Shown piece by piece: positions 1 through 64,000 of a stretch of DNA of 64,000 nt (position 1 is its first letter; each line of letters begins with the position of its first letter). Both the position numbers and the translations under genes were made by a program. Origin of the DNA: Teredinibacter purpureus (GTDB taxonomy: Bacteria; Pseudomonadota; Gammaproteobacteria; Pseudomonadales; Cellvibrionaceae); contig NZ_CP060092.1 of NCBI RefSeq assembly GCF_014217335.1, positions 3,303,501 to 3,367,500 on the forward strand, in the 5' to 3' direction. The notes beneath the pieces were generated by a model, which did no database searches, was not told the origin of the DNA, and saw only the letters and a list, made by a program, of their open reading frames with translations.

Positions 1-144
1 GGTCTCATACGACAATATTTACCTAAAGGAGAATCAATGAAGAGCATAACTCAAAAGGATTGCGATAAAATTGCAATGAAACTTAACCGACGACCTAGAA
101 AATGTTTAAATATGGAAACACCGGAGGCAGTCTATGTTCGTTAA
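1..144 (+). pseudogene. IS30-family transposase, C-terminal end (cut by window edge)
   Basis: An open frame from base 1 to a TAA at 142-144 reads as the last 47 residues of a transposase. Its end resembles IS30-family integrase cores: a QYLPKG block, then DKIAMKLNRRPRK and a closing TPEAV. These tails normally pack against the DDE catalytic core, which lies outside the window, so whether the whole gene is intact cannot be told. The stop is only 17 bases from the end of the converging herA, so an insertion sequence abuts the defence pair on this side. Confidence 0.7.
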
Positions 145-160
145 TCACTTTCATTGCACT

Positions 161-2246
161 TCAGTTGATAACCTGGGTCTGCTGCCATTCCTTAACTACT
201 TCATCCCAATCAGCATTTCTCTCAACTACATTTCCATCTTCATCTTTTCTTGTCCAAACATCCCAAAAATCAGGATCGTCTGAATGTGGCTGTTGCTCTT
301 TTGTTAAATTCTTCATTTTAACCAAAACAGGAAGCTCAGATGCCCAACCCATAAGTATTGCATGTTGAGATGGCAGAGAAGGCAACTCACGGAGTAGTCC
401 ACGTAAATTATCTGGTACCATTTTATGCACTTGCTCTTGATCTCTATCGTTACTAATCCGATGCAATAGAAAGGTATTACATTGAGATAAAACCGTAGGT
501 GATAATTCCGAAGGGCGCTGCGAGGAAATCACCATTCCAAGCCCAAATTTTCTTCCTTCACGTGCAATTTTCTCAAATACTTGGCAACAAACAGCTGCAA
601 CATCCTGATTTTCAGTGTCATCACGATAGCGTTTAATAAATATATGCGCTTCTTCAGCCACAAGAACTGTTGGTAAAGATTTATTATATAGTCGCTTATA
701 GCGTTGCAATGATTCAAAGATAATCCTTGAAATAACAGCAGTCACAAGATGGGTGATTTCGCTTGGGACTAAAGAAAGATCAATAATTGAAACACAGCTG
801 TCATCCTCACCAGCTCCATCCTTACCTATATAACTTTCTAACCACTTAGCTAAATCAACTCTCTGCTCTGCATCATTAGTGATAGGCTTCATTCTTGTAT
901 CAGAGAGCATGGTGCGTATTCGAGCAACTAAATACTCTACATACTGTTCACTACCGTTTTCTTGTGCTAAAGCTTCTAAATAGGCTACTAAATTCCCCCC
1001 CTCAAAGGGTACTGGTATATCTTCACTTTTAGGAAGAAGCTCATCTTCATTACCCCCAAAACTAAGAAATGATCTTACTATTCCATTAATAAGAGTATCA
1101 ATTTCGGCGACTGTCGCATTGTAATCAGGATATTTCCCGCTTCTTTGATTACAATAACTTTGAGTATCAACAATTAGTTGGTCTAAATCTGGGTGCGGAG
1201 TAGTTAAATTTGCTTGGTACTCTTCAATGCTTTGACGCCAAGCATCTATTTTAGCCAAAAGATTTTTTACACCGGGAAAACTATTAAGTGCAGCGGCGCC
1301 TTTAGACTTATCCGCTCTCAAAGAAACAAGAATCGTACCGAGATACTTTTTAACCTCCAAATCTAAATTGGTATTAAATTCAAACTCTTCATTTCTCATA
1401 GCTCTTAGGGAACGCTTCAACAACGGCAGTTGAACTTTTGGGCTTGCTTGTGTGAAAGATGCCCATTCTGCACTATTCCAAAGCCATGAAGGCACTTGTA
1501 ATTGGTTTTCACCTTGCTCTGCTTCGACTTTAAATACTCGGCCTTTAAATTTTGTAGAGGGGCCTAAAGCACGTGCATATTCACCATTTGGATCAAGCAC
1601 AATAAATCTAGCATTAGGCTTTTTATCTGACTTCATTGCCGCTTCTAACGACCATTGAATTAAGCCAGCAACTGAACAGGATTTACCACTACCAGTATTG
1701 CCAAGTACCGCAATATGCCTACCAAATAATCGATCTGGATCTACTGCAACATTTGCATTATTTGCAAGTGGACTTTGCCCTATGGTAACTCTTCGATTAT
1801 TACCAGACTCAACAATTGATTTAAGTTGAAAATCCGTCGGCAGTAAGATAGCAGAACCAATAGAAGGAAATGATTCCGAACCTCGTTGAAATTTGAAATA
1901 ATCAACACCTTTTTTTTGAAATTCGCTTGAGAGTCCCGACCGGATTTAAACTGATTTTTTTCTGTGGGAAAGGTAGATTAACTAAACCAAAATCTTGGAT
2001 ATCCCTTTGTTTAGGATAAGGCGAACGCTCAACGGCAAGCCACTCAATTTGTCCAACCAAATAACCATTATCACAAGAGACTAAAACATAACTGTTTACT
2101 CTTGGGAAGTTTCTTGGTGTTCCAGCATTTAAGGCAACAGAATCTGGTGAATCGATATCGAGGACTGCTCTAATTTCATTTGGCGAAACAAAATCTACAG
2201 TACCAACTCTTAACTGTTCTCCTTGCTCAATGGGCAGCGAGCTCAT
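161..2246 (-). pseudogene. herA: HerA-type ATPase/helicase of a Sir2-HerA defence pair, frameshifted
   Basis: Two frames together make one HerA protein of about 694 residues. The first frame (2246-1902, 114 aa) is a HAS-barrel-like N-terminus. The second carries the ATPase: Walker A GNTGSGKS (near 1685), a Walker B-like VLVAEEAH and a conserved SSQRPSELSP segment. They are separated by an A8 run on the coding strand (T8 at 1910-1917). Seven As would keep one frame, giving SKKGVDYFKF across the joint. The ATG overlaps the sir2 stop by 4 bases (ATGA), so the genes are translationally coupled. HerA hexamers are known to assemble with Sir2 proteins in anti-phage NADase or nuclease complexes. The frameshift may be mutation, phase variation, slippage rescue or sequencing error. 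Confidence 0.82.
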
Positions 2247-3721
2247 TCTTCATCACCAATTGTGCTTTGAATTGCTGCAGGATATAAACCTCTTGATTTC
2301 AAAAGTTCAGCCATACGAATTGACGTGCGATCTATTGCAGCTTTAGGAAGGTAATAATCGACTAGTGTTTTTAGGCCTCCTAAATGATCACCAAGTAATA
2401 AAGATATTTGAGCCTGACGCCCGCTATCCTTTATGAAACTCATGATTCTTCCAAGCGGATCGGCATAGGCAATAATCACGATATGCGTTGAGGGTATTGT
2501 TAGCATATCCGTAAGAACTCGATTTATATGTTCATCACCAAAACTGTAGCCATAGGTTACAAGGGTGCTATTTGGGCGGCATGTTGCTGATGCTAAATCT
2601 CTAAACAACTCTACATAGGGGTATTCTGATGTTTCACGATCTTTAACTGAATTTGGATAAATCATCAACTGCTGGTAGTTAGCTGTACCAGCACCTTCGA
2701 CTTGTAAAAATGGCTCGACAGAAGCCGCTCCAAAAGGTAGCCCAAAACGCCTTATAGCCCCCTCGTTTGCATACCAGTCTAATGAACCGTGAAGTTTAGT
2801 AAAACGAGCTACACCTTCTAAATACCTTGGCTCGCCACGTATACCAGGTGGATTGTAATGATAATCAACCTCTAAACGTGATGATCTGAAGATTGGCGCA
2901 ATACTACCGACAAATCGATCGACTAATCTAAGGCCAGCTATTTCGGCCCCTGTTTCTAAAATTCGATCATAATTAGTTGTGAATATATGCAATCTATCAC
3001 GCGTCGCAGTTCGACTTGAAAAGCTCATTAAAAAATTAACCAAATAATTAAATGTTTCAGTTTTCAAGTCTGAATCTGAGTTTCTAATAAGATTTTCACC
3101 ATGGCTTATGGAGCGCGAAAATTCTTTTAAAGCCCGAGATAACTCTTTCTGTAACTGCTCAAGTCCATCCAATAATTTCTGATTTGGTCTGTCCAATGCT
3201 GTTAAAACTTCTATACCTTTAATTAACTCATTAAGTGATCGTATTTGATCTTCAATATTTCCTTTGTTTCTACCAGCAGCTGTTGCTGCTTTTTCGACAT
3301 GAGCATTAATTTCAGACCTACATATTTTTAAGTCTTCTATCCACCCCATACCTTGTGGAGGTTGCCCTGTTGCAGATTCCTGCACGGCTGCACTAAGGCC
3401 AGCACCGACAAGTAAATTAAGGTGCTCTGATTGAAAGAGTGCAGTTAGCCAAGGCTCTACTCTTGATCGTATAAAGTCTGGAGTAATTTCATCTTCAGCT
3501 TTTGCCCAAACACAGTCGCCAACAACTTTAAAAGCACCATTATCACCATGCGCGTCCAATTGTACTGGAGATTGGTCATCGCCTAATTTTAGGTATTGAG
3601 TCAAGTTATATACATCCTTATTAAATGGTGAGATCTGAATAGGAGCTAACGAGCCTGTAGAAAAACATAATCCACAATCAGTTATCCATAAGCTTATATT
3701 TATTATTTCATTGCCTGCCAT
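2243..3721 (-). CDS. Sir2-domain protein, partner of HerA in a defence pair
   Basis: A 492-residue protein with an N-terminal extension of about 100 residues and then a Sir2-like NAD-binding fold. The fold shows the glycine-rich LLVGAGLSAA motif near residue 105, the FTTNYD motif near 250 and a KLHGSLDWY motif near 310, as in defence-type Sir2 proteins. An alpha-helical, charged insertion lies between the first two motifs. Sir2 proteins encoded beside HerA act as NAD-depleting effectors or nucleases on phage infection; that role is inferred from the family and the adjacent herA. It overlaps herA by 4 bases. No promoter is identified in the short gap before the IS remnant upstream. Confidence 0.85.
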   Translation of the reverse strand: MAGNEIINISLWITDCGLCFSTGSLAPIQISPFNKDVYNLTQYLKLGDDQSPVQLDAHGDNGAFKVVGDCVWAKAEDEITPDFIRSRVEPWLTALFQSEHLNLLVGAGLSAAVQESATGQPPQGMGWIEDLKICRSEINAHVEKAATAAGRNKGNIEDQIRSLNELIKGIEVLTALDRPNQKLLDGLEQLQKELSRALKEFSRSISHGENLIRNSDSDLKTETFNYLVNFLMSFSSRTATRDRLHIFTTNYDRILETGAEIAGLRLVDRFVGSIAPIFRSSRLEVDYHYNPPGIRGEPRYLEGVARFTKLHGSLDWYANEGAIRRFGLPFGAASVEPFLQVEGAGTANYQQLMIYPNSVKDRETSEYPYVELFRDLASATCRPNSTLVTYGYSFGDEHINRVLTDMLTIPSTHIVIIAYADPLGRIMSFIKDSGRQAQISLLLGDHLGGLKTLVDYYLPKAAIDRTSIRMAELLKSRGLYPAAIQSTIGDEE

Positions 3722-3793
3722 TTAAGCAGATTTCATTAACATAATCACGATTATGCGATTTAGCATCGCGTATTTGTGGATATGTCTGTGCAT

Positions 3794-4030
3794 TTAAGCA
3801 ATTCTTCCGTAATTCTTAATCTTTTCGATGTTGTGTATCAAACTAAATAAATACCACTGCCCTTGCACCTTCTCTTTACCGCGTAATGAGAAGCGATTTA
3901 ATCCTTTATTCGTACCGATATTTCCAAAAACCGGTTCCACAACTGACATTCGATGACTGTAATACAGCTTTCCTTTTTTACTATCAACGCGCTTACGCAT
4001 CCAATCGCTAGGTGTCTTGCCGTTTGTATA
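3794..4030 (-). pseudogene. IS1182-family transposase, C-terminal fragment
   Basis: The frame WMRKRVDS..GKLYYSHRM, then VVEPVFGNIG, NRFSLRGKEKVQGQW and LIHNIEKI matches the C-terminal end of IS1182-family transposases and supplies the third catalytic residue (Glu of VEPVFG). The reading frame continues upstream into the inserted IS5-family element, so the apparent first residues there are not native. The rest of the gene is on the other side of that insertion (5185-6534). After removing the inserted element and one TATA copy, the two parts are one base out of frame, so the gene had already been damaged or suffered an indel. Confidence 0.8.
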
Positions 4031-5184
4031 GGAACCTCTGATTAACCTATCAAAAATGCGATAATAAAAACACCTCATAACTTAAGCCCGAATGATATGA
4101 AACAACAAAGCCTTGAAGCCAGTGGATTTGAAAAATACCGCAAGAAAACGCGTAAAGAGATATTTCTGGATCAAATGAACGAGATTCTTCCCTGGGAAGA
4201 GCTTTGTGAAGCGATCGAACCCTTTTATCCCAAGGCATCCAGCTTGGGTGGGCGCCCAACGATTGGTATAGAGCGCATGCTACGCATTCATTTCTTGCAG
4301 CATTGGTTTGAATTGTCTGACCCAAGTGCCGAAGAAGCACTTTATGATTCACGAGCTATGCGACAGTTTGTCGGTATCGATTTGGGCAAAGAGCCTGTTC
4401 CTGATGAAACAACAATGTGTAAATTTCGTCATTTAATGGAACGTCATAATTTGGGCGGTGAGTTATTTCGGTTGGTGAATGCGTACCTTCAAGAAAATGG
4501 CCTTAAGCTCAACCGCGGCACCATTGTGGATGCCACGATTATTGATGCACCACGCTCGACCAAAAACAAAGCGCGTCAACGAGATCCCGACATGAAATCT
4601 ACTCAGAAAGGGGGGCAATGGTATTTTGGTATGAAAGCCCATATTGGCGTTGATAGTCAAACAAAGCTAATCCATTCCGTACGGGTAACGTCCGCGAACG
4701 TTCATGACTCACAAGTACTTGGGGATTTACTTCATGGAGAGGGGCGGCGCGTCTATGGTGACTCGGCCTATACGGGACAAAAATCGCAAATAAAGGCCAG
4801 TGCACAACATGCCAAAGACTTTACTCATAAGCGTGGTCGTCGCAATCACCCACTTACAAATAAAGAGCGCCAGGAAAATCGTAACAAGTCAAAAATTCGA
4901 CCACGGGTAGAGCATTTGTTTGGTGTAATCAAACATCAATTTGGTTTTCGCAAAGTGCGTTATAAAGGTTTGGCTAAAAACGCACAAGCGGTATTTACGA
5001 AATGTGCATTAACCAATTTGTTTTTGGCTAGACGTCATTTAATGACAATTTAACAGGCGAGGTACGCCTGAAAACGGCTTATCGCCTCAATGGCGATAAG
5101 AAAACGTTAATATTTAGCTGAAATATTGTGTGCTTATAGATTTAAATAACGTTTGTAGGAACTCTCGGGTTAATCAGATGTTCC
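4031..5184 (+). mobile_element. IS5-family insertion sequence, complete (1154 bp)
   Basis: The ends are inverted repeats: GGAACCTCTGATTAACC at 4031 and, on the other strand from 5184, GGAACATCTGATTAACC (16 of 17 match). Flanking TATA copies at 4027-4030 and 5185-5188 form a 4-bp target duplication, as expected for this family. The element holds one full transposase gene on the plus strand and lies within an IS1182-family transposase gene, a nested insertion. Confidence 0.9.
4097..5053 (+). CDS. IS5-family transposase
   Basis: A complete 318-residue DDE transposase. The first catalytic Asp is in VDATIIDAP (about residue 140), the second in YGDSAYTG (about 220) and the Glu in RVEHLFGVIKHQFGF (about 275). 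The N-terminal PDETTMCKFRHLM segment is the usual DUF772-like IS5 domain. Length and motif spacing are normal, both inverted repeats are present, and no frameshift is seen, so the element is probably still able to transpose. Cut-and-paste activity and the 4-bp duplication are family knowledge; the duplication itself is visible. Confidence 0.93.
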   Translation: MKQQSLEASGFEKYRKKTRKEIFLDQMNEILPWEELCEAIEPFYPKASSLGGRPTIGIERMLRIHFLQHWFELSDPSAEEALYDSRAMRQFVGIDLGKEPVPDETTMCKFRHLMERHNLGGELFRLVNAYLQENGLKLNRGTIVDATIIDAPRSTKNKARQRDPDMKSTQKGGQWYFGMKAHIGVDSQTKLIHSVRVTSANVHDSQVLGDLLHGEGRRVYGDSAYTGQKSQIKASAQHAKDFTHKRGRRNHPLTNKERQENRNKSKIRPRVEHLFGVIKHQFGFRKVRYKGLAKNAQAVFTKCALTNLFLARRHLMTI

Positions 5185-6534
5185 TATAGGTAGTTGATAC
5201 CTGTCGGCCATGTCCCTCACGTGTGTCCGCAGATTCTGGATTACGCATGCAGTTTTTTTTATCGGACAGTGTCTGCAGTCCGTTAACTTACCTTCGAAGA
5301 ACAGTTTTATTTTTCCATTGCCGTCATCGATTTCATTCTTTAACCACAACTCATTACCTTCTGGACAGTGGCATGTTTTTTCTTTTTTGTTAAAGGTAAA
5401 TTCACTTGAAGGGATTACGGATTTAATGCCTACCACGGTATCGCGATGGCGCTTTCCATGTTTGGCTTTTTGATTACGGAAGCGCTTGTCGCGCGAGCGG
5501 AATTGATTATCAGGAATGTAAGCGTTTATACCTTCTTCTTGTAGATAAGCATCATTAGTTTCGTTTGAGAATCCGGTATCGGCGGTGACGACAATGTCCG
5601 TTTTTAATATCGACTCATGCATGCCCATTCGACGATAGCGTTTGTCGATGGATTCCAATACAGGCTTAAGGGTATGGTGTTCTTGCCCCTCGCCGAAGAC
5701 TTGGGCATCCACAATAATTTGATGTTTCTTATCCACTGTAGCCACACCGTTGTATCCCTGAATGGTGCCTTTGCTGGTCGTCATCTTCGCGGACTCGTTA
5801 TCCGTGATATTACTTTTAACTTCTTTTGGCCGTTTAGCTTGGCCCATCCGTGGGCTGGCTGTCTTTAGGAATTGGTTGATTTTTTCAAATTGCTTTTTAA
5901 GTGTTTCGGCTTCTTGTGCAACTTTTCTTTTGGTATCGCGCTCAGTGGGTTTTCGAGCATCTAAGTTTTTGTGCTCTTTTAAGCATTGCAGGATTCGTTT
6001 TCTAATTTTATCGCGTTTCTGACCCAGCTCTTTTAAGGTGCCAGAATATTCCTTTGAGGCATTTGATCGCATCTTACAACCATCAATAGCAAGTAATTCA
6101 TTGCCAATTAAACCTTGCTCGTCACACACTAGGAGCACTTGTTCAAATACCGATTCTATCGCTTTTGGGTAGCGGCTAACAAAGTTAGCAATACTGGTAA
6201 AGTGAGGAACGGAATCGCAAGAAAGTGCTTTAAAGATAATATTCGTCTCGCACTCCCACTGAATATCCCGGCTGGAGGTAATTCCACGCGAATAGGCAAA
6301 CAAAATTATTTTTAGCAGTATTGCGGGATCGTAGGCAGAACGTCCACCACTGTCATTTTTGTAATGATCATAGAACGCAAAGAGGTCAATGTGGTTATCG
6401 ATTAGGTGGGAAACAGTAAACTCGAAGGTATTAGGCTTTATCTGCTGCTCAAAATTAATTACCACCATGGCATCTTGGTTGTAATTATGCTTTTTGAAGT
6501 TGCGCATAGTGATCTCCTCCGATTTGAGATCCAT
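5185..6534 (-). pseudogene. IS1182-family transposase, N-terminal part (interrupted)
   Basis: About 450 residues of an IS1182-family transposase. It has the N-terminal InsH-like domain (SAYDPAILLKIILFAYSRG, then VPHFTSIANF), a central coiled region, a first catalytic Asp in LLAIDGCKMRSNAS, a second in VVTADTGFSNE, and a cysteine-rich HCPEGN / CRHCPIKKTAC block. Reading ends four residues inside the inserted IS5 element. The missing catalytic Glu is on the 3794-4030 fragment, so the protein must be inactive. The start may instead be the second Met at 6507 (MRNFKKHN). Confidence 0.85.
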
Positions 6535-6576
6535 TCTATCAAAAAATACCTTGTTTTGAGAGTTTTTCTACAGCCT

Positions 6577-6668
6577 GAACGCTTTTATAAACGGCGCGCG
6601 GCTTTTTGCGCGTCCAGTGTAGGCCATTTGTTTTTGTGGCCGTAACGATGTTTTATAAACTTGTTAAC
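6577..6668 (-). repeat. attC-like site closing cassette 26 (degenerate)
   Basis: This ends in TTGTTAAC next to the stop of the 6664 gene and shares the CGTCCAGTGTAGGCC segment with the attC at 21056-21190. The outer GAACGC edge is a poor match. An internal GGCCA/TGGCC hairpin is present. It is the last site of the array and may have been altered by the neighbouring IS1182 element. Confidence 0.5.
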
Positions 6669-6996
6669 TGCTTGTGAATTGCTCGTACAAATACTTTTTA
6701 TTTGCAGCTGAAATTTCACAGAACTGACAACCTAACGGCAGAAAACCCATAATATATTTAGTAACCTTTACTTTCTCGAACCCCGGACTAAAAGGTTTAA
6801 ATGTCATATTAATTTTACTAAGCCCAACCCTGAAAGTAAGGTTTTTATCGCTGCACTTTAAAACTGTAGATTCAGAAACCTTGAAGTCGCCAAAAACTGA
6901 AGATTGAAGGCCAACTATTGGGGATATTTTATAGTACAGCTCCCCGTTTTTCTCATAGAAGCTTGAGTTTATGGAGCCCAAAGGTATCTCTTTCAT
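6664..6996 (-). CDS. Cassette 26: unknown cytoplasmic protein
   Basis: A 110-residue protein of no family I recognise, starting MKEIPLGS. The frame continues upstream through the neighbouring attC, so the start at 6996, just inside the cassette edge, is preferred. It has no signal peptide or clear membrane segment; a CQFCE cysteine pair lies near the C-terminus. It is predicted to be a beta-rich small protein. It is followed at once by the degenerate attC, its stop overlapping the site, as is usual for cassettes. Confidence 0.6.
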   Translation of the reverse strand: MKEIPLGSINSSFYEKNGELYYKISPIVGLQSSVFGDFKVSESTVLKCSDKNLTFRVGLSKINMTFKPFSPGFEKVKVTKYIMGFLPLGCQFCEISAANKKYLYEQFTSS

Positions 6997-7007
6997 ACGA
7001 TTGCCAG

Positions 7008-7133
7008 TTAACGCCGCGCACAAGGGCCGGAACGTAGTTGATTGTTTTGTGGTAGCGTTAGCGTTAAGCCACAAAACAAGCGACGCAGTGGAGGTCCAGC
7101 CACGAAGTGGCGTGCTTGATGCGCCTTGTTAGG
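7008..7133 (-). repeat. attC site of cassette 25
   Basis: Read on the minus strand it runs from CCTAACAAG to GGCGTTAAC. The long arms pair (TTGTTTTGTGG with CCACAAAACAA), and a GCCACttcGTGGC terminal hairpin is present. It follows the leucine-rich-repeat gene. Confidence 0.85.
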
Positions 7134-7139
7134 GCGGGA

Positions 7140-7826
7140 TCAGTCATCATAACGCTCAAACCATTGAGAAACTAGATCGGGTCTTATTTTATACAAATTT
7201 TCAAAACTCGATTTAGGTGCAAAGCGTGCTACAGAAAAGTATTTAAGTTTTGGGTTCGATGCTACGTAGTCTAATTTCTTATCCTTTAGCTGTACAGAAG
7301 CCATGAATAGCGCTTCAAGCATGGGCATTTCAGAAAATGGCTCGAGCGAATCTACTTTTTGCTTTGTCCAAATAGCACCTTCGACCCCTACGGCAATTAG
7401 GGATTTAGCACCTTTTATAAAACTGTAATCAGTAATGTCTTTTGATTCAGTTATCCAAAGCTTTTCAAGCCTTGGTAGCAGTGCTAACCCCTCAAGGCCA
7501 TCACATGGTTTTAGTTTTTCTAATGCTAGATATCTAAGATTTGGCAATTGACTTAGCTTGTCTAGGCAGTCTATGTCTATATTTGCGAGAACCAAACTAT
7601 CCAGAGATTTTAATTCACATATTTCTTTAAAGAATGAGTTGTTTACTGCCGTAGCAGTCAGGTGATTAATCTTCTTTAGATTGCTAATACCTACGTGTGA
7701 ATTTCCCTTCCGCCAAAAGTTAAGATACTCTATGTCACTGGCGACTTCAGATATTTTTCTATAAATCTCCGTATGATGATATCTCTCTCGATAGAGATCA
7801 TGGGATGTGATTTCTTCTGGAATCAT
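7140..7826 (-). CDS. Cassette 25: leucine-rich-repeat-like protein
   Basis: A 228-residue cytoplasmic protein with several irregular leucine-rich repeats: LKSLDSLVLANIDIDCLDKL, LPNLRYLALEKL, LPRLEKLWITES and MLEALFMASVQL, spaced about 20-25 residues apart. Such repeats usually form a curved binding surface; the partner is unknown. The start at 7826 (MIPEE) is chosen because the frame upstream runs into the attC. The lack of a signal peptide fits an intracellular role. It lies alone between two attC sites. Confidence 0.7.
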   Translation of the reverse strand: MIPEEITSHDLYRERYHHTEIYRKISEVASDIEYLNFWRKGNSHVGISNLKKINHLTATAVNNSFFKEICELKSLDSLVLANIDIDCLDKLSQLPNLRYLALEKLKPCDGLEGLALLPRLEKLWITESKDITDYSFIKGAKSLIAVGVEGAIWTKQKVDSLEPFSEMPMLEALFMASVQLKDKKLDYVASNPKLKYFSVARFAPKSSFENLYKIRPDLVSQWFERYDD

Positions 7827-7834
7827 ACTGAGCC

Positions 7835-7936
7835 CTAACGCCAGTAGCAATTGCCGGAGTAAGTTGGCTTGTGTTTTTGCGTCTTATTGCAAAAACCAAG
7901 ACAGCTTACGGAGGTCAATTGGCTACTTTTGTTATG
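7835..7936 (-). repeat. attC site of cassette 24
   Basis: The edges are TAACGCC (7836) and TTTGTTATG (ending 7936). The arms TTGCCGGAGTAAG and CTTACGGAGGTCAA pair with the usual unpaired bases. Confidence 0.85.
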
Positions 7937-7937
7937 A

Positions 7938-8318
7938 CTATTTTTCATTGCTAGCAGTAAACTCATAAGATTTACACCGACCCTCACCATACAAGAACGA
8001 AACACTGTAGCTAAAACCAGGTTTATTGCTTACATACCCAAGGAATTCAGGTACACCTGATTCATTTATTGATGAATGAATAGATTTACCAACCAACTTT
8101 CCATTTAGGCTTATTGAATAGATTCCTAGCTCAAAGGGTTCACCCTTATACTTTAATGGGGCTGTAATACTAATTTCGGTGACCGATTCGTAAAACTCAG
8201 ACTCTTTCTCAACGAAGTTAAAGCCATTGGGTTCGGAAACATTAAGCTGAACAGGCCCAACAATACACGCGAATGTATTAATGGATAAAAAAACAAAGAA
8301 AAGGAAAATATACTTCAT
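7938..8318 (-). CDS. Cassette 24: exported protein of unknown function
   Basis: A 126-residue protein with a clear signal peptide (KYIFLFFVFLSINTFA, cleavage after about residue 17). The mature part is predicted to be beta-rich, with two cysteines (ACIVG and GRCKSY) that could form a disulfide in the periplasm. An AAGG ribosome site precedes the ATG. No family is recognised. The cassette edges agree: TTATGAC at its 5' end and the complementary GTCATAA at its 3' end, so it is an intact mobile unit. Confidence 0.65.
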   Translation of the reverse strand: MKYIFLFFVFLSINTFACIVGPVQLNVSEPNGFNFVEKESEFYESVTEISITAPLKYKGEPFELGIYSISLNGKLVGKSIHSSINESGVPEFLGYVSNKPGFSYSVSFLYGEGRCKSYEFTASNEK

Positions 8319-8332
8319 AGTTGCCTTAAGTC

Positions 8333-8458
8333 ATAACGCCGCAATTACCGGCCGTAACGTAGTTGTTTGTTTTGTGCCAGCGTAGCTGAAAAGCACAAAA
8401 CAAACAACGTAGTGGAGGTCCAGCCAGCTTGCTGGCGAGGGTAGATTGCTTTGTTATG
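8333..8458 (-). repeat. attC site of cassette 23
   Basis: The edges are TAACGCCGC (8334) and TTTGTTATGC (8458). The arms TTGTTTGTTTTGTG and CACAAAACAAACAA are fully complementary, and there is a CCAGCttGCTGG hairpin. Confidence 0.87.
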
Positions 8459-8462
8459 CAAT

Positions 8463-8837
8463 TTACTGATTCTCAATTTTTTGTACTAAGTCTTCTGAAA
8501 TATTTGGATTCCCGCCATACTTCCATTTCGGGTGAATCGGTAGAAATAATGGTATCCAGCCAGACATGTACGTTGCCTTAGCCTCCCCAACACTTACACT
8601 ACCAACTTTCACCTCATAGTCATCAACGCAATGAGTTGGAATCAAACCAAGGGTTAAGACAAAAAGCATTGGCTCAAAGCACTGACCTCCCTGAGGATAA
8701 TCATTAAGCTTGATGACTTCAATTTTTTCGCGATTATCATCTTTAATCTTTGAAAAATCAAAAGAACTAGATGTCTCGATTTTATAGCTAGCACAACCAC
8801 TAAGAAAAAGAGAAATTATAAATACGCCGTGCTTCAT
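8463..8837 (-). CDS. Cassette 23: small lipoprotein, unknown function
   Basis: A 124-residue protein with a lipoprotein signal: a short hydrophobic stretch ending LFLSGC, so acylation at Cys 15 is predicted. A further hydrophobic segment (MLFVLTLGLIPTHC) lies mid-protein. The C-terminal part has a WIPLFLPIHPKWKYGG segment seen in various small envelope lipoproteins; I do not assign a family. It is likely anchored in the outer or inner membrane facing the periplasm. A GGG-rich ribosome site precedes the ATG. Confidence 0.65.
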   Translation of the reverse strand: MKHGVFIISLFLSGCASYKIETSSSFDFSKIKDDNREKIEVIKLNDYPQGGQCFEPMLFVLTLGLIPTHCVDDYEVKVGSVSVGEAKATYMSGWIPLFLPIHPKWKYGGNPNISEDLVQKIENQ

Positions 8838-8849
8838 TACTTGCCCTGC

Positions 8850-8947
8850 ATAACGCCCCTAAGCAGAGGCAAATTTTGTATTTAGTTGCGAAGCAACGTT
8901 AAATTTGTCCTGCCAGCTTTGCTGGCGTACTGGCTTGGTTTGTTAGA
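8850..8947 (-). repeat. attC site of cassette 22
   Basis: The edges are TAACGCCCC (8851) and TTTGTTAGAAC (8947). The arms AAATTT..GTT and AAC..AAATTT pair, with a GCCAGCtttGCTGGC hairpin. It is one of the shortest sites in the array. Confidence 0.83.
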
Positions 8948-8956
8948 ACTAAGCTC

Positions 8957-9523
8957 TTAAAGTGATACATATATTGCAAAGACCGCTAATATGAGTGGAA
9001 AAATGTAGTCAGTGAAAAAGCTTCTGGCCACTATAGCTAAGACCCCTGCTTTTAAAGACTGCCACCAAACTTGACTCATGGAAACGGATAAATAGCCTGT
9101 ATTTTCGCCACCTACGCCATCTTTTTCTGAGCCGACCATAATGCTCCAGGTAAATATCCCTGATTTCCTAACACCAAGGTCCTCATATAACTCAAGTCCC
9201 TTCCCATCGGGATATTCATCATCCCGCAACTTAGTGATTTTTTTGTTCGCATATTGGTTCAACCTTCTATAAAACTCGAATTTAATTCCAAATGAAGGTT
9301 CTTGAATGAAGTAAAGCCAATACCGATAACTAAAATACATGGTCATCAATTTAAGGCCAAGAATGATGACTTCAGGACGTTTAAAAGTTGCACTAAGCCC
9401 AAGAATTTGGAAGGAGTTTATTTCAGCTTGAGCATAGTGTAAGAATATAAGGGCGGAGCAAGTTAGGATTAGGTTTCTTCTTTGCCTTAATAATCCTGCT
9501 GACAAATCATGTGCCTTTTCCAT
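8957..9523 (-). CDS. Cassette 22: integral membrane protein, unknown
   Basis: A 188-residue protein with about four predicted membrane segments: near residues 17-33 (LILTCSALIFLHYAQA), 50-72 (an ILGLKLMTMYFSY region) and two near the C-terminus (LKAGVLAIVARSFF and FPLILAVFAIYVSL). A charged cytoplasmic loop lies between them. A GAGGAAAG ribosome site is correctly spaced before the ATG. No family is recognised and nothing in the surrounding cassettes points to a role. Confidence 0.65.
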   Translation of the reverse strand: MEKAHDLSAGLLRQRRNLILTCSALIFLHYAQAEINSFQILGLSATFKRPEVIILGLKLMTMYFSYRYWLYFIQEPSFGIKFEFYRRLNQYANKKITKLRDDEYPDGKGLELYEDLGVRKSGIFTWSIMVGSEKDGVGGENTGYLSVSMSQVWWQSLKAGVLAIVARSFFTDYIFPLILAVFAIYVSL

Positions 9524-9540
9524 TTGCTTTCCTCAGAGTT

Positions 9541-9654
9541 CTAACGCCTGTAGCACCTGCACAAATTGCGGAGTGCCTTTTTGTGTAAAATTGAGCGTAG
9601 CGAATACACAAAAAGGCGCGCAGCAATTTGTGTCCGGTGACTACATTTGTTATG
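9541..9654 (-). repeat. attC site of cassette 21
   Basis: The edges are CTAACGCCTG (9541) and TTTGTTATG (9654). The arms GCACAAATTGC and GCAATTTGTGT pair, with GCCTTTTTGTGT opposite ACACAAAAAGGC inside. Confidence 0.86.
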
Positions 9655-10078
9655 AGTTTTTCGTAACATGCGTTTTCTCTGGGAGTAACAACGCCCCATT
9701 TTGAAGAACACCTACCATTACAAAGCCATCTTCTTTATTGTGACTAGGCTCTTCTGACTGATACATAAACAAATACACCCAATGTCCTTTTAGGCTCACA
9801 CACTCCCTCTGCATAAACATTACGGAAAAAAGTGATAGTTGAATTTTATTTTTAGATGCCCATAAATTTGCAATCTTTGTTGCCTTACCTACCGAAAGCG
9901 GTGGCTCCTCGCTATCCGAACCCCAGGTTGGCACCCCTTCTAAGTCTTTATGAGATGCGTAGAAAGCGTACTCTTCGCCTTCATAATCCGTATACCCATA
10001 AAAAGGCAAGTTTGTGCACGACGCCGAAAAACAACCTACCGGAAAAAATAGCAATAAAATTATAAGAGCTTTATTCAT
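9650..10078 (-). CDS. Cassette 21: putative lipoprotein, unknown
   Basis: A 142-residue protein starting MNKALIILLLFFPVGC, a plausible lipoprotein signal with Cys 16 as the acylated residue. The mature part has a second cysteine soon after (SCTNLPFYGYTDYEGE) and one near the middle (ECVSLKGHWVYLFMY). The frame upstream of 10078 lies in attC sequence, so that start is rejected. The TAA overlaps the attC edge. No family is recognised. Confidence 0.62.
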   Translation of the reverse strand: MNKALIILLLFFPVGCFSASCTNLPFYGYTDYEGEEYAFYASHKDLEGVPTWGSDSEEPPLSVGKATKIANLWASKNKIQLSLFSVMFMQRECVSLKGHWVYLFMYQSEEPSHNKEDGFVMVGVLQNGALLLPEKTHVTKNS

Positions 10079-10087
10079 GGTGTACTC

Positions 10088-10213
10088 ATAACGTTGCCAG
10101 CAGCGGCAGCTTGCATGGAGCGCCTTTTGTGTTAAGAGCGCAGCAAACACAAAAGGCGCGGAGTGTAAGCTGTCCAGCCCACGCAGTGGGCGATGCTGAC
10201 TGGCCTTGTTAGC
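10088..10213 (-). repeat. attC site of cassette 20 (identical to the site at 19011-19136)
   Basis: The edges are CATAACGTTGCC and GGCCTTGTTAG. The inner arms GCGCCTTTTGTGTT and AACACAAAAGGCGC pair. Base for base it matches the attC at 19011-19136, part of a whole-cassette duplication. Confidence 0.88.
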
Positions 10214-10625
10214 TTTTTGCACGTACTGCATTGTATAGACTACCTACAAATTTTAATAAACAAGCAATACCAAACATGGTGCCTAGCAAGGCGAACACAA
10301 CTACCAAACCAACATATTGCTCGAAAAAAAATATCATTAAGTATGATAAAGGAGCTGTAGTAAAACCATAAAGCCACCATTTAGCCATTTTAAGATGGTA
10401 CTGCCTCTCAGTTTCATCTTCCTCCCGCACTGGCCCCATCTGCTTAGTAAATGCAAAGTTCCCAGGCCCACTATGTGGCGAAATTATAAAAAATATGAAT
10501 GCGATAAAAGGTAAGCATGCTAGCGAAGCTGAAAATACATTACCCTGATACAAATACCAAACACTCAGAGCACCCCAGCATAAAAAAGGTATTGAAAATG
10601 GTAGAATTGAAAATATTTTCTTCAT
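10209..10625 (-). CDS. Cassette 20: membrane protein, duplicate copy 1
   Basis: A 138-residue integral membrane protein with about four hydrophobic segments: ILPFSIPFLCWGALSVWYLY, ASLACLPFIAFIFFII, APLSYLMIFFFEQYVGLVVVF and LGTMFGIACLLKFVG. A charged loop (MGPVREEDETERQYHLKMAKWW) lies between segments 2 and 3. A nearly identical gene lies at 19132-19548, differing at only a few residues (TMFG versus TVFD, final S versus I). The family is not recognised; it resembles small cytoplasmic-membrane proteins often found as cassettes. Confidence 0.7.
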   Translation of the reverse strand: MKKIFSILPFSIPFLCWGALSVWYLYQGNVFSASLACLPFIAFIFFIISPHSGPGNFAFTKQMGPVREEDETERQYHLKMAKWWLYGFTTAPLSYLMIFFFEQYVGLVVVFALLGTMFGIACLLKFVGSLYNAVRAKS

Positions 10626-10635
10626 TCGATTTAAG

Positions 10636-10745
10636 CTAACGCCAAGTTAACCTGCCGAAGCGGTGTTGTTTGTTTTTGTGGTAGCGTAGCGTGAAGCCAC
10701 AAAAACAAACGACGCAGCGGAGGTCAGGTTGAACTTTTTGTTAGG
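10636..10745 (-). repeat. attC site of cassette 19
   Basis: The edges are CTAACGCCAAG (10636) and TTTTTGTTAGGC. The arms GTTGTTTGTTTTTGTGG and CCACAAAAACAAAC pair. The outer arms AACCTGCCGaaGCGG and CAGCGGAGGTCAGGTT show the expected extra-helical base. Confidence 0.87.
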
Positions 10746-10746
10746 C

Positions 10747-11187
10747 TTATTCACTAGGTACCTCGCTATATCCACTAATGGTATTAGACTGATCTAAGTA
10801 CTGTACTGATTTAGCACCATTCACAATTAGGTAAGAAACCGATACTTTTACTAGTTCTTTTTTGAAATCAGAAGTTTCGAGTAATCGTTCTCCGCTTAAG
10901 TCTGTTATACGTATCAAGGATGCCTCTTCAGGCGTATCTGCGTACCTTTTACCTGATACGGATTCATTCCCCAACTCAAAAATAATAGTCTCATAGTCAT
11001 AATAAAATCCATAGGCTCCATCACTATCTGGGCCAGAAGAGTCTATACAGTGAGTGAGTGTTATTGACACTCCATCAAACAGTTGCTTTTTGGGTTCGTC
11101 ACAGTTGAAGCTCATTTCTGACTCAGACTTCGAGACCATAGATACGCCCAGTAAGAGAATAATAATTAAATACCGAATTTGACTCAT
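10747..11187 (-). CDS. Cassette 19: exported protein, unknown
   Basis: A 146-residue protein with an N-terminal signal sequence (SQIRYLIIILLLGVSMVSKS). The mature part carries two cysteines (FNCDEPKK and THCIDSSG) likely to form a periplasmic disulfide and is otherwise beta-rich, with an acidic DSSGPDSDGAYG segment. No family is recognised. The ATG follows directly from the cassette edge, with no strong ribosome site, as in several cassettes here. Confidence 0.62.
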   Translation of the reverse strand: MSQIRYLIIILLLGVSMVSKSESEMSFNCDEPKKQLFDGVSITLTHCIDSSGPDSDGAYGFYYDYETIIFELGNESVSGKRYADTPEEASLIRITDLSGERLLETSDFKKELVKVSVSYLIVNGAKSVQYLDQSNTISGYSEVPSE

Positions 11188-11195
11188 GGCAAAGC

Positions 11196-11322
11196 CTAAC
11201 GCCGCCCACAGGGGCCGCAGTGGAGGCGAATGTTTTGCGGTAGCGTAAGCGACAACCGCAAAACAAGCGCCGAAACGGAGGTCCAGCCCGCTTGCGGGCG
11301 AGCCTGATGGGCATTGTTAGGC
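11196..11322 (-). repeat. attC site of cassette 18
   Basis: The edges are CTAACGCCGCCC (11196) and CATTGTTAGGC (11322). The arms TTTTGCGGTaGCG and ACCGCAAAAC pair, with a GCCCGCttGCGGGC terminal hairpin. Confidence 0.87.
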
Positions 11323-11323
11323 A

Positions 11324-11710
11324 TTAACCTCCTACTAACTGTTTGTACCAATACAATTGATCTCCGAACCACAAGCCAAAAAGAAACTGAAAGTAAAAAA
11401 TAAACACCAATGGAATGACAACAACACATACCATTGACAATATAACTATGATTAATTTCTTCTTTAGATACGAGTAATTAGAGCTCGTTCTTACCCAAAT
11501 TAAATATTCGGCAATTAATTCAAACAAGGCCGAATGAGGCAGAGGATATAACTTTGGGCTTATGTACCAGCCCAAACCATAGATTAGCCACGTAAATCCG
11601 ACAAAGGGAAATATGAGGCCTGACCCATAAAGAATAATCCATACAGGGTATTGGAACACAAGCTCAATTAAGTTCTTTCGGTTTTTATATGGATGTGATT
11701 CCCAGCTCAT
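11324..11710 (-). CDS. Cassette 18: integral membrane protein, unknown
   Basis: A 128-residue aromatic-rich protein with about three membrane segments: PVWIILYGSGLIFPFVGFTW, then a shorter one around LFELIAEYLIWV, and LIIVILSMVCVVVIPLVFIF. It ends in a W/F-rich tail (LFGLWFGDQLYWYKQLV). No motifs are recognised. It is alone in its cassette. Confidence 0.63.
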   Translation of the reverse strand: MSWESHPYKNRKNLIELVFQYPVWIILYGSGLIFPFVGFTWLIYGLGWYISPKLYPLPHSALFELIAEYLIWVRTSSNYSYLKKKLIIVILSMVCVVVIPLVFIFYFQFLFGLWFGDQLYWYKQLVGG

Positions 11711-11722
11711 AGCTATTGATGC

Positions 11723-11833
11723 CTAACGCCTTTGTAACAGGCATTTTTTGTGTAGTGGAGTTTTGCGGTAAAGTGGCGAAGCCACCGCAAAACGGAGCGT
11801 AGCAAAAAATGTCCTGTTGACAAACTTGTTAGC
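11723..11833 (-). repeat. attC site of cassette 17 (identical to the site at 20056-20167)
   Basis: The edges are CTAACGCC and AACTTGTTAG. The arms AACAGGcATTTTTTG and CAAAAAATGtCCTGTT pair, then TTTTGCGGT and ACCGCAAAA. Between the core sites the sequence is the same as the attC at 20056-20167, yet the genes differ. Confidence 0.9.
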
Positions 11834-11835
11834 AT

Positions 11836-12270
11836 TTAACGATCTCCCTTAGTGTAGAACGACACTAGCTCCTTAGCTTTTGGGTATAAATCCTGCCCGA
11901 CTAAAATGCCATGTGCGACGCCGCCTTCTTTACCACCTTTTTTATACATAAAGTGAAATACTGCTTCTTTTAGAGCGTGTAAAGTTAAGCAAGGTTGTGC
12001 GCGATACATTGTGGAATCTCTTTTAGAACTAAGAGGAACATAACTTACCCCCTCGCCACTAGATTTGAGCAACATATTAATACCAGAGAATTCAAGATTA
12101 CGATACTGCGCCACCGACGACAGGTTGATTGTTACACACTCAAATTTAACCCATGACTCATCAGTAAGTTCCCATGTAACTTCAAGCTTACGATTATCAC
12201 GATCCCTAGTACTTTCCGAAAAAGCGGAACCAGAAATCAAAAACAGAATTACGAACCAAAACTTATTCAT
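11836..12270 (-). CDS. Cassette 17: exported protein, unknown
   Basis: A 144-residue protein starting MNKFWFVILFLISGSAFSES, a standard signal peptide cut after about residue 18. The mature part has two cysteines (KFECVTIN and AQPCLTLH). The frame upstream of 12270 is attC sequence and is not counted. No family is recognised. Its attC is shared with an unrelated cassette. Confidence 0.62.
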   Translation of the reverse strand: MNKFWFVILFLISGSAFSESTRDRDNRKLEVTWELTDESWVKFECVTINLSSVAQYRNLEFSGINMLLKSSGEGVSYVPLSSKRDSTMYRAQPCLTLHALKEAVFHFMYKKGGKEGGVAHGILVGQDLYPKAKELVSFYTKGDR

Positions 12271-12275
12271 AGATG

Positions 12276-12386
12276 CTAACGCCTTTGTCATTTGCGTTTT
12301 GGTTGTAGTGTAGTTTTGGGGTAAAGTGGCGCAGCCACCCCAAAACGAAGCGTAGACCAAAACGTCAAATGGACAAATTTGTTATG
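12276..12386 (-). repeat. attC site of cassette 16 (compensated variant of 15990-16099)
   Basis: The edges are CTAACGCC and TTTGTTATG. The arms GTCATTTGcGTTTTGG and CCAAAACGtCAAATGgAC pair, then TTTTGGGGT and CCCCAAAA. It differs from the attC at 15990-16099 by paired changes that keep the stems. Confidence 0.9.
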
Positions 12387-12789
12387 AATTTTTTCCATTT
12401 TGTTTCTCGATCAGTAAGTTGTACCTCTGGCTCCACTCTTTGAATTGCCAAATGATTAGTTCATTTTTTTGTAGCAAGCTAGGAAAGATTAATGACTCGC
12501 CAACCTCTAGAACGTATTTATTTTCACCTAACGTAAATTCTTGAACAGTAACCTCGCAACCATGAAAATAGTTGACATCAGCTGAGTACTGACCGTCAGA
12601 CATCACAAATACTGACTTAGCAGTATCGCACGCATTTTCTTTAGATTTGCCAACAAATCTTACTTTGACTCCTGATACATTAAGGTCAGAAGACTCTTCA
12701 AACCGAACACGTTTACCAAAAATACCTTCGTCCCCAAAAACCTGAAAACTCAGCATACTTAATATTAATAACGCGATTACTCTATTCAT
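12382..12789 (-). CDS. Cassette 16: exported protein, unknown
   Basis: A 135-residue protein with a signal peptide (NRVIALLILSMLSFQVFG, cleavage before DEGIFG). The mature part holds two cysteines (ENACDTAKS and FHGCEVTV) and a basic-acidic amphipathic C-terminus. An alternative ATG three codons upstream (12798) is possible; a GAGAG just before 12789 favours the shorter form. No family is recognised. Confidence 0.6.
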   Translation of the reverse strand: MNRVIALLILSMLSFQVFGDEGIFGKRVRFEESSDLNVSGVKVRFVGKSKENACDTAKSVFVMSDGQYSADVNYFHGCEVTVQEFTLGENKYVLEVGESLIFPSLLQKNELIIWQFKEWSQRYNLLIEKQNGKNS

Positions 12790-12800
12790 GGCTCTCATTC

Positions 12801-12902
12801 ATAACGCCGCCAGCAACTGCCGGAGTGAATTGGCTGCTTTTTTGCGGTTTTTTGCAAAAAAGAAGACAGTTTACGGAGGTCAGATTGACTGGCCTTGTTC
12901 TG
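12801..12902 (-). repeat. attC site of cassette 15, with variant GTTCTG edge
   Basis: The edges are CATAACGCCGCC (12801) and GGCCTTGTTCTG (12902). The core reads GTTCT instead of GTTAG or GTTAT, matching the other end of the same cassette at 13298. The arms CTTTTTTGC and GCAAAAAAG pair. Confidence 0.82.
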
Positions 12903-13284
12903 TGTTTCCAAGGTAATTTACCTTACTTTTATAAATTTTTGATGCACTAACCAATGATGCTGTGCAATTACTACAATAGTGGTCGAGCTGACCATGGTTG
13001 AACTCAAAGATAAGCCTTGCTGACGAAATATCTTTTGGCTCGAATCCCTCGGTAATTACTAAGCGATAAAATGTTTCTTTAAGCGAGTTAAGTGCGGCAC
13101 GTAACGGTTCTATATGCAGGAACACTTTTGGGCATGGCTCCATATCGGATACACAAACCTCTATGGAATCGATGCCTTCTGCCTCACAAGCCTGCCCAAG
13201 ATGCGGATGCACAAAAGAAAGCGCACCCACCGCATGGTGAGCAATGCTCTGTACAACACTTTTTAATCGCTTATGAGATGCCAT
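12880..13284 (-). CDS. Cassette 15: unknown cytoplasmic protein
   Basis: A 134-residue soluble protein starting MASHKRLKSVVQSIAHHAVGALSF. An N-terminal helical stretch precedes a segment with cysteine-containing motifs (VCVSDMEPCP and YCSNCTAS). The last pair, C-x2-C, could bind a metal. The stop lies inside the attC, so the last residues are encoded by the recombination site. The family is not recognised. Both cassette ends carry the unusual TTCTG / CAGAA edge. Confidence 0.6.
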   Translation of the reverse strand: MASHKRLKSVVQSIAHHAVGALSFVHPHLGQACEAEGIDSIEVCVSDMEPCPKVFLHIEPLRAALNSLKETFYRLVITEGFEPKDISSARLIFEFNHGQLDHYCSNCTASLVSASKIYKSKVNYLGNTEQGQSI

Positions 13285-13297
13285 GATTCCCCTGACA

Positions 13298-13409
13298 CAG
13301 AACGCCAGTATCACACGCAAAAACTGTGGCGTGTAGTTTGTGTAAAATGGGCGAAGCCCTTACACAAACGGAGCGACGCGGTTTTTGTCGTGTGGATGCT
13401 TTTGTTATG
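13298..13409 (-). repeat. attC site of cassette 14, with variant AGAACGCC edge
   Basis: The edges are CAGAACGCC (13298) and TTTGTTATGC (13409). The arms CACACGcAAAAACtG and CGGTTTTTGtCGTGTG pair, then TTTGTGTAA and TTACACAAA, with a GGGCgaaGCCC hairpin. Confidence 0.85.
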
Positions 13410-13411
13410 CA

Positions 13412-13702
13412 TTAGCCCATTGCGAAGCTATTTGTAAGCCCGCCAACAGCCAAAAATAGAAGAGCTAGCTTACCGTACACTCCGATTTCTACTTTTTTCC
13501 ACTCGCTTAAGTTTACTATAGCGATGTTTCCAGTAGCAGCTTCAGTAAACAGAAGGGCGATACCTATATAGGAAATTACCTGCGGAATTAAACCGATAGA
13601 AAAACCCATACCCGCGTAAGTTGAGTATGCTCCGAGAGCAACCATTACTAAAGCAAAAACTAAGAAATAAGTAGCCTTTTTTCGGGCGACATTTTTACTC
13701 AT
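13412..13702 (-). CDS. Cassette 14: small membrane protein, unknown
   Basis: A 96-residue protein with two or three hydrophobic segments: TYFLVFALVMVALGAYSTYAG, FSIGLIPQVISYIGIALLFT and YGKLALLFLAVGGLTN. The start at 13702 (MSKNVARKK) is preferred because a GGAAAGAG ribosome site precedes it; the two upstream in-frame ATGs fall on or past the attC edge. No family is recognised. Confidence 0.6.
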   Translation of the reverse strand: MSKNVARKKATYFLVFALVMVALGAYSTYAGMGFSIGLIPQVISYIGIALLFTEAATGNIAIVNLSEWKKVEIGVYGKLALLFLAVGGLTNSFAMG

Positions 13703-13724
13703 ACTCTCTTTCCTTGATTTATGC

Positions 13725-13817
13725 ATAACTCCTTGCTCAGCGGCGTGGTGAGCTTGGCGGATTTTTTGAGTATTTTTCAAAAAAGATGACAAGCTTACTA
13801 CGTCCGATGCAGCAATT
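13725..13817 (-). repeat. attC site of cassette 13, broken at its R'' core by an IS110 element
   Basis: The arms are nearly complete: GGTGAGCTTGg..TTTTTTGA pairs with TCAAAAAAGATGaCAAGCTTACT, and TTGCT..GCGG pairs with the CCGatgcAGCAA side. The R'' core expected right after AGCAATT is missing here; the bases GTTATGG lie at 15514-15520 beyond the inserted element. Removing 13818-15513 rejoins a standard attC end. Confidence 0.8.
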
Positions 13818-13829
13818 TATAGTTTGACC

Positions 13830-14019
13830 GTTCCTGTTTTACGGTAGTTTCTCTTTCGGTGAGATTAGTGGGAACATGCTTCTTCTGGTTACGAATATGG
13901 AGCTTTAAACTTTTAAAGATCATAACAATACTTTCGAACCAGAAGAAGTCTTTCGTTTCAAAACGCATACTCAGGGAATGTCGTTGCACCGACTTTCTAT
14001 AATGCCTGCGCGAAACGAA
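13830..14019 (+). ncRNA. Candidate IS110 bridge RNA (target and donor loops)
   Basis: Seen by eye on the plus strand: a 5' stem-loop closed by GTTCC (13830-13834) and GGAAC (13871-13875). A first large loop is closed by a perfect 12-bp stem, CTTCTTCTGGTT (13879-13890) with AACCAGAAGAAG (13937-13948), and holds an inner CTTTAAA/TTTAAAG hairpin. A second loop is closed by TTCGTTTC (13952-13959) with GAAACGAA (14012-14019). The 3' side of loop 1 carries CATAACAATAC (13921-13931), the exact complement of the right junction at 15509-15519. The 3' side of loop 2 carries CTATAA (13997-14002), the complement of the left end TTATAG (13817-13822). Order, position upstream of the recombinase and size fit IS621-type bridge RNAs. 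Transcript ends are guesses. Confidence 0.72.
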
Positions 14020-14062
14020 TTCATTGCATGCCCCCTTGCACCATACTCTAAGGAGATAGAGG

Positions 14063-15325
14063 ATGAAAGAACCGAAAGTTTCAAATTTTTCCCTATTAGT
14101 CGGCATTGATTGGGCCGACCAAAAACATGATATCTGTGAACGCTCCGTGGATGGCAAGAACCAGCGATTACTTGTGATATCGAGCAAACCGGATGCCATT
14201 GATGATTGGGCGAACTCGCTTAAAAAGCGCTACCCTGATAAACCCGTTGCCGTTTGCTGCGAGCTTAAGAAAGGACCGCTGGTTTACGCTCTTCTTAAAT
14301 ATTCTCATATTGTCATTTTCCCCGCCAACCCCGCAACGGTCTCCCAATATCGGAAAGCCTTTGCCACTAGTGGCGCAAAAGACGACCCCTCCGACGCTAT
14401 GATTCAAGCGGATTTCTTAATGCTCCATATGAACAAACTTCGAATGCTCGAGCCAGAATCTGCATCGATTCGCGCTTTAGCGCAGCTATTAGAGACTCGT
14501 CGCAAAATGGTTCAAAACCGCGTGGACATTTGCAATAAAATCATTGCTGCTCTAAAAAATCATTTTCCTTTAGTTTTGGATATATTTCCAGATAGGGACA
14601 CTACCATCTTTTGCGATTTCCTAGACCGATGGCCTACATTAAAAGAGGCCAAAAAAGCCCGAAAGAGCACACTTCTGAGATTTTTCAATAATCACAATGC
14701 ACGCTATCCGGACATTAACGAAAAACGTATCAGAGACATTAAAAACGCTGTGCCGCTTACTGACGATTTTGGCGTAATTGAGCCCAGCGTCATTTTAGTC
14801 AATATTCTTGTGAGCCAGCTAAGACTTTTGATTGAAGCTATCGATATATTGAACAAGGAGATAAAAACACGGTATCGTGTCACGAAGGACCATTTCATTT
14901 TCGACAGCTTTCCTGGTGCGGGCCCGCAAATGGCTCCTCGAATTTTAGTCGCCTTTGGCGAGAACAGAGAGCGCTATGAAACTTGCGAAGAACTTCAACG
15001 GCTATCCGGTGTTGCGCCTGTACTCGAACGCAGCGGTAATCAAGAATGGGTTCACTGGCGGCGAAGTTGCCCTACGTTTCTAAGGCAAACGTTTATTGAG
15101 TGGGCCGGGCTAAGTATTCGATATTCTTTTTGGGCTCAAGCCTACTATGACCAGCAAAAAGCTAAAGGTAAACACCATCAAACGATAATTCGGGCACTGG
15201 CTTTTAAATGGATTCGTATTGCTTTTAGGTGCTGGAAAACAAAAACACCCTATGACGAAACAAAATATTTAAATGCTCTTAAAAAACGAAATTCGCCTCT
15301 GTTGAATTTTGCAGTACAAAGTTAA
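14063..15325 (+). CDS. IS110-family transposase (DEDD recombinase)
   Basis: A 420-residue protein with the two-domain IS110 layout. The N-terminal RuvC-like DEDD domain has the first Asp in GIDWADQKHD (about residue 15), a Glu in CCELKKG (about 69) and DDPSDA near 110. The C-terminal domain has the FPGAGPQMAPRIL motif (about 285-297), and a serine in the following conserved region is expected to be the nucleophile. An AAGGAGAT ribosome site precedes the ATG. Length is normal and no frameshift is seen, so it is probably active. Such enzymes use an RNA from the element's own non-coding end to choose the target. That RNA candidate lies just upstream. Confidence 0.93.
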   Translation: MKEPKVSNFSLLVGIDWADQKHDICERSVDGKNQRLLVISSKPDAIDDWANSLKKRYPDKPVAVCCELKKGPLVYALLKYSHIVIFPANPATVSQYRKAFATSGAKDDPSDAMIQADFLMLHMNKLRMLEPESASIRALAQLLETRRKMVQNRVDICNKIIAALKNHFPLVLDIFPDRDTTIFCDFLDRWPTLKEAKKARKSTLLRFFNNHNARYPDINEKRIRDIKNAVPLTDDFGVIEPSVILVNILVSQLRLLIEAIDILNKEIKTRYRVTKDHFIFDSFPGAGPQMAPRILVAFGENRERYETCEELQRLSGVAPVLERSGNQEWVHWRRSCPTFLRQTFIEWAGLSIRYSFWAQAYYDQQKAKGKHHQTIIRALAFKWIRIAFRCWKTKTPYDETKYLNALKKRNSPLLNFAVQS

Positions 15326-15501
15326 AACCTGAGCATAAGCTAAGCAACAAACACATTATCGGTACTAACAATATTGTTGGTTGTCGCAACAGTCTGCGCA
15401 TGTAAAATAATTACCCGACATTATTCTTATCCGATTTTTAACAAACCGACCTCCTGAGGCATTAATACAAACATTTATGAAATAGTGCTTGACTGTCCTA
15501 C

Positions 15502-15972
15502 TCAGGGCGTATTGTTATGGACTTTTATGCACAAAAAATAAGCCCATGCAATTAAAATAAACTGCAAGGGTACTCGAATTAATAGATAAATAGGCCCCCA
15601 TTGATGACCGCCAAGACCTATACTATTGAATGCTGCATAAATATTGGCTGGAAAAAATATTACAAGGACGATGATTGCAGATTTTGCTGCATTGACCTGA
15701 AATTTTGGAATAAATAAAGCGATCCCTATCACCACCTCTAGCAAACCCGTCAAATAAATTACCGCTTGTCGAAATGGAACCCAAATAGGTAGCATTTCTA
15801 CCATACTCTCAGTTTTAACAATGTGCCCTATGGAGAAAAATATAAACGCTATACCCAGCCCCCAGAAAGTGAACAAACATACATTTAATTCTAAGCCTCT
15901 TACTTTAGAAATAAGAAAGGCCACAACTAAAGGTAAGGTTAATAAAATTAGTACGATTATTGGAGTAGTCAT
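15502..15972 (-). CDS. Cassette 13: DoxX-like membrane protein
   Basis: A 156-residue protein with four membrane segments in a DoxX-like arrangement: MTTPIIVLILLTLPLVVAF, CLFTFWGLGIAFIFFSIGHI, AVIYLTGLLEVVIGIALFIP (the LTGLLEVVIGIAL block is typical of the family) and LLIRVPLQFILIAWAYFL. DoxX-type proteins are linked to redox or sulfur stress in some bacteria; no such context exists here. The start at 15972 excludes attC-encoded residues. The last few codons (TP-stop) lie inside the IS110 element, so the insertion replaced the native C-terminal tail. Confidence 0.7.
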   Translation of the reverse strand: MTTPIIVLILLTLPLVVAFLISKVRGLELNVCLFTFWGLGIAFIFFSIGHIVKTESMVEMLPIWVPFRQAVIYLTGLLEVVIGIALFIPKFQVNAAKSAIIVLVIFFPANIYAAFNSIGLGGHQWGPIYLLIRVPLQFILIAWAYFLCIKVHNNTP

Positions 15973-15989
15973 AATTCCCTCATTGAGCC

Positions 15990-16099
15990 ATAACGCCTTT
16001 GTCAGTTGCGTTTTGGTTATAGTGTAGTTTTGGCGTACAGTGGCGCAGCCACGCCAAAACGAAGCGTAGACCAAAACGTCAACTGGACAAACTTGTTAG
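15990..16099 (-). repeat. attC site of cassette 12 (compensated variant of 12276-12386)
   Basis: The edges are CATAACGCC and AACTTGTTAGG. The arms GTCAGTTGcGTTTTGG and CCAAAACGtCAACTGgAC pair, then TTTTGGCGT and ACGCCAAAA. It differs from 12276-12386 by paired substitutions. Confidence 0.9.
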
Positions 16100-16629
16100 G
16101 ACTTTTTGTATAAATCATGTTTCCCAACAAGAGGTGAAAACAGCATAATTTTTCCATCTTTACTAAACCCATATTTAGCGATTTTCGCTGATGCGCTTCG
16201 ACTTTCCGCATGGGAGTCTACCCACTCGACATCAATATAAAACTCTAGTTCGAATATTTCTGGTGAATCCCCTTTTCTTAATGCTCCTTGTTCCACAAAA
16301 CTTTTCGTAAAACTCTCCGTAAAGCTAATTTTACATTGAACTGCCTTGCGGGAACTTAAAAGCATTGAAGGGCCTTCGCCTATCTCAACTCTCTGGGCCG
16401 GTGTACTACTCCCCTGTTTATTTGCATGCTCAAAACGCCCTAGAACTGACGTTAGAAGCAAGTCTCGTGTGCCATTATTAACCAGCGCGATTTGGGGATT
16501 CATAAACTCGCCAACTTTATCAATTCGCACTAGATGCAACTTATGCTTAACTCTTAACTGGCTCCAATAGAATGTGAGAAAACTTAGAATCAGCGCTAGT
16601 GAAGATATGATTATTGGTAAGTATTTCAT
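16096..16629 (-). CDS. Cassette 12: membrane-anchored protein, unknown
   Basis: A 177-residue protein with one N-terminal membrane helix (YLPIIISSLALILSFLTFYW) and a soluble domain. The domain has an ALVNNGTRDLLLTSVLGRF segment that resembles the immunoglobulin-like fold of small membrane-anchored proteins. The soluble part probably faces the periplasm. No family is assigned. The stop overlaps the attC edge. Confidence 0.62.
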   Translation of the reverse strand: MKYLPIIISSLALILSFLTFYWSQLRVKHKLHLVRIDKVGEFMNPQIALVNNGTRDLLLTSVLGRFEHANKQGSSTPAQRVEIGEGPSMLLSSRKAVQCKISFTESFTKSFVEQGALRKGDSPEIFELEFYIDVEWVDSHAESRSASAKIAKYGFSKDGKIMLFSPLVGKHDLYKKS

Positions 16630-16636
16630 CGTGGTC

Positions 16637-16766
16637 CTAACGCCGCAATCAGCGGCAGACTAGTTGTTGATTGTTTTATGCGACTATGGCGAAGCCATGC
16701 ACAAAACGAGCGACGGCTAGGCTGTCCAAGCCACGAAGTGGCTGATGCTGGACTGCCTTGTTAGGT
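16637..16766 (-). repeat. attC site of cassette 11
   Basis: The edges are CTAACGCCGC (16637) and GCCTTGTTAGG. The arms AGCGGCAGaCTAG and CTAGgCTGTCC pair, with a GCCACgaaGTGGC terminal hairpin and TTGTTTTATGC opposite GCACAAAACGA. Confidence 0.86.
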
Positions 16767-16775
16767 GCTTCACCA

Positions 16776-17198
16776 CTACTCCTTTTTGCTTTCAACGATA
16801 ACCCAGTTTCCGTCAATCAATTTCGCCTCATACATTGCGAAATCCTTTTCATTTGCGCTGGAAAAGAACCTTATTGAATCAAATACACCATCATTATCAA
16901 TATCAATCACGTCGATCGAAGATTGCCCCGATCCACTAGGTTGATGCACCATAACTGTAGGCGCTGGACCTAATGAATCATAAGAAAACGTGAGGCCATT
17001 ATTTTTGTTTACCAAGATAAAGTCTGAGGATTTCTCTGGGAGAGTTAAAATCTCCCATTCATCTATTTTGACTTGATTAAAATCACTACTATCAGCGGTT
17101 ATCGGATCACTCCATCGCACTCGTTCGCGATCTACATTTTTTTCACATCCAACCAGAAATATTGAAAAAATTAAGAATGCTATTTTTGTGAAGTTCAT
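16776..17198 (-). CDS. Cassette 11: lipoprotein with a calcium-binding-like loop
   Basis: A 140-residue lipoprotein: hydrophobic FTKIAFLIFSIFLVGC, then acylation at Cys 18. A DVIDIDNDGVFDSI stretch near residue 100 resembles an EF-hand or FG-GAP calcium-binding loop (D-x-D-x-D-G). It ends GNWVIVESKKE. The loop could bind calcium in the periplasm; this is inferred from the motif only. No family is recognised. Confidence 0.66.
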   Translation of the reverse strand: MNFTKIAFLIFSIFLVGCEKNVDRERVRWSDPITADSSDFNQVKIDEWEILTLPEKSSDFILVNKNNGLTFSYDSLGPAPTVMVHQPSGSGQSSIDVIDIDNDGVFDSIRFFSSANEKDFAMYEAKLIDGNWVIVESKKE

Positions 17199-17206
17199 TT
17201 TGCCAC

Positions 17207-17312
17207 CTAACGCAGAGCTAAATTGCAGTTTTGGAGGAGCGTTTTTGTGGTAGTGTTTTTTACCACAAAAAGAAGCGACGGAAAAACTGTCAATTTGAGC
17301 GTATTGTTATGG
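17207..17312 (-). repeat. attC site of cassette 10 (two-gene cassette)
   Basis: The edges are CTAACGCAG (17207) and GTATTGTTATGG. The arms AAATTGcAGTTTT and AAAACTGtCAATTT pair, then TTTTTGTGGTA and TACCACAAAAA. It closes the DUF262 / nucleotidyltransferase cassette. Confidence 0.87.
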
Positions 17313-18383
17313 CCTTGGTAAATTCAGAACTTTCTTAATAGCATTATGCCGACTAAGCCTATTCCCTTTATCTCTTGTACCTTCTTTAGCGAAAGATTTA
17401 TATTGATATATATCAGCAATACAATCAGAAAAATACCTTTCTAACAATTCATCGTTATCATAATTATCTATGAAATCACGGTAATTATTAACTTGCGAAT
17501 GTGATAGCTGGGATTGATCAATTGTCACCTCGTAAATAGCGGTGAATAGACTATAAAGATGTACTTGTCGTCGTAGGATTTTAATTCGCTCATTATTACC
17601 TTCAATCACCCTCCCAATTTGCTCCAACACAGATTTAAACCTCTCAACATCGTCATCTTTAGAGGGGTAGCTGTCATTATATAGGTCATATATCGTATTT
17701 AAGTTATCATTCCGTATATCCTCCTGAATACCTTGCTTCATAAAAACCAATAAGGTACTTATGAATGAGATATCACGCATACGCCTTCTATCAGCAATGC
17801 CGAACAAGCGATTATCGTTCCAGAAGTCGAGCTCAGATAAATATGACGTAACTTTCATGAACTCACCTTCGAACTCTGCATTTCGAAGTTCTTGCGGATT
17901 AAGCGTCAAATTATTGCTATTCAACCTTAGAAACATCGTGACAATATTTTCCCTTGATACACTATTTCTAATTACTCGAACAGAAAAAACATAAGCCCAA
18001 ATAGCTTTCTTTTCTTCAGTTTCTAAATCTTTGAAAAAACGATTTTTGACGCGATCATAACATTCATTTGATTCGTTCAAAGCAGAATCAGCCAACTTGA
18101 AAGAGTTTGCTATGAATTGAAAAACTGCACCAGTTCTTTGCTGCCCGTCAACAATCGAATAACACGTATCTCCTGAATTCTCATCCGTACCAGTATTCCA
18201 AAGATAAATTTCCGGTATGGGATAGCCCATCAGAATAGACTCGACTAGTTGAACTTGATTTTTTTTAGTCCAAACATAGTTCCTTTGGAATGAGTTATCA
18301 ACAACCAAAAGACCACTGTTATGTAGATCGGATAGCCATTTAATTGTCTGTGGTTGGATATCAATTGATTCAATTAACTTCAT
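17307..18383 (-). CDS. Cassette 10b: DUF262 (GmrS-type) protein
   Basis: A 358-residue DUF262 protein. The N-terminal domain opens with a FQRNYVWTKKNQVQLVESIL segment and the signature IVDGQQRTGAV near residue 80, typical of the ParB-like nucleoside-triphosphatase fold of GmrS. A LRLNSNNLTLNPQELRNAEF block follows, then a helical C-terminus. The DUF1524 HNH nuclease half found in full GmrSD enzymes is absent. It overlaps the upstream nucleotidyltransferase by 14 bases, so the two are co-translated. Most two-gene units of this kind are restriction or abortive-infection systems; that is inferred. Confidence 0.82.
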   Translation of the reverse strand: MKLIESIDIQPQTIKWLSDLHNSGLLVVDNSFQRNYVWTKKNQVQLVESILMGYPIPEIYLWNTGTDENSGDTCYSIVDGQQRTGAVFQFIANSFKLADSALNESNECYDRVKNRFFKDLETEEKKAIWAYVFSVRVIRNSVSRENIVTMFLRLNSNNLTLNPQELRNAEFEGEFMKVTSYLSELDFWNDNRLFGIADRRRMRDISFISTLLVFMKQGIQEDIRNDNLNTIYDLYNDSYPSKDDDVERFKSVLEQIGRVIEGNNERIKILRRQVHLYSLFTAIYEVTIDQSQLSHSQVNNYRDFIDNYDNDELLERYFSDCIADIYQYKSFAKEGTRDKGNRLSRHNAIKKVLNLPRP

Positions 18384-18963
18384 TATTCATTTCACCCTTA
18401 AGTTTGGCTATCCCTCTTACGTGGTAATCTTGTACCGATTCCCAGTCCGAATAAATTCGATAGTTTATTTCATGGAGTATATTAAATTTAAGCTGTAGAT
18501 CTGCTTTAAAAGTACGCACCTTCCTTTGCCACTCCTGAAGAACTTCATTACCGTAGGTGGAATCCGAGTCCTTTATACTGACAAAACCATTAAATATGTT
18601 GGTACATTTCCACTGGTAACCCTTCAAGAAAGTTTGCTGTGAAATCTCTTTATAGGCAGACCACATACTTCTATACATATCTTTTGACACTATTATGAGG
18701 TCAAAATCAGATTCATCATTAAATTCTCTAAAATTTTTATTTGGCGAAAAGCTATATCTTGTTTTCGCACTCCCAACTATAGAAATATTATTAAAAGGTA
18801 TTTCCAGCTTTACTGAAATAAACTTTTTAAACTCATCATAATCTGCACTGGATTCACCTCCGTCACGCTGGAAATACCATACATCCTGACCAATTAAATA
18901 CCTATAATAGATTTCCGTCTCATCATTCGAATCAATAAACTCTTTTATCTCTGCTTGATCCAT
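18370..18963 (-). CDS. Cassette 10a: nucleotidyltransferase-like protein
   Basis: A 197-residue protein with a nucleotidyltransferase signature: ISIVGSAKTRYSF (the GS of the active-site turn) and DESDFDLIIVS with the D-x-D pair that would bind metal, about 20 residues later. The remaining helical region (HEINYRIYSDWESVQDYH) is unassigned. It starts 48 bases inside the cassette edge, so there is room for a promoter or leader of its own. The target could be a tRNA, protein or nucleotide. Together with the overlapping DUF262 gene it makes a plausible two-component defence or toxin-antitoxin unit. Confidence 0.75.
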   Translation of the reverse strand: MDQAEIKEFIDSNDETEIYYRYLIGQDVWYFQRDGGESSADYDEFKKFISVKLEIPFNNISIVGSAKTRYSFSPNKNFREFNDESDFDLIIVSKDMYRSMWSAYKEISQQTFLKGYQWKCTNIFNGFVSIKDSDSTYGNEVLQEWQRKVRTFKADLQLKFNILHEINYRIYSDWESVQDYHVRGIAKLKGEMNNEVN

Positions 18964-19010
18964 CGTATTTGTTTACCCTAACTGATTTCGGTTGGATATT
19001 CGTTTGAGCC

Positions 19011-19136
19011 ATAACGTTGCCAGCAGCGGCAGCTTGCATGGAGCGCCTTTTGTGTTAAGAGCGCAGCAAACACAAAAGGCGCGGAGTGTAAGCTGTCCAG
19101 CCCACGCAGTGGGCGATGCTGACTGGCCTTGTTAGA
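19011..19136 (-). repeat. attC site of cassette 9 (identical to 10088-10213)
   Basis: This is the same sequence as 10088-10213 throughout. The edges are CATAACGTTGCC and GGCCTTGTTAG. It follows the second copy of the duplicated membrane-protein cassette. Confidence 0.9.
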
Positions 19137-19548
19137 TTTTTGCACGTACTGCATTGTATAGACTACCTACAAATTTTAATAAACAAGCAATATCAAACAC
19201 GGTGCCTAGCAAGGCGAACACAACTACCAAACCAACATATTGCTCGAAAAAAAATATCATTAAGTATGATAAAGGAGCTGTAGTAAAACCATAAAGCCAC
19301 CATTTAGCCATTTTAAGATGGTACTGCCTCTCAGTTTCATCTTCCTCCCGCACTGGCCCCATCTGCTTAGTAAATGCAAAGTTCCCAGGCCCACTATGTG
19401 GCGAAATTATAAAAAATATGAATGCGATAAAAGGTAAGCATGCTAGCGAAGCTGAAAATACATTACCCTGATACAAATACCAAACACTCAGAGCACCCCA
19501 ACATAAAAAAGGTATTGAAAAAGGTAGAATTGAAAATATTTTCTTCAT
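19132..19548 (-). CDS. Cassette 9: membrane protein, duplicate copy 2
   Basis: A 138-residue protein with the same four hydrophobic segments as the copy at 10209-10625. Only a handful of bases differ; the visible amino-acid changes are TMFG to TVFD and the final residue. The match covers gene plus attC and stops at the core sites, showing that the unit moved as a cassette. The low divergence suggests a recent event. Confidence 0.72.
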   Translation of the reverse strand: MKKIFSILPFSIPFLCWGALSVWYLYQGNVFSASLACLPFIAFIFFIISPHSGPGNFAFTKQMGPVREEDETERQYHLKMAKWWLYGFTTAPLSYLMIFFFEQYVGLVVVFALLGTVFDIACLLKFVGSLYNAVRAKI

Positions 19549-19558
19549 TCGATTTAAG

Positions 19559-19674
19559 CTAACGCCGAGCTCACCGGCGCATATTGCGGAGAGCGTTTTT
19601 ATGTAAAATGGAGCACCGCGACATACATAAAAACGAGCGTAGCAATATGCGTCCGAGTGCAGCGATTTGTTACA
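19559..19674 (-). repeat. attC site of cassette 8
   Basis: The edges are CTAACGCCGAG (19559) and ATTTGTTACAT. The arms GCGTTTTTATGT and ACATAAAAACG pair, as do GCATATTGCGGA and GCAATATGCGTCC. It is almost the same as the site at 20561-20676. Confidence 0.88.
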
Positions 19675-20047
19675 TTTTTAGCTCGATATTGTACTCCGCA
19701 TAGCAGCCAACAAACGAGAAACTATTACTTTCCTTATTGTAGCTACCAAGTTTCTTGTAATTTACCGACAAATTAGCTGCATTAAAGAATTCTTTGCTTC
19801 CAATAACTGTTGTCGATACCCAACCAATATAATCTATTCTGGTGAAGCTCAAGGCAACTTGTATTTTACCACTTGTAAGTGTGCCACTTACATATTTATG
19901 CTCTTTGTAATACTCAGGAACCGATATAAACAATTCGATCTTTTCATTATTTGAAGACCACTCCATTCGTTGTGGGATCTCCAAATCATCACATGACAAT
20001 GAGCAATTTGAAAAGAGCAGTATTAACAGTGAAATATGTTTTTTCAT
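19670..20047 (-). CDS. Cassette 8: exported protein, unknown
   Basis: A 125-residue protein with a signal sequence (KKHISLLILLFSNCSLSC). Whether it is a lipoprotein is uncertain, because FSNC is a poor lipobox. The mature region is beta-rich, with a late cysteine (FVGCYAEYNI) that could pair with the one after the signal. The start at 20047 is preferred over an upstream in-frame ATG in the attC. No family is recognised. Confidence 0.6.
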   Translation of the reverse strand: MKKHISLLILLFSNCSLSCDDLEIPQRMEWSSNNEKIELFISVPEYYKEHKYVSGTLTSGKIQVALSFTRIDYIGWVSTTVIGSKEFFNAANLSVNYKKLGSYNKESNSFSFVGCYAEYNIELKM

Positions 20048-20055
20048 GGGTAAAT

Positions 20056-20167
20056 GTAACGCCTTTGTAACAGGCATTTTTTGTGTAGTGGAGTTTTGCG
20101 GTAAAGTGGCGAAGCCACCGCAAAACGGAGCGTAGCAAAAAATGTCCTGTTGACAAACTTGTTAGGC
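20056..20167 (-). repeat. attC site of cassette 7 (identical to 11723-11833)
   Basis: The edges are GTAACGCC and AACTTGTTAGG. The sequence between the cores is the same as 11723-11833, although the attached gene is different. Confidence 0.9.
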
Positions 20168-20548
20168 TTTTTCACGCCACAATGCCCAAATTTCATTTGC
20201 CAACCCGACATACCTATTACGATTACCCGCTGTATCCTCACCAAACCAAACAACGAACTCTTGATGTATGATATCTAAGGCTTCATCTTCGTTATTCGCC
20301 GTTGGCAGCCTAGATATTACAGTTCCAGCTTCTGGATCATATTCGTCTGTATTTGTTTCAAAGTTAATCTCAATTGGATCATGCTTGAACATTAAATCAG
20401 AGACTGCTTTAAAAAACTCGGGTTGCTGCTGCTTAATCTCTTTATATATGTTTTGGCGAGCTTCATTCCTTCGGGATATTTGCGACCTCCAGATATAGAG
20501 CGCCACACAAGCGAAGCTAACTACTATTATGATAAATATCTGATTCAT
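20162..20548 (-). CDS. Cassette 7: membrane-anchored protein, unknown
   Basis: A 128-residue protein with one N-terminal helix (NQIFIIIVVSFACVALYIW) and an acidic cytoplasmic or periplasmic domain (FETNTDEYDPEAG, DEALDIIHQEFVVWFGED). The start at the ATG 20548 is preferred to a TTG two codons upstream. No family is recognised. Its attC is shared base for base with cassette 17. Confidence 0.62.
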   Translation of the reverse strand: MNQIFIIIVVSFACVALYIWRSQISRRNEARQNIYKEIKQQQPEFFKAVSDLMFKHDPIEINFETNTDEYDPEAGTVISRLPTANNEDEALDIIHQEFVVWFGEDTAGNRNRYVGLANEIWALWREKA

Positions 20549-20560
20549 TCCCAATGAAGC

Positions 20561-20676
20561 CTAACGCCGAGCTCACCGGCGCATATTGCGGAGAGCGTTT
20601 TTATGTAAAATGGAGCACCGCGACATACATAAAAACGAGCGTAGCAATATGCGTCCGTGTGCAGCGATTTGTTACT
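20561..20676 (-). repeat. attC site of cassette 6 (near copy of 19559-19674)
   Basis: The edges are CTAACGCCGAG and ATTTGTTACTTG. It is almost the same as 19559-19674 (one clear difference, GAGTGC versus TGTGC). It closes a cassette without a minus-strand gene. Confidence 0.88.
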
Positions 20677-21055
20677 TGTACCAAACACCTACTCACTTTT
20701 AACTACGCTGCTACGCCAATTTCTGTATTTGTTTAAAAAGCCTGAAGCTTTGGTTAGACCCAACTATAACCGTGGGATAGCCAAAACAGAAGGCATAAAA
20801 TTGACCCAAAACAACAAGTGATTATGGCAACCAACAGAAAGGAACAAACGGGAGGAATAAGCCGCAAACTCCCTTTGCTAGGTAAAGCTTGGATGCGCTT
20901 TTTTGCAACGAAGCTTTACCGGATTACCAAATCTACCTTTTTCGAAGCACGTTGTAAGCGACCAAAGGTGACTTACCTAAACTTGATGGAGGGTAACGAA
21001 TTTAGGAACACCCTACTGAAACTTAACTACACACCAAACTTTTTTTAATAGACAA
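20677..21055 (-). other. Cassette 6: no minus-strand gene
   Basis: The edges agree (TTACTTGT at one end, ACAAGTAA at the other), so it is a real cassette of about 380 bp between attC sites. I find no credible minus-strand reading frame. The only candidate is a plus-strand frame at 20824-21048 (ATG, about 74 residues, very basic, ending just short of the attC), opposite to the array. It may carry a promoter or RNA instead. Confidence 0.55.
20824..21048 (+). CDS. Possible reverse-oriented basic small protein in cassette 6
   Basis: A 74-residue plus-strand frame starting MATNRKEQTGG, rich in Lys and Arg (LLGKAWMRFFATKLYRITK). It has no signal or membrane segment and no recognised family. It runs against the direction of all other cassette genes. 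Reading frames of this size arise by chance, so support is weak; the main argument is that it fills most of an otherwise empty cassette. Confidence 0.25.
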   Translation: MATNRKEQTGGISRKLPLLGKAWMRFFATKLYRITKSTFFEARCKRPKVTYLNLMEGNEFRNTLLKLNYTPNFF

Positions 21056-21190
21056 GTAACGCTGAGCTAAACGGCGCACAATGCGTAGCTGGTTTGTGCA
21101 ATAATTTGCGAAGCAAATGCACAAACAAGCGTAGCATTGGGCGTCCAGTGTAGGCCGAAGGCCGAAACGGTGTTTTAGCGTATTGTTATG
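21056..21190 (-). repeat. attC site of cassette 5
   Basis: The edges are GTAACGCTGAG (21056) and GTATTGTTATG (21190). The arms GCACAATGCGtAGC and GTAGCATTGGGCGTCC pair. Inner TTTGTGCA and TGCACAAA pair, with a GGCCgaaGGCC hairpin. It is the longest site in the array. Confidence 0.85.
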
Positions 21191-21507
21191 TAAGTGAACA
21201 CCGAACCACCCCATACCTAAACCACCGACAATTTACAGTTAGAAATGGTACTACTGGTACACTGCCAATAGAAACCCTAAAGCAGCTAAGCTTCGACGGT
21301 CTGACCTACGACCGTAGGCAGCCTAACCAATACCACCTACAGCGAACTAAGAAACAATTGCGCCAGCGAAGGATGGACTAGGTTGGCGACATGAATAACG
21401 TTACACCAACAACTTACTTATAACGAAGCTTGCCCGAGAATTTAAGTGGCATACCCGCCTCGCTTACTACATTACAAAATAAATAACTTAAAAAGGGCCA
21501 ACGGCAC
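21191..21507 (-). other. Cassette 5: no recognisable gene
   Basis: About 317 bp lie between two attC sites with matching TTATG/CATAA edges. Stop codons interrupt both strands; no frame above 60 codons makes sense. It could be a decayed gene, a non-coding RNA or a promoter-carrying cassette. A CTACGACCGTAGG palindrome lies near 21306-21318. Confidence 0.5.
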
Positions 21508-21606
21508 ATAACGCCTTGCTCTGCTGCATTTTTGGAGTGGATGATTTTGTGCTATTAAGCACAAAAGAAGTAACGGAAAAAATGTCAGCAGGAGCAACTT
21601 GTTAGA
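21508..21606 (-). repeat. attC site of cassette 4
   Basis: The edges are CATAACGCC (21508) and AACTTGTTAGAG (21606). The arms CTGCTGcATTTTT and AAAAATGtCAGCAG pair, then TTTTGTGCT and AGCACAAAA. Confidence 0.86.
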
Positions 21607-21955
21607 GTTTTTGTACATTTTTAGAACTTAATATGATTTTTGTATAATGATGGCCCGTATGGCCATGAAAAGCATTACCGTTTACCCGATATTTGCCACC
21701 CACCTCAACTTCAACTCCTTCTGGAACCACAAGTTGAACCTTTCCAATTTTTACTTCTTCATCTGAAAGTTCACCATCCGGTGAAAAACATTCGGGTTCT
21801 ACTAGCTCCAAGGCACTATAGTGCGCGATCATTTCTTGAGTTTTATATACAGCAGGTACTACTGTACCGATAGTCTCCACCTCACTTCCATCGGTTGGAA
21901 AGCAGGCTAAAACCAAGCTTGGAAATATTAAAATTATTAACGCGATAAATTTCAT
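21602..21955 (-). CDS. Cassette 4: exported protein, unknown
   Basis: A 117-residue protein with a signal peptide (KFIALIILIFPSLVLA, cut before CFPTDG or lipidated there). The mature part is acidic, with a beta-rich segment (VQLVVPEGVEVEVGGKYRVNG) and a histidine-rich tail (AFHGHTGHHYTK) that might bind a metal. No family is recognised. Confidence 0.62.
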   Translation of the reverse strand: MKFIALIILIFPSLVLACFPTDGSEVETIGTVVPAVYKTQEMIAHYSALELVEPECFSPDGELSDEEVKIGKVQLVVPEGVEVEVGGKYRVNGNAFHGHTGHHYTKIILSSKNVQKL

Positions 21956-21964
21956 AATGAAACT

Positions 21965-22082
21965 CTAACGCCGCTATCACCGGACAGCTAGGCGTCGTTG
22001 TAATTTATGTTAACGAAGCGGCAGCGTAGTGCATAAATTGCAAAACGTAGCCTAGCTGTTCCGGTGCATAGCCTTGTTAAGC
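21965..22082 (-). repeat. attC site of cassette 3
   Basis: The edges are CTAACGCCGC (21965) and GCCTTGTTAAG (22082). The arms CACCGGaCAGCTAGGC and GCCTAGCTGttCCGGTG pair, with TGTAATTTATG opposite CATAAATTGCA inside. Confidence 0.86.
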
Positions 22083-22119
22083 AAAGACGGTATAAGGCCA
22101 CACACCTTATTGAAATATA

Positions 22120-22377
22120 TTATTGCACTGACGAACCAATATATATGTACATACAATAGAATAATGGAGCACACACTAACCAGCCACTAAACAAAACTAC
22201 CGTAAAGCTATTATTTGATATTAGGCCTTCATACTCAGGCATTTTACGTTTTATTATTTTACTTACAACTTTAGTGAGCGCAAGACCTACCAAAATCGGA
22301 AACCCTGCAGCAAACACAACTATTAGAAGTAAAACCCATAATTCTAATGGAGCCTCATCGATATTGTGAGAATACAT
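22120..22377 (-). CDS. Cassette 3: small membrane protein, unknown
   Basis: An 85-residue protein with two membrane segments: LELWVLLLIVVFAAGFPILVGLAL and FTVVLFSGWLVCAPLFYCMYIYIG. A basic loop (KVVSKIIKRKMPEYEG) lies between them and probably faces the cytoplasm. No family is recognised. Confidence 0.6.
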   Translation of the reverse strand: MYSHNIDEAPLELWVLLLIVVFAAGFPILVGLALTKVVSKIIKRKMPEYEGLISNNSFTVVLFSGWLVCAPLFYCMYIYIGSSVQ

Positions 22378-22398
22378 AAGCTCGTTCTTTAATTAGTG

Positions 22399-22508
22399 CT
22401 TAACGCCCGTAGCAGGCGCATTTGTGGAGGTGAATTTTGTGTGGCAGCGTAGCGCCCGCCGCACAAAAAGCGCCGGAATAAATGTCGCACTGCCTACGCT
22501 TGTTATAT
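22399..22508 (-). repeat. attC site of cassette 2
   Basis: The edges are CTTAACGCCC (22399) and CTTGTTATAT (22508). The arms GTAGCAGGCGcATTT and AAATGtCGCACTGCCTAC pair, with TTTTGTG opposite CACAAAA. Confidence 0.85.
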
Positions 22509-22811
22509 TTTTCCACTTTCTATGTTTGCACTGAGTTTAATAATTTCCAACATTGCTTCGTAAATTACATTCATTTGGTTACTTACCAAAGTGTCAGATG
22601 CACCCGATTTACCCCATAGATTTATTAAATCTTGATTGGAAGGGCTCTCGTTTAATACATGCCTAATGAAGCTCATCAACATCTCTTTTTCCGAAGAGCT
22701 AAGCCCTTCTAGGGCAAACAATATTCCTTCGTGAAAATCCGCGTGTTCAGAAAAGAAATCTTGGTATATGCACAATCCAAATTTCAACCAAACTTTCGGT
22801 ATGTCGATCAT
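22503..22811 (-). CDS. Cassette 2: unknown cytoplasmic protein
   Basis: A 102-residue, largely helical, acidic soluble protein starting MIDIPKVWLKFGLCIYQDFF, with a SSSEKEMLMSFIRHVLNESP segment. Its size and acidity resemble small immunity or antitoxin proteins, but there is no toxin beside it, so this is speculative. No family is recognised. Confidence 0.6.
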   Translation of the reverse strand: MIDIPKVWLKFGLCIYQDFFSEHADFHEGILFALEGLSSSEKEMLMSFIRHVLNESPSNQDLINLWGKSGASDTLVSNQMNVIYEAMLEIIKLSANIESGKI

Positions 22812-22837
22812 TTTTCAATCTCGATGATTCTGGAAAT

Positions 22838-22943
22838 ATAACGCCCCGCTTAGAGGCAGTTTTGGAGCTGATTGATTTATGGCAGTCTTTTCGCCATAAA
22901 TTTAAGCGGCGGAAAAACTGTCCTTCTACAGCGGCTTGTTAGG
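22838..22943 (-). repeat. attC site of cassette 1
   Basis: The edges are TATAACGCCCC (22838) and GGCTTGTTAGGAT (22943). The arms GAGGcAGTTTT and AAAACTGtCCTTC pair, with ATTTATGGC opposite GCCATAAAT. It is the first attC after the presumed attI side. Confidence 0.86.
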
Positions 22944-22952
22944 ATTGCACTG

Positions 22953-23264
22953 TTAACCATCACCAAGGCACTTAATAACACCCTCAGTTAAGGGGTGAAA
23001 TACTTGCACTGGGTAATAACTACTGTGACCACCATTTTCTTTTGAAACGATATCATATCCACTTGGGCATAATTCTGCGGCTCGTTTTTCCCAATATAGC
23101 TCGACTGTTTCTGGAGAAGTAGTACCGTTTCCCTGATACGAAACTTCAATAGACCCATCATCTAACTGCTTATCTTTATAGCCACCTGAGAAACCATATT
23201 TACCATATGCAGTTGCGCATCCAGACAAACATAAAACAAAAATTGTGAAATATAAGTTTTTCAT
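22953..23264 (-). CDS. Cassette 1: CC0125/CC1285-type lipoprotein
   Basis: A 103-residue lipoprotein with a clear lipobox: KNLYFTIFVLCLSGC, acylated at Cys 16. The mature start (ATAYGKYGFSGGYKDKQL) and the following QGNGTTSPETVELYWEKRAAELC match the small CC0125/CC1285 lipoprotein family, whose function is unknown. An AGGGGAT ribosome site precedes the ATG. As the first cassette in the array it would be nearest any integron promoter. Confidence 0.72.
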   Translation of the reverse strand: MKNLYFTIFVLCLSGCATAYGKYGFSGGYKDKQLDDGSIEVSYQGNGTTSPETVELYWEKRAAELCPSGYDIVSKENGGHSSYYPVQVFHPLTEGVIKCLGDG

Positions 23265-23293
23265 AAATCCCCTAGATTGATTGATAGAAATAT

Positions 23294-23360
23294 CCTAACA
23301 GTTTATTCAACGTCGTTAAGACGCATTTCCACAACACTTATACTTATATACCTAAATCTA
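23294..23360 (-). other. Candidate attI side of the array
   Basis: Cassette 1 begins at a GTTAGGAT core (minus strand, about 23300-23293), matching the R'' edge of its own attC at 22937. On the other side no attC-like arms follow, so this is where the array starts and where attI would lie. The sequence shows no clear integrase-binding repeats. An integrase gene would be expected to the right on the plus strand, but none is present. Confidence 0.35.
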
Positions 23361-23923
23361 GGCATAGAACAATAGTATTTATACAGCGTGGATATATGTC
23401 AGTACGACGTTAAAGTTCGTGAATTAAGAGCCAGTTTATACCCAATACGGATTTTAATTCTAGGGCCAACTAATAGACGATTATCTGTGGCAAATACCAC
23501 ACCACTGAACATATTCCATATACCTTTAGTCTCTTTTCGATTTAGAGCCATCAGGTCAATAGGCATGCCCTGCCTTGACGCTAATCAAGTGCGCCACTTT
23601 AGGCCAATCAACAATCAATACGGGCGCCCCGATAAGACCTTCTCATCATAATGCCAAACAAACCGTAATGAGCCGCCCTTATTAGTGACTACCACAATCT
23701 AAGGGCAACACCAATCCATTTATTCCTTAAACAACAGGAGTAGAGCGCCAACAAAACCGAAATCAGTCGGTACTACGAATACCCCTGCCACTCAGTTTGG
23801 CGCTTGCCACCCAGCTCTTTCCATAAGCTCATACCCGTTCATTCGCGCAGGTGAATTCAATGAAGCAACGCTGGACGTATTATAATGGCAGCGTTACCCG
23901 CCCACCAAACAAGGAAATAAAAC

Positions 23924-24169
23924 TTGCAACAAACAAAGCTTGGTTCGCTTATAGAGTCTTTAATCAATATCGCGATTGGATTTTCAATAAACTTCACTGC
24001 AAATTTAACGCTATTTCCGATTTTTGGCTGGGAAATATCAATCGCTCAAAACATAGGGCTTGGCGCTTGTTATACAGCAATATCAATAGTGAGATCTTAC
24101 TGCATTCGCCGGTGGTTTAATGCTCGCCTACATGCAGCGGCCATGCGAATAGCCAGTAAAACCCTATAA
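23924..24169 (+). CDS. DUF7220-like small membrane protein
   Basis: An 81-residue protein with a TTG start behind a well-placed AAGGA site (23911). It has two membrane segments: SLIESLINIAIGFSINFTANLTLFPIFG and IGLGACYTAISIVRSYCIRRWFN. The ESLINIAIGF and ISIVRSYCIRRWFN blocks match a family of short proteins (DUF7220) common in prophages and other mobile DNA. Function is unknown. It is the only credible gene in this region and hints at phage-related material next to the tRNA genes. Confidence 0.7.
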   Translation: MQQTKLGSLIESLINIAIGFSINFTANLTLFPIFGWEISIAQNIGLGACYTAISIVRSYCIRRWFNARLHAAAMRIASKTL

Positions 24170-24592
24170 ATTGCTACTACGGTAAAGCGGCAGGGTTTTC
24201 CACACAACTCCAAATGCTCGCACGCCCAGATAAAGGTTATGCGCACCCGTCAAAATACAAAAAGGCACAACCTCAAAGCCATAAAGATTCTTTTTGTTTT
24301 GTGATTTTTTACAGGTGAATAACGGAAAGCAGAGAGAAGGAGGAGTAGGTTTTGATGGCAATTCGCGAGCACACCCATCCATAACGGCCGAAACACCAAA
24401 GGCGCAACAAGAGATATAAGATCTTAGGAGCGAAGAATTGCAAAGGCCTTACATGAGGGGAGTAATTACAACAGGAACAACCCGTTAAATTTAGGAATGA
24501 TATTAGGAATTGATGTTAGGAAAGCTGGTTTTACGTACAGATATTGGTTTAGGAGGGCTTTGTAAGATGTTGATTTTAAACAAAAAATATGG

Positions 24593-24666
24593 GGTGACTG
24601 ACGGGGTTCGAACCCGCGACCACTGGAATCACAATCCAGGGCTCTACCAACTGAGCTACAGTCACC
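24593..24666 (-). tRNA. tRNA-His (GTG)
   Basis: Minus-strand cloverleaf starting GGTGACTGTAGCTCAG. The anticodon loop is TTGTGAT, giving GTG. The TPsiC arm reads GGGTTCGAACCCC. The extra 5' G (G-1) facing C73, diagnostic for histidine tRNA, is encoded. CCA is encoded at 24592-24590. Its 3' end faces the accessory region, a common island attachment point. Confidence 0.97.
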
Positions 24667-24701
24667 ATCGAAAAACCAAAAACAAATTTCTCTAAAATTG
24701 G

Positions 24702-24775
24702 CGCACCCGGCAGGATTTGAACCTGCGACCGTCCGCTTAGAAGGCGGATGCTCTATCCAGCTGAGCTACGGGCGC
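24702..24775 (-). tRNA. tRNA-Arg (TCT)
   Basis: Minus-strand cloverleaf starting GCGCCCGTAGCTCAGC. The anticodon loop is CTTCTAA, giving TCT, which reads AGA/AGG. The TPsiC arm is CAGGTTCAAATCCTG. The acceptor stem has one G-T wobble (CCC/GGGT). CCA is encoded at 24701-24699. Confidence 0.96.
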
Positions 24776-24900
24776 CTATCTATTTTGCGGGTCGCTTACT
24801 CTCAACAATGCTTCTGTTTTAATCTTCAAACTAGGTTTAATGTTAGAACAGATATTGCGGGTTGAGTAACCACGCCAATGTAATGCAGGCTCGAAAATGG

Positions 24901-24974
24901 TCGGAGTGGAGGGATTCGAACCCCCGACATTCTGCTCCCAAAGCAGACGCGCTACCAGGCTGCGCTACACTCCG
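24901..24974 (-). tRNA. tRNA-Pro (TGG)
   Basis: Minus-strand cloverleaf starting CGGAGTGTAGCGCAGCC. The anticodon loop is TTTGGGA, giving TGG. The TPsiC arm is GGGTTCGAATCCC. The acceptor CGGAGTG pairs with CACTCCG, the discriminator is A, and CCA is encoded at 24900-24898. It is the first of the three-tRNA minus-strand cluster and is divergent from folD. Confidence 0.97.
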
Positions 24975-25242
24975 ACTACACATGGCTTGTTAGCCGTGTC
25001 CGAGAAGGCGTGCATAATACCTACGAGCCTTAGTCCCGTCAACGCCCAAGTTGATGCTTTTTAAAGATTTTTTTAGATTCCCTTTTTGAATGCTTGGTGC
25101 CCGCCCCTAGCTGTGGGAAAATGCGCGGCTTGAAAGCTTTAGTCTGTGTACTTTAAACACAGGTATAGCCTCTTTATTGTACGCTTGCGCCCTACCGAAT
25201 CAATTTAATGCTAATTTTTGAACAACTAAGGAAATTCACCCT

Positions 25243-26085
25243 ATGTCTGCACTACTACTTGATGGCAAAGCACTTGCTCAGAAAACTGAAACAGAACTTG
25301 CTCAACGCGTAGAGTCTTTGCGGCAGAAAACGGGAGCTGCGCCTATTCTGGCGACAATACTTGTCGGTGATGACCCTGCATCTGCGACCTACGTGCGCAT
25401 GAAAGGGAATGCATGTACACGCATAGGGATGGATTCACTAAAAGTTGAAATGCCCTCCACCACCACAACCGAAGAGCTCCTGTCTAAAATTGAGGCGCTG
25501 AACACAAATCCTGACGTACACGGTATATTGTTACAGCATCCTGTTCCCGATCAAATTGACGAACGCGCTTGCTTTGACGCCATTAGCCTGCAAAAAGACG
25601 TAGATGGCGTAACCTGTTTAGGCTTCGGCCGTATGGCAATGGGTGAAGAGGCCTATGGCTGTGCGACTCCCAAGGGCATTATGCGGCTTCTCGAAGCTTA
25701 CGGCATAGCAATTGAAGGCCAACACGCCGTAGTGGTCGGTCGCAGCCCCATTCTTGGCAAGCCAATGGCTTTAATGTTGCTGAACGCTAATGCGACCGTG
25801 ACTATCTGCCATTCCCGTACCAAAAACCTAGAAGAGCATATTCGCCAAGCCGACATAGTCGTTGGCGCGGTTGGCATTCCGGAATTCATCAAGGCCGAAT
25901 GGATTAAAGATAACGCCGTAGTCGTTGATGCGGGCTACCACCCTGGCGGTGTTGGCGATATTGAATTAGCTCCCCTCATGGAGCGTGCAGGTGCTGTCAC
26001 GCCTGTTCCCGGCGGCGTTGGCCCTATGACCATCAATACTCTTATTTATCAAACTGTCGATTCTGCTGAAAAGTCGATGGCCTAA
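25243..26085 (+). CDS. folD: Bifunctional methylenetetrahydrofolate dehydrogenase/cyclohydrolase
   Basis: A 280-residue FolD. It converts 5,10-methylene-THF to 10-formyl-THF with NADP in the cytoplasm, feeding purine and initiator-tRNA formylation. The substrate-site residues Tyr 50 and Lys 54 are present in YVRMKGNA. The [25 protein letters not shown] and [14 protein letters not shown] signatures are all present and normally placed. An AAGGA-type site precedes the ATG. It is followed by rsuA (28-base gap) and rsmC in the same direction, so the three may share transcription. Folate and rRNA-modification genes are not a classic operon. Confidence 0.97.
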
Positions 26086-26113
26086 CTTTAATGTACGGGC
26101 TAGGGAATACGTA

Positions 26114-26839
26114 ATGCGCCTCGATAAATATATCGCTGCTAATACCCCCCGCTCTCGGGCTGAAGTTTCCAAGCTGGTAAGGCAAGGCGCCATCACCGTC
26201 AACGGCGCTCGCGCAATAAAAGCGTCACAACATTTTGATGAACGCGGCGATACAGTGATGCTACTGGGAGAAACAGTAAAAGCATTAGGCGAAACCTATT
26301 TAATGCTTCATAAGCCGGCGGGCTATATCTGTGCGAACAGCGACGCCGAACACCCAACCGTAATCGATCTGCTTATCGCGCGCGATAGTAAAAAATTCGC
26401 GCACCCTCTACCAATTGAGCATTTACAAATTGTTGGGCGACTCGATATTGATACAACAGGGCTGGTATTAATGACAACCAATGGTGACTGGAACCACACA
26501 ATTACGGCACCGAATAAAAAATGCCTTAAGGGGTATAGTGTTGAAACCGCTGAACCTATCGACGAGTCTCTAGCGGTAAAGTTTTTAGAAGGCATTCAAT
26601 TGAACAATGAAAAGCATTTGACCAAGCCGGCAATACTCCGCGTACTTGGCAACACTCGATGCGAACTCGACATAAGCGAGGGTAAATACCATCAGGTAAA
26701 ACGTATGTTTGCAGCCTGCAATAATCGCGTCACGTCATTACATCGCTATAGGATTGGCCCGATTACGCTTGACACCCACTTAGAAGAAGGCGACTTTCGA
26801 TTGCTGACTCCGTCAGAAATCGCGTTGAATGCCTCGTGA
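26114..26839 (+). CDS. rsuA: 16S rRNA pseudouridine synthase (U516 type)
   Basis: A 241-residue RsuA-family pseudouridine synthase. The S4 RNA-binding domain covers about residues 1-60 (MRLDKYIAANTPRSRAE), and the catalytic domain carries GRLDIDTTGLVL with the nucleophilic Asp 111. A EGKYHQVKRMF block and the closing SLHRYRIGPITL are typical. RsuA makes pseudouridine 516 in the 30S subunit; specificity here is inferred from closeness to RsuA rather than RluB/E/F. It overlaps rsmC by 4 bases. Confidence 0.9.
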   Translation: MRLDKYIAANTPRSRAEVSKLVRQGAITVNGARAIKASQHFDERGDTVMLLGETVKALGETYLMLHKPAGYICANSDAEHPTVIDLLIARDSKKFAHPLPIEHLQIVGRLDIDTTGLVLMTTNGDWNHTITAPNKKCLKGYSVETAEPIDESLAVKFLEGIQLNNEKHLTKPAILRVLGNTRCELDISEGKYHQVKRMFAACNNRVTSLHRYRIGPITLDTHLEEGDFRLLTPSEIALNAS

Positions 26840-27942
26840 CACGTTCTGACCCACACAGCCTGTATGCGCTTTTGCTTTCAGCAGAGCTTCCTCTAGACGC
26901 CGATATTTTGTGGGTGGCGGACGAAAATATGCCGCCCGAAGCGTTACACCAACTCTCTCGGTTCGAACAGCTCACCTTTTTAACGAATCGTGCCGACGTG
27001 TATGCCAGCGCTAAGAACGTCCTGACTCTTCCCGCGGCTGTCGTTTGTTTTTCGGACTTTGATTTTACAGATTTTAATCTTGCGTCTAAAAAGTTCGACG
27101 CTATTGTTTACCGAATATCAAAAGAGCGCGCTGTTTGCCACTGGGTACTCAATAATACACTCCCATTGCTCAAACCGGAGGGGCGGCTGGTACTGGCCGG
27201 TGATAAAAACGATGGCATTAAATCGTATGTCGATAAAGCGTCTACAGTATTGGGGTTTGCCGGTAGGGCTCAAAAGAAAGGCAATGGGTACATTGCCAAC
27301 CTAAAGGTTAATACCGCTAGACCAATCGCCGAATGCGAACGTCTTGACGATAAAAACTACCCTCTTTCACGCAACATTGGCACTTTGTACGGCCAAACGT
27401 TTAGCAGTAAGCCTGGTATTTATGGGTGGGATAAATTTGATGCCGGTAGCCGGATTCTAGTGGATACTTTTTATGATTGGATTAAAACATTAGAAGATGA
27501 GAATACACTGAAAGAACTAACCGCATTAGATTTGGGTTGTGGCTACGGGCTCCTTTCACTGGCTCTTCACAATGCCGGTATCGGCGGCATAATAGCCACC
27601 GACAATAACGCTGCTGCCGTAGCAATGTGTGATTTAAACTTGACGAACAATCATGCCACTAATTTTACAGTAACAGCCGCAGATTGCGGCAAAGGTATCA
27701 ATACACACGCCGATATTGTGCTGTGCAACCCGCCTTTCCATCAAGGGTTTTCTATTGATTCAAGCTTAACAGCCCGCTTTATTCAAGCGGCAGCCAACAC
27801 CTTGCGCCGACAGGGCGTGGCTTTTTTTGTGGTGAATGCGTTTATTCCCATCGAAAAAGTTGCGCAAAATCACTTTAAATTCTGCACAACCCTTTTTAAT
27901 AACAAGCAATTCAAAGTGCTTATGCTAAAACATTCAGCCTAA
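26836..27942 (+). CDS. rsmC: 16S rRNA m2G1207 methyltransferase
   Basis: A 368-residue two-domain protein starting at GTG 26836, overlapping the rsuA stop. The N-terminal domain is a degenerate methyltransferase fold (DADILWVADENMPPEAL). The C-terminal one is active, with the SAM loop LDLGCGYGLLSLAL and the catalytic NPPFHQG, as in base-N2-guanine methyltransferases. It modifies G1207 in the assembled 30S subunit. Pairing with rsuA makes a small ribosome-modification operon. Confidence 0.93.
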   Translation: MTRSDPHSLYALLLSAELPLDADILWVADENMPPEALHQLSRFEQLTFLTNRADVYASAKNVLTLPAAVVCFSDFDFTDFNLASKKFDAIVYRISKERAVCHWVLNNTLPLLKPEGRLVLAGDKNDGIKSYVDKASTVLGFAGRAQKKGNGYIANLKVNTARPIAECERLDDKNYPLSRNIGTLYGQTFSSKPGIYGWDKFDAGSRILVDTFYDWIKTLEDENTLKELTALDLGCGYGLLSLALHNAGIGGIIATDNNAAAVAMCDLNLTNNHATNFTVTAADCGKGINTHADIVLCNPPFHQGFSIDSSLTARFIQAAANTLRRQGVAFFVVNAFIPIEKVAQNHFKFCTTLFNNKQFKVLMLKHSA

Positions 27943-27947
27943 ACACT

Positions 27948-28325
27948 TTATTGTTTGAGCAAATCTTCGTAGCCACCCTCATTGATTACGTTGGTATACC
28001 CCATGCTAGCCAAAACATCCCGCGCTATTCCGGAGCGGCGACCCGTCCGACAATAAACACGAATATCCGTGCCCTTGTCCATAGTCACGCTATCGATATT
28101 ATCGGCAATAACATCGTAAGGAATATTTATTGCGTCACTATAGTATCCGCCAGCGTATTCTTCTGCGGTTCTAACATCTATCCAAATAACATTATTGCTA
28201 GTATTTTCGTCTTTCATATTTTCTCCGGCAAGGGTCGAACCACTAAAAAGCAAAAAAGTAAGCGCTACGAGAAATGTAAACACTCCTAGAATACTTTGTT
28301 TTTGATGTAAGTTTACATAATTCAT
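27948..28325 (-). CDS. Exported rhodanese-domain protein
   Basis: About 125 residues when started at Met 28325 (MNYVNLHQ), giving a hydrophobic leader (ILGVFTFLVALTFLLFSGSTLA) and a single rhodanese domain. WIDVRTAEEYAGGYYSDAINIPY opens the fold, and the active-site loop is YCRTGRRSGIA with the catalytic cysteine. It probably acts in the periplasm on sulfane sulfur, like PspE. A longer start at 28385 lacks support. It converges on rsmC with a 5-base gap. Confidence 0.85.
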   Translation of the reverse strand: MNYVNLHQKQSILGVFTFLVALTFLLFSGSTLAGENMKDENTSNNVIWIDVRTAEEYAGGYYSDAINIPYDVIADNIDSVTMDKGTDIRVYCRTGRRSGIARDVLASMGYTNVINEGGYEDLLKQ

Positions 28326-28385
28326 AACGTACTCAGTGTTGCGTTCAATTTTAATTGTGCGTGTATTCATTTGAGCACTCGCCAA

Positions 28386-29201
28386 TCAAATAATACGTGT
28401 TAATGTGAAATTAGCGATACTTTTTCGATGACGTGCCGGCAGCACACTCTTTTCCGATAATGCTTCCAGCAAGCGGTTTTTTAACCGTACTTTGTTAAAG
28501 TCTAGCCTAGAATACACGGCTATCGCATTATGATACTGTGGTTTCGTAAACGCAAAAATAGCTTTAAACATTTTATTCTGCTTAGCGTACTTTGTCGCTT
28601 CGCAGCCACGCAATTGGGCCACTGAACTGTAATTGATAACCAGTATACCCTGAGGCGCTAACAACGCGTACAGTTGAGACAACCAGTGTGCGCTGGGCTC
28701 TATTACTCGCTCAGCAAGGCATTGCCCGTCGGGTTGTTTAATATCGAGAAATAGATCTTCAACAATAGTATCAAAGCGGCCCAAATAATACGTGTCTGTA
28801 GTGGCGCCAGCCACCCACGCCTTTGCACACTGGTGCGCTAATACAACATTGTGCGGTTGTTCGATAAAATATTTTTTTGCGATACGTAGGTGAGTTTTAT
28901 CGAGATCAACACCTTTTATGTGTTCAAAATCGAAATAGCGATTAAGTAAATTAATAACCGCACCACCACCCACGCCCAGTACAAGACCGCACCGGTTCGT
29001 CGTGTCACGGCCAGTTGACACTAACGCAAGCTCGTGTAGAAAAGAAGGTAATATAAGCAAATCCCACAAGCTACCTGCAATCGGGGTGTTAGGGTTCCAC
29101 TGGCTATGAAATACGCCATTTGAATAAAGCCGCAGGGTCGCTCCAGCAGTACGCACTTGATACAGCCTGTGCCCCACTGTTTTTTGCCAAATGATAGCCA
29201 T
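28386..29201 (-). CDS. Spermidine-synthase-like methyltransferase-fold protein
   Basis: A 271-residue protein with the Rossmann core of spermidine synthases: LVLGVGGGAVINLLNRY, then GVDLDKTHLRIAKKYF with the acidic residue that binds the ribose, and FDTIVEDLFLDI. A full spermidine-synthase active site is not evident, so it may be a SAM-dependent enzyme of other specificity, as in the many paralogues of bacteria. It is one base behind the upstream peptidase gene, clearly co-transcribed with it. Confidence 0.75.
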   Translation of the reverse strand: MAIIWQKTVGHRLYQVRTAGATLRLYSNGVFHSQWNPNTPIAGSLWDLLILPSFLHELALVSTGRDTTNRCGLVLGVGGGAVINLLNRYFDFEHIKGVDLDKTHLRIAKKYFIEQPHNVVLAHQCAKAWVAGATTDTYYLGRFDTIVEDLFLDIKQPDGQCLAERVIEPSAHWLSQLYALLAPQGILVINYSSVAQLRGCEATKYAKQNKMFKAIFAFTKPQYHNAIAVYSRLDFNKVRLKNRLLEALSEKSVLPARHRKSIANFTLTRII

Positions 29202-29202
29202 A

Positions 29203-30933
29203 TCAGTAACCGCAATAGCGTTGCTCTGCCGCTACCCTTGTATCCGGTACTTCAGTTCCCTGCGTATGCGCCACCCATGCCTGCATGCCAGAAAAGTCAC
29301 ACCAGCCAGCATGAAGCACCCCATGACCGCCGCCTGTACGAATCAATGTGACGTCACCACCGCTGTTGGTATAGGTATCGGCAAGTTCCTCCGCCCACTC
29401 CCGAGGGGTTACAGGATCATTTTCGCCCGATAAGATCAAAGTGGGTATCGAAACGTTATACGGTTGCTGCAATTTGGCATCAACCGTTAACGGGTTGGTA
29501 TTTAACGTCTTTTGAAAAAAATTCGCAGCACAAACATCATAGCGCTGCATTACCGTTAGGTACTCGCTCCACGCTGGATACTGACTAATCGCTCGCTCTA
29601 TATCGGCCGCCGTAGCACGAGGATTGTCCGTACACTCTGTTGCAAAATACGCGAATGAATTGAAGGCCGGATCAAAACTTGAATGAAGAAAGAGTGAAAG
29701 TAGAGTGTTAATATTGTGATTTTTTGGCGATACGCGAACCGTTTTGAGTTGCTCCAGCTCGTATAAGGCCGCATAAAATTGCTCATGCAATGACGCGTTA
29801 TAGAGAACAAAGTACATTAAAGCCGCTAAACGTGAACGACTCATATAAAACGTAAAGTGGTCGGTTGTATAAACGGGTAATGCCTGCTGTTCATCGGTAG
29901 CAATTTCATGGCGAAACCCGTTTTCAACGTGAAAATACAAGCGTGAGTCATGCACATTAACGCCCTTCTGGCTCTCTTCACTTTCGATCGCGTCAAGCGC
30001 TGCATTAACGCTATCCCATAAGTGTTCGAAAGACGAAAACGACGTTAAGTACTCGATGAGGCGTTCATCATTACCTGCTGCAAGCGACAAGTCACGGGTG
30101 AATTTAGCCCAATTGCGTTCATGTAAGCGAAGCGCGTTATCTTGTAATGCCGCCCACTCATGTAATACACCTTTATTAAAAGGGTAAGGTGAATCGAGTA
30201 TTTGCGATGTCAACTTTGCACTCTGTTCGGGTACTAAAAGGGCTAACTGTGACGCCTTTAAGGCCACTCTAGTGCCGTAAGATACGCCCCATAAATGCCA
30301 TTGCTCATATTCAAGCGCGCTGAGTATCCCAAGTATATCTCGCGCTTGCTGCTCCGTAGAAAAATCGCTGAGTTTGCGGTAATTAGGTAAGTCCATCGCT
30401 TGCAACCGAGCACTAAACCCTTCCATACATGCGTGTAGAACGGGTGCTGCGCGACGCGCCTCCTCTTCGAAACCAACCTTTTCAGACATCACATTTAATG
30501 ATACTTGGTCATACTCGGGGCAATACCAATAAGGTTTGCTGCCTGGAACGCCTCTGGGGTTATAAATTAAAAGGTCGGCCTCAAGAGGCGAGCCACCATA
30601 CCAATCGAGCCAATACTCAAGATTATCAGCTTGCGTCTGAAAGCCATCGCCAGGGCCACCCGCAATATAAACGAGTACCGATGTATTATCGTTACGCTCA
30701 TGGGGTTTTGACAGAATGGCGACCGGTAGCTGAAAACGTTTACTTCGTTCATTTGAATACCACAGGCAGCGAACAGCCACGTCAGTTTCACCTACGTATG
30801 AGCGAAGCCCACAGTTACGGTGAACAATTGAAACGTGATCGGTTGCCGCCGATGTTTGTGCGGGCCCCTTAGGCTCTGAGCAGCCCACCAGCAAGGCTGC
30901 GCAGGCTAGAACAGCGCGTAGCACTACACCCAT
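29203..30933 (-). CDS. Lipoprotein alpha/beta-hydrolase, tripeptidyl aminopeptidase-like
   Basis: A 576-residue lipoprotein (AVLACAALLVGC, acylated at Cys 18) of the alpha/beta-hydrolase fold. The oxyanion region is YIAGGPGDGF and the nucleophile serine sits in WGVSYGTRVAL. The acid lies in LILSGENDPVTP and the histidine in GGGHGVLHAGW, within a C-terminal TAP-like domain. Such enzymes release amino-terminal peptides or proline-containing peptides outside the cytoplasm. The gene abuts the pseudouridine synthase gene (0-base spacing) and the spermidine-synthase-like gene. Confidence 0.87.
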   Translation of the reverse strand: MGVVLRAVLACAALLVGCSEPKGPAQTSAATDHVSIVHRNCGLRSYVGETDVAVRCLWYSNERSKRFQLPVAILSKPHERNDNTSVLVYIAGGPGDGFQTQADNLEYWLDWYGGSPLEADLLIYNPRGVPGSKPYWYCPEYDQVSLNVMSEKVGFEEEARRAAPVLHACMEGFSARLQAMDLPNYRKLSDFSTEQQARDILGILSALEYEQWHLWGVSYGTRVALKASQLALLVPEQSAKLTSQILDSPYPFNKGVLHEWAALQDNALRLHERNWAKFTRDLSLAAGNDERLIEYLTSFSSFEHLWDSVNAALDAIESEESQKGVNVHDSRLYFHVENGFRHEIATDEQQALPVYTTDHFTFYMSRSRLAALMYFVLYNASLHEQFYAALYELEQLKTVRVSPKNHNINTLLSLFLHSSFDPAFNSFAYFATECTDNPRATAADIERAISQYPAWSEYLTVMQRYDVCAANFFQKTLNTNPLTVDAKLQQPYNVSIPTLILSGENDPVTPREWAEELADTYTNSGGDVTLIRTGGGHGVLHAGWCDFSGMQAWVAHTQGTEVPDTRVAAEQRYCGY

Positions 30934-31641
30934 TTACACACAGCCTTTCAGTTTGGGCCATGGCAACGCTGAAAAAGGCATGAGCGACAATAATTTTGCT
31001 CGACATTCATCCGTTTGAAATTCGGCGCCAAATTCCGGCTCAGACGTAAAAGTATACGGCTGACCGTTTAGCGAAAAGCTCAAATGTTGCGCATGCAGAT
31101 AGCATCGGTCAGCTTTTTCCCCACCGTAACGCTCATCCCCGACTATAGGTGTGCCCAGTGATTTCATTGCAACCCGTAACTGGTGCGTTTTACCGGTGTG
31201 CGGCTTTAGTACGAACAATCGCTTTGAGTTGCCGAGCCCATAGCTAAAAAATTGCGTAATTGCAGGGTTTTGCATTGTTCGGCGTAGAATCCAATCGCCC
31301 CCTCGCGACGTTTTCATATCACCTTTAATCATACCTTGCTTCTTGCTCGGTTTTTTTGAAGACAACGCAACGTAGGTTTTTTGTATTTGCTTGTTTTGAA
31401 AAAGTTGAGACAAGTCGCTATTGGCTTGCTTGCCTTTAGCAAACAGCAATAGGCCTGAGGTTACCCTGTCCAGCCTATGACATGGAAATAATGCTTGATC
31501 GTTGAACTGCTCCCGTATTCGACTTGTTAGGTTGCCTTCTCCCTCAACCGATTCAGGGTACCCATGGACGGACAAACCAATAGGCTTGTCTACTACAATA
31601 AAAGTATCTTGTTCTGCCACTACCTTAATTTCGGTGCTCAT
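30934..31641 (-). CDS. RluA-family pseudouridine synthase
   Basis: A 235-residue protein without an S4 domain. It has the RluA-type signature PCHRLDRVTSGLLLFAKG with the catalytic Asp near residue 58. VLKPHTGKTHQLRVAMKSLGTPIVGDERYGG follows. Short RluA paralogues of this build (TIGR01621-like) modify rRNA or tRNA; the exact target is not predictable here. It is the first gene of a minus-strand run through to 28386. Confidence 0.87.
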   Translation of the reverse strand: MSTEIKVVAEQDTFIVVDKPIGLSVHGYPESVEGEGNLTSRIREQFNDQALFPCHRLDRVTSGLLLFAKGKQANSDLSQLFQNKQIQKTYVALSSKKPSKKQGMIKGDMKTSRGGDWILRRTMQNPAITQFFSYGLGNSKRLFVLKPHTGKTHQLRVAMKSLGTPIVGDERYGGEKADRCYLHAQHLSFSLNGQPYTFTSEPEFGAEFQTDECRAKLLSLMPFSALPWPKLKGCV

Positions 31642-31859
31642 TATCTGAAGTTAACCTTATAACATATTGAATTTTCGAGGTTTTTGCTATTCTACCATTA
31701 GCACGAAAATAACTTGATAGGCGCTTTCCTTCAATTTAAGATTCTCTTGCCGTCAACCTTCTTGCTATGGTTCAGCCTACCTTAGGGCTTATAATCCCCC
31801 CAAAGCGTCTTGGATGCCTATAGAAACCGTTACCCTTTTACCAGATTTAGAGCTAACCA

Positions 31860-32393
31860 ATGAAATTGTCCCTTATCTTTTTTCTTTTGTGCCTTACCTC
31901 ATCTAGCTTTGCCGTGGATATTGATATCGCCAATAAAATCCTAGCCAACAGCGATTCTGGCCCTCAGGTTCGGGAATTAAATTGGTTGAATATTAATTTT
32001 ATGGACCGGCAACGAAAGTCCATTCAAGGGCTTACCAGTGCTCACTACGGCCGTTTTATTAAAGGCGATAAAAGTGACCTAGCGCTACTTCAACGATTGG
32101 TAGACGATAGCGTTATTGCACAAGATAATATCGAACAGCTACAAGCGCTAGGCGTAATTTTGGGCGATGTATTTGCCCACGAGCACGAGTCATTAAGCTG
32201 GGTTATATACGAAGACGACCTAGCCGCAACTCAAGCGGTTTGTGCGGGCGAATCAAAGAATTGCTTATTCCCTATCACAATGCTGTCGCGGCGTATGGAG
32301 GTTGGCCTAAAACCAAATATTTCGGCCCTATACCAGTCAGCAATCGACGATATGAAACCCTATTTACCTAAGCTTCCGTATGCTGTTCAGTAA
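31860..32393 (+). CDS. Exported DUF3806 protein
   Basis: A 177-residue protein with a signal peptide (KLSLIFFLLCLTSSSFA, cut before VDIDIA) and a DUF3806 domain. ALGVILGDVFAHEHESLSWVIYEDD and CLFPITMLSRRMEVGLKPNISALY are the family blocks. The domain is found across gammaproteobacteria and its function is unknown. It stands alone in a divergent position from the RluA-family gene, with about 218 bases of promoter space. A 14-bp inverted repeat follows at 32439-32474. Confidence 0.82.
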   Translation: MKLSLIFFLLCLTSSSFAVDIDIANKILANSDSGPQVRELNWLNINFMDRQRKSIQGLTSAHYGRFIKGDKSDLALLQRLVDDSVIAQDNIEQLQALGVILGDVFAHEHESLSWVIYEDDLAATQAVCAGESKNCLFPITMLSRRMEVGLKPNISALYQSAIDDMKPYLPKLPYAVQ

Positions 32394-32438
32394 AGCGAGT
32401 CATTAACGTAAACACTGGCGAAACATATTCTAAATAAG

Positions 32439-32474
32439 GATGGAAATTAAAACTATTCGTTTTTAATTTCCATC
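32439..32474. repeat. 14-bp inverted repeat downstream of the DUF3806 gene
   Basis: GATGGAAATTAAAA (32439-32452) is exactly complementary to TTTTAATTTCCATC (32461-32474) across an 8-base loop. The stem is A/T-rich and not followed by a T run on the plus strand, so terminator activity is uncertain. Confidence 0.6.
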
Positions 32475-32963
32475 TCACAAAGAAAAACTCTTCGCGCTCT
32501 CGACTATCACTCCCGATCATCACTGCTCATTCAACCTCTCCTATCAACCTCCCTTTGCCCCTCCGTCATATTCCGAAGACGTTACGTGAATATAGCCGCC
32601 ATCAATACACTATCTACTGATAAACCCATCATTTTGTATTGTTTTCGTAATAGAACGGGCCTAAAATCGGCAACAGAAGTGGGAGAAATAATGCAGAATG
32701 AGTTTTTGCCCTATTCAATTTCCGGGCAAAACAAGGGCTCTTCAGCGTGCCTAAATTTAACCGAGAACATTTTCTTGTTTGCACTCTAGGCGTTGCCCTC
32801 CCCTTCTTTGTTTGTTATATCCTCGTATAAGCAGGCGCTACCCCATGTCTAACTCACCGTAGTTTCGGTTTGAACGATACGGTAAAAATGGAATTTGGAT
32901 TAGACCTGCTATTAAATTTAGTCGTTTAATAGACAGTAAAGCAACAAAGGTTAAAGAAAGACA
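32475..32963. other. Intergenic region before the cold-shock gene
   Basis: About 490 bases with no gene I trust. A 67-codon plus-strand frame (32586-32789) has no family or clear ribosome site. The last 100 bases are probably the long 5' leader usual for cold-shock mRNAs, but I cannot place a promoter. Confidence 0.45.
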
Positions 32964-33173
32964 ATGTCAGAAAAAATTAACGGAACCGTTAAATGGTTCA
33001 ACGAAAGCAAAGGCTACGGCTTTATTTCTCGCGATAGTGGAGCCGATCTTTTTGTGCATTTTAGCAATATTACCGGCTCAGGCTTCAAAACCCTGAAAGA
33101 AGGTCAGCCAGTTACCTTCACTGAAGGTTCTGGCCAGAAAGGCCCTCAGGCAGAAGAAGTAGAACTCGCTTAA
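32964..33173 (+). CDS. CspA-family cold-shock protein
   Basis: A 69-residue single cold-shock domain. The RNA-binding motifs are both present: KGYGFI (RNP1, residues 17-22) and LFVHFS (RNP2, residues 32-37). The Trp in VKWFNESKG is conserved. It binds single-stranded RNA or DNA in the cytoplasm. A GGTTAAAGAAAG leader precedes the ATG. It is monocistronic. Paralogues are common, so a specific csp letter is not given. Confidence 0.95.
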
Positions 33174-33394
33174 CACATTAAGCGCCGACTAATTCTACTC
33201 GCCACTGATGTGTTGCTTGCTACAGCCTGAGTCACCAACCAGAACTCATGCCCGATTCTCACAAATGTGTATTTAAAGGCACTGTGCAACAACACTATTA
33301 TCATTTTTTTCGTACGTTTTAATCTTTCATAGCCAATATTAAACCCTCAAAAAATAAGGGCCTCAACCAGGCATTGCATAGGTACACCTTCCTA

Positions 33395-34243
33395 TTACCC
33401 CGCTTTTCTCAGCACTGCATCCATTAGTCCGACCGGTAATACAACTTTTAACGCCGCCATTAAATACGTTGGAAACGTAACGCGATAGCGCGCGCGCGGC
33501 CGCTTACTTTCAAGTGCATGAATCAATTTCTCTACCACCGCTTCGGGCCCCAATGTAAAAGGCACCGCTGGGCCAGGTTTCTCTAAACGTTCTAACGCTT
33601 CCCCATAAGCTAAGGCATGTCGACTATTATCAGTATCGATATTTTGCTTGAGCGCACTCAGCGCATTTTTTCTAAATGCCGATGCTATAGGGCCAGGTTC
33701 AATTAGTGATATTTTTACAGGCGAGCCCTTGAGTTCTAGCCGTAGAGTATCGGTTAGGCCTTCTAGGGCGAATTTGGCCGCGTTATACGCCCCGCGCATA
33801 GGCATAGCAACAAAACCAAGTACTGAGCTATTTTGAATAATACGCGCATCGTCCATTGCTAACATCGAGGGTAGTAATTGGATAGTTAATTGATGCGTAC
33901 CAAATACGTTGACGTCAAACTGCTGCCGTAACACCGCCCGAGAAAGATCCTCAACAGCACCAGGCTGACCATAAGCGGCATTATTAAATAAACCGTAAAG
34001 CTTGCCTGCCGTCATTTTGATAACAGCGTTTGCACAATTGTTCACAGATTCTTCATTCGCTAATTCTAGCAATAGAATATCGGAGGCCGTAATCCCAGCG
34101 TTAAGTAATGGGGTTTTGTCTTCCTCTTTGCGTACCGTAGCAATAACTCTATAACCGCGCTTATGAAGCATAATCGCTGCACTTTGCCCTATACCACTCG
34201 AACAGCCCGTAATCACAACGGCTTTTTTACTGCTGTTTTTCAT
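33395..34243 (-). CDS. Short-chain dehydrogenase/reductase
   Basis: A 282-residue classical SDR. The nucleotide loop is VVITGCSSGIGQS (residues 10-22), NNAAYG replaces the more usual NNAG, and the catalytic Ser/Tyr/Lys lie in IQNSSVLG and YNAAKFALEG. The C-terminal region after about residue 190 is longer than average, with two hydrophobic segments that may touch the membrane. The substrate is unknown. It lies 12 bases after the S1/P1 nuclease gene, so the pair may be co-transcribed. Confidence 0.88.
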   Translation of the reverse strand: MKNSSKKAVVITGCSSGIGQSAAIMLHKRGYRVIATVRKEEDKTPLLNAGITASDILLLELANEESVNNCANAVIKMTAGKLYGLFNNAAYGQPGAVEDLSRAVLRQQFDVNVFGTHQLTIQLLPSMLAMDDARIIQNSSVLGFVAMPMRGAYNAAKFALEGLTDTLRLELKGSPVKISLIEPGPIASAFRKNALSALKQNIDTDNSRHALAYGEALERLEKPGPAVPFTLGPEAVVEKLIHALESKRPRARYRVTFPTYLMAALKVVLPVGLMDAVLRKAG

Positions 34244-34255
34244 TCCAAAATCTCT

Positions 34256-35161
34256 TTAATTTAATGATTGATTTAGATATTGCAATGTTCGATCGATTGC
34301 TTTTGCGAGTTTTTCTGAGGCCTGCGACTGAACAAATAATCGGTAACGCTCAGTTTCATCAAACTCATAAATACCTTTCGCTAAACCAACAGATTCTACT
34401 ACCCACTGCTCAATACGCATGTCGAAAGGCTGAACCTTATTGTCCGATGGTGCTTGTGCACGGTATGCAAAATCCTCCCATGCGCCAGCACCCCTGTCCC
34501 ACAACTGATGAAGATTCAGTGCACAATGTTTTGCGCGGCCACCCCTAGTAACACAAACACCATTCCCGCCTCTGTCGTGCTGGCATTCAACGTTTGAACC
34601 CGAAAAAGCATGAAGAGGTTGATGTATATCCGTAATCAAGTGGACGATAAAACTGAGTAGCATAGCTTTCTCGGGAACGGCATTAGCCTGTTCAAAACGC
34701 ATAACAAGCTCGGGTAAAACAGTGACCAATTTCCCCTCATTGGCCCACAGGCAACCACTTAATTGATTGCCTGTAGCAATATCGTAAAAAACGTTATGGT
34801 AATGCCAAAACCGTGTTGGTATATCGGCTATAAGGTGTAAGGAGGAGGGAATTTCAAGTGCACTTTTGGCATACAACTGCCTTAAAGTTTTATCGCGTAC
34901 AGTCTCGGGCCAAAGCGCAAAGTAGCAGAGCGACTGCGCCACTAAGCAAGGTAAATTGCGTTTAGAGGCTACACTCGGGCTACCATTCAGCGTATAGAGC
35001 GTATCCGCCAATTGCCGATACTGATGCTGTTGAGAGATCTCAAGCTGCTGGTCAATGGCCAGTACTGCGAGTGTATGACCTTTAACATTCCACCCCAATA
35101 CTTTCGACGGCAGCATGCCAAAGAGCAACACACAACACCAAACAACTCGAATAGAAAACAA
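34256..35161 (-). CDS. Exported S1/P1-type nuclease
   Basis: A 301-residue S1/P1 nuclease, a zinc-dependent single-strand nuclease or 3'-nucleotidase. A signal peptide precedes the mature N-terminal Trp (cut before WNVKGH), which supplies the first zinc ligand with the following His. Other ligands are visible in the FWHYHNV block, the HLITDIHQPLHAF block (H-x3-D-x2-H type) and LNLHQLWD. It is likely secreted and gives access to nucleotides as phosphate and carbon source. Confidence 0.9.
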   Translation of the reverse strand: MFSIRVVWCCVLLFGMLPSKVLGWNVKGHTLAVLAIDQQLEISQQHQYRQLADTLYTLNGSPSVASKRNLPCLVAQSLCYFALWPETVRDKTLRQLYAKSALEIPSSLHLIADIPTRFWHYHNVFYDIATGNQLSGCLWANEGKLVTVLPELVMRFEQANAVPEKAMLLSFIVHLITDIHQPLHAFSGSNVECQHDRGGNGVCVTRGGRAKHCALNLHQLWDRGAGAWEDFAYRAQAPSDNKVQPFDMRIEQWVVESVGLAKGIYEFDETERYRLFVQSQASEKLAKAIDRTLQYLNQSLN

Positions 35162-35364
35162 GGCCGCCCCTTTAGTGCGTTAAAATCGCGTAGATGCATT
35201 TTTTAAAACGTCGACTAATGTGGCGCCCCGCCTTCGTTGGGGCTCCGCAGTATAAGAGTACTCATTTATCTTAGCGTTCAGCGCAAAATTCTACACGATC
35301 ACATTACCGTGAGGCCCTTAGCACAGAGCGCCACGTAGAAAGCGTAAGGCTTTAACACGCCGAT

Positions 35365-36165
35365 TTATTGTTTTTTACGCGAGGTTTTCACTAAATCGTA
35401 CGCTGTTTGAATTTCCTGCGCGCGCTCCGTTGCCATTTTCACCATATCTTCCGGCACACCACGCCCGGTTAATTTATCGGGGTGATACTCGCTCATGAGT
35501 TTACGGTATGCGCGCTTTAAATCTGTATCGGATACGGAAGGTTTTACGCCGAGAGCCGCGTAAGCAGTACTTAAGTCATTCTCACTGGCTTGGGGGCCAG
35601 AGCGTTGTTGACCACCCTGCCCCTTATAGAAGTGACTTTGCGCTTTAACCATGCCAATTAGGTGATTAAAGGCAAATCGAGAATACCCCAAATCTTGTGC
35701 TACTTGAGACAAGATACGCTCTTCAGCCTCATGAAAATGGCCGTCAGCGAAGGCCAGTGTTATTAGGTACACCAATAAGATTTGCTTTAAATCTGGGTAG
35801 CGTCCACATGCCACATTAAACGATTGAATTGCCGCATCAACAGAATAGTCGGCCTCTGTTCCTTGCTTAAACAGCGTAATAGCTTTTTGTCTTGCCGAGG
35901 GGCCAAGGTTCATTTTGGTCATTAACTGTTCTGTGCCCGCAATTTCATCTTCTGACACTCGGCCATCCGCCTTGGCGATATACCCTAGTAACGGAAACAC
36001 AGCATCAAAAAAAGCGCCTTCAATTTCTGCACGCTGCCGTGGATTAAACTGTTGATTAAGCCCCGATCGCCCTCGATCAAACATATGACCAACGAGTAGA
36101 CCAATGATAGCGCCGACAATACCAAAACTTGATAACCCAATTAACGCTGCGACTATTTTCCCCAT
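35365..36165 (-). CDS. djlA: Membrane-anchored DnaJ-like co-chaperone
   Basis: A 266-residue DjlA. It has a short N-terminal membrane helix rich in Gly (GKIVAALIGLSSFGIVGAIIGLLVG), a TerB-like helical domain (about residues 45-165) and a C-terminal J domain. The J domain has the HPD motif in RKLMSEYHPDKL, needed to stimulate DnaK. The start at 36165 (MGKIV) is preferred because it places the helix at the very N-terminus as in E. coli; an ATG at 36186 is possible. It stands alone on the minus strand. Confidence 0.93.
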   Translation of the reverse strand: MGKIVAALIGLSSFGIVGAIIGLLVGHMFDRGRSGLNQQFNPRQRAEIEGAFFDAVFPLLGYIAKADGRVSEDEIAGTEQLMTKMNLGPSARQKAITLFKQGTEADYSVDAAIQSFNVACGRYPDLKQILLVYLITLAFADGHFHEAEERILSQVAQDLGYSRFAFNHLIGMVKAQSHFYKGQGGQQRSGPQASENDLSTAYAALGVKPSVSDTDLKRAYRKLMSEYHPDKLTGRGVPEDMVKMATERAQEIQTAYDLVKTSRKKQ

Positions 36166-36186
36166 GCGGTGTGACCTTATTAGCAA

Positions 36187-36577
36187 AACGAGTATTGCCC
36201 ACGATTATACCGACTATTCCATGAAAACTGGGGCCAATCACGCCTGTAAATCGCAAGAAATTATCACGCCCGTGATTACTTTAGGCTTAACCTGCACGTT
36301 AAGAGGGATAAGCGATTGATAGGCGTTCTCTTAAAAGAGGGGGTTGATCAACAGGAAGCAGCCTAGATAATTGAAATTTATACGCTCGAATAGCCAATAT
36401 TCGGCAGTATTTTAAGGTATTTCGTCTCGTTATTGGGTTAGAACCTTAGACTGATTGTGCAGGAGAGTCGGTGTTTTTCAAGCTAGCTGCTCGGTGACGC
36501 AGAAAATAACCGCCGTAAGATTGGTTCCGACGACGAGCCCCTTGAGAGTCCAGCGATTAATATGCCTTTCTCTCGAG
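36187..36577. other. Intergenic region between djlA and a histidine kinase
   Basis: About 390 bases with no reading frame of note and no tandem repeat or hairpin that I recognise. It should carry the djlA promoter. Confidence 0.4.
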
Positions 36578-38704
36578 TTAATCCGTACTACTATCATTTT
36601 TAATGTAGAACGTTAAAACAGAACCCTCGCCTAATTTACTCGATAGACTAATTTTCCCTCCGTGCATTTCGACAAACTTCTGTACTAAATATAAGCCAAG
36701 CCCGGTGCCTTTCTCCACACCAAATTTATCGTCTACTTGGGAAAACTGTTTAAATAATTTACGCTGGTCTCCCTCTGCAATACCCACACCACTGTCAATT
36801 ACCTCGAACCCGATGTAGCCCGGCTTCCCTTCTCTCTCAAACGCACGCAAGCTCACGTACCCTTGCGCTGTTGCTTTGACCGCATTCGATACTAAATTCG
36901 TTAAAATTTGAATAACTTTATGTTTATCACAATACAATCGCCTATCACCTTCGAGTTCATACACGCGAAATTCAAGGTTTTTCTCTTCCGCTAAAATTCT
37001 TGTTTCTGCATGCGCCTCTTTCATAATGCTATTAACGCCAGCCCAACTAAGATGCAACCGCGCAGTACCTGATTCAATCGCGGCTAAATCCAAAACATCT
37101 TCGATAAGTTCTAAAAGATAATTGCCATTGCTATTAATGCGCTGTAGTGCTTCTATATGGAAGTCATCAATACTTCCCTCAAGCTTAATTTTGAGTCGGC
37201 GACTAAAACCTATTATTGAATTTAAGGGTGTCCGCAATTCATGAGACATTTTGGCAAGAAACTCCGTTTTTGCCTTGCTGGCTTTTTGTGCCTCGTCACG
37301 GGCAACTTCCAGCTGTGTTGACCGCAAATTAAACCAATGCGCCAATAACCCTAACTCATCATTCTGGTCGTATTTAAGCGTTAACCTTGATTGAGCGGTT
37401 TCGGCAACCGCGAATGAAAGCTGCTCTACCATATTATGAATTGGATTAAGAATACGAGTACGCAAAGCCAAATAAGCGATAACACCAAACACAAGCGTCG
37501 CTAACGAAATATAGATGACCAGCTCTTTACTTACCGTGTCGGTGAGCAGTAAGTATGCTGATTTACGAAAAACAGTTACCACTTTCCAGTTGGTTGTCGG
37601 CATTTGGAATACAATAGCCGACGCGCTCTCGGCCAAAATGCTATCACGTACAATCTCGAATCGCTCTACCTCTTCTGGGTAAAGGTTGCCGATACCTCTA
37701 TAACTTAACAGGTGCGCAGCTATACGGCGGGCCTCTCGGTTATCAATTTGGTAACTACTTTTTTCAAGTAAATTGACGTTAACATTATATTCGTCGGATC
37801 TTTCCGAAAAACGGCTCAAAAGACGCTCTTCAATTAATTCAAGGTGTTGAGAAAAGGACGCAAAACTTGGCTGGATATCCGCGAGTTCATGTGCGTAGAT
37901 AAAATCAGGCGTAGTCGCGCCGCCCTGATTTCGTTCCGTTATCACGCGATCAGGATAAGGGTAAGCTATAAATTTATTATTTCTATCCACCACAAACGCG
38001 TAGGCGTCGACACCATTGGCTAGCTTATCGAGCGTACGAGAAACACTATCGAGCTTCAAATCGACGGTGGCAACACCAACGAAATTGCCATTATCAAACA
38101 TGGGAGCCGTACACGTGACCATGGGTTGAAGTGAATACGGATCGGTATACGATTTTGACCAATAAACGTCACCCGGTTTTAACAGCCTCGCCGGTACATA
38201 CCACTCCTCGTTATGATAACCGGGGCCGTTAGTATCATTGTAATCATCATAATATTCTAACTCCCCTGCTTCGTTTCTACCCCAAAAAAAGCTTCGTCTC
38301 ACCACTCCCCGCTTAAAGGCATGCGGTTCTGGCCATATGCCGCCACCGGCAATAATCGACTCTTCTCCTGTCTGGTTAAGTAAATCGGGAATACTGTGAT
38401 TAAATAAATAGGCTTCTTTAGGAAGTGACACGCCCGCGACAGCAAGACTACGAGTGATGCCCGCAATTTGAGCTAACTCTTGCTCCATAGCCAACGCAAT
38501 ATTTTGCCCAAGCTGAGCCTGAGTATGCTTGCCTAACTGCTCGAGTAACGGCCTGCCTTTAAACCAGATAACAGACGAGCTCACCAGCAGGATTAAGGCT
38601 ATCAAACAGACTAGCCCAAGTATTAGCTGGCTTGATAATCGGAATCCAAACGCTTTATGCGCGCGATTATCCAGTTTTTTGTGACTCGTAACGTGATTCG
38701 CCAT
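36578..38704 (-). CDS. Cache-domain sensor histidine kinase
   Basis: A 708-residue inner-membrane sensor kinase. It has a membrane helix (LILGLVCLIALILLVSSSVIW), a long periplasmic part of about 330 residues with dCache features (WGRNEAGELEYYDDYND, SYTDPYSLQPMVTCTAP, VGVATVDLKLDSV), a second helix near 400, and a HAMP region. The kinase core has the phospho-His box FLAKMSHELRTPLNSIIGFS, the N box LTNLVSNAVKAT, the G1 DSGVGI and the G2 GTGLGLYLV. No receiver domain is fused and no response regulator is adjacent. Dcache sensors bind small organic acids, amino acids or amines; the ligand is unknown. Confidence 0.9.
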   Translation of the reverse strand: MANHVTSHKKLDNRAHKAFGFRLSSQLILGLVCLIALILLVSSSVIWFKGRPLLEQLGKHTQAQLGQNIALAMEQELAQIAGITRSLAVAGVSLPKEAYLFNHSIPDLLNQTGEESIIAGGGIWPEPHAFKRGVVRRSFFWGRNEAGELEYYDDYNDTNGPGYHNEEWYVPARLLKPGDVYWSKSYTDPYSLQPMVTCTAPMFDNGNFVGVATVDLKLDSVSRTLDKLANGVDAYAFVVDRNNKFIAYPYPDRVITERNQGGATTPDFIYAHELADIQPSFASFSQHLELIEERLLSRFSERSDEYNVNVNLLEKSSYQIDNREARRIAAHLLSYRGIGNLYPEEVERFEIVRDSILAESASAIVFQMPTTNWKVVTVFRKSAYLLLTDTVSKELVIYISLATLVFGVIAYLALRTRILNPIHNMVEQLSFAVAETAQSRLTLKYDQNDELGLLAHWFNLRSTQLEVARDEAQKASKAKTEFLAKMSHELRTPLNSIIGFSRRLKIKLEGSIDDFHIEALQRINSNGNYLLELIEDVLDLAAIESGTARLHLSWAGVNSIMKEAHAETRILAEEKNLEFRVYELEGDRRLYCDKHKVIQILTNLVSNAVKATAQGYVSLRAFEREGKPGYIGFEVIDSGVGIAEGDQRKLFKQFSQVDDKFGVEKGTGLGLYLVQKFVEMHGGKISLSSKLGEGSVLTFYIKNDSSTD

Positions 38705-38885
38705 TGGGTATCGAATTAGGCATCCTGTGACTAGAAATCCGTCGGCGACAAACTTCTAATAGATAAGAGTTGATAATAATTAGTGGATATAATCAGGATA
38801 GACTAGGTATAGAAAGAATATATTGAAATGCGACTTTTTACGGTTCTGTGATTGCGCGCTGTCGCCTAACTCTACATGGACGGCA

Positions 38886-39518
38886 TTATTTCGCCATTAC
38901 TGCCTTTAGCCGGTCGTAGGCTTGTCGCACTTCATGGAACTCCTGCTCTGAGCCTCCCCTATCGGGGTGGCAGGCCTGAGCCATTTGTCTGTAACGAGCG
39001 ATCACCTCTGGCCATGTCGCTTGGGGCGTTAACGATAGCCGAGCAAGAGACTCTTCTCTCTGGTCAAGCGAATTGAACTTTACCCAAAAAGAGGACATCA
39101 GAGCAACAACCGATTCGGACGTTGCCTGAGTATAATGGGAAAAGTCGAAATAAAAATCACGCAGTTCGGCCACAATGCTGTCGGCGCTGACAGCATGCGA
39201 GCCCACGGTTTTTTCGTTTGTACGGGTAAGTACAAGCCCTGTGGGTGCTATCGCCATTTGATAAGGAGCATAGTCTGTTGGGGTATCGTTAAGACAAAAA
39301 AAACAGTGTCGTACAATGAAATGTTTTTGGAAGAGTGAAAGTAACGCATCTGAAGACCAAACCAACCCGTCTATATGAGTTACGGCCTGAATACAACTGT
39401 ACTCCTCAATCGAAAAACAGATGCTACCCTCTGATACGGCATGCGCTAACGCGGTCTGAACAGTGTTGTGTATTAAATATTTCGCTTCACGAATACTGGA
39501 CGCTTTAGGCTCTTCCAA
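38886..39518 (-). CDS. Protein with a C-terminal J domain
   Basis: A 210-residue soluble protein with an unassigned N-terminal part (about 150 residues) and a J domain at the C-terminus. ARLSLTPQATWPEVIARYRQMAQACHPDRGG carries the HPD motif. Such proteins recruit DnaK to special substrates. The next gene upstream is the channel at 39616, but no functional link is evident. An N-terminal cysteine pair (CFFCLND) could bind a metal. Confidence 0.8.
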   Translation of the reverse strand: MEEPKASSIREAKYLIHNTVQTALAHAVSEGSICFSIEEYSCIQAVTHIDGLVWSSDALLSLFQKHFIVRHCFFCLNDTPTDYAPYQMAIAPTGLVLTRTNEKTVGSHAVSADSIVAELRDFYFDFSHYTQATSESVVALMSSFWVKFNSLDQREESLARLSLTPQATWPEVIARYRQMAQACHPDRGGSEQEFHEVRQAYDRLKAVMAK

Positions 39519-39615
39519 CGCCGACTCTCCTTAACGAGATAGTGGCCTGATTAACTAAAACTGAATGGAAAAGGCCCTGTATTTCTAGCAGAACATTAGA
39601 ATCACGCCCTACAGC

Positions 39616-40416
39616 CTAGCCATTCTTACCCCTAAGCATAGCCTTTAGTTCTGCTAAATCCTTTCGAATATTTTGAAGCTCGATATTTTCTTTACTAAGC
39701 TCTTCTTCAACAAGCGTTTGATGCTCTTTTTCCATGACGTTAACGACAATGCCAATGACCATATTCAAAAAGGCAAAGGCAGTAAAAAAGATAAATGATA
39801 AGAAATAGATCCAGCTCAGTGAATAGACTTCCATTGCCTCGTACATTACGTCTGTCCAGTCTTCGAAAGTCATAACACGGAATAATGTCAACATACTAAT
39901 CGATACATCGCCCCACAGCGTAGGGTTTATATCGCCAAAAAAGGTACTGCCTATAGCCGCATAGATATAGTAAATAATGAACATTAACAGCATGACGTAG
40001 CCAAGCTGAGGCAAGGCTTTTAGTAGGCTGGTTATTAATACTCTTAACTCGGGTATTACCGAGACCATCCGAAGCACACGAAATATGCGAATGAGGCGCC
40101 CAACAATGGCTAAATCAGAATTTTCTATGGGAATTAAACTGACGGCAACAATAAGTGTGTCGAACACATTCCAGCCACTGTGAAAAAAGCGAGACTTATT
40201 CTCTTCCGCCAAAAAACGAATAGTGATTTCAACCAAAAATATAAGCGTTATTAACCAATCTAAAACCGCAACGGCTTTCGCGACGCCTTCAGGGATATCA
40301 TAGGTTTTGGCGCCGACAATAAGCGCAGAAAACACAATAATCCCAATAATAAAGAATTCAAAAACTCGATTCGCTTTAATATTTTGAAACAGTTTATTTA
40401 ACGTGATAGCAGACAT
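39616..40416 (-). CDS. Bacterial voltage-gated cation channel (BacNav-like)
   Basis: A 266-residue single-repeat six-helix channel. S1 is in FFIIGIIVFSALIVGAKTY. S4 has arginines every third residue (VGRLIRIFRVLRMVSVIPELRVL). The pore ends in the selectivity filter TFEDWTD. The C-terminal tail is a coiled coil (EEELSKENIELQNIRKDLAELKAML) that tetramerises. NaChBac has TLESWAS at the filter; the extra acidic residues here (E, D and D) suggest that calcium permeation is possible. It acts in the inner membrane and is linked in some bacteria to motility and pH homeostasis. Confidence 0.93.
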   Translation of the reverse strand: MSAITLNKLFQNIKANRVFEFFIIGIIVFSALIVGAKTYDIPEGVAKAVAVLDWLITLIFLVEITIRFLAEENKSRFFHSGWNVFDTLIVAVSLIPIENSDLAIVGRLIRIFRVLRMVSVIPELRVLITSLLKALPQLGYVMLLMFIIYYIYAAIGSTFFGDINPTLWGDVSISMLTLFRVMTFEDWTDVMYEAMEVYSLSWIYFLSFIFFTAFAFLNMVIGIVVNVMEKEHQTLVEEELSKENIELQNIRKDLAELKAMLRGKNG

Positions 40417-40526
40417 AGAAATGTAAATGGGTAACCGTGTTTAAGAAGCCGCTTAAAGTATATAAATGATGGCGCTATCACCTTGTTAATACAATTAAAA
40501 TAGCGCCGTAACGAATGGATACCTGA

Positions 40527-40724
40527 TTATTCTGTACTGTCACCCTCACTATAGAGACAGTCGCGAGCAAACAAAACCGCATCATCTTCGGTCCATTGAT
40601 TGTTCGGCCGCTCCATAAGCGCTTCGCACCATTCTTCTGTCATTTTTTTTTCAGCGCAACCCAGTAACATGACGTACAGCAGCCCTAAAAAAGTATATAC
40701 CCCAATACGATAACCAATATTCAT
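40527..40724 (-). CDS. DUF3012-type small lipoprotein
   Basis: A 65-residue lipoprotein, started at 40724 (MNIGYR), with the lipobox VMLLGC and acylation at Cys 23. The tail EEWCEALMERPNNQWTEDDAVLFARDCL holds the paired cysteines and W-x-EDAxxFAxxC pattern of DUF3012. An AGGAG ribosome site in the end of cysS fits. Longer frames upstream overlap cysS and are rejected. Only 4 bases separate it from cysS, so it is read as the last gene of that unit. Confidence 0.78.
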   Translation of the reverse strand: MNIGYRIGVYTFLGLLYVMLLGCAEKKMTEEWCEALMERPNNQWTEDDAVLFARDCLYSEGDSTE

Positions 40725-40728
40725 TTGC

Positions 40729-42105
40729 CTACTCCTTTCGCCATGTAGTTCCCGTGGCGGAGTCTTCCAACACAATACCTTTGCTTTTAAGCTCCTGACG
40801 AATTTCATCGGCACGCGCATACTCTTTATCTTGTTTTGCCTGATGCCTAGCAACAATAGCTTGGTCTATCCAATCCGTATCGTCGTCTGCGCTTCCTTTA
40901 AACCATGTTTCTGTATCTTCTTGTAACAACCCCATTAAATTGGCAAGCGCTAATAGCAGGCCTTTTTGATCGCACGCGTCTTGACTTGAGGGCTCTGACT
41001 TATTCATAGATTTTGCTAGCTGATGTAATTCACTTATTGCCAACGGCGTATTGAGATCATCCATCAACGCGTTAAAACCGGGATTACGTCGAAATGATTC
41101 GTCTGTTGGTAGGTTCTCTTGCTCAACCCGTTGCAGTGCGCAGTAAAGGGAATCTAGGCTAGACTTCGATTGCTCTAATAGCTCAAAGGAAAAATCCAAT
41201 TCCGAGCGATATTGTGCAGAAAGTAAGGCGAAACGTATAACTTCGCCGTTGTAGCGTTCCAACAGCTCACGAACTGTTCGAAAGTTGCCCAACGATTTCG
41301 ACATTTTTTCGCCATCGATATTAACATAGCCGTTGTGCATCCAGTATTTAACGTATTGCTCACCTCCATGAGCACACTGGCTTTGAGCCCGCTCATTTTC
41401 ATGATGAGGGAATATTAAGTCACGGCCGCCGCCATGAATATCTATGGTATTACCCAAATGTTTTTCTATCATTGCAGAACATTCTAAATGCCACCCAGGG
41501 CGCCCTCTTCCCCAAGGACTTTCCCAACCGGGTTCTTCTGTACTACTGGGTTTCCAGAGCACAAAATCACCGCCGTAGCGCTTATAGGAAGCCACTTCTA
41601 CACGGGCCCCTTCTAGCATGTCGTCTAAACAGCGGTTCGATAATTTTCCATAATCAGGCATCGATTTAACATCAAACAAAACGTGTCCGTCCGCCTCATA
41701 GGCATGCCCTTTTTCAACCAAGGTGGCTACCATATTTATCATGGGTTCAAGGTGATCGGTGGCGTAAGGGACGATTGTTGGCGGTAAGGCATTGAGTTGT
41801 GCCATGTCACAATCGTAAGCGTCGGCATAACGACGGGCCAACACCGATATTGGCTCCTTATTTTCTGCCGCCGTTTTCATAATTTTATCGTCAATATCGG
41901 TGATGTTACGGGCATAAGTGACGTCATCATATAAATAACGCAGTACACGAAACAAGGTATCAAACACTACAACTGGGCGCGCATTGCCAATATGTACAAG
42001 GTTGTAAACCGTAGGGCCGCATACATACATTTTCACGGTATTAGCCGTAATTGGCTCGAAACGTTCTTTTGTTTTTTTGGCTGTATTGTAAATAGATAAA
42101 GTCAT
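40729..42105 (-). CDS. cysS: Cysteinyl-tRNA synthetase
   Basis: A 458-residue class I enzyme that charges tRNA-Cys. Signature motifs: [17 protein letters not shown] (zinc-binding Cys and HIGN) near residue 30, the zinc-ligand [11 protein letters not shown] and [12 protein letters not shown] blocks, and KMSKSLGN near 270. Length is normal. It is followed directly by the DUF3012 lipoprotein gene. The gene upstream, glnS, is on the same strand with a 67-base gap, giving a tRNA-synthetase pair. Confidence 0.97.
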
Positions 42106-42172
42106 AAGGCTACTTGAATTACGTTGGTATAAATATCTTGTGATCGTTAAGTATGGATGTAAACTTACGGCG

Positions 42173-43837
42173 TTATTTTTGATCCATTTTCGCCCAGCTA
42201 TCGCGCAAACCGATGGTGCGATTAAAGACTAATGCCGTTGAGCCAGTATCGCGGCAAAAATACCCTTCACGCTCAAACTGATACCCCTCACCCAAACACG
42301 CTTGCAATAAACCTTTTTCACCTTTGCAATTGGCCACAATGGTAAGGCTTTCGGGGTTAATACTCTCAAGAAAGTCTTTACCACCGCTATCTGGTGAGGC
42401 TTCCGTAAATAGGCGGTCGTATAAATTTACCGTAAATTCGGCGCAATCGTGTGCTGCCACCCATTGAATTACACCCTTGGCTTTAATGCCGTCGGCAGGG
42501 TCATTGCCTACTGTATTTTCAATAATACGGGCGTGAACTGCGATAATATCACCCGCATCATTTTTGATCGCTTCGTCGGCTTCGATAATATAAGCGTTAC
42601 GCAAACGCACGCGCTTACCAATAACCAGACGTTTATATTTTTTATTCGCTTCTTCTCGGAAATCTTCAACATCGATATACAGCTCACGACCAAATGGAAG
42701 TTCACGTGTGGGCAAATCGTCTCTATTAGGATGGCCCGGCGCCGTTAGCAATTCTACTTTTTGTGCGTCGTAATTGGTGAGCACCACTTTTAAGGGATGC
42801 AATACGCACATTGCTCGCGGTGCATTTTTATCGAGGTCATCGCGTATCGCATGCTCTAGCATCGCCACATCGACCACGCCATCCGACTTAGTAACACCAA
42901 TCATGTCACAAAATTTTCGAATAGATGCGGGGGTATAACCTCTGCGCCGAAAACCTGCCACAGTGGGCATACGAGGGTCATCCCAGCCGTCGACGTGTTT
43001 TTCGTCGACTAATTGCTTCAGTTTACGCTTCGATGTCACGGTGTAGTTTAAATTTAGCCGGCCGAATTCATATTGTTTCGGTTTAGTAGGCACGGGCAAG
43101 TGCTGTATAAACCAATCATATAAAGGGCGATGATCTGCAAACTCGAGCGTGCATATAGAGTGCGTCACGCCTTCAATGGCGTCTTCTTGCCCATGAGCGA
43201 AGTCGTAAGTTGGGTAAATACACCATTCGGTACCCGTTTGATGGTGAGCCTGCTTGCGAATACGGTATAGAATAGGATCGCGCAAATTAATGTTGCCGCT
43301 AGCCATATCGATTTTTGCACGCAACGCTTTTGAGCCTTCATCGAACTCGCCGTTTTTCATACGCTCAAGTAGGTCTAGACTTTCCTCTGCCGGCCTATCT
43401 CTATATGGCGAGTTTCTACCCGCGTCCGTCAAAGTGCCACGGTATTCACGTGCCTGATCGGCCGTCAAATCGCATACATAGGCATTGCCTTCACGAATAA
43501 GGTGTTGGGCCCATTGGTAGAGTGTGTCGAAATAACGTGAGGCATATCGAATCTCACCCGACCACTTAAACCCGAGCCATTCCACATCACTCTTAATAGC
43601 CTCAACATATGCCATTTCTTCTTTTGCAGGGTTTGTATCGTCAAAACGTAAATTACAGGCACCCTCAAAGGTTTCCGCTAGGCCAAAATTCAAGCAAATG
43701 GCCTTAGCATGGCCAATATGGAGGTAGCCGTTAGGTTCTGGCGGAAATCGTGTGACCACCTGTTGATGAACCCCTTCCTCAAGATCTTTCTTAATAATTT
43801 GCTCAAGGAAATTTAGTGGTTTGTCTTCAACGCTCAT
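42173..43837 (-). CDS. glnS: Glutaminyl-tRNA synthetase
   Basis: A 554-residue class I enzyme, the same length as E. coli GlnS when started at 43837 (MSVEDKPL). Motifs: [16 protein letters not shown] (HIGH) near residue 40, a [11 protein letters not shown] form of KMSKS near 270, and a RFDDTNP block. Catalysis is cytoplasmic. An earlier in-frame ATG at 44065 would extend into the divergent ppiB region and is rejected. Bacteria with GlnS lack the need for Gln-tRNA amidation, so this agrees with Gammaproteobacteria. Confidence 0.97.
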
Positions 43838-44009
43838 GAATCGATAACTCGTCTGCAAGATGGGTAAATGTGGCCTAGCGTTAGAAATGTTGCTAGATTT
43901 TCTATACTGGCAAAAACGCGTATTATAGCCGCCTTCCGCCAGTGTGCGCAGGTTCATTTTGGCTAGCGCACACACTTTAAAACGCCCTAATGTGTAATAG
44001 GACATAGAA

Positions 44010-44504
44010 ATGATTAGATTACAGACGAATTTTGGTGACATTGACGTTGAATTAGATTTCGACAAAGCACCCGTAACAGCCGCAAATTTTAAGCAATACG
44101 TTGAAGAGGGGTTTTACAACGGTACAATTTTCCACCGCGTGATTAAGGATTTTATGATCCAGGGCGGTGGATTCAACGAAGATATGAGCCAAAAAGAGAC
44201 GCGGGACAACATTGAAAACGAGGCCGATAACGGGCTTTCCAATGACAATTTGACCCTCGCAATGGCCAGAACTATGGACCCTCACAGCGCAAGCGCTCAA
44301 TTTTTCATCAACGTAAAAGATAATGGCTTTCTCGACCACAAAAGCAAAGATATGCAAGGCTGGGGATATTGCGTATTTGGCAAGGTTGTAGCCGGTGCTG
44401 AAATCGTAGACAAGATTAAGGCTGTTCCAACCGGTAGCGCACACGGCCATCAAGACGTACCCGTTGACGCCGTAATCATCAATACTGCGACTATTGTCGA
44501 CTAA
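44010..44504 (+). CDS. ppiB: Peptidyl-prolyl cis-trans isomerase B
   Basis: A 164-residue cytoplasmic cyclophilin without a signal peptide. The active-site arginine is in [28 protein letters not shown] carries the cyclophilin Gln/Phe, and [13 protein letters not shown] closes the fold. It catalyses proline isomerisation during folding. It is divergent from glnS and 26 bases ahead of lpxH, the arrangement often seen in gammaproteobacteria. Confidence 0.95.
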
Positions 44505-44530
44505 ACCCTCTCTAACGATAAAACAATACT

Positions 44531-45268
44531 ATGACCGACTTCTTTATTTCGGACCTACACCTTCATGCCTCACGCTCAGCTATTGCTGAGGCATTTTTTT
44601 CGTTTGTCGAAAAAACAGTGCTATCCAAAGATGAAGGCGATCCATCCCAAAATCGTTTATATATTCTCGGCGATTTTTTTGATGCTTGGATTGGCGATGA
44701 CGATGACGATACTTTTGCTGCATCCGTTAAACTTAAACTGCGTGGCTATGCCAATACCGGCCTCCAGTTATTTTTCCAGCATGGCAACCGCGATTTTTTA
44801 ATTGGTAATGATTTTGCTAGTGCCACTGGCATGACATTACTACAAGAAGAGCATGTTATTACGGTTAACGGTGACGCCGTTTTACTTATGCACGGTGATA
44901 GCCTGTGTGTCGACGATGTGGAGTACATGCAGTTTCGTGCTCAGGTACGTAACACTGAATGGCAACAGCAGATTTTGCAACTGCCACTTGAGCAACGCCG
45001 TGTTATGGCACAACAACTCCGGTCGCAAAGCCAATCAATGAATGCAATGAAGGCCGAAGATATCATGGATGTTAATGCGCAAGAGGTTGAAAACGCGCTG
45101 GCTCGCCATGAACTTTCAATTCTAATTCACGGTCATACCCACCGCCCAAATGTTCATGAACTTAAAGAACAACAGGGTTTACGGTACGTACTCGGGGACT
45201 GGGAATCGAACGGTTGGTATATTCGTGCAGATGAAAAGGGCTTACAGCTGCTTTCTTTTACTTTGTAG
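44531..45268 (+). CDS. lpxH: UDP-2,3-diacylglucosamine diphosphatase
   Basis: A 245-residue LpxH, which makes lipid X from UDP-diacylglucosamine in lipid A synthesis at the inner-membrane face. Metal-binding motifs of the calcineurin-like fold: FISDLHLH, GDFFDAWIGDD, HGNRDFLIG, LMHGDSLC and HGHTHRP. It follows ppiB and ends shortly before a strong two-way terminator. Confidence 0.96.
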   Translation: MTDFFISDLHLHASRSAIAEAFFSFVEKTVLSKDEGDPSQNRLYILGDFFDAWIGDDDDDTFAASVKLKLRGYANTGLQLFFQHGNRDFLIGNDFASATGMTLLQEEHVITVNGDAVLLMHGDSLCVDDVEYMQFRAQVRNTEWQQQILQLPLEQRRVMAQQLRSQSQSMNAMKAEDIMDVNAQEVENALARHELSILIHGHTHRPNVHELKEQQGLRYVLGDWESNGWYIRADEKGLQLLSFTL

Positions 45269-45311
45269 GTTTCATGGTATAACGGTGTAGAGTTTTCTCT
45301 CTCACCGCAAA

Positions 45312-45350
45312 AAATCAGGCTGTAATACTGATTACAGCCTGATTTGTTTT
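45312..45350. terminator. Bidirectional terminator between lpxH and the HAO-like gene
   Basis: AAATCAGGCTGTAAT (45312-45326) is the exact complement of ATTACAGCCTGATTT (45331-45345) over a 4-base loop, with a T-rich tail on the plus strand and six Ts on the minus side. It lies between two converging genes. Confidence 0.9.
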
Positions 45351-45361
45351 TCTAATAATAA

Positions 45362-46669
45362 CTACTCTTCTATCGTATTCGTTTTAAGTCGCTTCTCGTA
45401 AATCATTTCAAGCTCATATAAATCTTGCTGTAATTCGAAAAATCCATGCCAATGCGCATAATCTGCCGCGCCCATCATGGCACCCTGCCTTGCTCGACGC
45501 CCCTCGTGGTGCCAGAGGTAGTAATACTTCACTTGGAACGGATCTGTCCACGGGTTTTCTTTTAATAAGTTCTTTTCTTTTAATTCATTTAACATGGCCG
45601 TTGCAGGCTGATAATAAGCCTCATTATAGAGGCGAACAGCTTTATCGCCTTGCGCAAAAAAACCCTTAGTATGTGATGGGCTATGGCAATTGTGGCATAC
45701 AGATTCCATTTTCTCTCGACCTGCAGGACCATCCCCTAGCAATGGACTTAAAACATCATCAGAACCGCGCACTTTTGACTCTTTGGCCCATAAATTCCAG
45801 TACAAACGTTCACTGACATTATGCGTAACGGTAAGCTCACCGATCCCGCTCATATGGCAGGTTGCGCACGTAGGCGCTCTATAATCCCCTGGTTCCCACG
45901 CATCGGGTGCGGTATCCCAGCGCCAATCAGCTGAATCTGTATTGAAGATATGACCGTGCTTTGAATTGTTAAAAATCTCGATATTTGGATGGTCCGGCCC
46001 CAAATGGCAAGAAGCGCAAGCACTAGGTTTACGCGCTTCGGCAATATCAAATTTATGACGACTGTGGCAAGCCGTACAGCTACCAGTAGAGCCGTCGGGG
46101 TATACGTTACCCATACCATTGTTCGGCCAAGTTTCCACTGTTGGCCTATTGTTTTCATCAAGCAGAAGTTTAGTACCGTGACATTGCATACACCCAGTTT
46201 CGGATGGCGCCCCTTGAAGCTCTGGGTGATTACGCCCCTCGTGAATATTGGTCAGCGCATGCAAATTATCTTTCGGTACGATCTGGTGATACGCCCTAAA
46301 ATGCCCACTATTATCGAATTGTTTTTTTGCATCGACATGACATCGACCGCAAACATTCGGTGAAACTAAAGCTGTAATATAAATATCGGTGCCGACTAAG
46401 GACTCGTGCTGAGTGGCCATGGGGGACTCTTTCGTCACCGCATGACAATCGATACACGAAACACCTGCATGCGCATGTCGGCTCATTTTCCAGTCTGCTA
46501 CTTGGCCAGGGCTTTCTACTTGGTGACAACTAATACAGTCTTGCCCAATGCGCGAAATATCGCGTTCCATCTTCAGGGTTTTGACCTCGGCCACCCCTCC
46601 CACGTTAGCGTAGACGCCTGCAGAACAACATAGCAGAGCCACAAACAATAACCCCCTTTTAATCATCAT
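45362..46669 (-). CDS. Octahaem cytochrome c, HAO-like
   Basis: A 435-residue exported multihaem cytochrome, started at 46669 behind GGGAGAAG (signal KRGLLFVALLCCSAGVYA). There are eight CxxCH sites: CISCH, CIDCH, CGRCH, CMQCH, CTACH, CASCH, CATCH and CHNCH. The layout and the ending ARQGAMMGAADYAHWHGFFELQQDLYELE match hydroxylamine-oxidoreductase-type octahaem proteins, which oxidise hydroxylamine or, in the reductive branch, reduce nitrite or hydroxylamine to ammonium. The adjacent NapC/NrfH-type gene favours the reductive direction. It overlaps that gene by 11 bases. Electron flow from quinol in the periplasm is inferred. Confidence 0.87.
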   Translation of the reverse strand: MMIKRGLLFVALLCCSAGVYANVGGVAEVKTLKMERDISRIGQDCISCHQVESPGQVADWKMSRHAHAGVSCIDCHAVTKESPMATQHESLVGTDIYITALVSPNVCGRCHVDAKKQFDNSGHFRAYHQIVPKDNLHALTNIHEGRNHPELQGAPSETGCMQCHGTKLLLDENNRPTVETWPNNGMGNVYPDGSTGSCTACHSRHKFDIAEARKPSACASCHLGPDHPNIEIFNNSKHGHIFNTDSADWRWDTAPDAWEPGDYRAPTCATCHMSGIGELTVTHNVSERLYWNLWAKESKVRGSDDVLSPLLGDGPAGREKMESVCHNCHSPSHTKGFFAQGDKAVRLYNEAYYQPATAMLNELKEKNLLKENPWTDPFQVKYYYLWHHEGRRARQGAMMGAADYAHWHGFFELQQDLYELEMIYEKRLKTNTIEE

Positions 46670-47216
46670 TATTCTTCTCCCAACCATGCTTTTCTAGATG
46701 AATACCCAAATTAGAATGCCCTACATTTTCGTGACAGCCCACACAATGTAGGCCCTCCTCTTCTTCGTTAAAGTATTTACGGTGAGGAAGAAAAGACTTT
46801 CGATTGGCTTCGCTTGTCGTTGATAAATATTTATGACACTGCAGACAGCCAGAATCGTATACGTAGCGTTCTCGATTTAATCGGTTACCATGCCAATCAA
46901 TATCCAATGGGTCTTTTAATATTTCCATTGTAGGGTCGACAATCCCATGGACACCCTTTACCCATAAATAGTGCAGTGCGTTATCTTGAGGAATGTGACA
47001 ATCACTGCAGCTGGCGCGCCAACCCGTGGTGTTATTACCGCCATGTAAATCTTCACGGTACGAGGTTCCGATAGGTTTATGTGAATGACACCCCGAACAA
47101 AACTCATGGTCGCCAGTGGTATGAATAACCGTATCTACAAGTGCCCAGCTTAATGACATAAATAGCCCTAAAGCAGACCCAATAATCGAAAATTTAATTA
47201 ACTTTTGATACGTCAT
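46659..47216 (-). CDS. NapC/NrfH-family tetrahaem cytochrome
   Basis: A 185-residue membrane-anchored cytochrome c started at 47216 (MTYQKLIKFSIIG). One N-terminal helix (GSALGLFMSLSWALVDTVIH) precedes a periplasmic domain with four haem sites: CSGCH, CSDCH, CLQCH and CVGCH. Family members take electrons from quinol and hand them to a periplasmic reductase. The partner is the HAO-like octahaem encoded by the overlapping next gene. A longer frame upstream of 47216 lacks support. Confidence 0.88.
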   Translation of the reverse strand: MTYQKLIKFSIIGSALGLFMSLSWALVDTVIHTTGDHEFCSGCHSHKPIGTSYREDLHGGNNTTGWRASCSDCHIPQDNALHYLWVKGVHGIVDPTMEILKDPLDIDWHGNRLNRERYVYDSGCLQCHKYLSTTSEANRKSFLPHRKYFNEEEEGLHCVGCHENVGHSNLGIHLEKHGWEKNNDD

Positions 47217-47395
47217 CAAAATCCCTTGTTTTATTATGAATAAAGCCTTTGGATTACGAGTATCGAAAACTGACCATGAAGTGTTATTTAACAAAGGCTA
47301 ATAGGTTTTGGTGATCACAAATTGGATATAAATCAAACTACCAGCAATTAACTAGCGTAATTCATTACGGCAATACAGTTCTTAGTAGACGGCGT

Positions 47396-49273
47396 TCAAG
47401 CTAAAGGGTTGGAAGTTGATTTAGCCGCCCGAAAATTTACCGGTATACGCAACGTGAAGGTACTGCCCTTTCCAAACTCACTACTAACAGACACATTGGC
47501 GCCCAACAAACGTGACACGTTAGCCACTATTGCTAGCCCTAGCCCTGAGCCTTGACCAACAGCAAAACGTGTATTGTCATCAAATTGTTCAAAACGTTTA
47601 AATAACTTTTTTTGATCCTCAGGTTTAATACCCAAACCTGTGTCTGATACGCGAATTGCCACGCTCATATCACCGTACCCAGACTCTATTTCGACTTTAA
47701 CAAAACCTTCATTGGTGTACTTTACGGCATTAGATAATAAATTAAACAATATCTGTCTAATTCTAACAGGGTCCGACTGAACCTCCGGAATACTGGCTGG
47801 ATTAAAAACTAATTCAATACCTTTTTCCTCGGCCGCAGGATTGATTTGAGAGGTGCAATCCATACAAAGTGCGCTTAAATCTACGTTAGTAATCTTCAGC
47901 TCTAGCTTATTAGCTTCAATTTTACTGAGATCCAAAATATCATTGATCATGGCCAGTAAATGACGACCATTCCTTTCAATTGCATCCACCGCTTTTAGCT
48001 GACGCTCATTTTTTGTATCTAATTGTTTTCCCAGCCTAACGGTAAATCCAATTATGGAATTAAGTGGCGTACGCAGTTCATGAGACATATTGGCAAGAAA
48101 TTCTGTTTTGATAGAAAGCGCTCGCTCCGCGCGTCGTTTTTCTATCTCTAACTCTTCATTCAGAACTTTCTGATCGCGAACCATTTTTTTACTTTCAACC
48201 AACAGTTTAATTGTTTGTTCGTTTTTTGACTTAAAGACATTAGCGGCTGAAGACAACAAACCAATCTCATCCCTCCTGTTCACAGCAGGAATAGAGCCCA
48301 CATCTTTTCCTTCTGCCAACTGAATAAAAACGGAGGTAATGGCCTCTACCGGCCTCGTTATACGCAAATAGAACAAAACAAACACTATGATGGCCAATAA
48401 AATTCCCGCCATTGACAGGATACTGCTCCACACATTATTCGAACTCATGCGTTCTTTTGCCGTTAATCGCGTATTATCGGCCCGCTGTGAAAATATATCC
48501 TCAAGCGTTTTTCCATGGTAGAGAAATTCATTTGCTGAACCAGTCATAACAACATTAATGAGATAAACGTAATGGCGAGTCAATGCTACAATGCGAGAAA
48601 AATTTTTCTGGTAAACCTGTAGATTTTGATTAACAGCCACTCGCTCACTATCACTACCGGTTATACCTGCCAAAAGTATTCTGGCTTCCTCAACTCTCCT
48701 ATCAAACTCCGTAATATGATTGTGATCAAATGATGCCAAATAAGAGAGTGAAGCCCCATGTGCGAGAAGAACAGAATTTTCTATTGCCATCAGCTCTATG
48801 TCGGTGGCGTTAATCATTGGAATTTCCGCTACGGGTTTGGCTTGTAAATGTCGAGTAATAAGCTCACTGCGCTGTATACGCATACCCGTTACAACATCAA
48901 AATTTTGCTTATAATCGTCCAGATGCTGGGCCATGACATTAATCGATTCGAGATATTGAATAACAGAAGGATAACTTTTTAATCGTACGAGCCTATTTAC
49001 TATTTGAATGTAGTAAAAATTTACCTTTTCTATCGCACCAGGGCTGGACGTTTCTTTGAAAATCAATATATTGCGTTGTAAGTCAACAATATCTTTTTCC
49101 ACTTCACTTAGGAGATATGAAACACCTTCCGTTTCGATTAGCTCATCTAGAACATCGTTAAATAGACGGTTGGTAAGTGAAGAAAAATAGATAAGCGAAG
49201 CCAGCGGTAACACCATTAAAAAAAAGGCTGCCACAATTTGTGTTTTTATTGAATAAAAGCTAGGTGTTTGCAT
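47396..49273 (-). CDS. Sensor histidine kinase with a helical periplasmic domain
   Basis: A 625-residue kinase. There are two membrane helices (about residues 10-30 and 288-310) and a helical periplasmic domain between them. HAMP follows (RITRPVEAITSVFIQLAEG), then a coiled coil and the kinase core: FLANMSHELRTPLNSIIGFT, LFNLLSNAVKYT, DTGLGI and GSGLGLAIV. No receiver is fused and no response regulator is near. The periplasmic build resembles kinases such as TorS that sense through a solute-binding protein, and exactly such a protein gene is next door. Confidence 0.88.
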   Translation of the reverse strand: MQTPSFYSIKTQIVAAFFLMVLPLASLIYFSSLTNRLFNDVLDELIETEGVSYLLSEVEKDIVDLQRNILIFKETSSPGAIEKVNFYYIQIVNRLVRLKSYPSVIQYLESINVMAQHLDDYKQNFDVVTGMRIQRSELITRHLQAKPVAEIPMINATDIELMAIENSVLLAHGASLSYLASFDHNHITEFDRRVEEARILLAGITGSDSERVAVNQNLQVYQKNFSRIVALTRHYVYLINVVMTGSANEFLYHGKTLEDIFSQRADNTRLTAKERMSSNNVWSSILSMAGILLAIIVFVLFYLRITRPVEAITSVFIQLAEGKDVGSIPAVNRRDEIGLLSSAANVFKSKNEQTIKLLVESKKMVRDQKVLNEELEIEKRRAERALSIKTEFLANMSHELRTPLNSIIGFTVRLGKQLDTKNERQLKAVDAIERNGRHLLAMINDILDLSKIEANKLELKITNVDLSALCMDCTSQINPAAEEKGIELVFNPASIPEVQSDPVRIRQILFNLLSNAVKYTNEGFVKVEIESGYGDMSVAIRVSDTGLGIKPEDQKKLFKRFEQFDDNTRFAVGQGSGLGLAIVANVSRLLGANVSVSSEFGKGSTFTLRIPVNFRAAKSTSNPLA

Positions 49274-49329
49274 AATAACCGCGAATGAGGAAAGTCCTTT
49301 AAGTTCAAGATTAAAACGTAATTAATCAA

Positions 49330-50631
49330 TTACATGCTAATAAACTCGTACCACTTTTGCAGGCTATAATCGTAGCTTGGCATAACCGTATTCCAAACAG
49401 CTACGTTGCTAAAACGTTTTAAATAAGAGCCTCCCGTTCGAACAGCACCTGCTTTAACCGACACATTGCCATCGGTGCCCTTTAGCGGTGCTCTTGCTGC
49501 CTCACCTTGATACCAGTAACCCCACTCATCATCCGTAAGCAGTGTTTTGGATCGTTCAGGGTTGGAAATATAGTAACCCTGCCTCGCGATATAAGCGCCA
49601 GGCCACCCAGAAAGCCACCAATTCATATAATCATACGCTGCGTCTTTTACCTCATTCTTGGCCTCAGAAGATAAACACATAACCCCATGCCAGCCACGGT
49701 ACCCTTCTTTCGGCGCAGCGTACCTCACCGGTATATCGAGGCCATTTAACGCGGCTACCGCCGGCGAAAACATACTTTCGATAACCACTCTGCCCGACTT
49801 CATAAACTCCACAGATTCTGGAACAGATGTCCAAAAACCACTGAAGTGCCCTCTGCGTTTTTTCTCAGCCAAAATTCCAAACAATGTATCTATCTCGGTA
49901 CGGGTCATAGCGCCAATATCGTTGAAGGTCATTAATCCAGATGCTTGTGCCGCGAGCGCCATATCAAATATACCGATGGTGGGCGCATTTACTACAGCCA
50001 CTTTGCCACGATAGCGATTGTCGATAAGCCAACCCCAACTTTCGGTTTCGTAGGGAATTCCTGTAGCAATTGTGCGCGTGTCATAACCAAACGAATCTAC
50101 ATTGTGTACGTACGGCAAAAAACTAATGTCGTTACTCTCTATCGAGCCTAGCTCGCCCCCCGGTTGCACATATAACAATTTGCTGGGTGCATCACCGGCA
50201 CCTATTTTTGCGTCTGGTGTCAGACGGCCGGTTTTAGTGAGTGAATTAACTTCAGGCCAATTAACAATGCGTGATTTATCAATTGGCTGAATGGCACTGG
50301 CTTCCCAAAGAATATTGATACTGTTCGACCATTGTTCATACAAATCGAAAGACTGGGGGAAAAGAGAGGCTTTTTGGAGGACGGCTGCGCTTCCTTTTGG
50401 TTCAAAGACAATGTTGATCCCAAGGTCGCTCATTGCCCGTTGTCGTAACTCTTCCTGCAATGTCACGTGCGTACCCAAAATACGCAGAGTTACATTTTTT
50501 TTTGAATGGACATAAGGAGCCTTGGCCCCCGTTATGAGTGCAGTTGCGGTGGTTGCAGCTGTTCCAATAAAGTTGCGCCGCGTGAGAGAAGCTGGAGTTC
50601 CCCCCTCTTCACCCTTTTTATTCCGAGCCAT
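49330..50631 (-). CDS. Tat-exported solute-binding protein
   Basis: A 433-residue periplasmic binding protein of the PotD/PotF-like (extracellular solute-binding family 1/8) type. The Tat signal is TRRNFIGTAATTA with the twin arginine. The fold runs through VNAPTIGIFDMALAA, KRRGHFSGFWTSVPESVEFM and YDYMNWWLSGWPGAYIARQGYY. No ABC permease or ATPase gene is adjacent. It is 56 bases ahead of the histidine kinase gene, so it may act as a ligand-presenting sensor component, not a transporter part. The ligand is unknown. Confidence 0.84.
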   Translation of the reverse strand: MARNKKGEEGGTPASLTRRNFIGTAATTATALITGAKAPYVHSKKNVTLRILGTHVTLQEELRQRAMSDLGINIVFEPKGSAAVLQKASLFPQSFDLYEQWSNSINILWEASAIQPIDKSRIVNWPEVNSLTKTGRLTPDAKIGAGDAPSKLLYVQPGGELGSIESNDISFLPYVHNVDSFGYDTRTIATGIPYETESWGWLIDNRYRGKVAVVNAPTIGIFDMALAAQASGLMTFNDIGAMTRTEIDTLFGILAEKKRRGHFSGFWTSVPESVEFMKSGRVVIESMFSPAVAALNGLDIPVRYAAPKEGYRGWHGVMCLSSEAKNEVKDAAYDYMNWWLSGWPGAYIARQGYYISNPERSKTLLTDDEWGYWYQGEAARAPLKGTDGNVSVKAGAVRTGGSYLKRFSNVAVWNTVMPSYDYSLQKWYEFISM

Positions 50632-50776
50632 TCAACTACCCCAAATATCATTGCTAACTGAATCAACGCGACCCACGTAGCACGATTAGAACGAGGGCCT
50701 CCTCAATGAGTGTAGATGGGGAATACAGACCAAGCCAGCGGACTTTAGGAGAGTTAAATACTTGTAAAATCGGAAT

Positions 50777-51379
50777 CTATGCGTCTACGAGACCACTATG
50801 AAATCGAAATTCATCATCAGCCGCATTAATAAGGTTTTTATCACGCTCCAAAAACAACGTGATACGATCTGATATATCGGCACCTCCTGCTGCTTTTCGT
50901 GCCAAACCGAGATAATCTTGAAAGTGACGGGCTTCAGACTTCAGTAAGGAGAGATAGAATTTTTGTAGTTCGTCATCAAGATGAGGGGCTAACTTTTCAA
51001 ACCGCTCACAAGAACGCGCCTCGATAATGGCGCCCACAATGAGGGTGTCAATTAATCTTGCAGGCTCGAAAGTACGTACAGGCTTGCGTAGCTCCGCGGC
51101 ATAACGCGAAGCGGTTTCCTGACGATAAGGAATACCACGCTTTTCCATAATGGCGATAACTTGTTCAAAATGACGCAATTCCTCCCTCGCAAGCTTCGAC
51201 ATTTTATTGAGTAGCTCAAAATCATCGACGTATCGATACATCAAATTTAACGCCGTACTTGCAGCTTTTTTCTCGCAATTGGCGTGATCTATTAATAGCA
51301 TCTCTGGATGCTGAAGCGCTGACGCAACCCAACGATCAGGTGTAGAGCACAGTAAAAACTCATGAATTGTTTGTAACAT
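50777..51379 (-). CDS. miaE: tRNA-(ms2io6A37) hydroxylase
   Basis: A 200-residue MiaE, started at 51379 (MLQTIHEF). It is a diiron enzyme that hydroxylates the isopentenyl group of ms2i6A37 in tRNA. Ligand-rich segments are visible: ANCEKKAA, AREELRHFEQV (ExxH) and LKSEARHFQDY (ExxH), within a four-helix bundle. A longer start at 51478 overlaps the DUF1289 gene and is rejected. MiaE is typical of oxygen-using gammaproteobacteria. Confidence 0.92.
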   Translation of the reverse strand: MLQTIHEFLLCSTPDRWVASALQHPEMLLIDHANCEKKAASTALNLMYRYVDDFELLNKMSKLAREELRHFEQVIAIMEKRGIPYRQETASRYAAELRKPVRTFEPARLIDTLIVGAIIEARSCERFEKLAPHLDDELQKFYLSLLKSEARHFQDYLGLARKAAGGADISDRITLFLERDKNLINAADDEFRFHSGLVDA

Positions 51380-51381
51380 AA

Positions 51382-51849
51382 TTAGTGTGAAAAATACCGT
51401 TCGAGGTGGGCGCATGAAAGCGCATAAAATTCGGCGTCCATTATATCGCGAAGCTCCGTTAGTGCGCAGCTTTGCCATTCAACGTTTACTCTACAACCGA
51501 AAGTTTCAATATTTTGAATTTGCTTGGCGCCCGCCTTGAGTAAATCAAAAACCCAGCAATAGGGATCTGAATAATCATTTATTCGAATATCATGGCGCGC
51601 TAGCGCAGCACTTAACACGGAGATATTCACGATTTGTATTTTACTTTTTACAACTTGAGTCAGTAGTAATTGTAACCGATCTAACACCGCGTTTTTTTCA
51701 GTATCGCTGTAACCATTCCAATGAATGACTTCATGATTAAAACGTTTACAACCTCGGCACACAGAATCACCAATGCCGGTCGAGCATACGCCTATACAGG
51801 GAGTTTTAACGCCTTTTCCCGATTTGTTGGCAACGCTCATTTTAATCAT
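51382..51849 (-). CDS. DUF1289-domain protein
   Basis: A 155-residue protein with an N-terminal DUF1289 cysteine cluster (TPCIGVCSTGIGDSVCRGCKRFNHEVIHW), likely metal-binding, and an unassigned C-terminal region of about 90 residues. DUF1289 proteins often lie beside tRNA or redox genes and have no proven role. It ends 2 bases ahead of miaE, so the two are expressed together. A second ATG four codons in (51840) is possible. Confidence 0.83.
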   Translation of the reverse strand: MIKMSVANKSGKGVKTPCIGVCSTGIGDSVCRGCKRFNHEVIHWNGYSDTEKNAVLDRLQLLLTQVVKSKIQIVNISVLSAALARHDIRINDYSDPYCWVFDLLKAGAKQIQNIETFGCRVNVEWQSCALTELRDIMDAEFYALSCAHLERYFSH

Positions 51850-51860
51850 CTATTCCGCCA

Positions 51861-52628
51861 CTACTCTTTTATTAATTCAAGCACACCAAAAACACTGGCA
51901 TCTATCCAGCCTCTGTTTCTTTCGCCATTAACCGCGGCTATATTTTCAGTGCCTATAAAATGGTCTCTTGTCTTGCCACCGTCGTTATCGCAATAGGCAA
52001 ACATAAACCCCATAATTTTACCTGATTGTAGCGTTACTGGTTTTGCCGTTACTGCCCCGTCTTTATAGTCATCGGCATAGATATCCAGTGCTACCTCCCA
52101 AATTGTGGCGTCACCCGTTCGCTGCCAACGACTCATAAGGTGTTCGTTATAAAGATGAGGCTGTTTATCGAGGCCTGCATCCACAACCTGATTATCCAGT
52201 GCTATATGGTAGGCAAATGCATTGTGGTTATATTGATGATCGCCACCTGATGCATCTTCATCTACAAATATTTCTAAGGCTTCATCATCCCAATAATGAC
52301 TGAGTGGATCCGCGTATACATCAGACAAACGATCGTCAATTATTTCGGCCAACACATACAGTTTTTTGTTGTCCCAGACGAGTTTAATTCGGCCACTAAA
52401 ATCGTCTGCCGCGAGATTTTCACCGATAATAACCTGATCAATGGCTTTCCATTGCGCAGCCTCCCAAATGGTTTCCGATGCAATACCGTCTATCACTGGC
52501 GCTTGTGCGGCATAAGGCGCACGGTAATAACTTCTGCTGTCTTGCGCAAAGGCCTCAAAACAGTGCAGAAGCAGTAACGTAAACACCCAAATTGAAATGG
52601 GTTTCAAAACCGTTGTCATTATTATCAT
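51861..52628 (-). CDS. Exported CBM9-like carbohydrate-binding protein
   Basis: A 255-residue protein with a signal peptide (VLKPISIWVFTLLLLHCFEAFA) and a CBM9-type domain. PVIDGIASETIWEAAQWKAID opens the fold, and LYVLAEIIDDRL, WDDEALEIFVDEDASGGDHQYNHNAFAYHIALD and ATIWEVALDIY follow. CBM9 modules bind sugars or reducing ends; as a free-standing secreted protein it may bind polysaccharide at the cell surface. It ends 11 bases ahead of the DUF1289 gene. Confidence 0.82.
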   Translation of the reverse strand: MIIMTTVLKPISIWVFTLLLLHCFEAFAQDSRSYYRAPYAAQAPVIDGIASETIWEAAQWKAIDQVIIGENLAADDFSGRIKLVWDNKKLYVLAEIIDDRLSDVYADPLSHYWDDEALEIFVDEDASGGDHQYNHNAFAYHIALDNQVVDAGLDKQPHLYNEHLMSRWQRTGDATIWEVALDIYADDYKDGAVTAKPVTLQSGKIMGFMFAYCDNDGGKTRDHFIGTENIAAVNGERNRGWIDASVFGVLELIKE

Positions 52629-53028
52629 TTCCTCTAAGCTGGCATTATTTGGGCCGGAATATAGTCAGTTCAACGCAAAATTACTAGCAGACAACCAATG
52701 TTGCCCACTTTTAACCGCTCCACCTCGGCCGGAACTATCGGTCATTCACCAATTTGCGGTAGAATTCGCCTCCCGGTGATTGTGGGCCGTAATTTGCGTG
52801 TTTTTTAGACGTTGCTATCCTCATGTGAAGCTGAACCCGCTTTATGTGTGTTGAGCACCGTACTGCTAATAATACAGCAATGATCGCAACATTTATGAAT
52901 GAGCGCGTCCTTGCTAAACACCACCACAGCCTATTTACACTGACTATTCATCGATAACGGTTATCGATAGCCTCGTACGCAGAGATCCTGTGGCAACGAG
53001 TAATTCATCTATTTAGAGGACAATTATT
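52629..53028. other. Intergenic region upstream of acnB
   Basis: About 400 bases without a gene between divergent genes. It must hold promoters for acnB and the CBM9 gene. A palindrome at 52950-52968 is listed separately. Confidence 0.5.
52950..52968. promoter_or_regulatory. Perfect inverted repeat upstream of acnB, possible operator
   Basis: ATCGATAAC-G-GTTATCGAT is a 9-bp perfect inverted repeat about 60 bases before the acnB start. Its spacing and size fit a dimeric repressor site; similar ATCGATAACGTT-type palindromes occur in LacI-family regulons. No regulator gene is adjacent, so assignment is tentative. Confidence 0.45.
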
Positions 53029-55653
53029 GTGCTTGAAGCCTACCGTGAACACGTTGCTGAACGTGAAGCTCTTGGAATTCCACCGAAGCCCTTGAGTGCT
53101 GAGCAAGTATCAGAATTGGTACTACTGCTTAAAAACCCACCCACTGGAGAAGAGGCTGTACTGCTTGACCTGTTAAGCACACGCGTCCCCCCAGGTGTTG
53201 ACGAAGCCGCCTATGTTAAAGCTGGCTTCCTTTCTGCTCTAGCAAAAGGAGACGACGACTGTAGCCTAATTGATAAAACGGCAGCTATAAAGCTTCTGGG
53301 CAATATGCACGGTGGTTACAATATTGAGACGCTAGTCGCCCTGCTTGATGAACCCGAACTCGCTGAAGCTGCAGCAAAAGAACTTAAACACACCTTGCTT
53401 ATGTTCGATGCTTTTCACGATGTGGAAGACAAGGCAAAGACCGGTAATAGTCAGGCACAAGCCGTACTTCAAAGCTGGGCTGATGCGGAGTGGTTTACAA
53501 ACCGCAGCGCCGTTGCAGAATCCATCAAGGTGGCTGTATTTAAAGTTACAGGCGAAACCAACACCGATGATTTATCACCCGCTCAAGATGCTTGGTCTCG
53601 GCCCGATATCCCATTACACGCATTGGCCATGTACAAAATGGCCCGCGACGGCATTGAACCAGAAGAAGGCGGCGTCAAAGGACCGCTTGCGCAAATTAAG
53701 GCTGTGCAAGCTAAAGGCGTACAAGTTGCATTCGTAGGCGATGTTGTTGGAACAGGTTCCTCGCGAAAGTCGGCTACAAACTCTGTACTGTGGTATTTCG
53801 GTGATGATGTTTCCGGCGTACCCAACAAGCGTGGTGGTGGTATTTGTATAGGCGGTAAAGTAGCCCCTATTTTCTACAACACTATGGAAGACGCAGGGGC
53901 ATTGGTTTTTGAAGCGCCGGTAGACGACTTAGGTATGGGTGATATTATCGAAATTCGCCCCTACGATGGAAAAATATTGAACGACGCTGGCGACTGCATT
54001 TCAGAATTTGAGCTCAAATCTGACGTATTGCTTGACGAGGTACGTGCCGGCGGCCGAATCAACCTCATTATTGGACGCGGCTTAACCACTCGCGCCCGAG
54101 AGTCCCTCAACTTGCCCGCCTCTACCTTATTCCGCCAGCCTACTGCACCAGCTGACAGCACAAAAGGCTTCAGCCTTGCACAAAAAATGGTGGGTAAAGC
54201 GTGTGGCCTAGCCGAGGGACAAGGCGTCCGAGCGGGTACCTATTGTGAACCTCGCATGACCACGGTAGGATCGCAAGACACTACCGGGCCAATGACTCGT
54301 GACGAACTCAAAGACTTAGCGTGTTTAGGCTTTTCAGCCGATTTAACCATGCAGTCCTTTTGCCATACTGCAGCTTACCCAAAGCCCGTGGACATAGACA
54401 CGCAGCACACCTTGCCAGATTTCATCATGAATCGCGGTGGCGTATCGCTACGCCCAGGTGACGGTATCATCCACAGCTGGCTTAATCGCATGCTGTTGCC
54501 AGATACCGTTGGTACAGGCGGTGATTCGCATACACGCTTCCCCATGGGAATATCCTTCCCTGCTGGCTCTGGGTTAGTGGCTTTTGCTGCTGCGACAGGC
54601 GTTATGCCATTGGATATGCCCGAATCTATTTTGGTTCGTTTTAAGGGTGAGATGCAACCCGGCATAACGTTGCGCGATCTAGTGCATGCCATTCCGTATT
54701 ACGCAATACAAGAAGGTTTGTTGACCGTTGAGAAAAAGGGCAAGAAAAACATATTCTCCGGAAGAATTCTTGAAATTGAAGGTCTAAATGAATTAACCGT
54801 TGAGCAGGCTTTTGAACTCTCCGATGCCTCCGCAGAGCGCTCAGCCGCTGGCTGTACTATCAAGCTCCCCGAAGATTCTATTGCCGAATATTTGCGGTCC
54901 AACGTTGTGTTATTACGCTGGATGGTAAGTGAAGGCTATGGCGATAGGCGAACGCTTGAGCGCCGTGCAAGCAACATGGAAGCGTGGCTGGCGAACCCCA
55001 GCTTAATGGAAGCTGATGCCGATGCGGAGTATGCCGCTGTCATAGAAATTGATCTTGCTGATGTTAAAGAACCTATTGTTTGCGCACCCAACGACCCCGA
55101 TGACGCACGTTTATTATCCAGCGTTGCTGGCGACAATGTCGATGAAGTCTTTATCGGTTCGTGTATGACCAACATTGGCCATTTCAGAGCGGCAGGTAAG
55201 CTGTTTGAGCAAACGCCTGGGGCACTTAAAAGCCGTTTTTGGATGTCTCCTCCTACCAAGATGGATCAACACACCTTAATGGAAGAAGGCTATTACAATA
55301 TCTTTGGCGCTAAGGGTGTGCGCATGGAAATGCCAGGCTGCTCACTTTGTATGGGTAACCAGGCACGTGTGGCCGATAATACAACCGTATTATCCACCTC
55401 TACGCGCAACTTCCCGAACCGTTTAGGGGCTGGAGCCAACGTTTACTTAACATCTGCCGAACTAGCGGCCGTCGGTGGCATACTCGGTAAACTACCTACA
55501 CCGGAAGAATATTTGGAATATGCATCGAAAATTGACACTATGTCCGCCGAAATATTCCGCTATATGAATTTCGATCAAATCGCTGACTTTGTGAAAGGCG
55601 CCGAAGATGGAAAACGTATTGCCGCCGTCGAAATTGAGGAAGTAAAGGTATAA
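53029..55653 (+). CDS. acnB: Aconitate hydratase B
   Basis: An 874-residue AcnB of the TCA cycle, started with GTG at 53029 behind AGAGGA. It has the N-terminal HEAT-like domain (about residues 1-155) special to AcnB, a swivel domain ([16 protein letters not shown]) and the catalytic core. The Fe-S cysteines are in [12 protein letters not shown] (about residue 710) and [12 protein letters not shown] (about 770). AcnB is known as an iron-responsive RNA-binding switch when its cluster is lost. A strong terminator follows at 55688. Confidence 0.97.
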
Positions 55654-55687
55654 CAACCTTGTTCGATAATACCGAATACTGAATAAG

Positions 55688-55710
55688 CCCCGCATATGCG
55701 GGGTTTTTTT
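55688..55710 (+). terminator. Intrinsic terminator of acnB
   Basis: CCCCGCATATGCGGGG (55688-55703) is a perfect 16-base palindrome followed by seven Ts. It is a standard rho-independent terminator. Confidence 0.95.
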
Positions 55711-55778
55711 ATGCTTCCCAATCGTACTCGTAGCCTCTACTCTATCAGGACTAATACGCAATATATTGAGCCATAGCT

Positions 55779-56063
55779 ATGAGCATAAACCCACATGACG
55801 ATTTAGGTGTAATTGAAGTACTAATGAAACGCTTGAACAAGCAACGCCTGCCTCATGCACTCGCACTGGAAGAAAAGGTGGGAGGAGGCAACAAGCTTAA
55901 TGATTTTGATATGGAGTTTTTAGAAGAAGTACTAAAAGACATTAGACACGTTAAACCAATCTATGATCGGCACCCTGACTACCAACCTATACTCACTAAA
56001 CTAATGGCGCTGTACACGAAAATAATCGAACGGGCTGCGCTAAATGAGTCTATCGACAGCTAA
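55779..56063 (+). CDS. Unknown helical protein downstream of acnB
   Basis: A 94-residue, soluble, highly charged helical protein starting MSINPHDDLGVIEVLMKRLNKQRLP, with no family I recognise. It follows the acnB terminator and lies head to head with no obvious partner. A reasonable ATG with little ribosome-site support; the frame and codon pattern look like a real gene. Confidence 0.55.
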   Translation: MSINPHDDLGVIEVLMKRLNKQRLPHALALEEKVGGGNKLNDFDMEFLEEVLKDIRHVKPIYDRHPDYQPILTKLMALYTKIIERAALNESIDS

Positions 56064-56200
56064 CAGTCTAAATTTTTACGTACTTTGTATCTTTTACGTT
56101 TTTGTAACAGTCGCGAACGCACTATAAAACGCTGACAGCCCTGAAAAACGCAAGGGCCATCAACCTCTTATATGGGCTGCATATAACTTTCGAAGATGGC

Positions 56201-56479
56201 TCACGCCACTTTTGCAATAGGCTCTTCGTCTTCTGTTACGATAAATAGCGCAAGATCGGAAGGCAAGGTTTCCGAGAGTACCGTAACGGCCATTTCGTAA
56301 CGCTTAGAAACATTTAAACAACGAACATCGAAATAACCGCTCGCCAAATTTTGAATTTGATCGCCAACATCTATTTGTGCGTCAGCAGGAAAATGAATCA
56401 CTAACGCCTGCCCAAAGCCTACGTCGGCTAAAGCTAAACGGCTGTTTGAATTAATGTGTGAAATACGTGCATCGATCAT
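56201..56479 (-). CDS. Unknown small protein
   Basis: A 92-residue soluble protein starting MIDARISHINSNSRLALADVGF, with a beta-rich pattern (IDVGDQIQNLASGYFDVRCLNVSKRYEM) that is faintly like a PilZ barrel but lacks its RxxxR and D/NxSxxG motifs. No family is assigned. It ends in an acidic tail (TEDEEPIAKVA). Confidence 0.5.
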   Translation of the reverse strand: MIDARISHINSNSRLALADVGFGQALVIHFPADAQIDVGDQIQNLASGYFDVRCLNVSKRYEMAVTVLSETLPSDLALFIVTEDEEPIAKVA

Positions 56480-56642
56480 GTTGTGTGCCCCCGCAACTAA
56501 AGTTTGTTTTCGTCGGTAGTGCTATACCCCGCGAATTTGAAAGCATTATAAAGGGCGGCTTGACCTCTGGATGCGAGTGAACGATGGCATAGCATGTGAG
56601 ACATTGCTGACAAAGCTGTAAGTCATTAGAGTCAAAACGTGA

Positions 56643-57548
56643 TCAACGCCACATTTCGGGTGTTTTCTCAATTCGGTCTACGTTTACGTCCTCCACCCTA
56701 ATAGCCTCGAGCACCGCAGCGATAACGACCATACTGCAGCCTACCCATTCCACAGGCATGAGCCTTTCACCAGCGATAACAAGCGCAGAAATAACCGCTA
56801 CCACTAACTCTACGATGATAATGATGGACGACCGCCCTGCTTCCATCTGCGTCACAGCCCATTGCGAGCCAATATTGGCCACCATAAGCCAGCACAACGT
56901 GTACCCTACAAGCCAGCCCCAATGAGCCAATGGAACACCATGGGGTAAAGGTTGTACGTTGGTGATAACGAGTAACCCGGAAATAAGCGCACAACCCAAA
57001 AACATAGCCAGTAGTTTGGTGGGTAATGGCAGATCGGGCACGCCACGAAAGACGATATTGTTGAGCGCGAAACACAATCCAGAAGACAACGCCAGTACAT
57101 CAAGCCATGATAAAGATGAACTAAAAGCCTTCGTACCCCCCAGCAATAAAAACGCACCCAGAAGTGCTAGTACAACTCCACACCAGCGAATAAGGTCAGG
57201 CCGTTCTCCGAGCAAAAGCCAACCACCCAAAACGCCCCACACAGGAAGCAGATAAAACAACACCATCACTCGAATGATATCGCCATACATTAACGCGTAA
57301 GTAAAACAGAGGATCGCGCCACCGCCAGCGATAGAAATCGCAATTAACGATCGGTAATGCGTAAGGATCAAAGCCCCACGGAAACCCAAAGGCAAGAAAA
57401 TAATAGCCAGTATCGCCTGAGAGATTAGCAGCAACGAAATGCCGTTAAAGCCCACTTGCTCTAAGTATTTGAGCGGCAACCAGGATAACCCCCAAAGAAC
57501 AGAAGCAAAGACAAGAACAATAACGGGAAATGAGCGAGCGCTAAACAT
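56643..57548 (-). CDS. EamA/DMT-family transporter
   Basis: A 301-residue inner-membrane protein of the drug/metabolite transporter fold: about ten helices in two EamA repeats. The first repeat carries PVIVLVFASVLWGLSWLPLKYL and the second LALSSGLCFALNNIVF; the pattern LLGAFLLLGG precedes it. Such carriers export amino acids or other metabolites; the substrate is unknown. It stands alone, 35 bases from the patatin gene start region. Confidence 0.87.
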   Translation of the reverse strand: MFSARSFPVIVLVFASVLWGLSWLPLKYLEQVGFNGISLLLISQAILAIIFLPLGFRGALILTHYRSLIAISIAGGGAILCFTYALMYGDIIRVMVLFYLLPVWGVLGGWLLLGERPDLIRWCGVVLALLGAFLLLGGTKAFSSSLSWLDVLALSSGLCFALNNIVFRGVPDLPLPTKLLAMFLGCALISGLLVITNVQPLPHGVPLAHWGWLVGYTLCWLMVANIGSQWAVTQMEAGRSSIIIIVELVVAVISALVIAGERLMPVEWVGCSMVVIAAVLEAIRVEDVNVDRIEKTPEMWR

Positions 57549-57583
57549 TGAATAGTATAACTAGGTGGCTTAATGGAGCATGA

Positions 57584-58753
57584 TTATGCCCCAAAGGTAT
57601 TCTTCTGATCACCCCTTTCAAAGAAAGCTTCAATATTATCTTTTTCCCACATCGCATCTTGATAGCCTAAATCCATCAGTTCATTGCAGTATTCGCGTGT
57701 GAACAACAGATAGCTCGCCGCAGCAGAGCCCCCGCCATGGGCTGTAGCACCAATAGCACGAAGAAAAAACCTTAAGCTAGCAGGCATATGCCGCACACAC
57801 CGGCCTGCAATTTTATCGAGGGGTTTAGAGGGTGAAATAATAAGCGTATCAACGGGCCGTAAATGATGAGTTTTTTCGCAACGCTGGGCATCAACCAGTT
57901 TTAATAAGTGATTCACGCGCTCCAAGTGCTCAATATCGCCCTCTAGCGCGTCAATAAACGCGCTATTAAACATTTGCCCTACTATTTGCGCCATTGAAGG
58001 AGAATGTTTAGGCCGAGGTAAATACTTAGGAGCCCCCCAATGAGAGGGATTGCGATTGCCACTCACGCCAATGATAAAAACCCGATCGGCACCTAGATGC
58101 AATGCCGGGCTGATAGGAGCCATTTGTCGCATAGCGCCATCACCAAAATACTCACGACTTAACGGTACCGTTGGGAAAACCGTTGGGATCGCAGAAGAGG
58201 CCATTAAATGCTCAACGGTTATCTCTGATGGCGTACCCACACGTCTGTATCGCCGCCACCCTCTAAGTGCACTGTTCCCTTGAAAAAAGCTAACGGATTC
58301 GCCGGAGTTATACCCCAAAGCCGTAATACATAAAGCCTCCAGATTTCCGTTTGCGATATTCTTAGGTATGTTGTCGAAAGTAATAATACGGGAGAGAAAC
58401 TCTCTTAACGGCGCATTATCAAGCAGCGCTAAGGGTTTTGAGGTACCGATACCGTGATTAAATAGCGAACCTCCAATTTTTAGAGACCCAGCAATTAACG
58501 GCCACCAACCCGCGTGAAATACATTGTCAATTTCGAGGCTTTTCCATGTATCAGCCAAATCTAACGCGCTTTGCCTAAATTCCCCAGAGTGCGACGCTAG
58601 AGCGGTCGCATTAATAGCACCCGCAGACGTACCACAAATTATTGGAAAAGGATTATGTAGGTCAGGAAGGATATCCGCCAATGCATTTAACACGCCTACC
58701 TGATAGGAGGCGCGAGCACCACCACCAGATAGAATAAGAGCATTTGTTGACAT
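57584..58753 (-). CDS. Patatin-like phospholipase
   Basis: A 389-residue patatin-family lipase. The oxyanion-hole loop is SGGGARASYQVGVL at the N-terminus, the nucleophile Ser is in CGTSAGAINATAL (about residue 43), and the Asp is in YFGDGAMRQMAP (about residue 205), forming a Ser-Asp dyad. No signal peptide is present, so it is probably cytoplasmic or peripheral at the inner membrane. It lies just downstream of the NfeD gene on the same strand. Confidence 0.9.
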   Translation of the reverse strand: MSTNALILSGGGARASYQVGVLNALADILPDLHNPFPIICGTSAGAINATALASHSGEFRQSALDLADTWKSLEIDNVFHAGWWPLIAGSLKIGGSLFNHGIGTSKPLALLDNAPLREFLSRIITFDNIPKNIANGNLEALCITALGYNSGESVSFFQGNSALRGWRRYRRVGTPSEITVEHLMASSAIPTVFPTVPLSREYFGDGAMRQMAPISPALHLGADRVFIIGVSGNRNPSHWGAPKYLPRPKHSPSMAQIVGQMFNSAFIDALEGDIEHLERVNHLLKLVDAQRCEKTHHLRPVDTLIISPSKPLDKIAGRCVRHMPASLRFFLRAIGATAHGGGSAAASYLLFTREYCNELMDLGYQDAMWEKDNIEAFFERGDQKNTFGA

Positions 58754-58766
58754 TGGCGTTCATAAC

Positions 58767-59216
58767 TTAAATGGGCTTAACATTAAGTGTAGCGCCTTCG
58801 TAGCCAGTTACCTCTACCAATACACCACTATCAAGGTCTGTATCACAGGAAACAACCCACAGTGCATCATGAATTTGCACTTTACCGACGCCTGCCTTTA
58901 CCGGCACGAGTATTGCGGTTTTATGCCCTACAAGCCTTGCCATTTTATTGTTTAACATTGGGTCTTCTGTTTCTATGTTATTGGGCCGTACAAATTTCCA
59001 ATACATGTACGTGGTAACAACAGAAAGTACGCCGAAAATAACAAATTCAACGGGCCAAGGTTGTTCCGTCATCCCCGAAATACCCGCCGTGATAAGTGCA
59101 GAAACCCCTATCGACAGCAAGAAGCCTCCTGCGCCAAGAAGCTCCAGCCCCAACAACACCAATCCAATGGCTAACCAGAACCATGGCCCTACAATTTCAG
59201 ACAACGACTGATCCAT
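58767..59216 (-). CDS. NfeD-family membrane protein
   Basis: A 149-residue protein with about three membrane helices (WFWLAIGLVLLGLELLGAGGF, LLSIGVSALITAGISG and WPVEFVIFGVLSVVTTYMYW) and a C-terminal OB-fold domain ending GVLVEVTGYEGATLNVKPI. NfeD proteins work with SPFH proteins in membrane microdomains; the SPFH gene is 9 bases upstream, so the pair is an operon. Confidence 0.93.
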   Translation of the reverse strand: MDQSLSEIVGPWFWLAIGLVLLGLELLGAGGFLLSIGVSALITAGISGMTEQPWPVEFVIFGVLSVVTTYMYWKFVRPNNIETEDPMLNNKMARLVGHKTAILVPVKAGVGKVQIHDALWVVSCDTDLDSGVLVEVTGYEGATLNVKPI

Positions 59217-59225
59217 GTAAAGCCC

Positions 59226-60146
59226 TTATTTCTTAACATTATCGAATAATTCTTTAATGCCGCTAATAGAGCCAATTACACTCGAGGCTTCTATTGGCAT
59301 TAAAACGACCTTACTATTGTCTGCTGCTGCAATTTTACCCAGTGCGTCGACATACTTTTGCGCAACAAAATAATTAATTGCTTGCTGATTACCCTCAGCA
59401 ATAGCAACACTAACATCTCGCGTAGCTTTTGCTTCAGCCTGAGCTTCACGTTCACGTGCTTCAGACTCCAGAAATGCCGCTTCACGCTTACCTTGCGCAC
59501 TCAAAATTTGCGCCTGCTTATCACCCTCGGCAACTTTAATTGACGACTCACGCTCACCTTCTGCTCGTAATATTTGCGCGCGTTTTTCTCGCTCTGCTTT
59601 CATTTGATTTGCCATCGCATCCACAAGGTCGCGTGGTGGCCGAATATCTTTAATTTCAATACGTGTGACTTTTAAGCCCCAGGGGTTAGTAGCTTCATCC
59701 ACTTTAATCAACAACGCAGTATTAATGGCGTCTCGATTCGAGAGCATTGCGTCTAGCTCCATAGACCCCAGCACCGCACGAATATTCGTCATCACCAAGT
59801 TCTGCATGGCTCGCGGCAAGTCATTAACTTCATACGATGCCTTAATAGAGTCGATAACTTGGAAAAAACATACGGCATCGGTAGTCACCATCGCATTATC
59901 GGCACTAATCACTTCTTGGGGTTCAACATCAAGTACCTGCTCCATCACGATTTGACGATGCCCAACAGCATCGACAAACGGAACTATAATGTTAAAGCCA
60001 GGTTTTAGTACGCGAATGAAGCGCCCCCAACGCTCTACAGTCCATTCTTCACCCTGCGGAACACTTTTCCATCCTTTAAATATGACGACAACGACAAACG
60101 CGATAAATATTATCGCGACCAGATTGAGATCTACCATACTAACCAC
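59226..60146 (-). CDS. SPFH/stomatin-family protein (QmcA-like)
   Basis: A 306-residue stomatin-type protein: an N-terminal membrane anchor (LNLVAIIFIAFVVVVIFKGW), an SPFH domain (EEWTVERWGRFIRVLKPGFNIIVPF, then DNAMVTTDAVCFFQV) and a long coiled coil (EREKRAQILRAEGERES..). It oligomerises in the inner membrane and is thought to control membrane proteases. The neighbouring NfeD gene supports this. Confidence 0.92.
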   Translation of the reverse strand: MVSMVDLNLVAIIFIAFVVVVIFKGWKSVPQGEEWTVERWGRFIRVLKPGFNIIVPFVDAVGHRQIVMEQVLDVEPQEVISADNAMVTTDAVCFFQVIDSIKASYEVNDLPRAMQNLVMTNIRAVLGSMELDAMLSNRDAINTALLIKVDEATNPWGLKVTRIEIKDIRPPRDLVDAMANQMKAEREKRAQILRAEGERESSIKVAEGDKQAQILSAQGKREAAFLESEAREREAQAEAKATRDVSVAIAEGNQQAINYFVAQKYVDALGKIAAADNSKVVLMPIEASSVIGSISGIKELFDNVKK

Positions 60147-60238
60147 TCCTGTTAAACATTATCGTTATGATAACGTAACTATTTTCCCTATAGATACCCT
60201 GTAAAACAGGTTTAACTATAAGCCTTCCATAGAGCATA

Positions 60239-61837
60239 TTAATCTCTAAGCTCTCGCCTTAAAATTTTCCCTACGTTAGTTTTAGGTAAAGCGTCTCGAA
60301 ACTCAATAATTTTCGGCACTTTGTAGGCCGTTAAATTTTTACGGCAAAAATTATAAACCTCTTCTTCTGTAAGCTTGTTATTCACCGCGACGACGAACAA
60401 CTTAACAATTTCACCACACTTTTCATCAGGGATACCAATTGCGGCTGCTTCGACAATTTCAGGCATTTGAGTAGCTGCGTCTTCAACTTCATTAGGGTAA
60501 ACATTGAACCCAGAGACTAGTATCATATCTTTTTTACGATCGACAATTCGAATACAGCCATCGCTGTCTATCTCGGCTATATCGCCTGTTTTAAGCCAGC
60601 CATCGTCCGATAATACTTTATTCGTCTCATCTTCGTTGTTCCAATACCCCTTCATAACTTGCGGCCCGCGAACACACAGTTCACCCGGCCCGTCCGTTAC
60701 AGGCTTGCCGTCATCGTCGAGCAATAATATTTCCGTTTCGTTTACCGCAGTTCCAACGGTGCCTCGTCGAATATCATCGATTCTATTGCTGCACACCACC
60801 GGCGATGTTTCGGTCAACCCATATCCTTCGCAAACATCGCACCCTGTTACCGCCTTCCAAGTATCAGCGGCGTGATCAGTTAAAGCCATGCCGCCCGAAG
60901 ACGTCACTTTAAGGCTAGAAAAATCTAATGCTTTGAACGCTTCATTGCGTGCCAGTGCCGTAAACAAGGTATTGAGGCCCACAAAAACGGTGAAGGGTTG
61001 AGCGGCCAACGCTTTGATCATTGAATTGAGGTCGCGAGGGTTTGGGATGAGCAGATTGTGCTCACCAAGACAAAAACCCGCTAAGGCGTGAATATTTAGT
61101 GCATAAATATGGTACAAAGGCAAACAAGCTACAAACGTTTCTTTGCCTGGAACAAAAGCGTTCTCCAATTGACAAAGCGTTTGCCAAACATTAGTTGTCA
61201 CGTTTTTTTGCGTTAACATCGCGCCTTTCGATATGCCCGTTGTTCCTCCGGTGTATTGCAACACCATAAGAGAGTCATCGCTAAAGACGGGTCTAGCAAA
61301 TGGTTGGGCGGCGTTTTTCAAGCATTGTCTAAGTGACACCTTATTCTCAAATTCAAAAGGTGGCACCAATTTCTTAACGTATTTAACAACCGAGTTAATC
61401 AATAATCGCTTAGGCGTTGGATGCAAATCAGCAAGATTTGTCACTATCACCGTTTCTACTTCGGTTTGCTTCACAATACTTGCGGCATTGTGCGCAATAT
61501 TTGACAGCACAATAAGTACTTTTGCGCCGCTGTCTCGAAGCTGATGCTTAATCTCCCGAGGGGTATAAAGAGGATTGGTGTTGACCACAACCAAACCTGC
61601 TCTCAATATCCCATAAAGCACGACCGGAAATTGCAGTATGTTTGGTAATTGAATCGCAACACGATCACCTTCTGATAAATTGAGATCATTGCGTAAATAG
61701 CTGGCAAAGCGATTACTCAAGTCATCCATTTCTCGGTAGGTTAATGTTTGCCCCATGCAGGTATACGCTGGTTTATCCGCATAGACCTCAAATGAGTGTT
61801 CAAGAAGTTCAAGTGTGTTGTTATATCTTGGTATCAA
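60239..61837 (-). CDS. fadD: Long-chain acyl-CoA synthetase, FadD-like
   Basis: A 532-residue AMP-forming acyl-CoA ligase. The P-loop is LQYTGGTTGISKGAML (residues about 192-207), the adenine-binding motif is GYGLTETSP, the linker is GWLKTGDIAEID, and the C-terminal catalytic Lys lies in LPKTNVGKILRREL. It activates fatty acids to CoA esters at the inner membrane for beta-oxidation. The acyl-CoA dehydrogenase on the same strand 375 bases upstream supports a fatty-acid role. The short form lacks other domains. Confidence 0.88.
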   Translation of the reverse strand: MIPRYNNTLELLEHSFEVYADKPAYTCMGQTLTYREMDDLSNRFASYLRNDLNLSEGDRVAIQLPNILQFPVVLYGILRAGLVVVNTNPLYTPREIKHQLRDSGAKVLIVLSNIAHNAASIVKQTEVETVIVTNLADLHPTPKRLLINSVVKYVKKLVPPFEFENKVSLRQCLKNAAQPFARPVFSDDSLMVLQYTGGTTGISKGAMLTQKNVTTNVWQTLCQLENAFVPGKETFVACLPLYHIYALNIHALAGFCLGEHNLLIPNPRDLNSMIKALAAQPFTVFVGLNTLFTALARNEAFKALDFSSLKVTSSGGMALTDHAADTWKAVTGCDVCEGYGLTETSPVVCSNRIDDIRRGTVGTAVNETEILLLDDDGKPVTDGPGELCVRGPQVMKGYWNNEDETNKVLSDDGWLKTGDIAEIDSDGCIRIVDRKKDMILVSGFNVYPNEVEDAATQMPEIVEAAAIGIPDEKCGEIVKLFVVAVNNKLTEEEVYNFCRKNLTAYKVPKIIEFRDALPKTNVGKILRRELRD

Positions 61838-62132
61838 TGAAGACTCCTAAAAATAACTGAATAGTAAATTAATGACTGAGGGTGGTTGCTCGAGATATAG
61901 GCCCAATTATGGGCTATTCTCAACGTCTTACAATTATTATATGGATTCAAGCGTTGGTAATATTCCTCTAAAGCATAAATATACGGTATAAGCGGTTCGC
62001 TTCGGCTATATTGCAACTAAACACTGTGTTCACTTCGCTTTATTAGCGCTTCTAGGTATTCGTTAATTGTTCATTTCACGCACCTAAAATACAGCAAAAA
62101 AGTTTGGGGGTTGTTAGAAACAATAATCGAAG
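61838..62132. other. Intergenic region between fadD-like and acyl-CoA dehydrogenase genes
   Basis: About 300 bases without a credible gene. It should hold the promoter of the ligase gene. No FadR-like palindrome is evident by eye. Confidence 0.45.
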
Positions 62133-62168
62133 CCAAAAAAAAGAGTGAAGATCAACTCTCACTCTTTC
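62133..62168 (-). terminator. Intrinsic terminator of the acyl-CoA dehydrogenase gene
   Basis: On the minus strand AAAGAGTGAGAG pairs with CTTCACTCTTT over a 5-base loop (one mismatch) and is followed by a run of Ts. It lies 45 bases after the gene's stop. Confidence 0.85.
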
Positions 62169-62212
62169 TTGATACAACCCCACTCTATCGCTGGGAACAA
62201 CGCAACCTATAT

Positions 62213-63997
62213 TTAAAATTGCGCCTCGTCCATCGACATGAGGCTGGTAGCACCCGCTTTAATAGTCGCCTGTAAGGTTTTAGTTCTAGGCAGTAAACGA
62301 GCGAAGTAGAACTGAGCCGTTTTAACTTTCGCTTCATAGAAACCCATCTCCGCCTCATTCGAGGACGTTAACGCCACCTTAACCGCCCTCGCCCACAAAT
62401 ATGCTAGCGTCACATAACCTGAAAACATAAGGTAGTCGACCGACGCAGCTCCCACCTCTTCAGGGTCAGCAATCGCCGCCAAACCAACGTGCATAGTCAA
62501 GTCCCCCCATTCTTTATTGGCCTCAGCCAATGGGGTAATGAATTCTGACATGCTTGGGTCGTCTTTGTTGGCTTCGCAAAATTTGTGTATTATTTTGGTA
62601 AAACCTTTTAGCAGTTCGCCCTGGCTCATAAGAACTTTTCGCCCTAGGAGATCTAGTGCTTGTATGCCGGTTGTGCCTTCGTAAAGCATTGAAATACGGG
62701 CGTCCCGTACATTTTGCTCTGCTCCCCACTCCCTTATATAACCATGCCCGCCAAAACATTGCATACCCAAATTGGCTGATTCAAAACCCGTTTCCGTTAA
62801 GAATGCTTTTGCTATTGGCGTCAGGAACGCAAGTAAATTCTCCGCATTCTGCTTTTCCTCACCCTCTGCATGATGCTCCACATCAACTAATTGAGCAGCA
62901 TAGTAGATAAGCATACGCCCACCTTCGGCAAACGCTTTTTGTGTAAGTAACATACGACGAACGTCGGGATGAACAATAATGGGATCTGCAGGGCCAGTAG
63001 GATTCTTCACACCCGAAAGTGACCGCATTTGCAACCTGTCACGGGCATAGGCTAGTGATTGCTGATAGCCTAACTCGGCATGCGCCAAACCTTGTATGGC
63101 CGTACCCAAACGGGCCGTATTCATAAAGGTAAACATACAATTTAGGCCACGGTTTGGTGGGCCTATTAGATACCCCTTTGCACCATCAAAATTTAGGACA
63201 CAGGTGGCATTACCGTGTATACCCATTTTGTGCTCAAGTGAACCACAGTTCACTTGATTGCGTTCGCCTGCATCACCATTTATATCCGGCAAAAACTTTG
63301 GAACTACAAATAGAGAAATACCTTTGGTGCCTTCTGGCGCATCGGGAAGCCTAGCCAATACAATATGGATTATATTGTCCGCCAAATCGTGCTCACCTGC
63401 TGAGATAAAAATTTTAGAGCCGGTAATAGCATAACTACCATCGTCCTGCGGTTCAGCTTTAGTTTTTAACATCCCTAAGTCTGTTCCGCAATGCGCTTCA
63501 GTCAAGCACATTGTGCCTGTCCATGCGCCTTCTACTAACTTTGTAAGGTAAGTACTCTTTTGCTCATCGGTTCCGTGAATTTCGAGTGTATTCATGGCGC
63601 CGTGTGACAAACCGGGATACATCGCCCAAGACCAGTTGGCCGTACCAGTTAATTCACTTAAAACGGTACCCAATGATTCAGGAAGACCTTGCCCTCCATG
63701 TTCTTGGGTATGACACATCGATGGCCAACCGGCCTCAACATATTGGTCATAAGCTGCCTTAAAACCTTCGGGTGTTGTCACAACACCCTCGCTTAATGTA
63801 CAGCCTTGCTCATCGCCGATGCTATTGAGCGGGGAGATAACCTTTTCACAAAACTTAGCGCCTTCCTCTAGCACAGCTTTTACCAACTCTCGCGAAGCAT
63901 CTTCGCCACCGGGCAACTTGGCACAATGCGCTTCGTAGCCCAGCAATTCGTAGAGTGCAAACTCTATATCTCGTAATGGGGCTTTGTAATCCGACAT
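62213..63997 (-). CDS. Acyl-CoA dehydrogenase
   Basis: A 594-residue acyl-CoA dehydrogenase of the long type with a C-terminal extension of about 130 residues. The flavin-binding CLTEAHCGTDLG block is near 165, SGSKIFISAGEHD-like (AITGSKIFISAGEH) follows, and LYEGTTGIQALDLLGRKV contains the catalytic glutamate position (about residue 440). CFGGHGYIREW is a signature. It carries out the first step of beta-oxidation, passing electrons to ETF. The start codon lies 3 bases inside the window edge and appears genuine. Confidence 0.93.
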   Translation of the reverse strand: MSDYKAPLRDIEFALYELLGYEAHCAKLPGGEDASRELVKAVLEEGAKFCEKVISPLNSIGDEQGCTLSEGVVTTPEGFKAAYDQYVEAGWPSMCHTQEHGGQGLPESLGTVLSELTGTANWSWAMYPGLSHGAMNTLEIHGTDEQKSTYLTKLVEGAWTGTMCLTEAHCGTDLGMLKTKAEPQDDGSYAITGSKIFISAGEHDLADNIIHIVLARLPDAPEGTKGISLFVVPKFLPDINGDAGERNQVNCGSLEHKMGIHGNATCVLNFDGAKGYLIGPPNRGLNCMFTFMNTARLGTAIQGLAHAELGYQQSLAYARDRLQMRSLSGVKNPTGPADPIIVHPDVRRMLLTQKAFAEGGRMLIYYAAQLVDVEHHAEGEEKQNAENLLAFLTPIAKAFLTETGFESANLGMQCFGGHGYIREWGAEQNVRDARISMLYEGTTGIQALDLLGRKVLMSQGELLKGFTKIIHKFCEANKDDPSMSEFITPLAEANKEWGDLTMHVGLAAIADPEEVGAASVDYLMFSGYVTLAYLWARAVKVALTSSNEAEMGFYEAKVKTAQFYFARLLPRTKTLQATIKAGATSLMSMDEAQF

Positions 63998-64000
63998 CCT

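Follow-up and report, generated by a model that had tools for sequence, protein, structure and literature searches.

The closest described relatives of the element analysed here belong to the IS110 and IS1111 groups of insertion sequences. The bridge RNA of IS621, an IS110-group element, consists of a 5' stem-loop followed by a target loop and a donor loop (Durrant et al., 2024; PMC11208160). For the IS1111 group, targeting of integron attC sites has been published; its guide RNA usually lies downstream of tnp and, in the members tested, carries the top-strand match in its 5' part (PMC11187229). Positions 13830-14019 of the window, by which we mean the whole 64-kb stretch of Teredinibacter purpureus DNA under analysis (C1:3303501-3367500), very probably encode the bridge RNA of an IS110-type element, whose cycle, as reconstructed from sequence, would comprise a circular form, the recombinase, loop pairing and insertion into attC (Table 1).

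The likeness to the IS621/IS110 group extends to the location of the RNA in the left end, the succession of 5' stem-loop (in the window element, predicted by the single-sequence fold), target loop and donor loop, the presence of guides for each strand of the target and of the donor, a sigma-70 promoter at the circle junction (predicted for the window element) and a DEDD recombinase with a Transposase_20 domain (PMC11208160). The IS621-type layout claimed in the preliminary description agrees with the published order. By contrast, the recombinase has 420 aa, compared with 328 aa in the solved chain of IS621, the two aligning well in the C-terminal part only (E 4e-6), and the window element is distinguished by conserved ACGAAT...TTCG loop closures, a TT core and its attC target.

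The recombinase gene is the only gene of the 1,695-bp element and is flanked by 244 nt of noncoding DNA upstream and 188 nt downstream. Its product matches the Pfam families DEDD_Tnp_IS110 (E 7.1e-25) and Transposase_20 (E 6.2e-12), both above the curated cut-offs. Among the sequences of solved structures, just two matches were obtained at E <= 0.01, namely, the recombinases of ISCro4 (2.2e-6) and IS621 (8wt6). Both alignments are mainly C-terminal and include an aligned SG motif, which holds the catalytic serine in IS621.

Table 1. Coordinates of the element, its predicted bridge RNA and guides, and related attC sites (window positions).
Feature	Positions	Strand	Remarks
IS110-type insertion sequence	13819..15513	+	1,695 bp; left end ATAG..., right end ...GTATT
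Left junction	13817..13822	+	TT core and left end ATAG; matched by right donor guide
Predicted bridge-RNA locus	13830..14019	+	5' stem-loop, target-binding loop, donor-binding loop
5' stem-loop	13830..13875	+	single-sequence fold; outside the consensus structure
Target-binding loop 1	13878..13949	+	13-bp stem 13878-13890/13937-13949, inner hairpin; consensus helices 1 and 2
Left target guide TGGAGCTTT	13898..13906	+	pairs with bottom strand, L'' side of attC
Right target guide CATAACAATAC	13921..13931	+	pairs with top strand, attC R'' box and spacer
Donor-binding loop 2	13952..14019	+	8-bp stem 13952-13959/14012-14019; consensus helices 3 and 4
Left donor guide TACTCAGGG	13968..13976	+	identical to right end 15499-15507
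Right donor guide CTATAAT	13997..14003	+	complementary to ATTATAG, which spans the circle junction
Transposase/recombinase, 420 aa	14063..15325	+	DEDD_Tnp_IS110 and Transposase_20
Right end	15489..15513	+	TTGACT (-35-like; putative promoter part), CTCAGGGCGTATT
Right junction GTATTGTTATG	15509..15519	+	element end and attC R'' remnant
Predicted intact attC	17205..17312	-	R'' end CATAACAATAC, same as right target guide, 11/11
Second predicted intact attC	21054..21191	-	exact 11-mer at 21180-21190

The stems, loops and named sequences of the preliminary description were all found in their places, the loop-1 stem comprising 12 Watson-Crick pairs and one G-U pair. Folding of 13830-14062 yielded z = -3.77 and that of the loop-1 domain z = -5.18, with none of 200 shuffles as good in either case, and the loop-2 domain gave z = -2.50 (5/200 as good). 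We then have to consider a chance fold or an attenuator of the transposase gene, the complementarities being leftovers of insertion into similar sequences. The modest excess of loop 2 alone over its shuffles speaks for this explanation, but compensated pairs across phyla, loop closures with unvarying ACGAAT and TCG and the tracking of targets by guides described below (0/20,000 permutations) speak against it and render it vanishingly improbable.

The consensus structure was derived from 16 aligned upstream regions of our choice, originating from the window, other Gammaproteobacteria, Paraburkholderia, Cupriavidus, one Chlorobiaceae, Desulfobulbaceae, Acidobacteriaceae and Lentisphaera; the cyanobacterial regions are outside this alignment because their loop anchor differs. 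In the consensus, 93.9% of cells are paired and 21 of the 30 pairs are compensated, so that the structural covariation among homologues, named as a check in the preliminary description, is indeed present. The covariation score was 0.570, compared with 0.233 in shuffled alignments (0/500 as high) and 0.088-0.150 when the structure was slid by 1-3 columns, the latter comparison favouring the unslid version, which was derived from the very alignment on which it was scored. Compensated cells numbered 90 versus 28 in shuffles, a difference hard to explain by the shared alignment and the close kin among its rows (L009/L010 and L081/L082/L083). Across the 16 regions, 27 columns are invariant, most of them in the donor words CTCAG and CTATA and in the ACGAAT...TCG closures of the loops. 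At Rfam gathering thresholds, no family matched the bridge-RNA locus, and in the 64-kb window only three tRNAs were recovered.

In loop 2, the complementarity of CTATAA, on the 3' side, to the left end TTATAG was confirmed, reading CTATAA(T); TACTCAGGG, previously regarded as a weak match of the 5' side, is instead the left donor guide itself, the same sequence as that of the right end. In the relatives, where the element ends were recognised by CTCAG and by TATAG or TATGG, the loop-2 guides correspond to the ends of their own element and vary along with these ends. Across 23 lineages, the three bases that follow CTCAG in the RNA and in the right end agree at 55 of 69 positions, compared with 29.1 when shuffled (0/20,000). 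Four cyanobacterial lineages combine a TATGG left end with CCATA in the RNA; the RNA of the other 19 carries CTATA, with a TATAG left-end candidate in 18 of these (the left end of L080 was not found). The crossover bases of the window element are the TT at 13817-13818 and 15512-15513, and its joined ends read TTGACT-18-TATAGT, a promoter-like sequence from which transcription is predicted to start near 13830, as published for IS621. Upstream of the RNA, the stretch 13700-13829 contains no sigma-70-like site; expression would depend on the circle junction or on external promoters.

The element resides in a cassette array, the attC sites of which lie on the minus strand. We aligned 19 of them located between 7 and 23 kb, chosen by eye from a loose scan with 30 minus-strand and 26 plus-strand matches; an attC covariance model comprised 13 pairs only and was left unused. 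All 19 aligned attC ends contain TAACAA. Next to the array, no full integron integrase was detected: genes above the TIGR02249 cut-off are those at C1:1191879 and C1:3762283, the closer being ~395 kb from the cassettes. The same cassette is present, uninterrupted, at C1:2106635 (L003), with a right arm identical at 480/480 and a left arm at 87/90 positions, and this empty site reads GCAGTAATTT followed by GTTATGG. Accordingly, the insertion separates the R'' box of attC from L'', the overlap being TT and no bases being duplicated. Because three of the 90 left-arm bases differ, including one at a distance of 6 nt from the junction, L003 is not the very parent site.

The genome holds only two copies of the element, so in-genome target statistics are thin. 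The second copy (L002) has the same ends and occupies another attC at the same position within the site; all four mismatches of the 1,716-bp match fall in the left flank and the two elements are, hence, identical. When the flanks of either copy were rejoined, attC folds were restored, with arms better than 60 of 60 shuffles. On this sequence evidence, both copies in the T. purpureus genome can be assigned with certainty to attC targets, and the proposal that the loops are programmed for integron attC ends is supported.

The right target guide CATAACAATAC is the exact complement of 15509-15519, 17301-17311 and 21180-21190. Its 11-base match to the right junction, noted in the preliminary description, is exact, but three of these bases are on the element side; all 11 are target sequence in the two intact attC ends. 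Exact occurrences of GTATTGTTATG in the window number four (the RNA, the right junction and these two attC ends), compared with about 0.03-0.05 exact matches expected by chance according to our estimate. With one mismatch allowed, the same four were found, all mismatch-free; the bare count is not decisive, however, because shuffles averaged 1.66 and seven of 100 contained at least four. Across the 19 aligned attC ends, among which the site at 21180 is not included, identity to the right guide is 6-9/11 in 18 and 11/11 in one. The left target guide, called unclear before, can now be placed at TGGAGCTTT, which by eye matches the left flank of L002, TGCAGCTTT, at 8/9 positions and that of the window element, TGCAGCAAT, at 6/9. 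An offset of this guide by several nucleotides from the core was also considered and dropped, the match in L002 running right up to the core.

In the relatives, the left target guide was parsed as following the first ACGAAT (ACGACT in the cyanobacterial elements) and the right one as preceding a TCG. The tracking test scored 28 insertions and permuted 20 lineages, each represented by one insertion; loci with missing ends, duplicates and loci with a different loop anchor were excluded (L005, L006, L011, L012, L013, L019, L020, L037, L044, L047, L051, L052, L080 and L081), as were planctomycete and other distant loci. The best 7-mer of the left guide scored 6.35 against its own flank and 4.46 in mismatched pairs, and the longest match of the right guide was 8.1 versus 4.16, values reached in none of 20,000 permutations for either guide. 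The same held (0/20,000) within the nine attC-type lineages alone and within the 11 others alone. The change of loops along with targets, which the preliminary description had set as a check, is therefore seen for both target guides. With the element bases excluded, the right guide still scored 5.57 on flank bases versus 3.5 (0/20,000), in a set of 21 lineages to which L080 was added for its right side only and in which seven lineages score 4, near the mismatched mean. Scores are weak for the left guide (4-5 of 7) in five of the 28 insertions (L034, L055, L063, L079 and L082) and just 4 for the right guide in two (L036 and L059).

Individual elements illustrate this correspondence. For instance, in Lentisphaera marina, the guide is TGGCGCTCCT and the left flank ends in GCGCTCC in five of the six scored insertions and in TACTCC in L034. 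An element in a Chlorobiaceae metagenome-assembled genome (MAG) has the guide GACCTTACTT and the left flank GACCTTACT, and the complement of its right guide equals its right junction, CTACTGTA, as is the case for GCAAAGGGGAA in a Colwellia element (L078). The L. marina element, present at seven loci (L033-L038 and L049), constitutes a natural multi-copy test set for bridge RNA.

The position of both genome copies in foldable attC sites, at the same point, speaks for an alternative in which the recombinase would recognise the folded attC hairpin or attC-bound integrase, with the RNA acting on the donor only or being a leader of the tnp mRNA. The target guides, however, follow the flanks in attC-type and other lineages alike, and the right guide follows changes of the target, such as G for T before GTTATG in L055. 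Moreover, among the 13 insertions that end in GTTA on the right and have both flanks, six gave folds with at least 19 arm pairs (L001, L002, L004, L008, L017 and L058), but attC arms surpassed all 60 shuffles in only four (L001, L002, L008 and L017), the shuffle ranks of the remaining nine extending from 4/60 to 54/60. Consequently, the attC fold seems not to be needed, recognition of the hairpin or of bound integrase appears quite improbable, and it is probably the linear sequence that the RNA reads. An attC target is secure for the T. purpureus genome and some relatives; others may use stray R''-like sequence, consistent with linear reading by the RNA.

The element might, alternatively, belong to the established IS1111-attC group, which comprises ISKpn4, ISPst6, ISPa25 and ISPa21, and hence be described already. 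The reports on this group describe the same target class, RNA-guided insertion at one attC end and disruption of the cassette site (PMC11187229, PMC11616780). By contrast, the RNA of the window element lies on the opposite side of tnp, upstream rather than downstream, and its top-strand guide follows the bottom-strand one on the 3' side, as reported for the IS110-type ISEc21 (PMC11187229). Furthermore, the transposase has 420 aa as opposed to 330-350 aa, and the long subterminal inverted repeats of that group, of 11-13 bp, are absent: between the outer 50 bases of the two ends, the longest exact inverted repeat is 5 bp and the best inverted-repeat 11-mer matches at 8/11. By virtue of these sequence features, the element is of the IS110 type and set apart from the IS1111-attC group as published, membership of which is highly improbable. 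Tetu and Holmes in 2008 and Post and Hall in 2009 are also said to have covered that group. ISEc21 shares the upstream RNA and the guide order; its target is, however, an IS3-family transposase gene (PMC11187229), and its transposase is barely alignable to that of the window element (13/39 identical, E 0.002). The enterobacterial plasmid element ISEsa2 and its relatives have transposases ~44% identical to that of the window element and the same RNA layout and anchors, but their guides and flanks correspond to a non-attC target (GAGCGAGA / GAAGCGGACA).

Close relatives of the element are sparse in the genomes covered, although many proteins of 62-88% identity were recorded. At E 1e-60, they were found in one of 58 related genomes and, at E 1e-90, in three of 390 genomes of the order and one of 369 of the class, each count including T. 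purpureus itself. The scan of genome contigs for relatives returned 49 loci; that of viral contigs returned none. Of the 27 proteins, 25 were included in a tree (L055, with an in-frame stop, and L019, with a broken frame, were omitted), which is rooted at the midpoint and has mixed support, with 12 of the 22 inner branches starred. An attC-type right end, a label borne by 11 rows and assigned from the right junction only in L005, L006 and L080, requires three changes on this tree compared with 8.4 when shuffled (0/500 as low), although such clustering is made easy by near copies; bootstrap trees require 3-4 changes and the starred branches force two. We presume that the right end of L006, GTTGGGC in place of GTTA, is an attC end. 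The label is found in a Colwellia-Pseudoalteromonas-Thalassotalea group that contains the window element, a cyanobacterial group, a Patescibacteria MAG, a Thiodictyon plasmid and a Hydrogenophilales MAG, and other targets are used by ISEsa2 and the Rahnella, Paraburkholderia and Cupriavidus elements.

On balance, we lean towards the view that an attC-targeting set of IS110-type elements, spanning Alteromonadales-type Gammaproteobacteria, Cyanobacteria and a Patescibacteria MAG, reads R''-L'' through loop 1 as linear double-stranded DNA, that these elements became integron specialists independently of the IS1111-attC group, and that the ISEsa2/Paraburkholderia subclade was retargeted away from attC. 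If so, RNA-guided transposition would have converged repeatedly on integron recombination sites as its target.

Most likely, judging from the guides and insertion sites, the element relies on base-pairing of its RNA to insert into cassette arrays and disrupt them. It would be excised as a circle, the joined ends of which would form the promoter and drive synthesis of the bridge RNA, to be bound by the DEDD recombinase. Loop 2 would then pair with the circle junction, where the left donor guide would bind CTCAGGG of the right end and the right one ATTATAG. Loop 1 would pair with attC, the left guide on the L'' side and the right guide on the spacer and the R'' box, TAACAA. By recombination at TT, the element would be placed between R'' and L'' with no duplicated bases and would sever the R'' box from the attC of the cassette, the mobility of which would be lost; each insertion should, thus, freeze one cassette. 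With its conserved TAACAA end, the attC of every cassette is a possible landing site. The element links RNA-programmed transposition with integron cassette dynamics, two fields of study, and the natural series of target loops and targets, attC and other, makes the pairing rules of bridge RNA testable without design.

A search of the literature on IS110/IS1111 with attC, integrons and bridge or seek RNA, with most subscription papers and all bioRxiv preprints outside its scope, revealed, among the papers listed, none recognised as describing an IS110-type element that targets attC. PMC9229058 reports IS110 elements in Shewanella cassette regions, none within attC, and PMC11089894 lists IS110 (IS1111 group) among the transposases of cassette arrays. 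The IS110 element at attC in PMC11616780 is ISPa21, of the IS1111 group; on this point, the relevant passages of PMC12444791 contain only citations of IS1111 papers, and those of PMC8527097 nothing on IS110-type attC targeting. Large sets of bridge-RNA predictions may hold relatives that went unremarked. The kind of bridge RNA is known, but an attC-specific element with machinery of the IS110 type appears to be undescribed in the literature covered.

Several other recombinase and transposase genes were noticed. Two more transposase-like genes (4097-5053 and 5170-6534, from their translations by eye) adjoin the start of the cassette array in the window. One gene is present in five copies that score nearly equally in TIGR02249 (88.2-88.5 bits), at C1:3300011 (L086 1444-3413), 2119889, 2665378, 3548706 and 3685226; in L086, it is a tyrosine recombinase gene (300 aa), after which comes that of a transposase (360 aa), IS91-like by eye, and one of the five lies 1.3 kb from the second copy of the element and another 13 kb from L003. 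In the flank of L057, there is an annotated IS91 transposase/integrase pair. On a plasmid of Pseudoalteromonas sp. Bsw20308 (L058 1-3364), two other annotated IS110-family transposase genes are located less than 4 kb upstream of the related element, and the same plasmid carries a partial copy (L064) matching residues 108-420.
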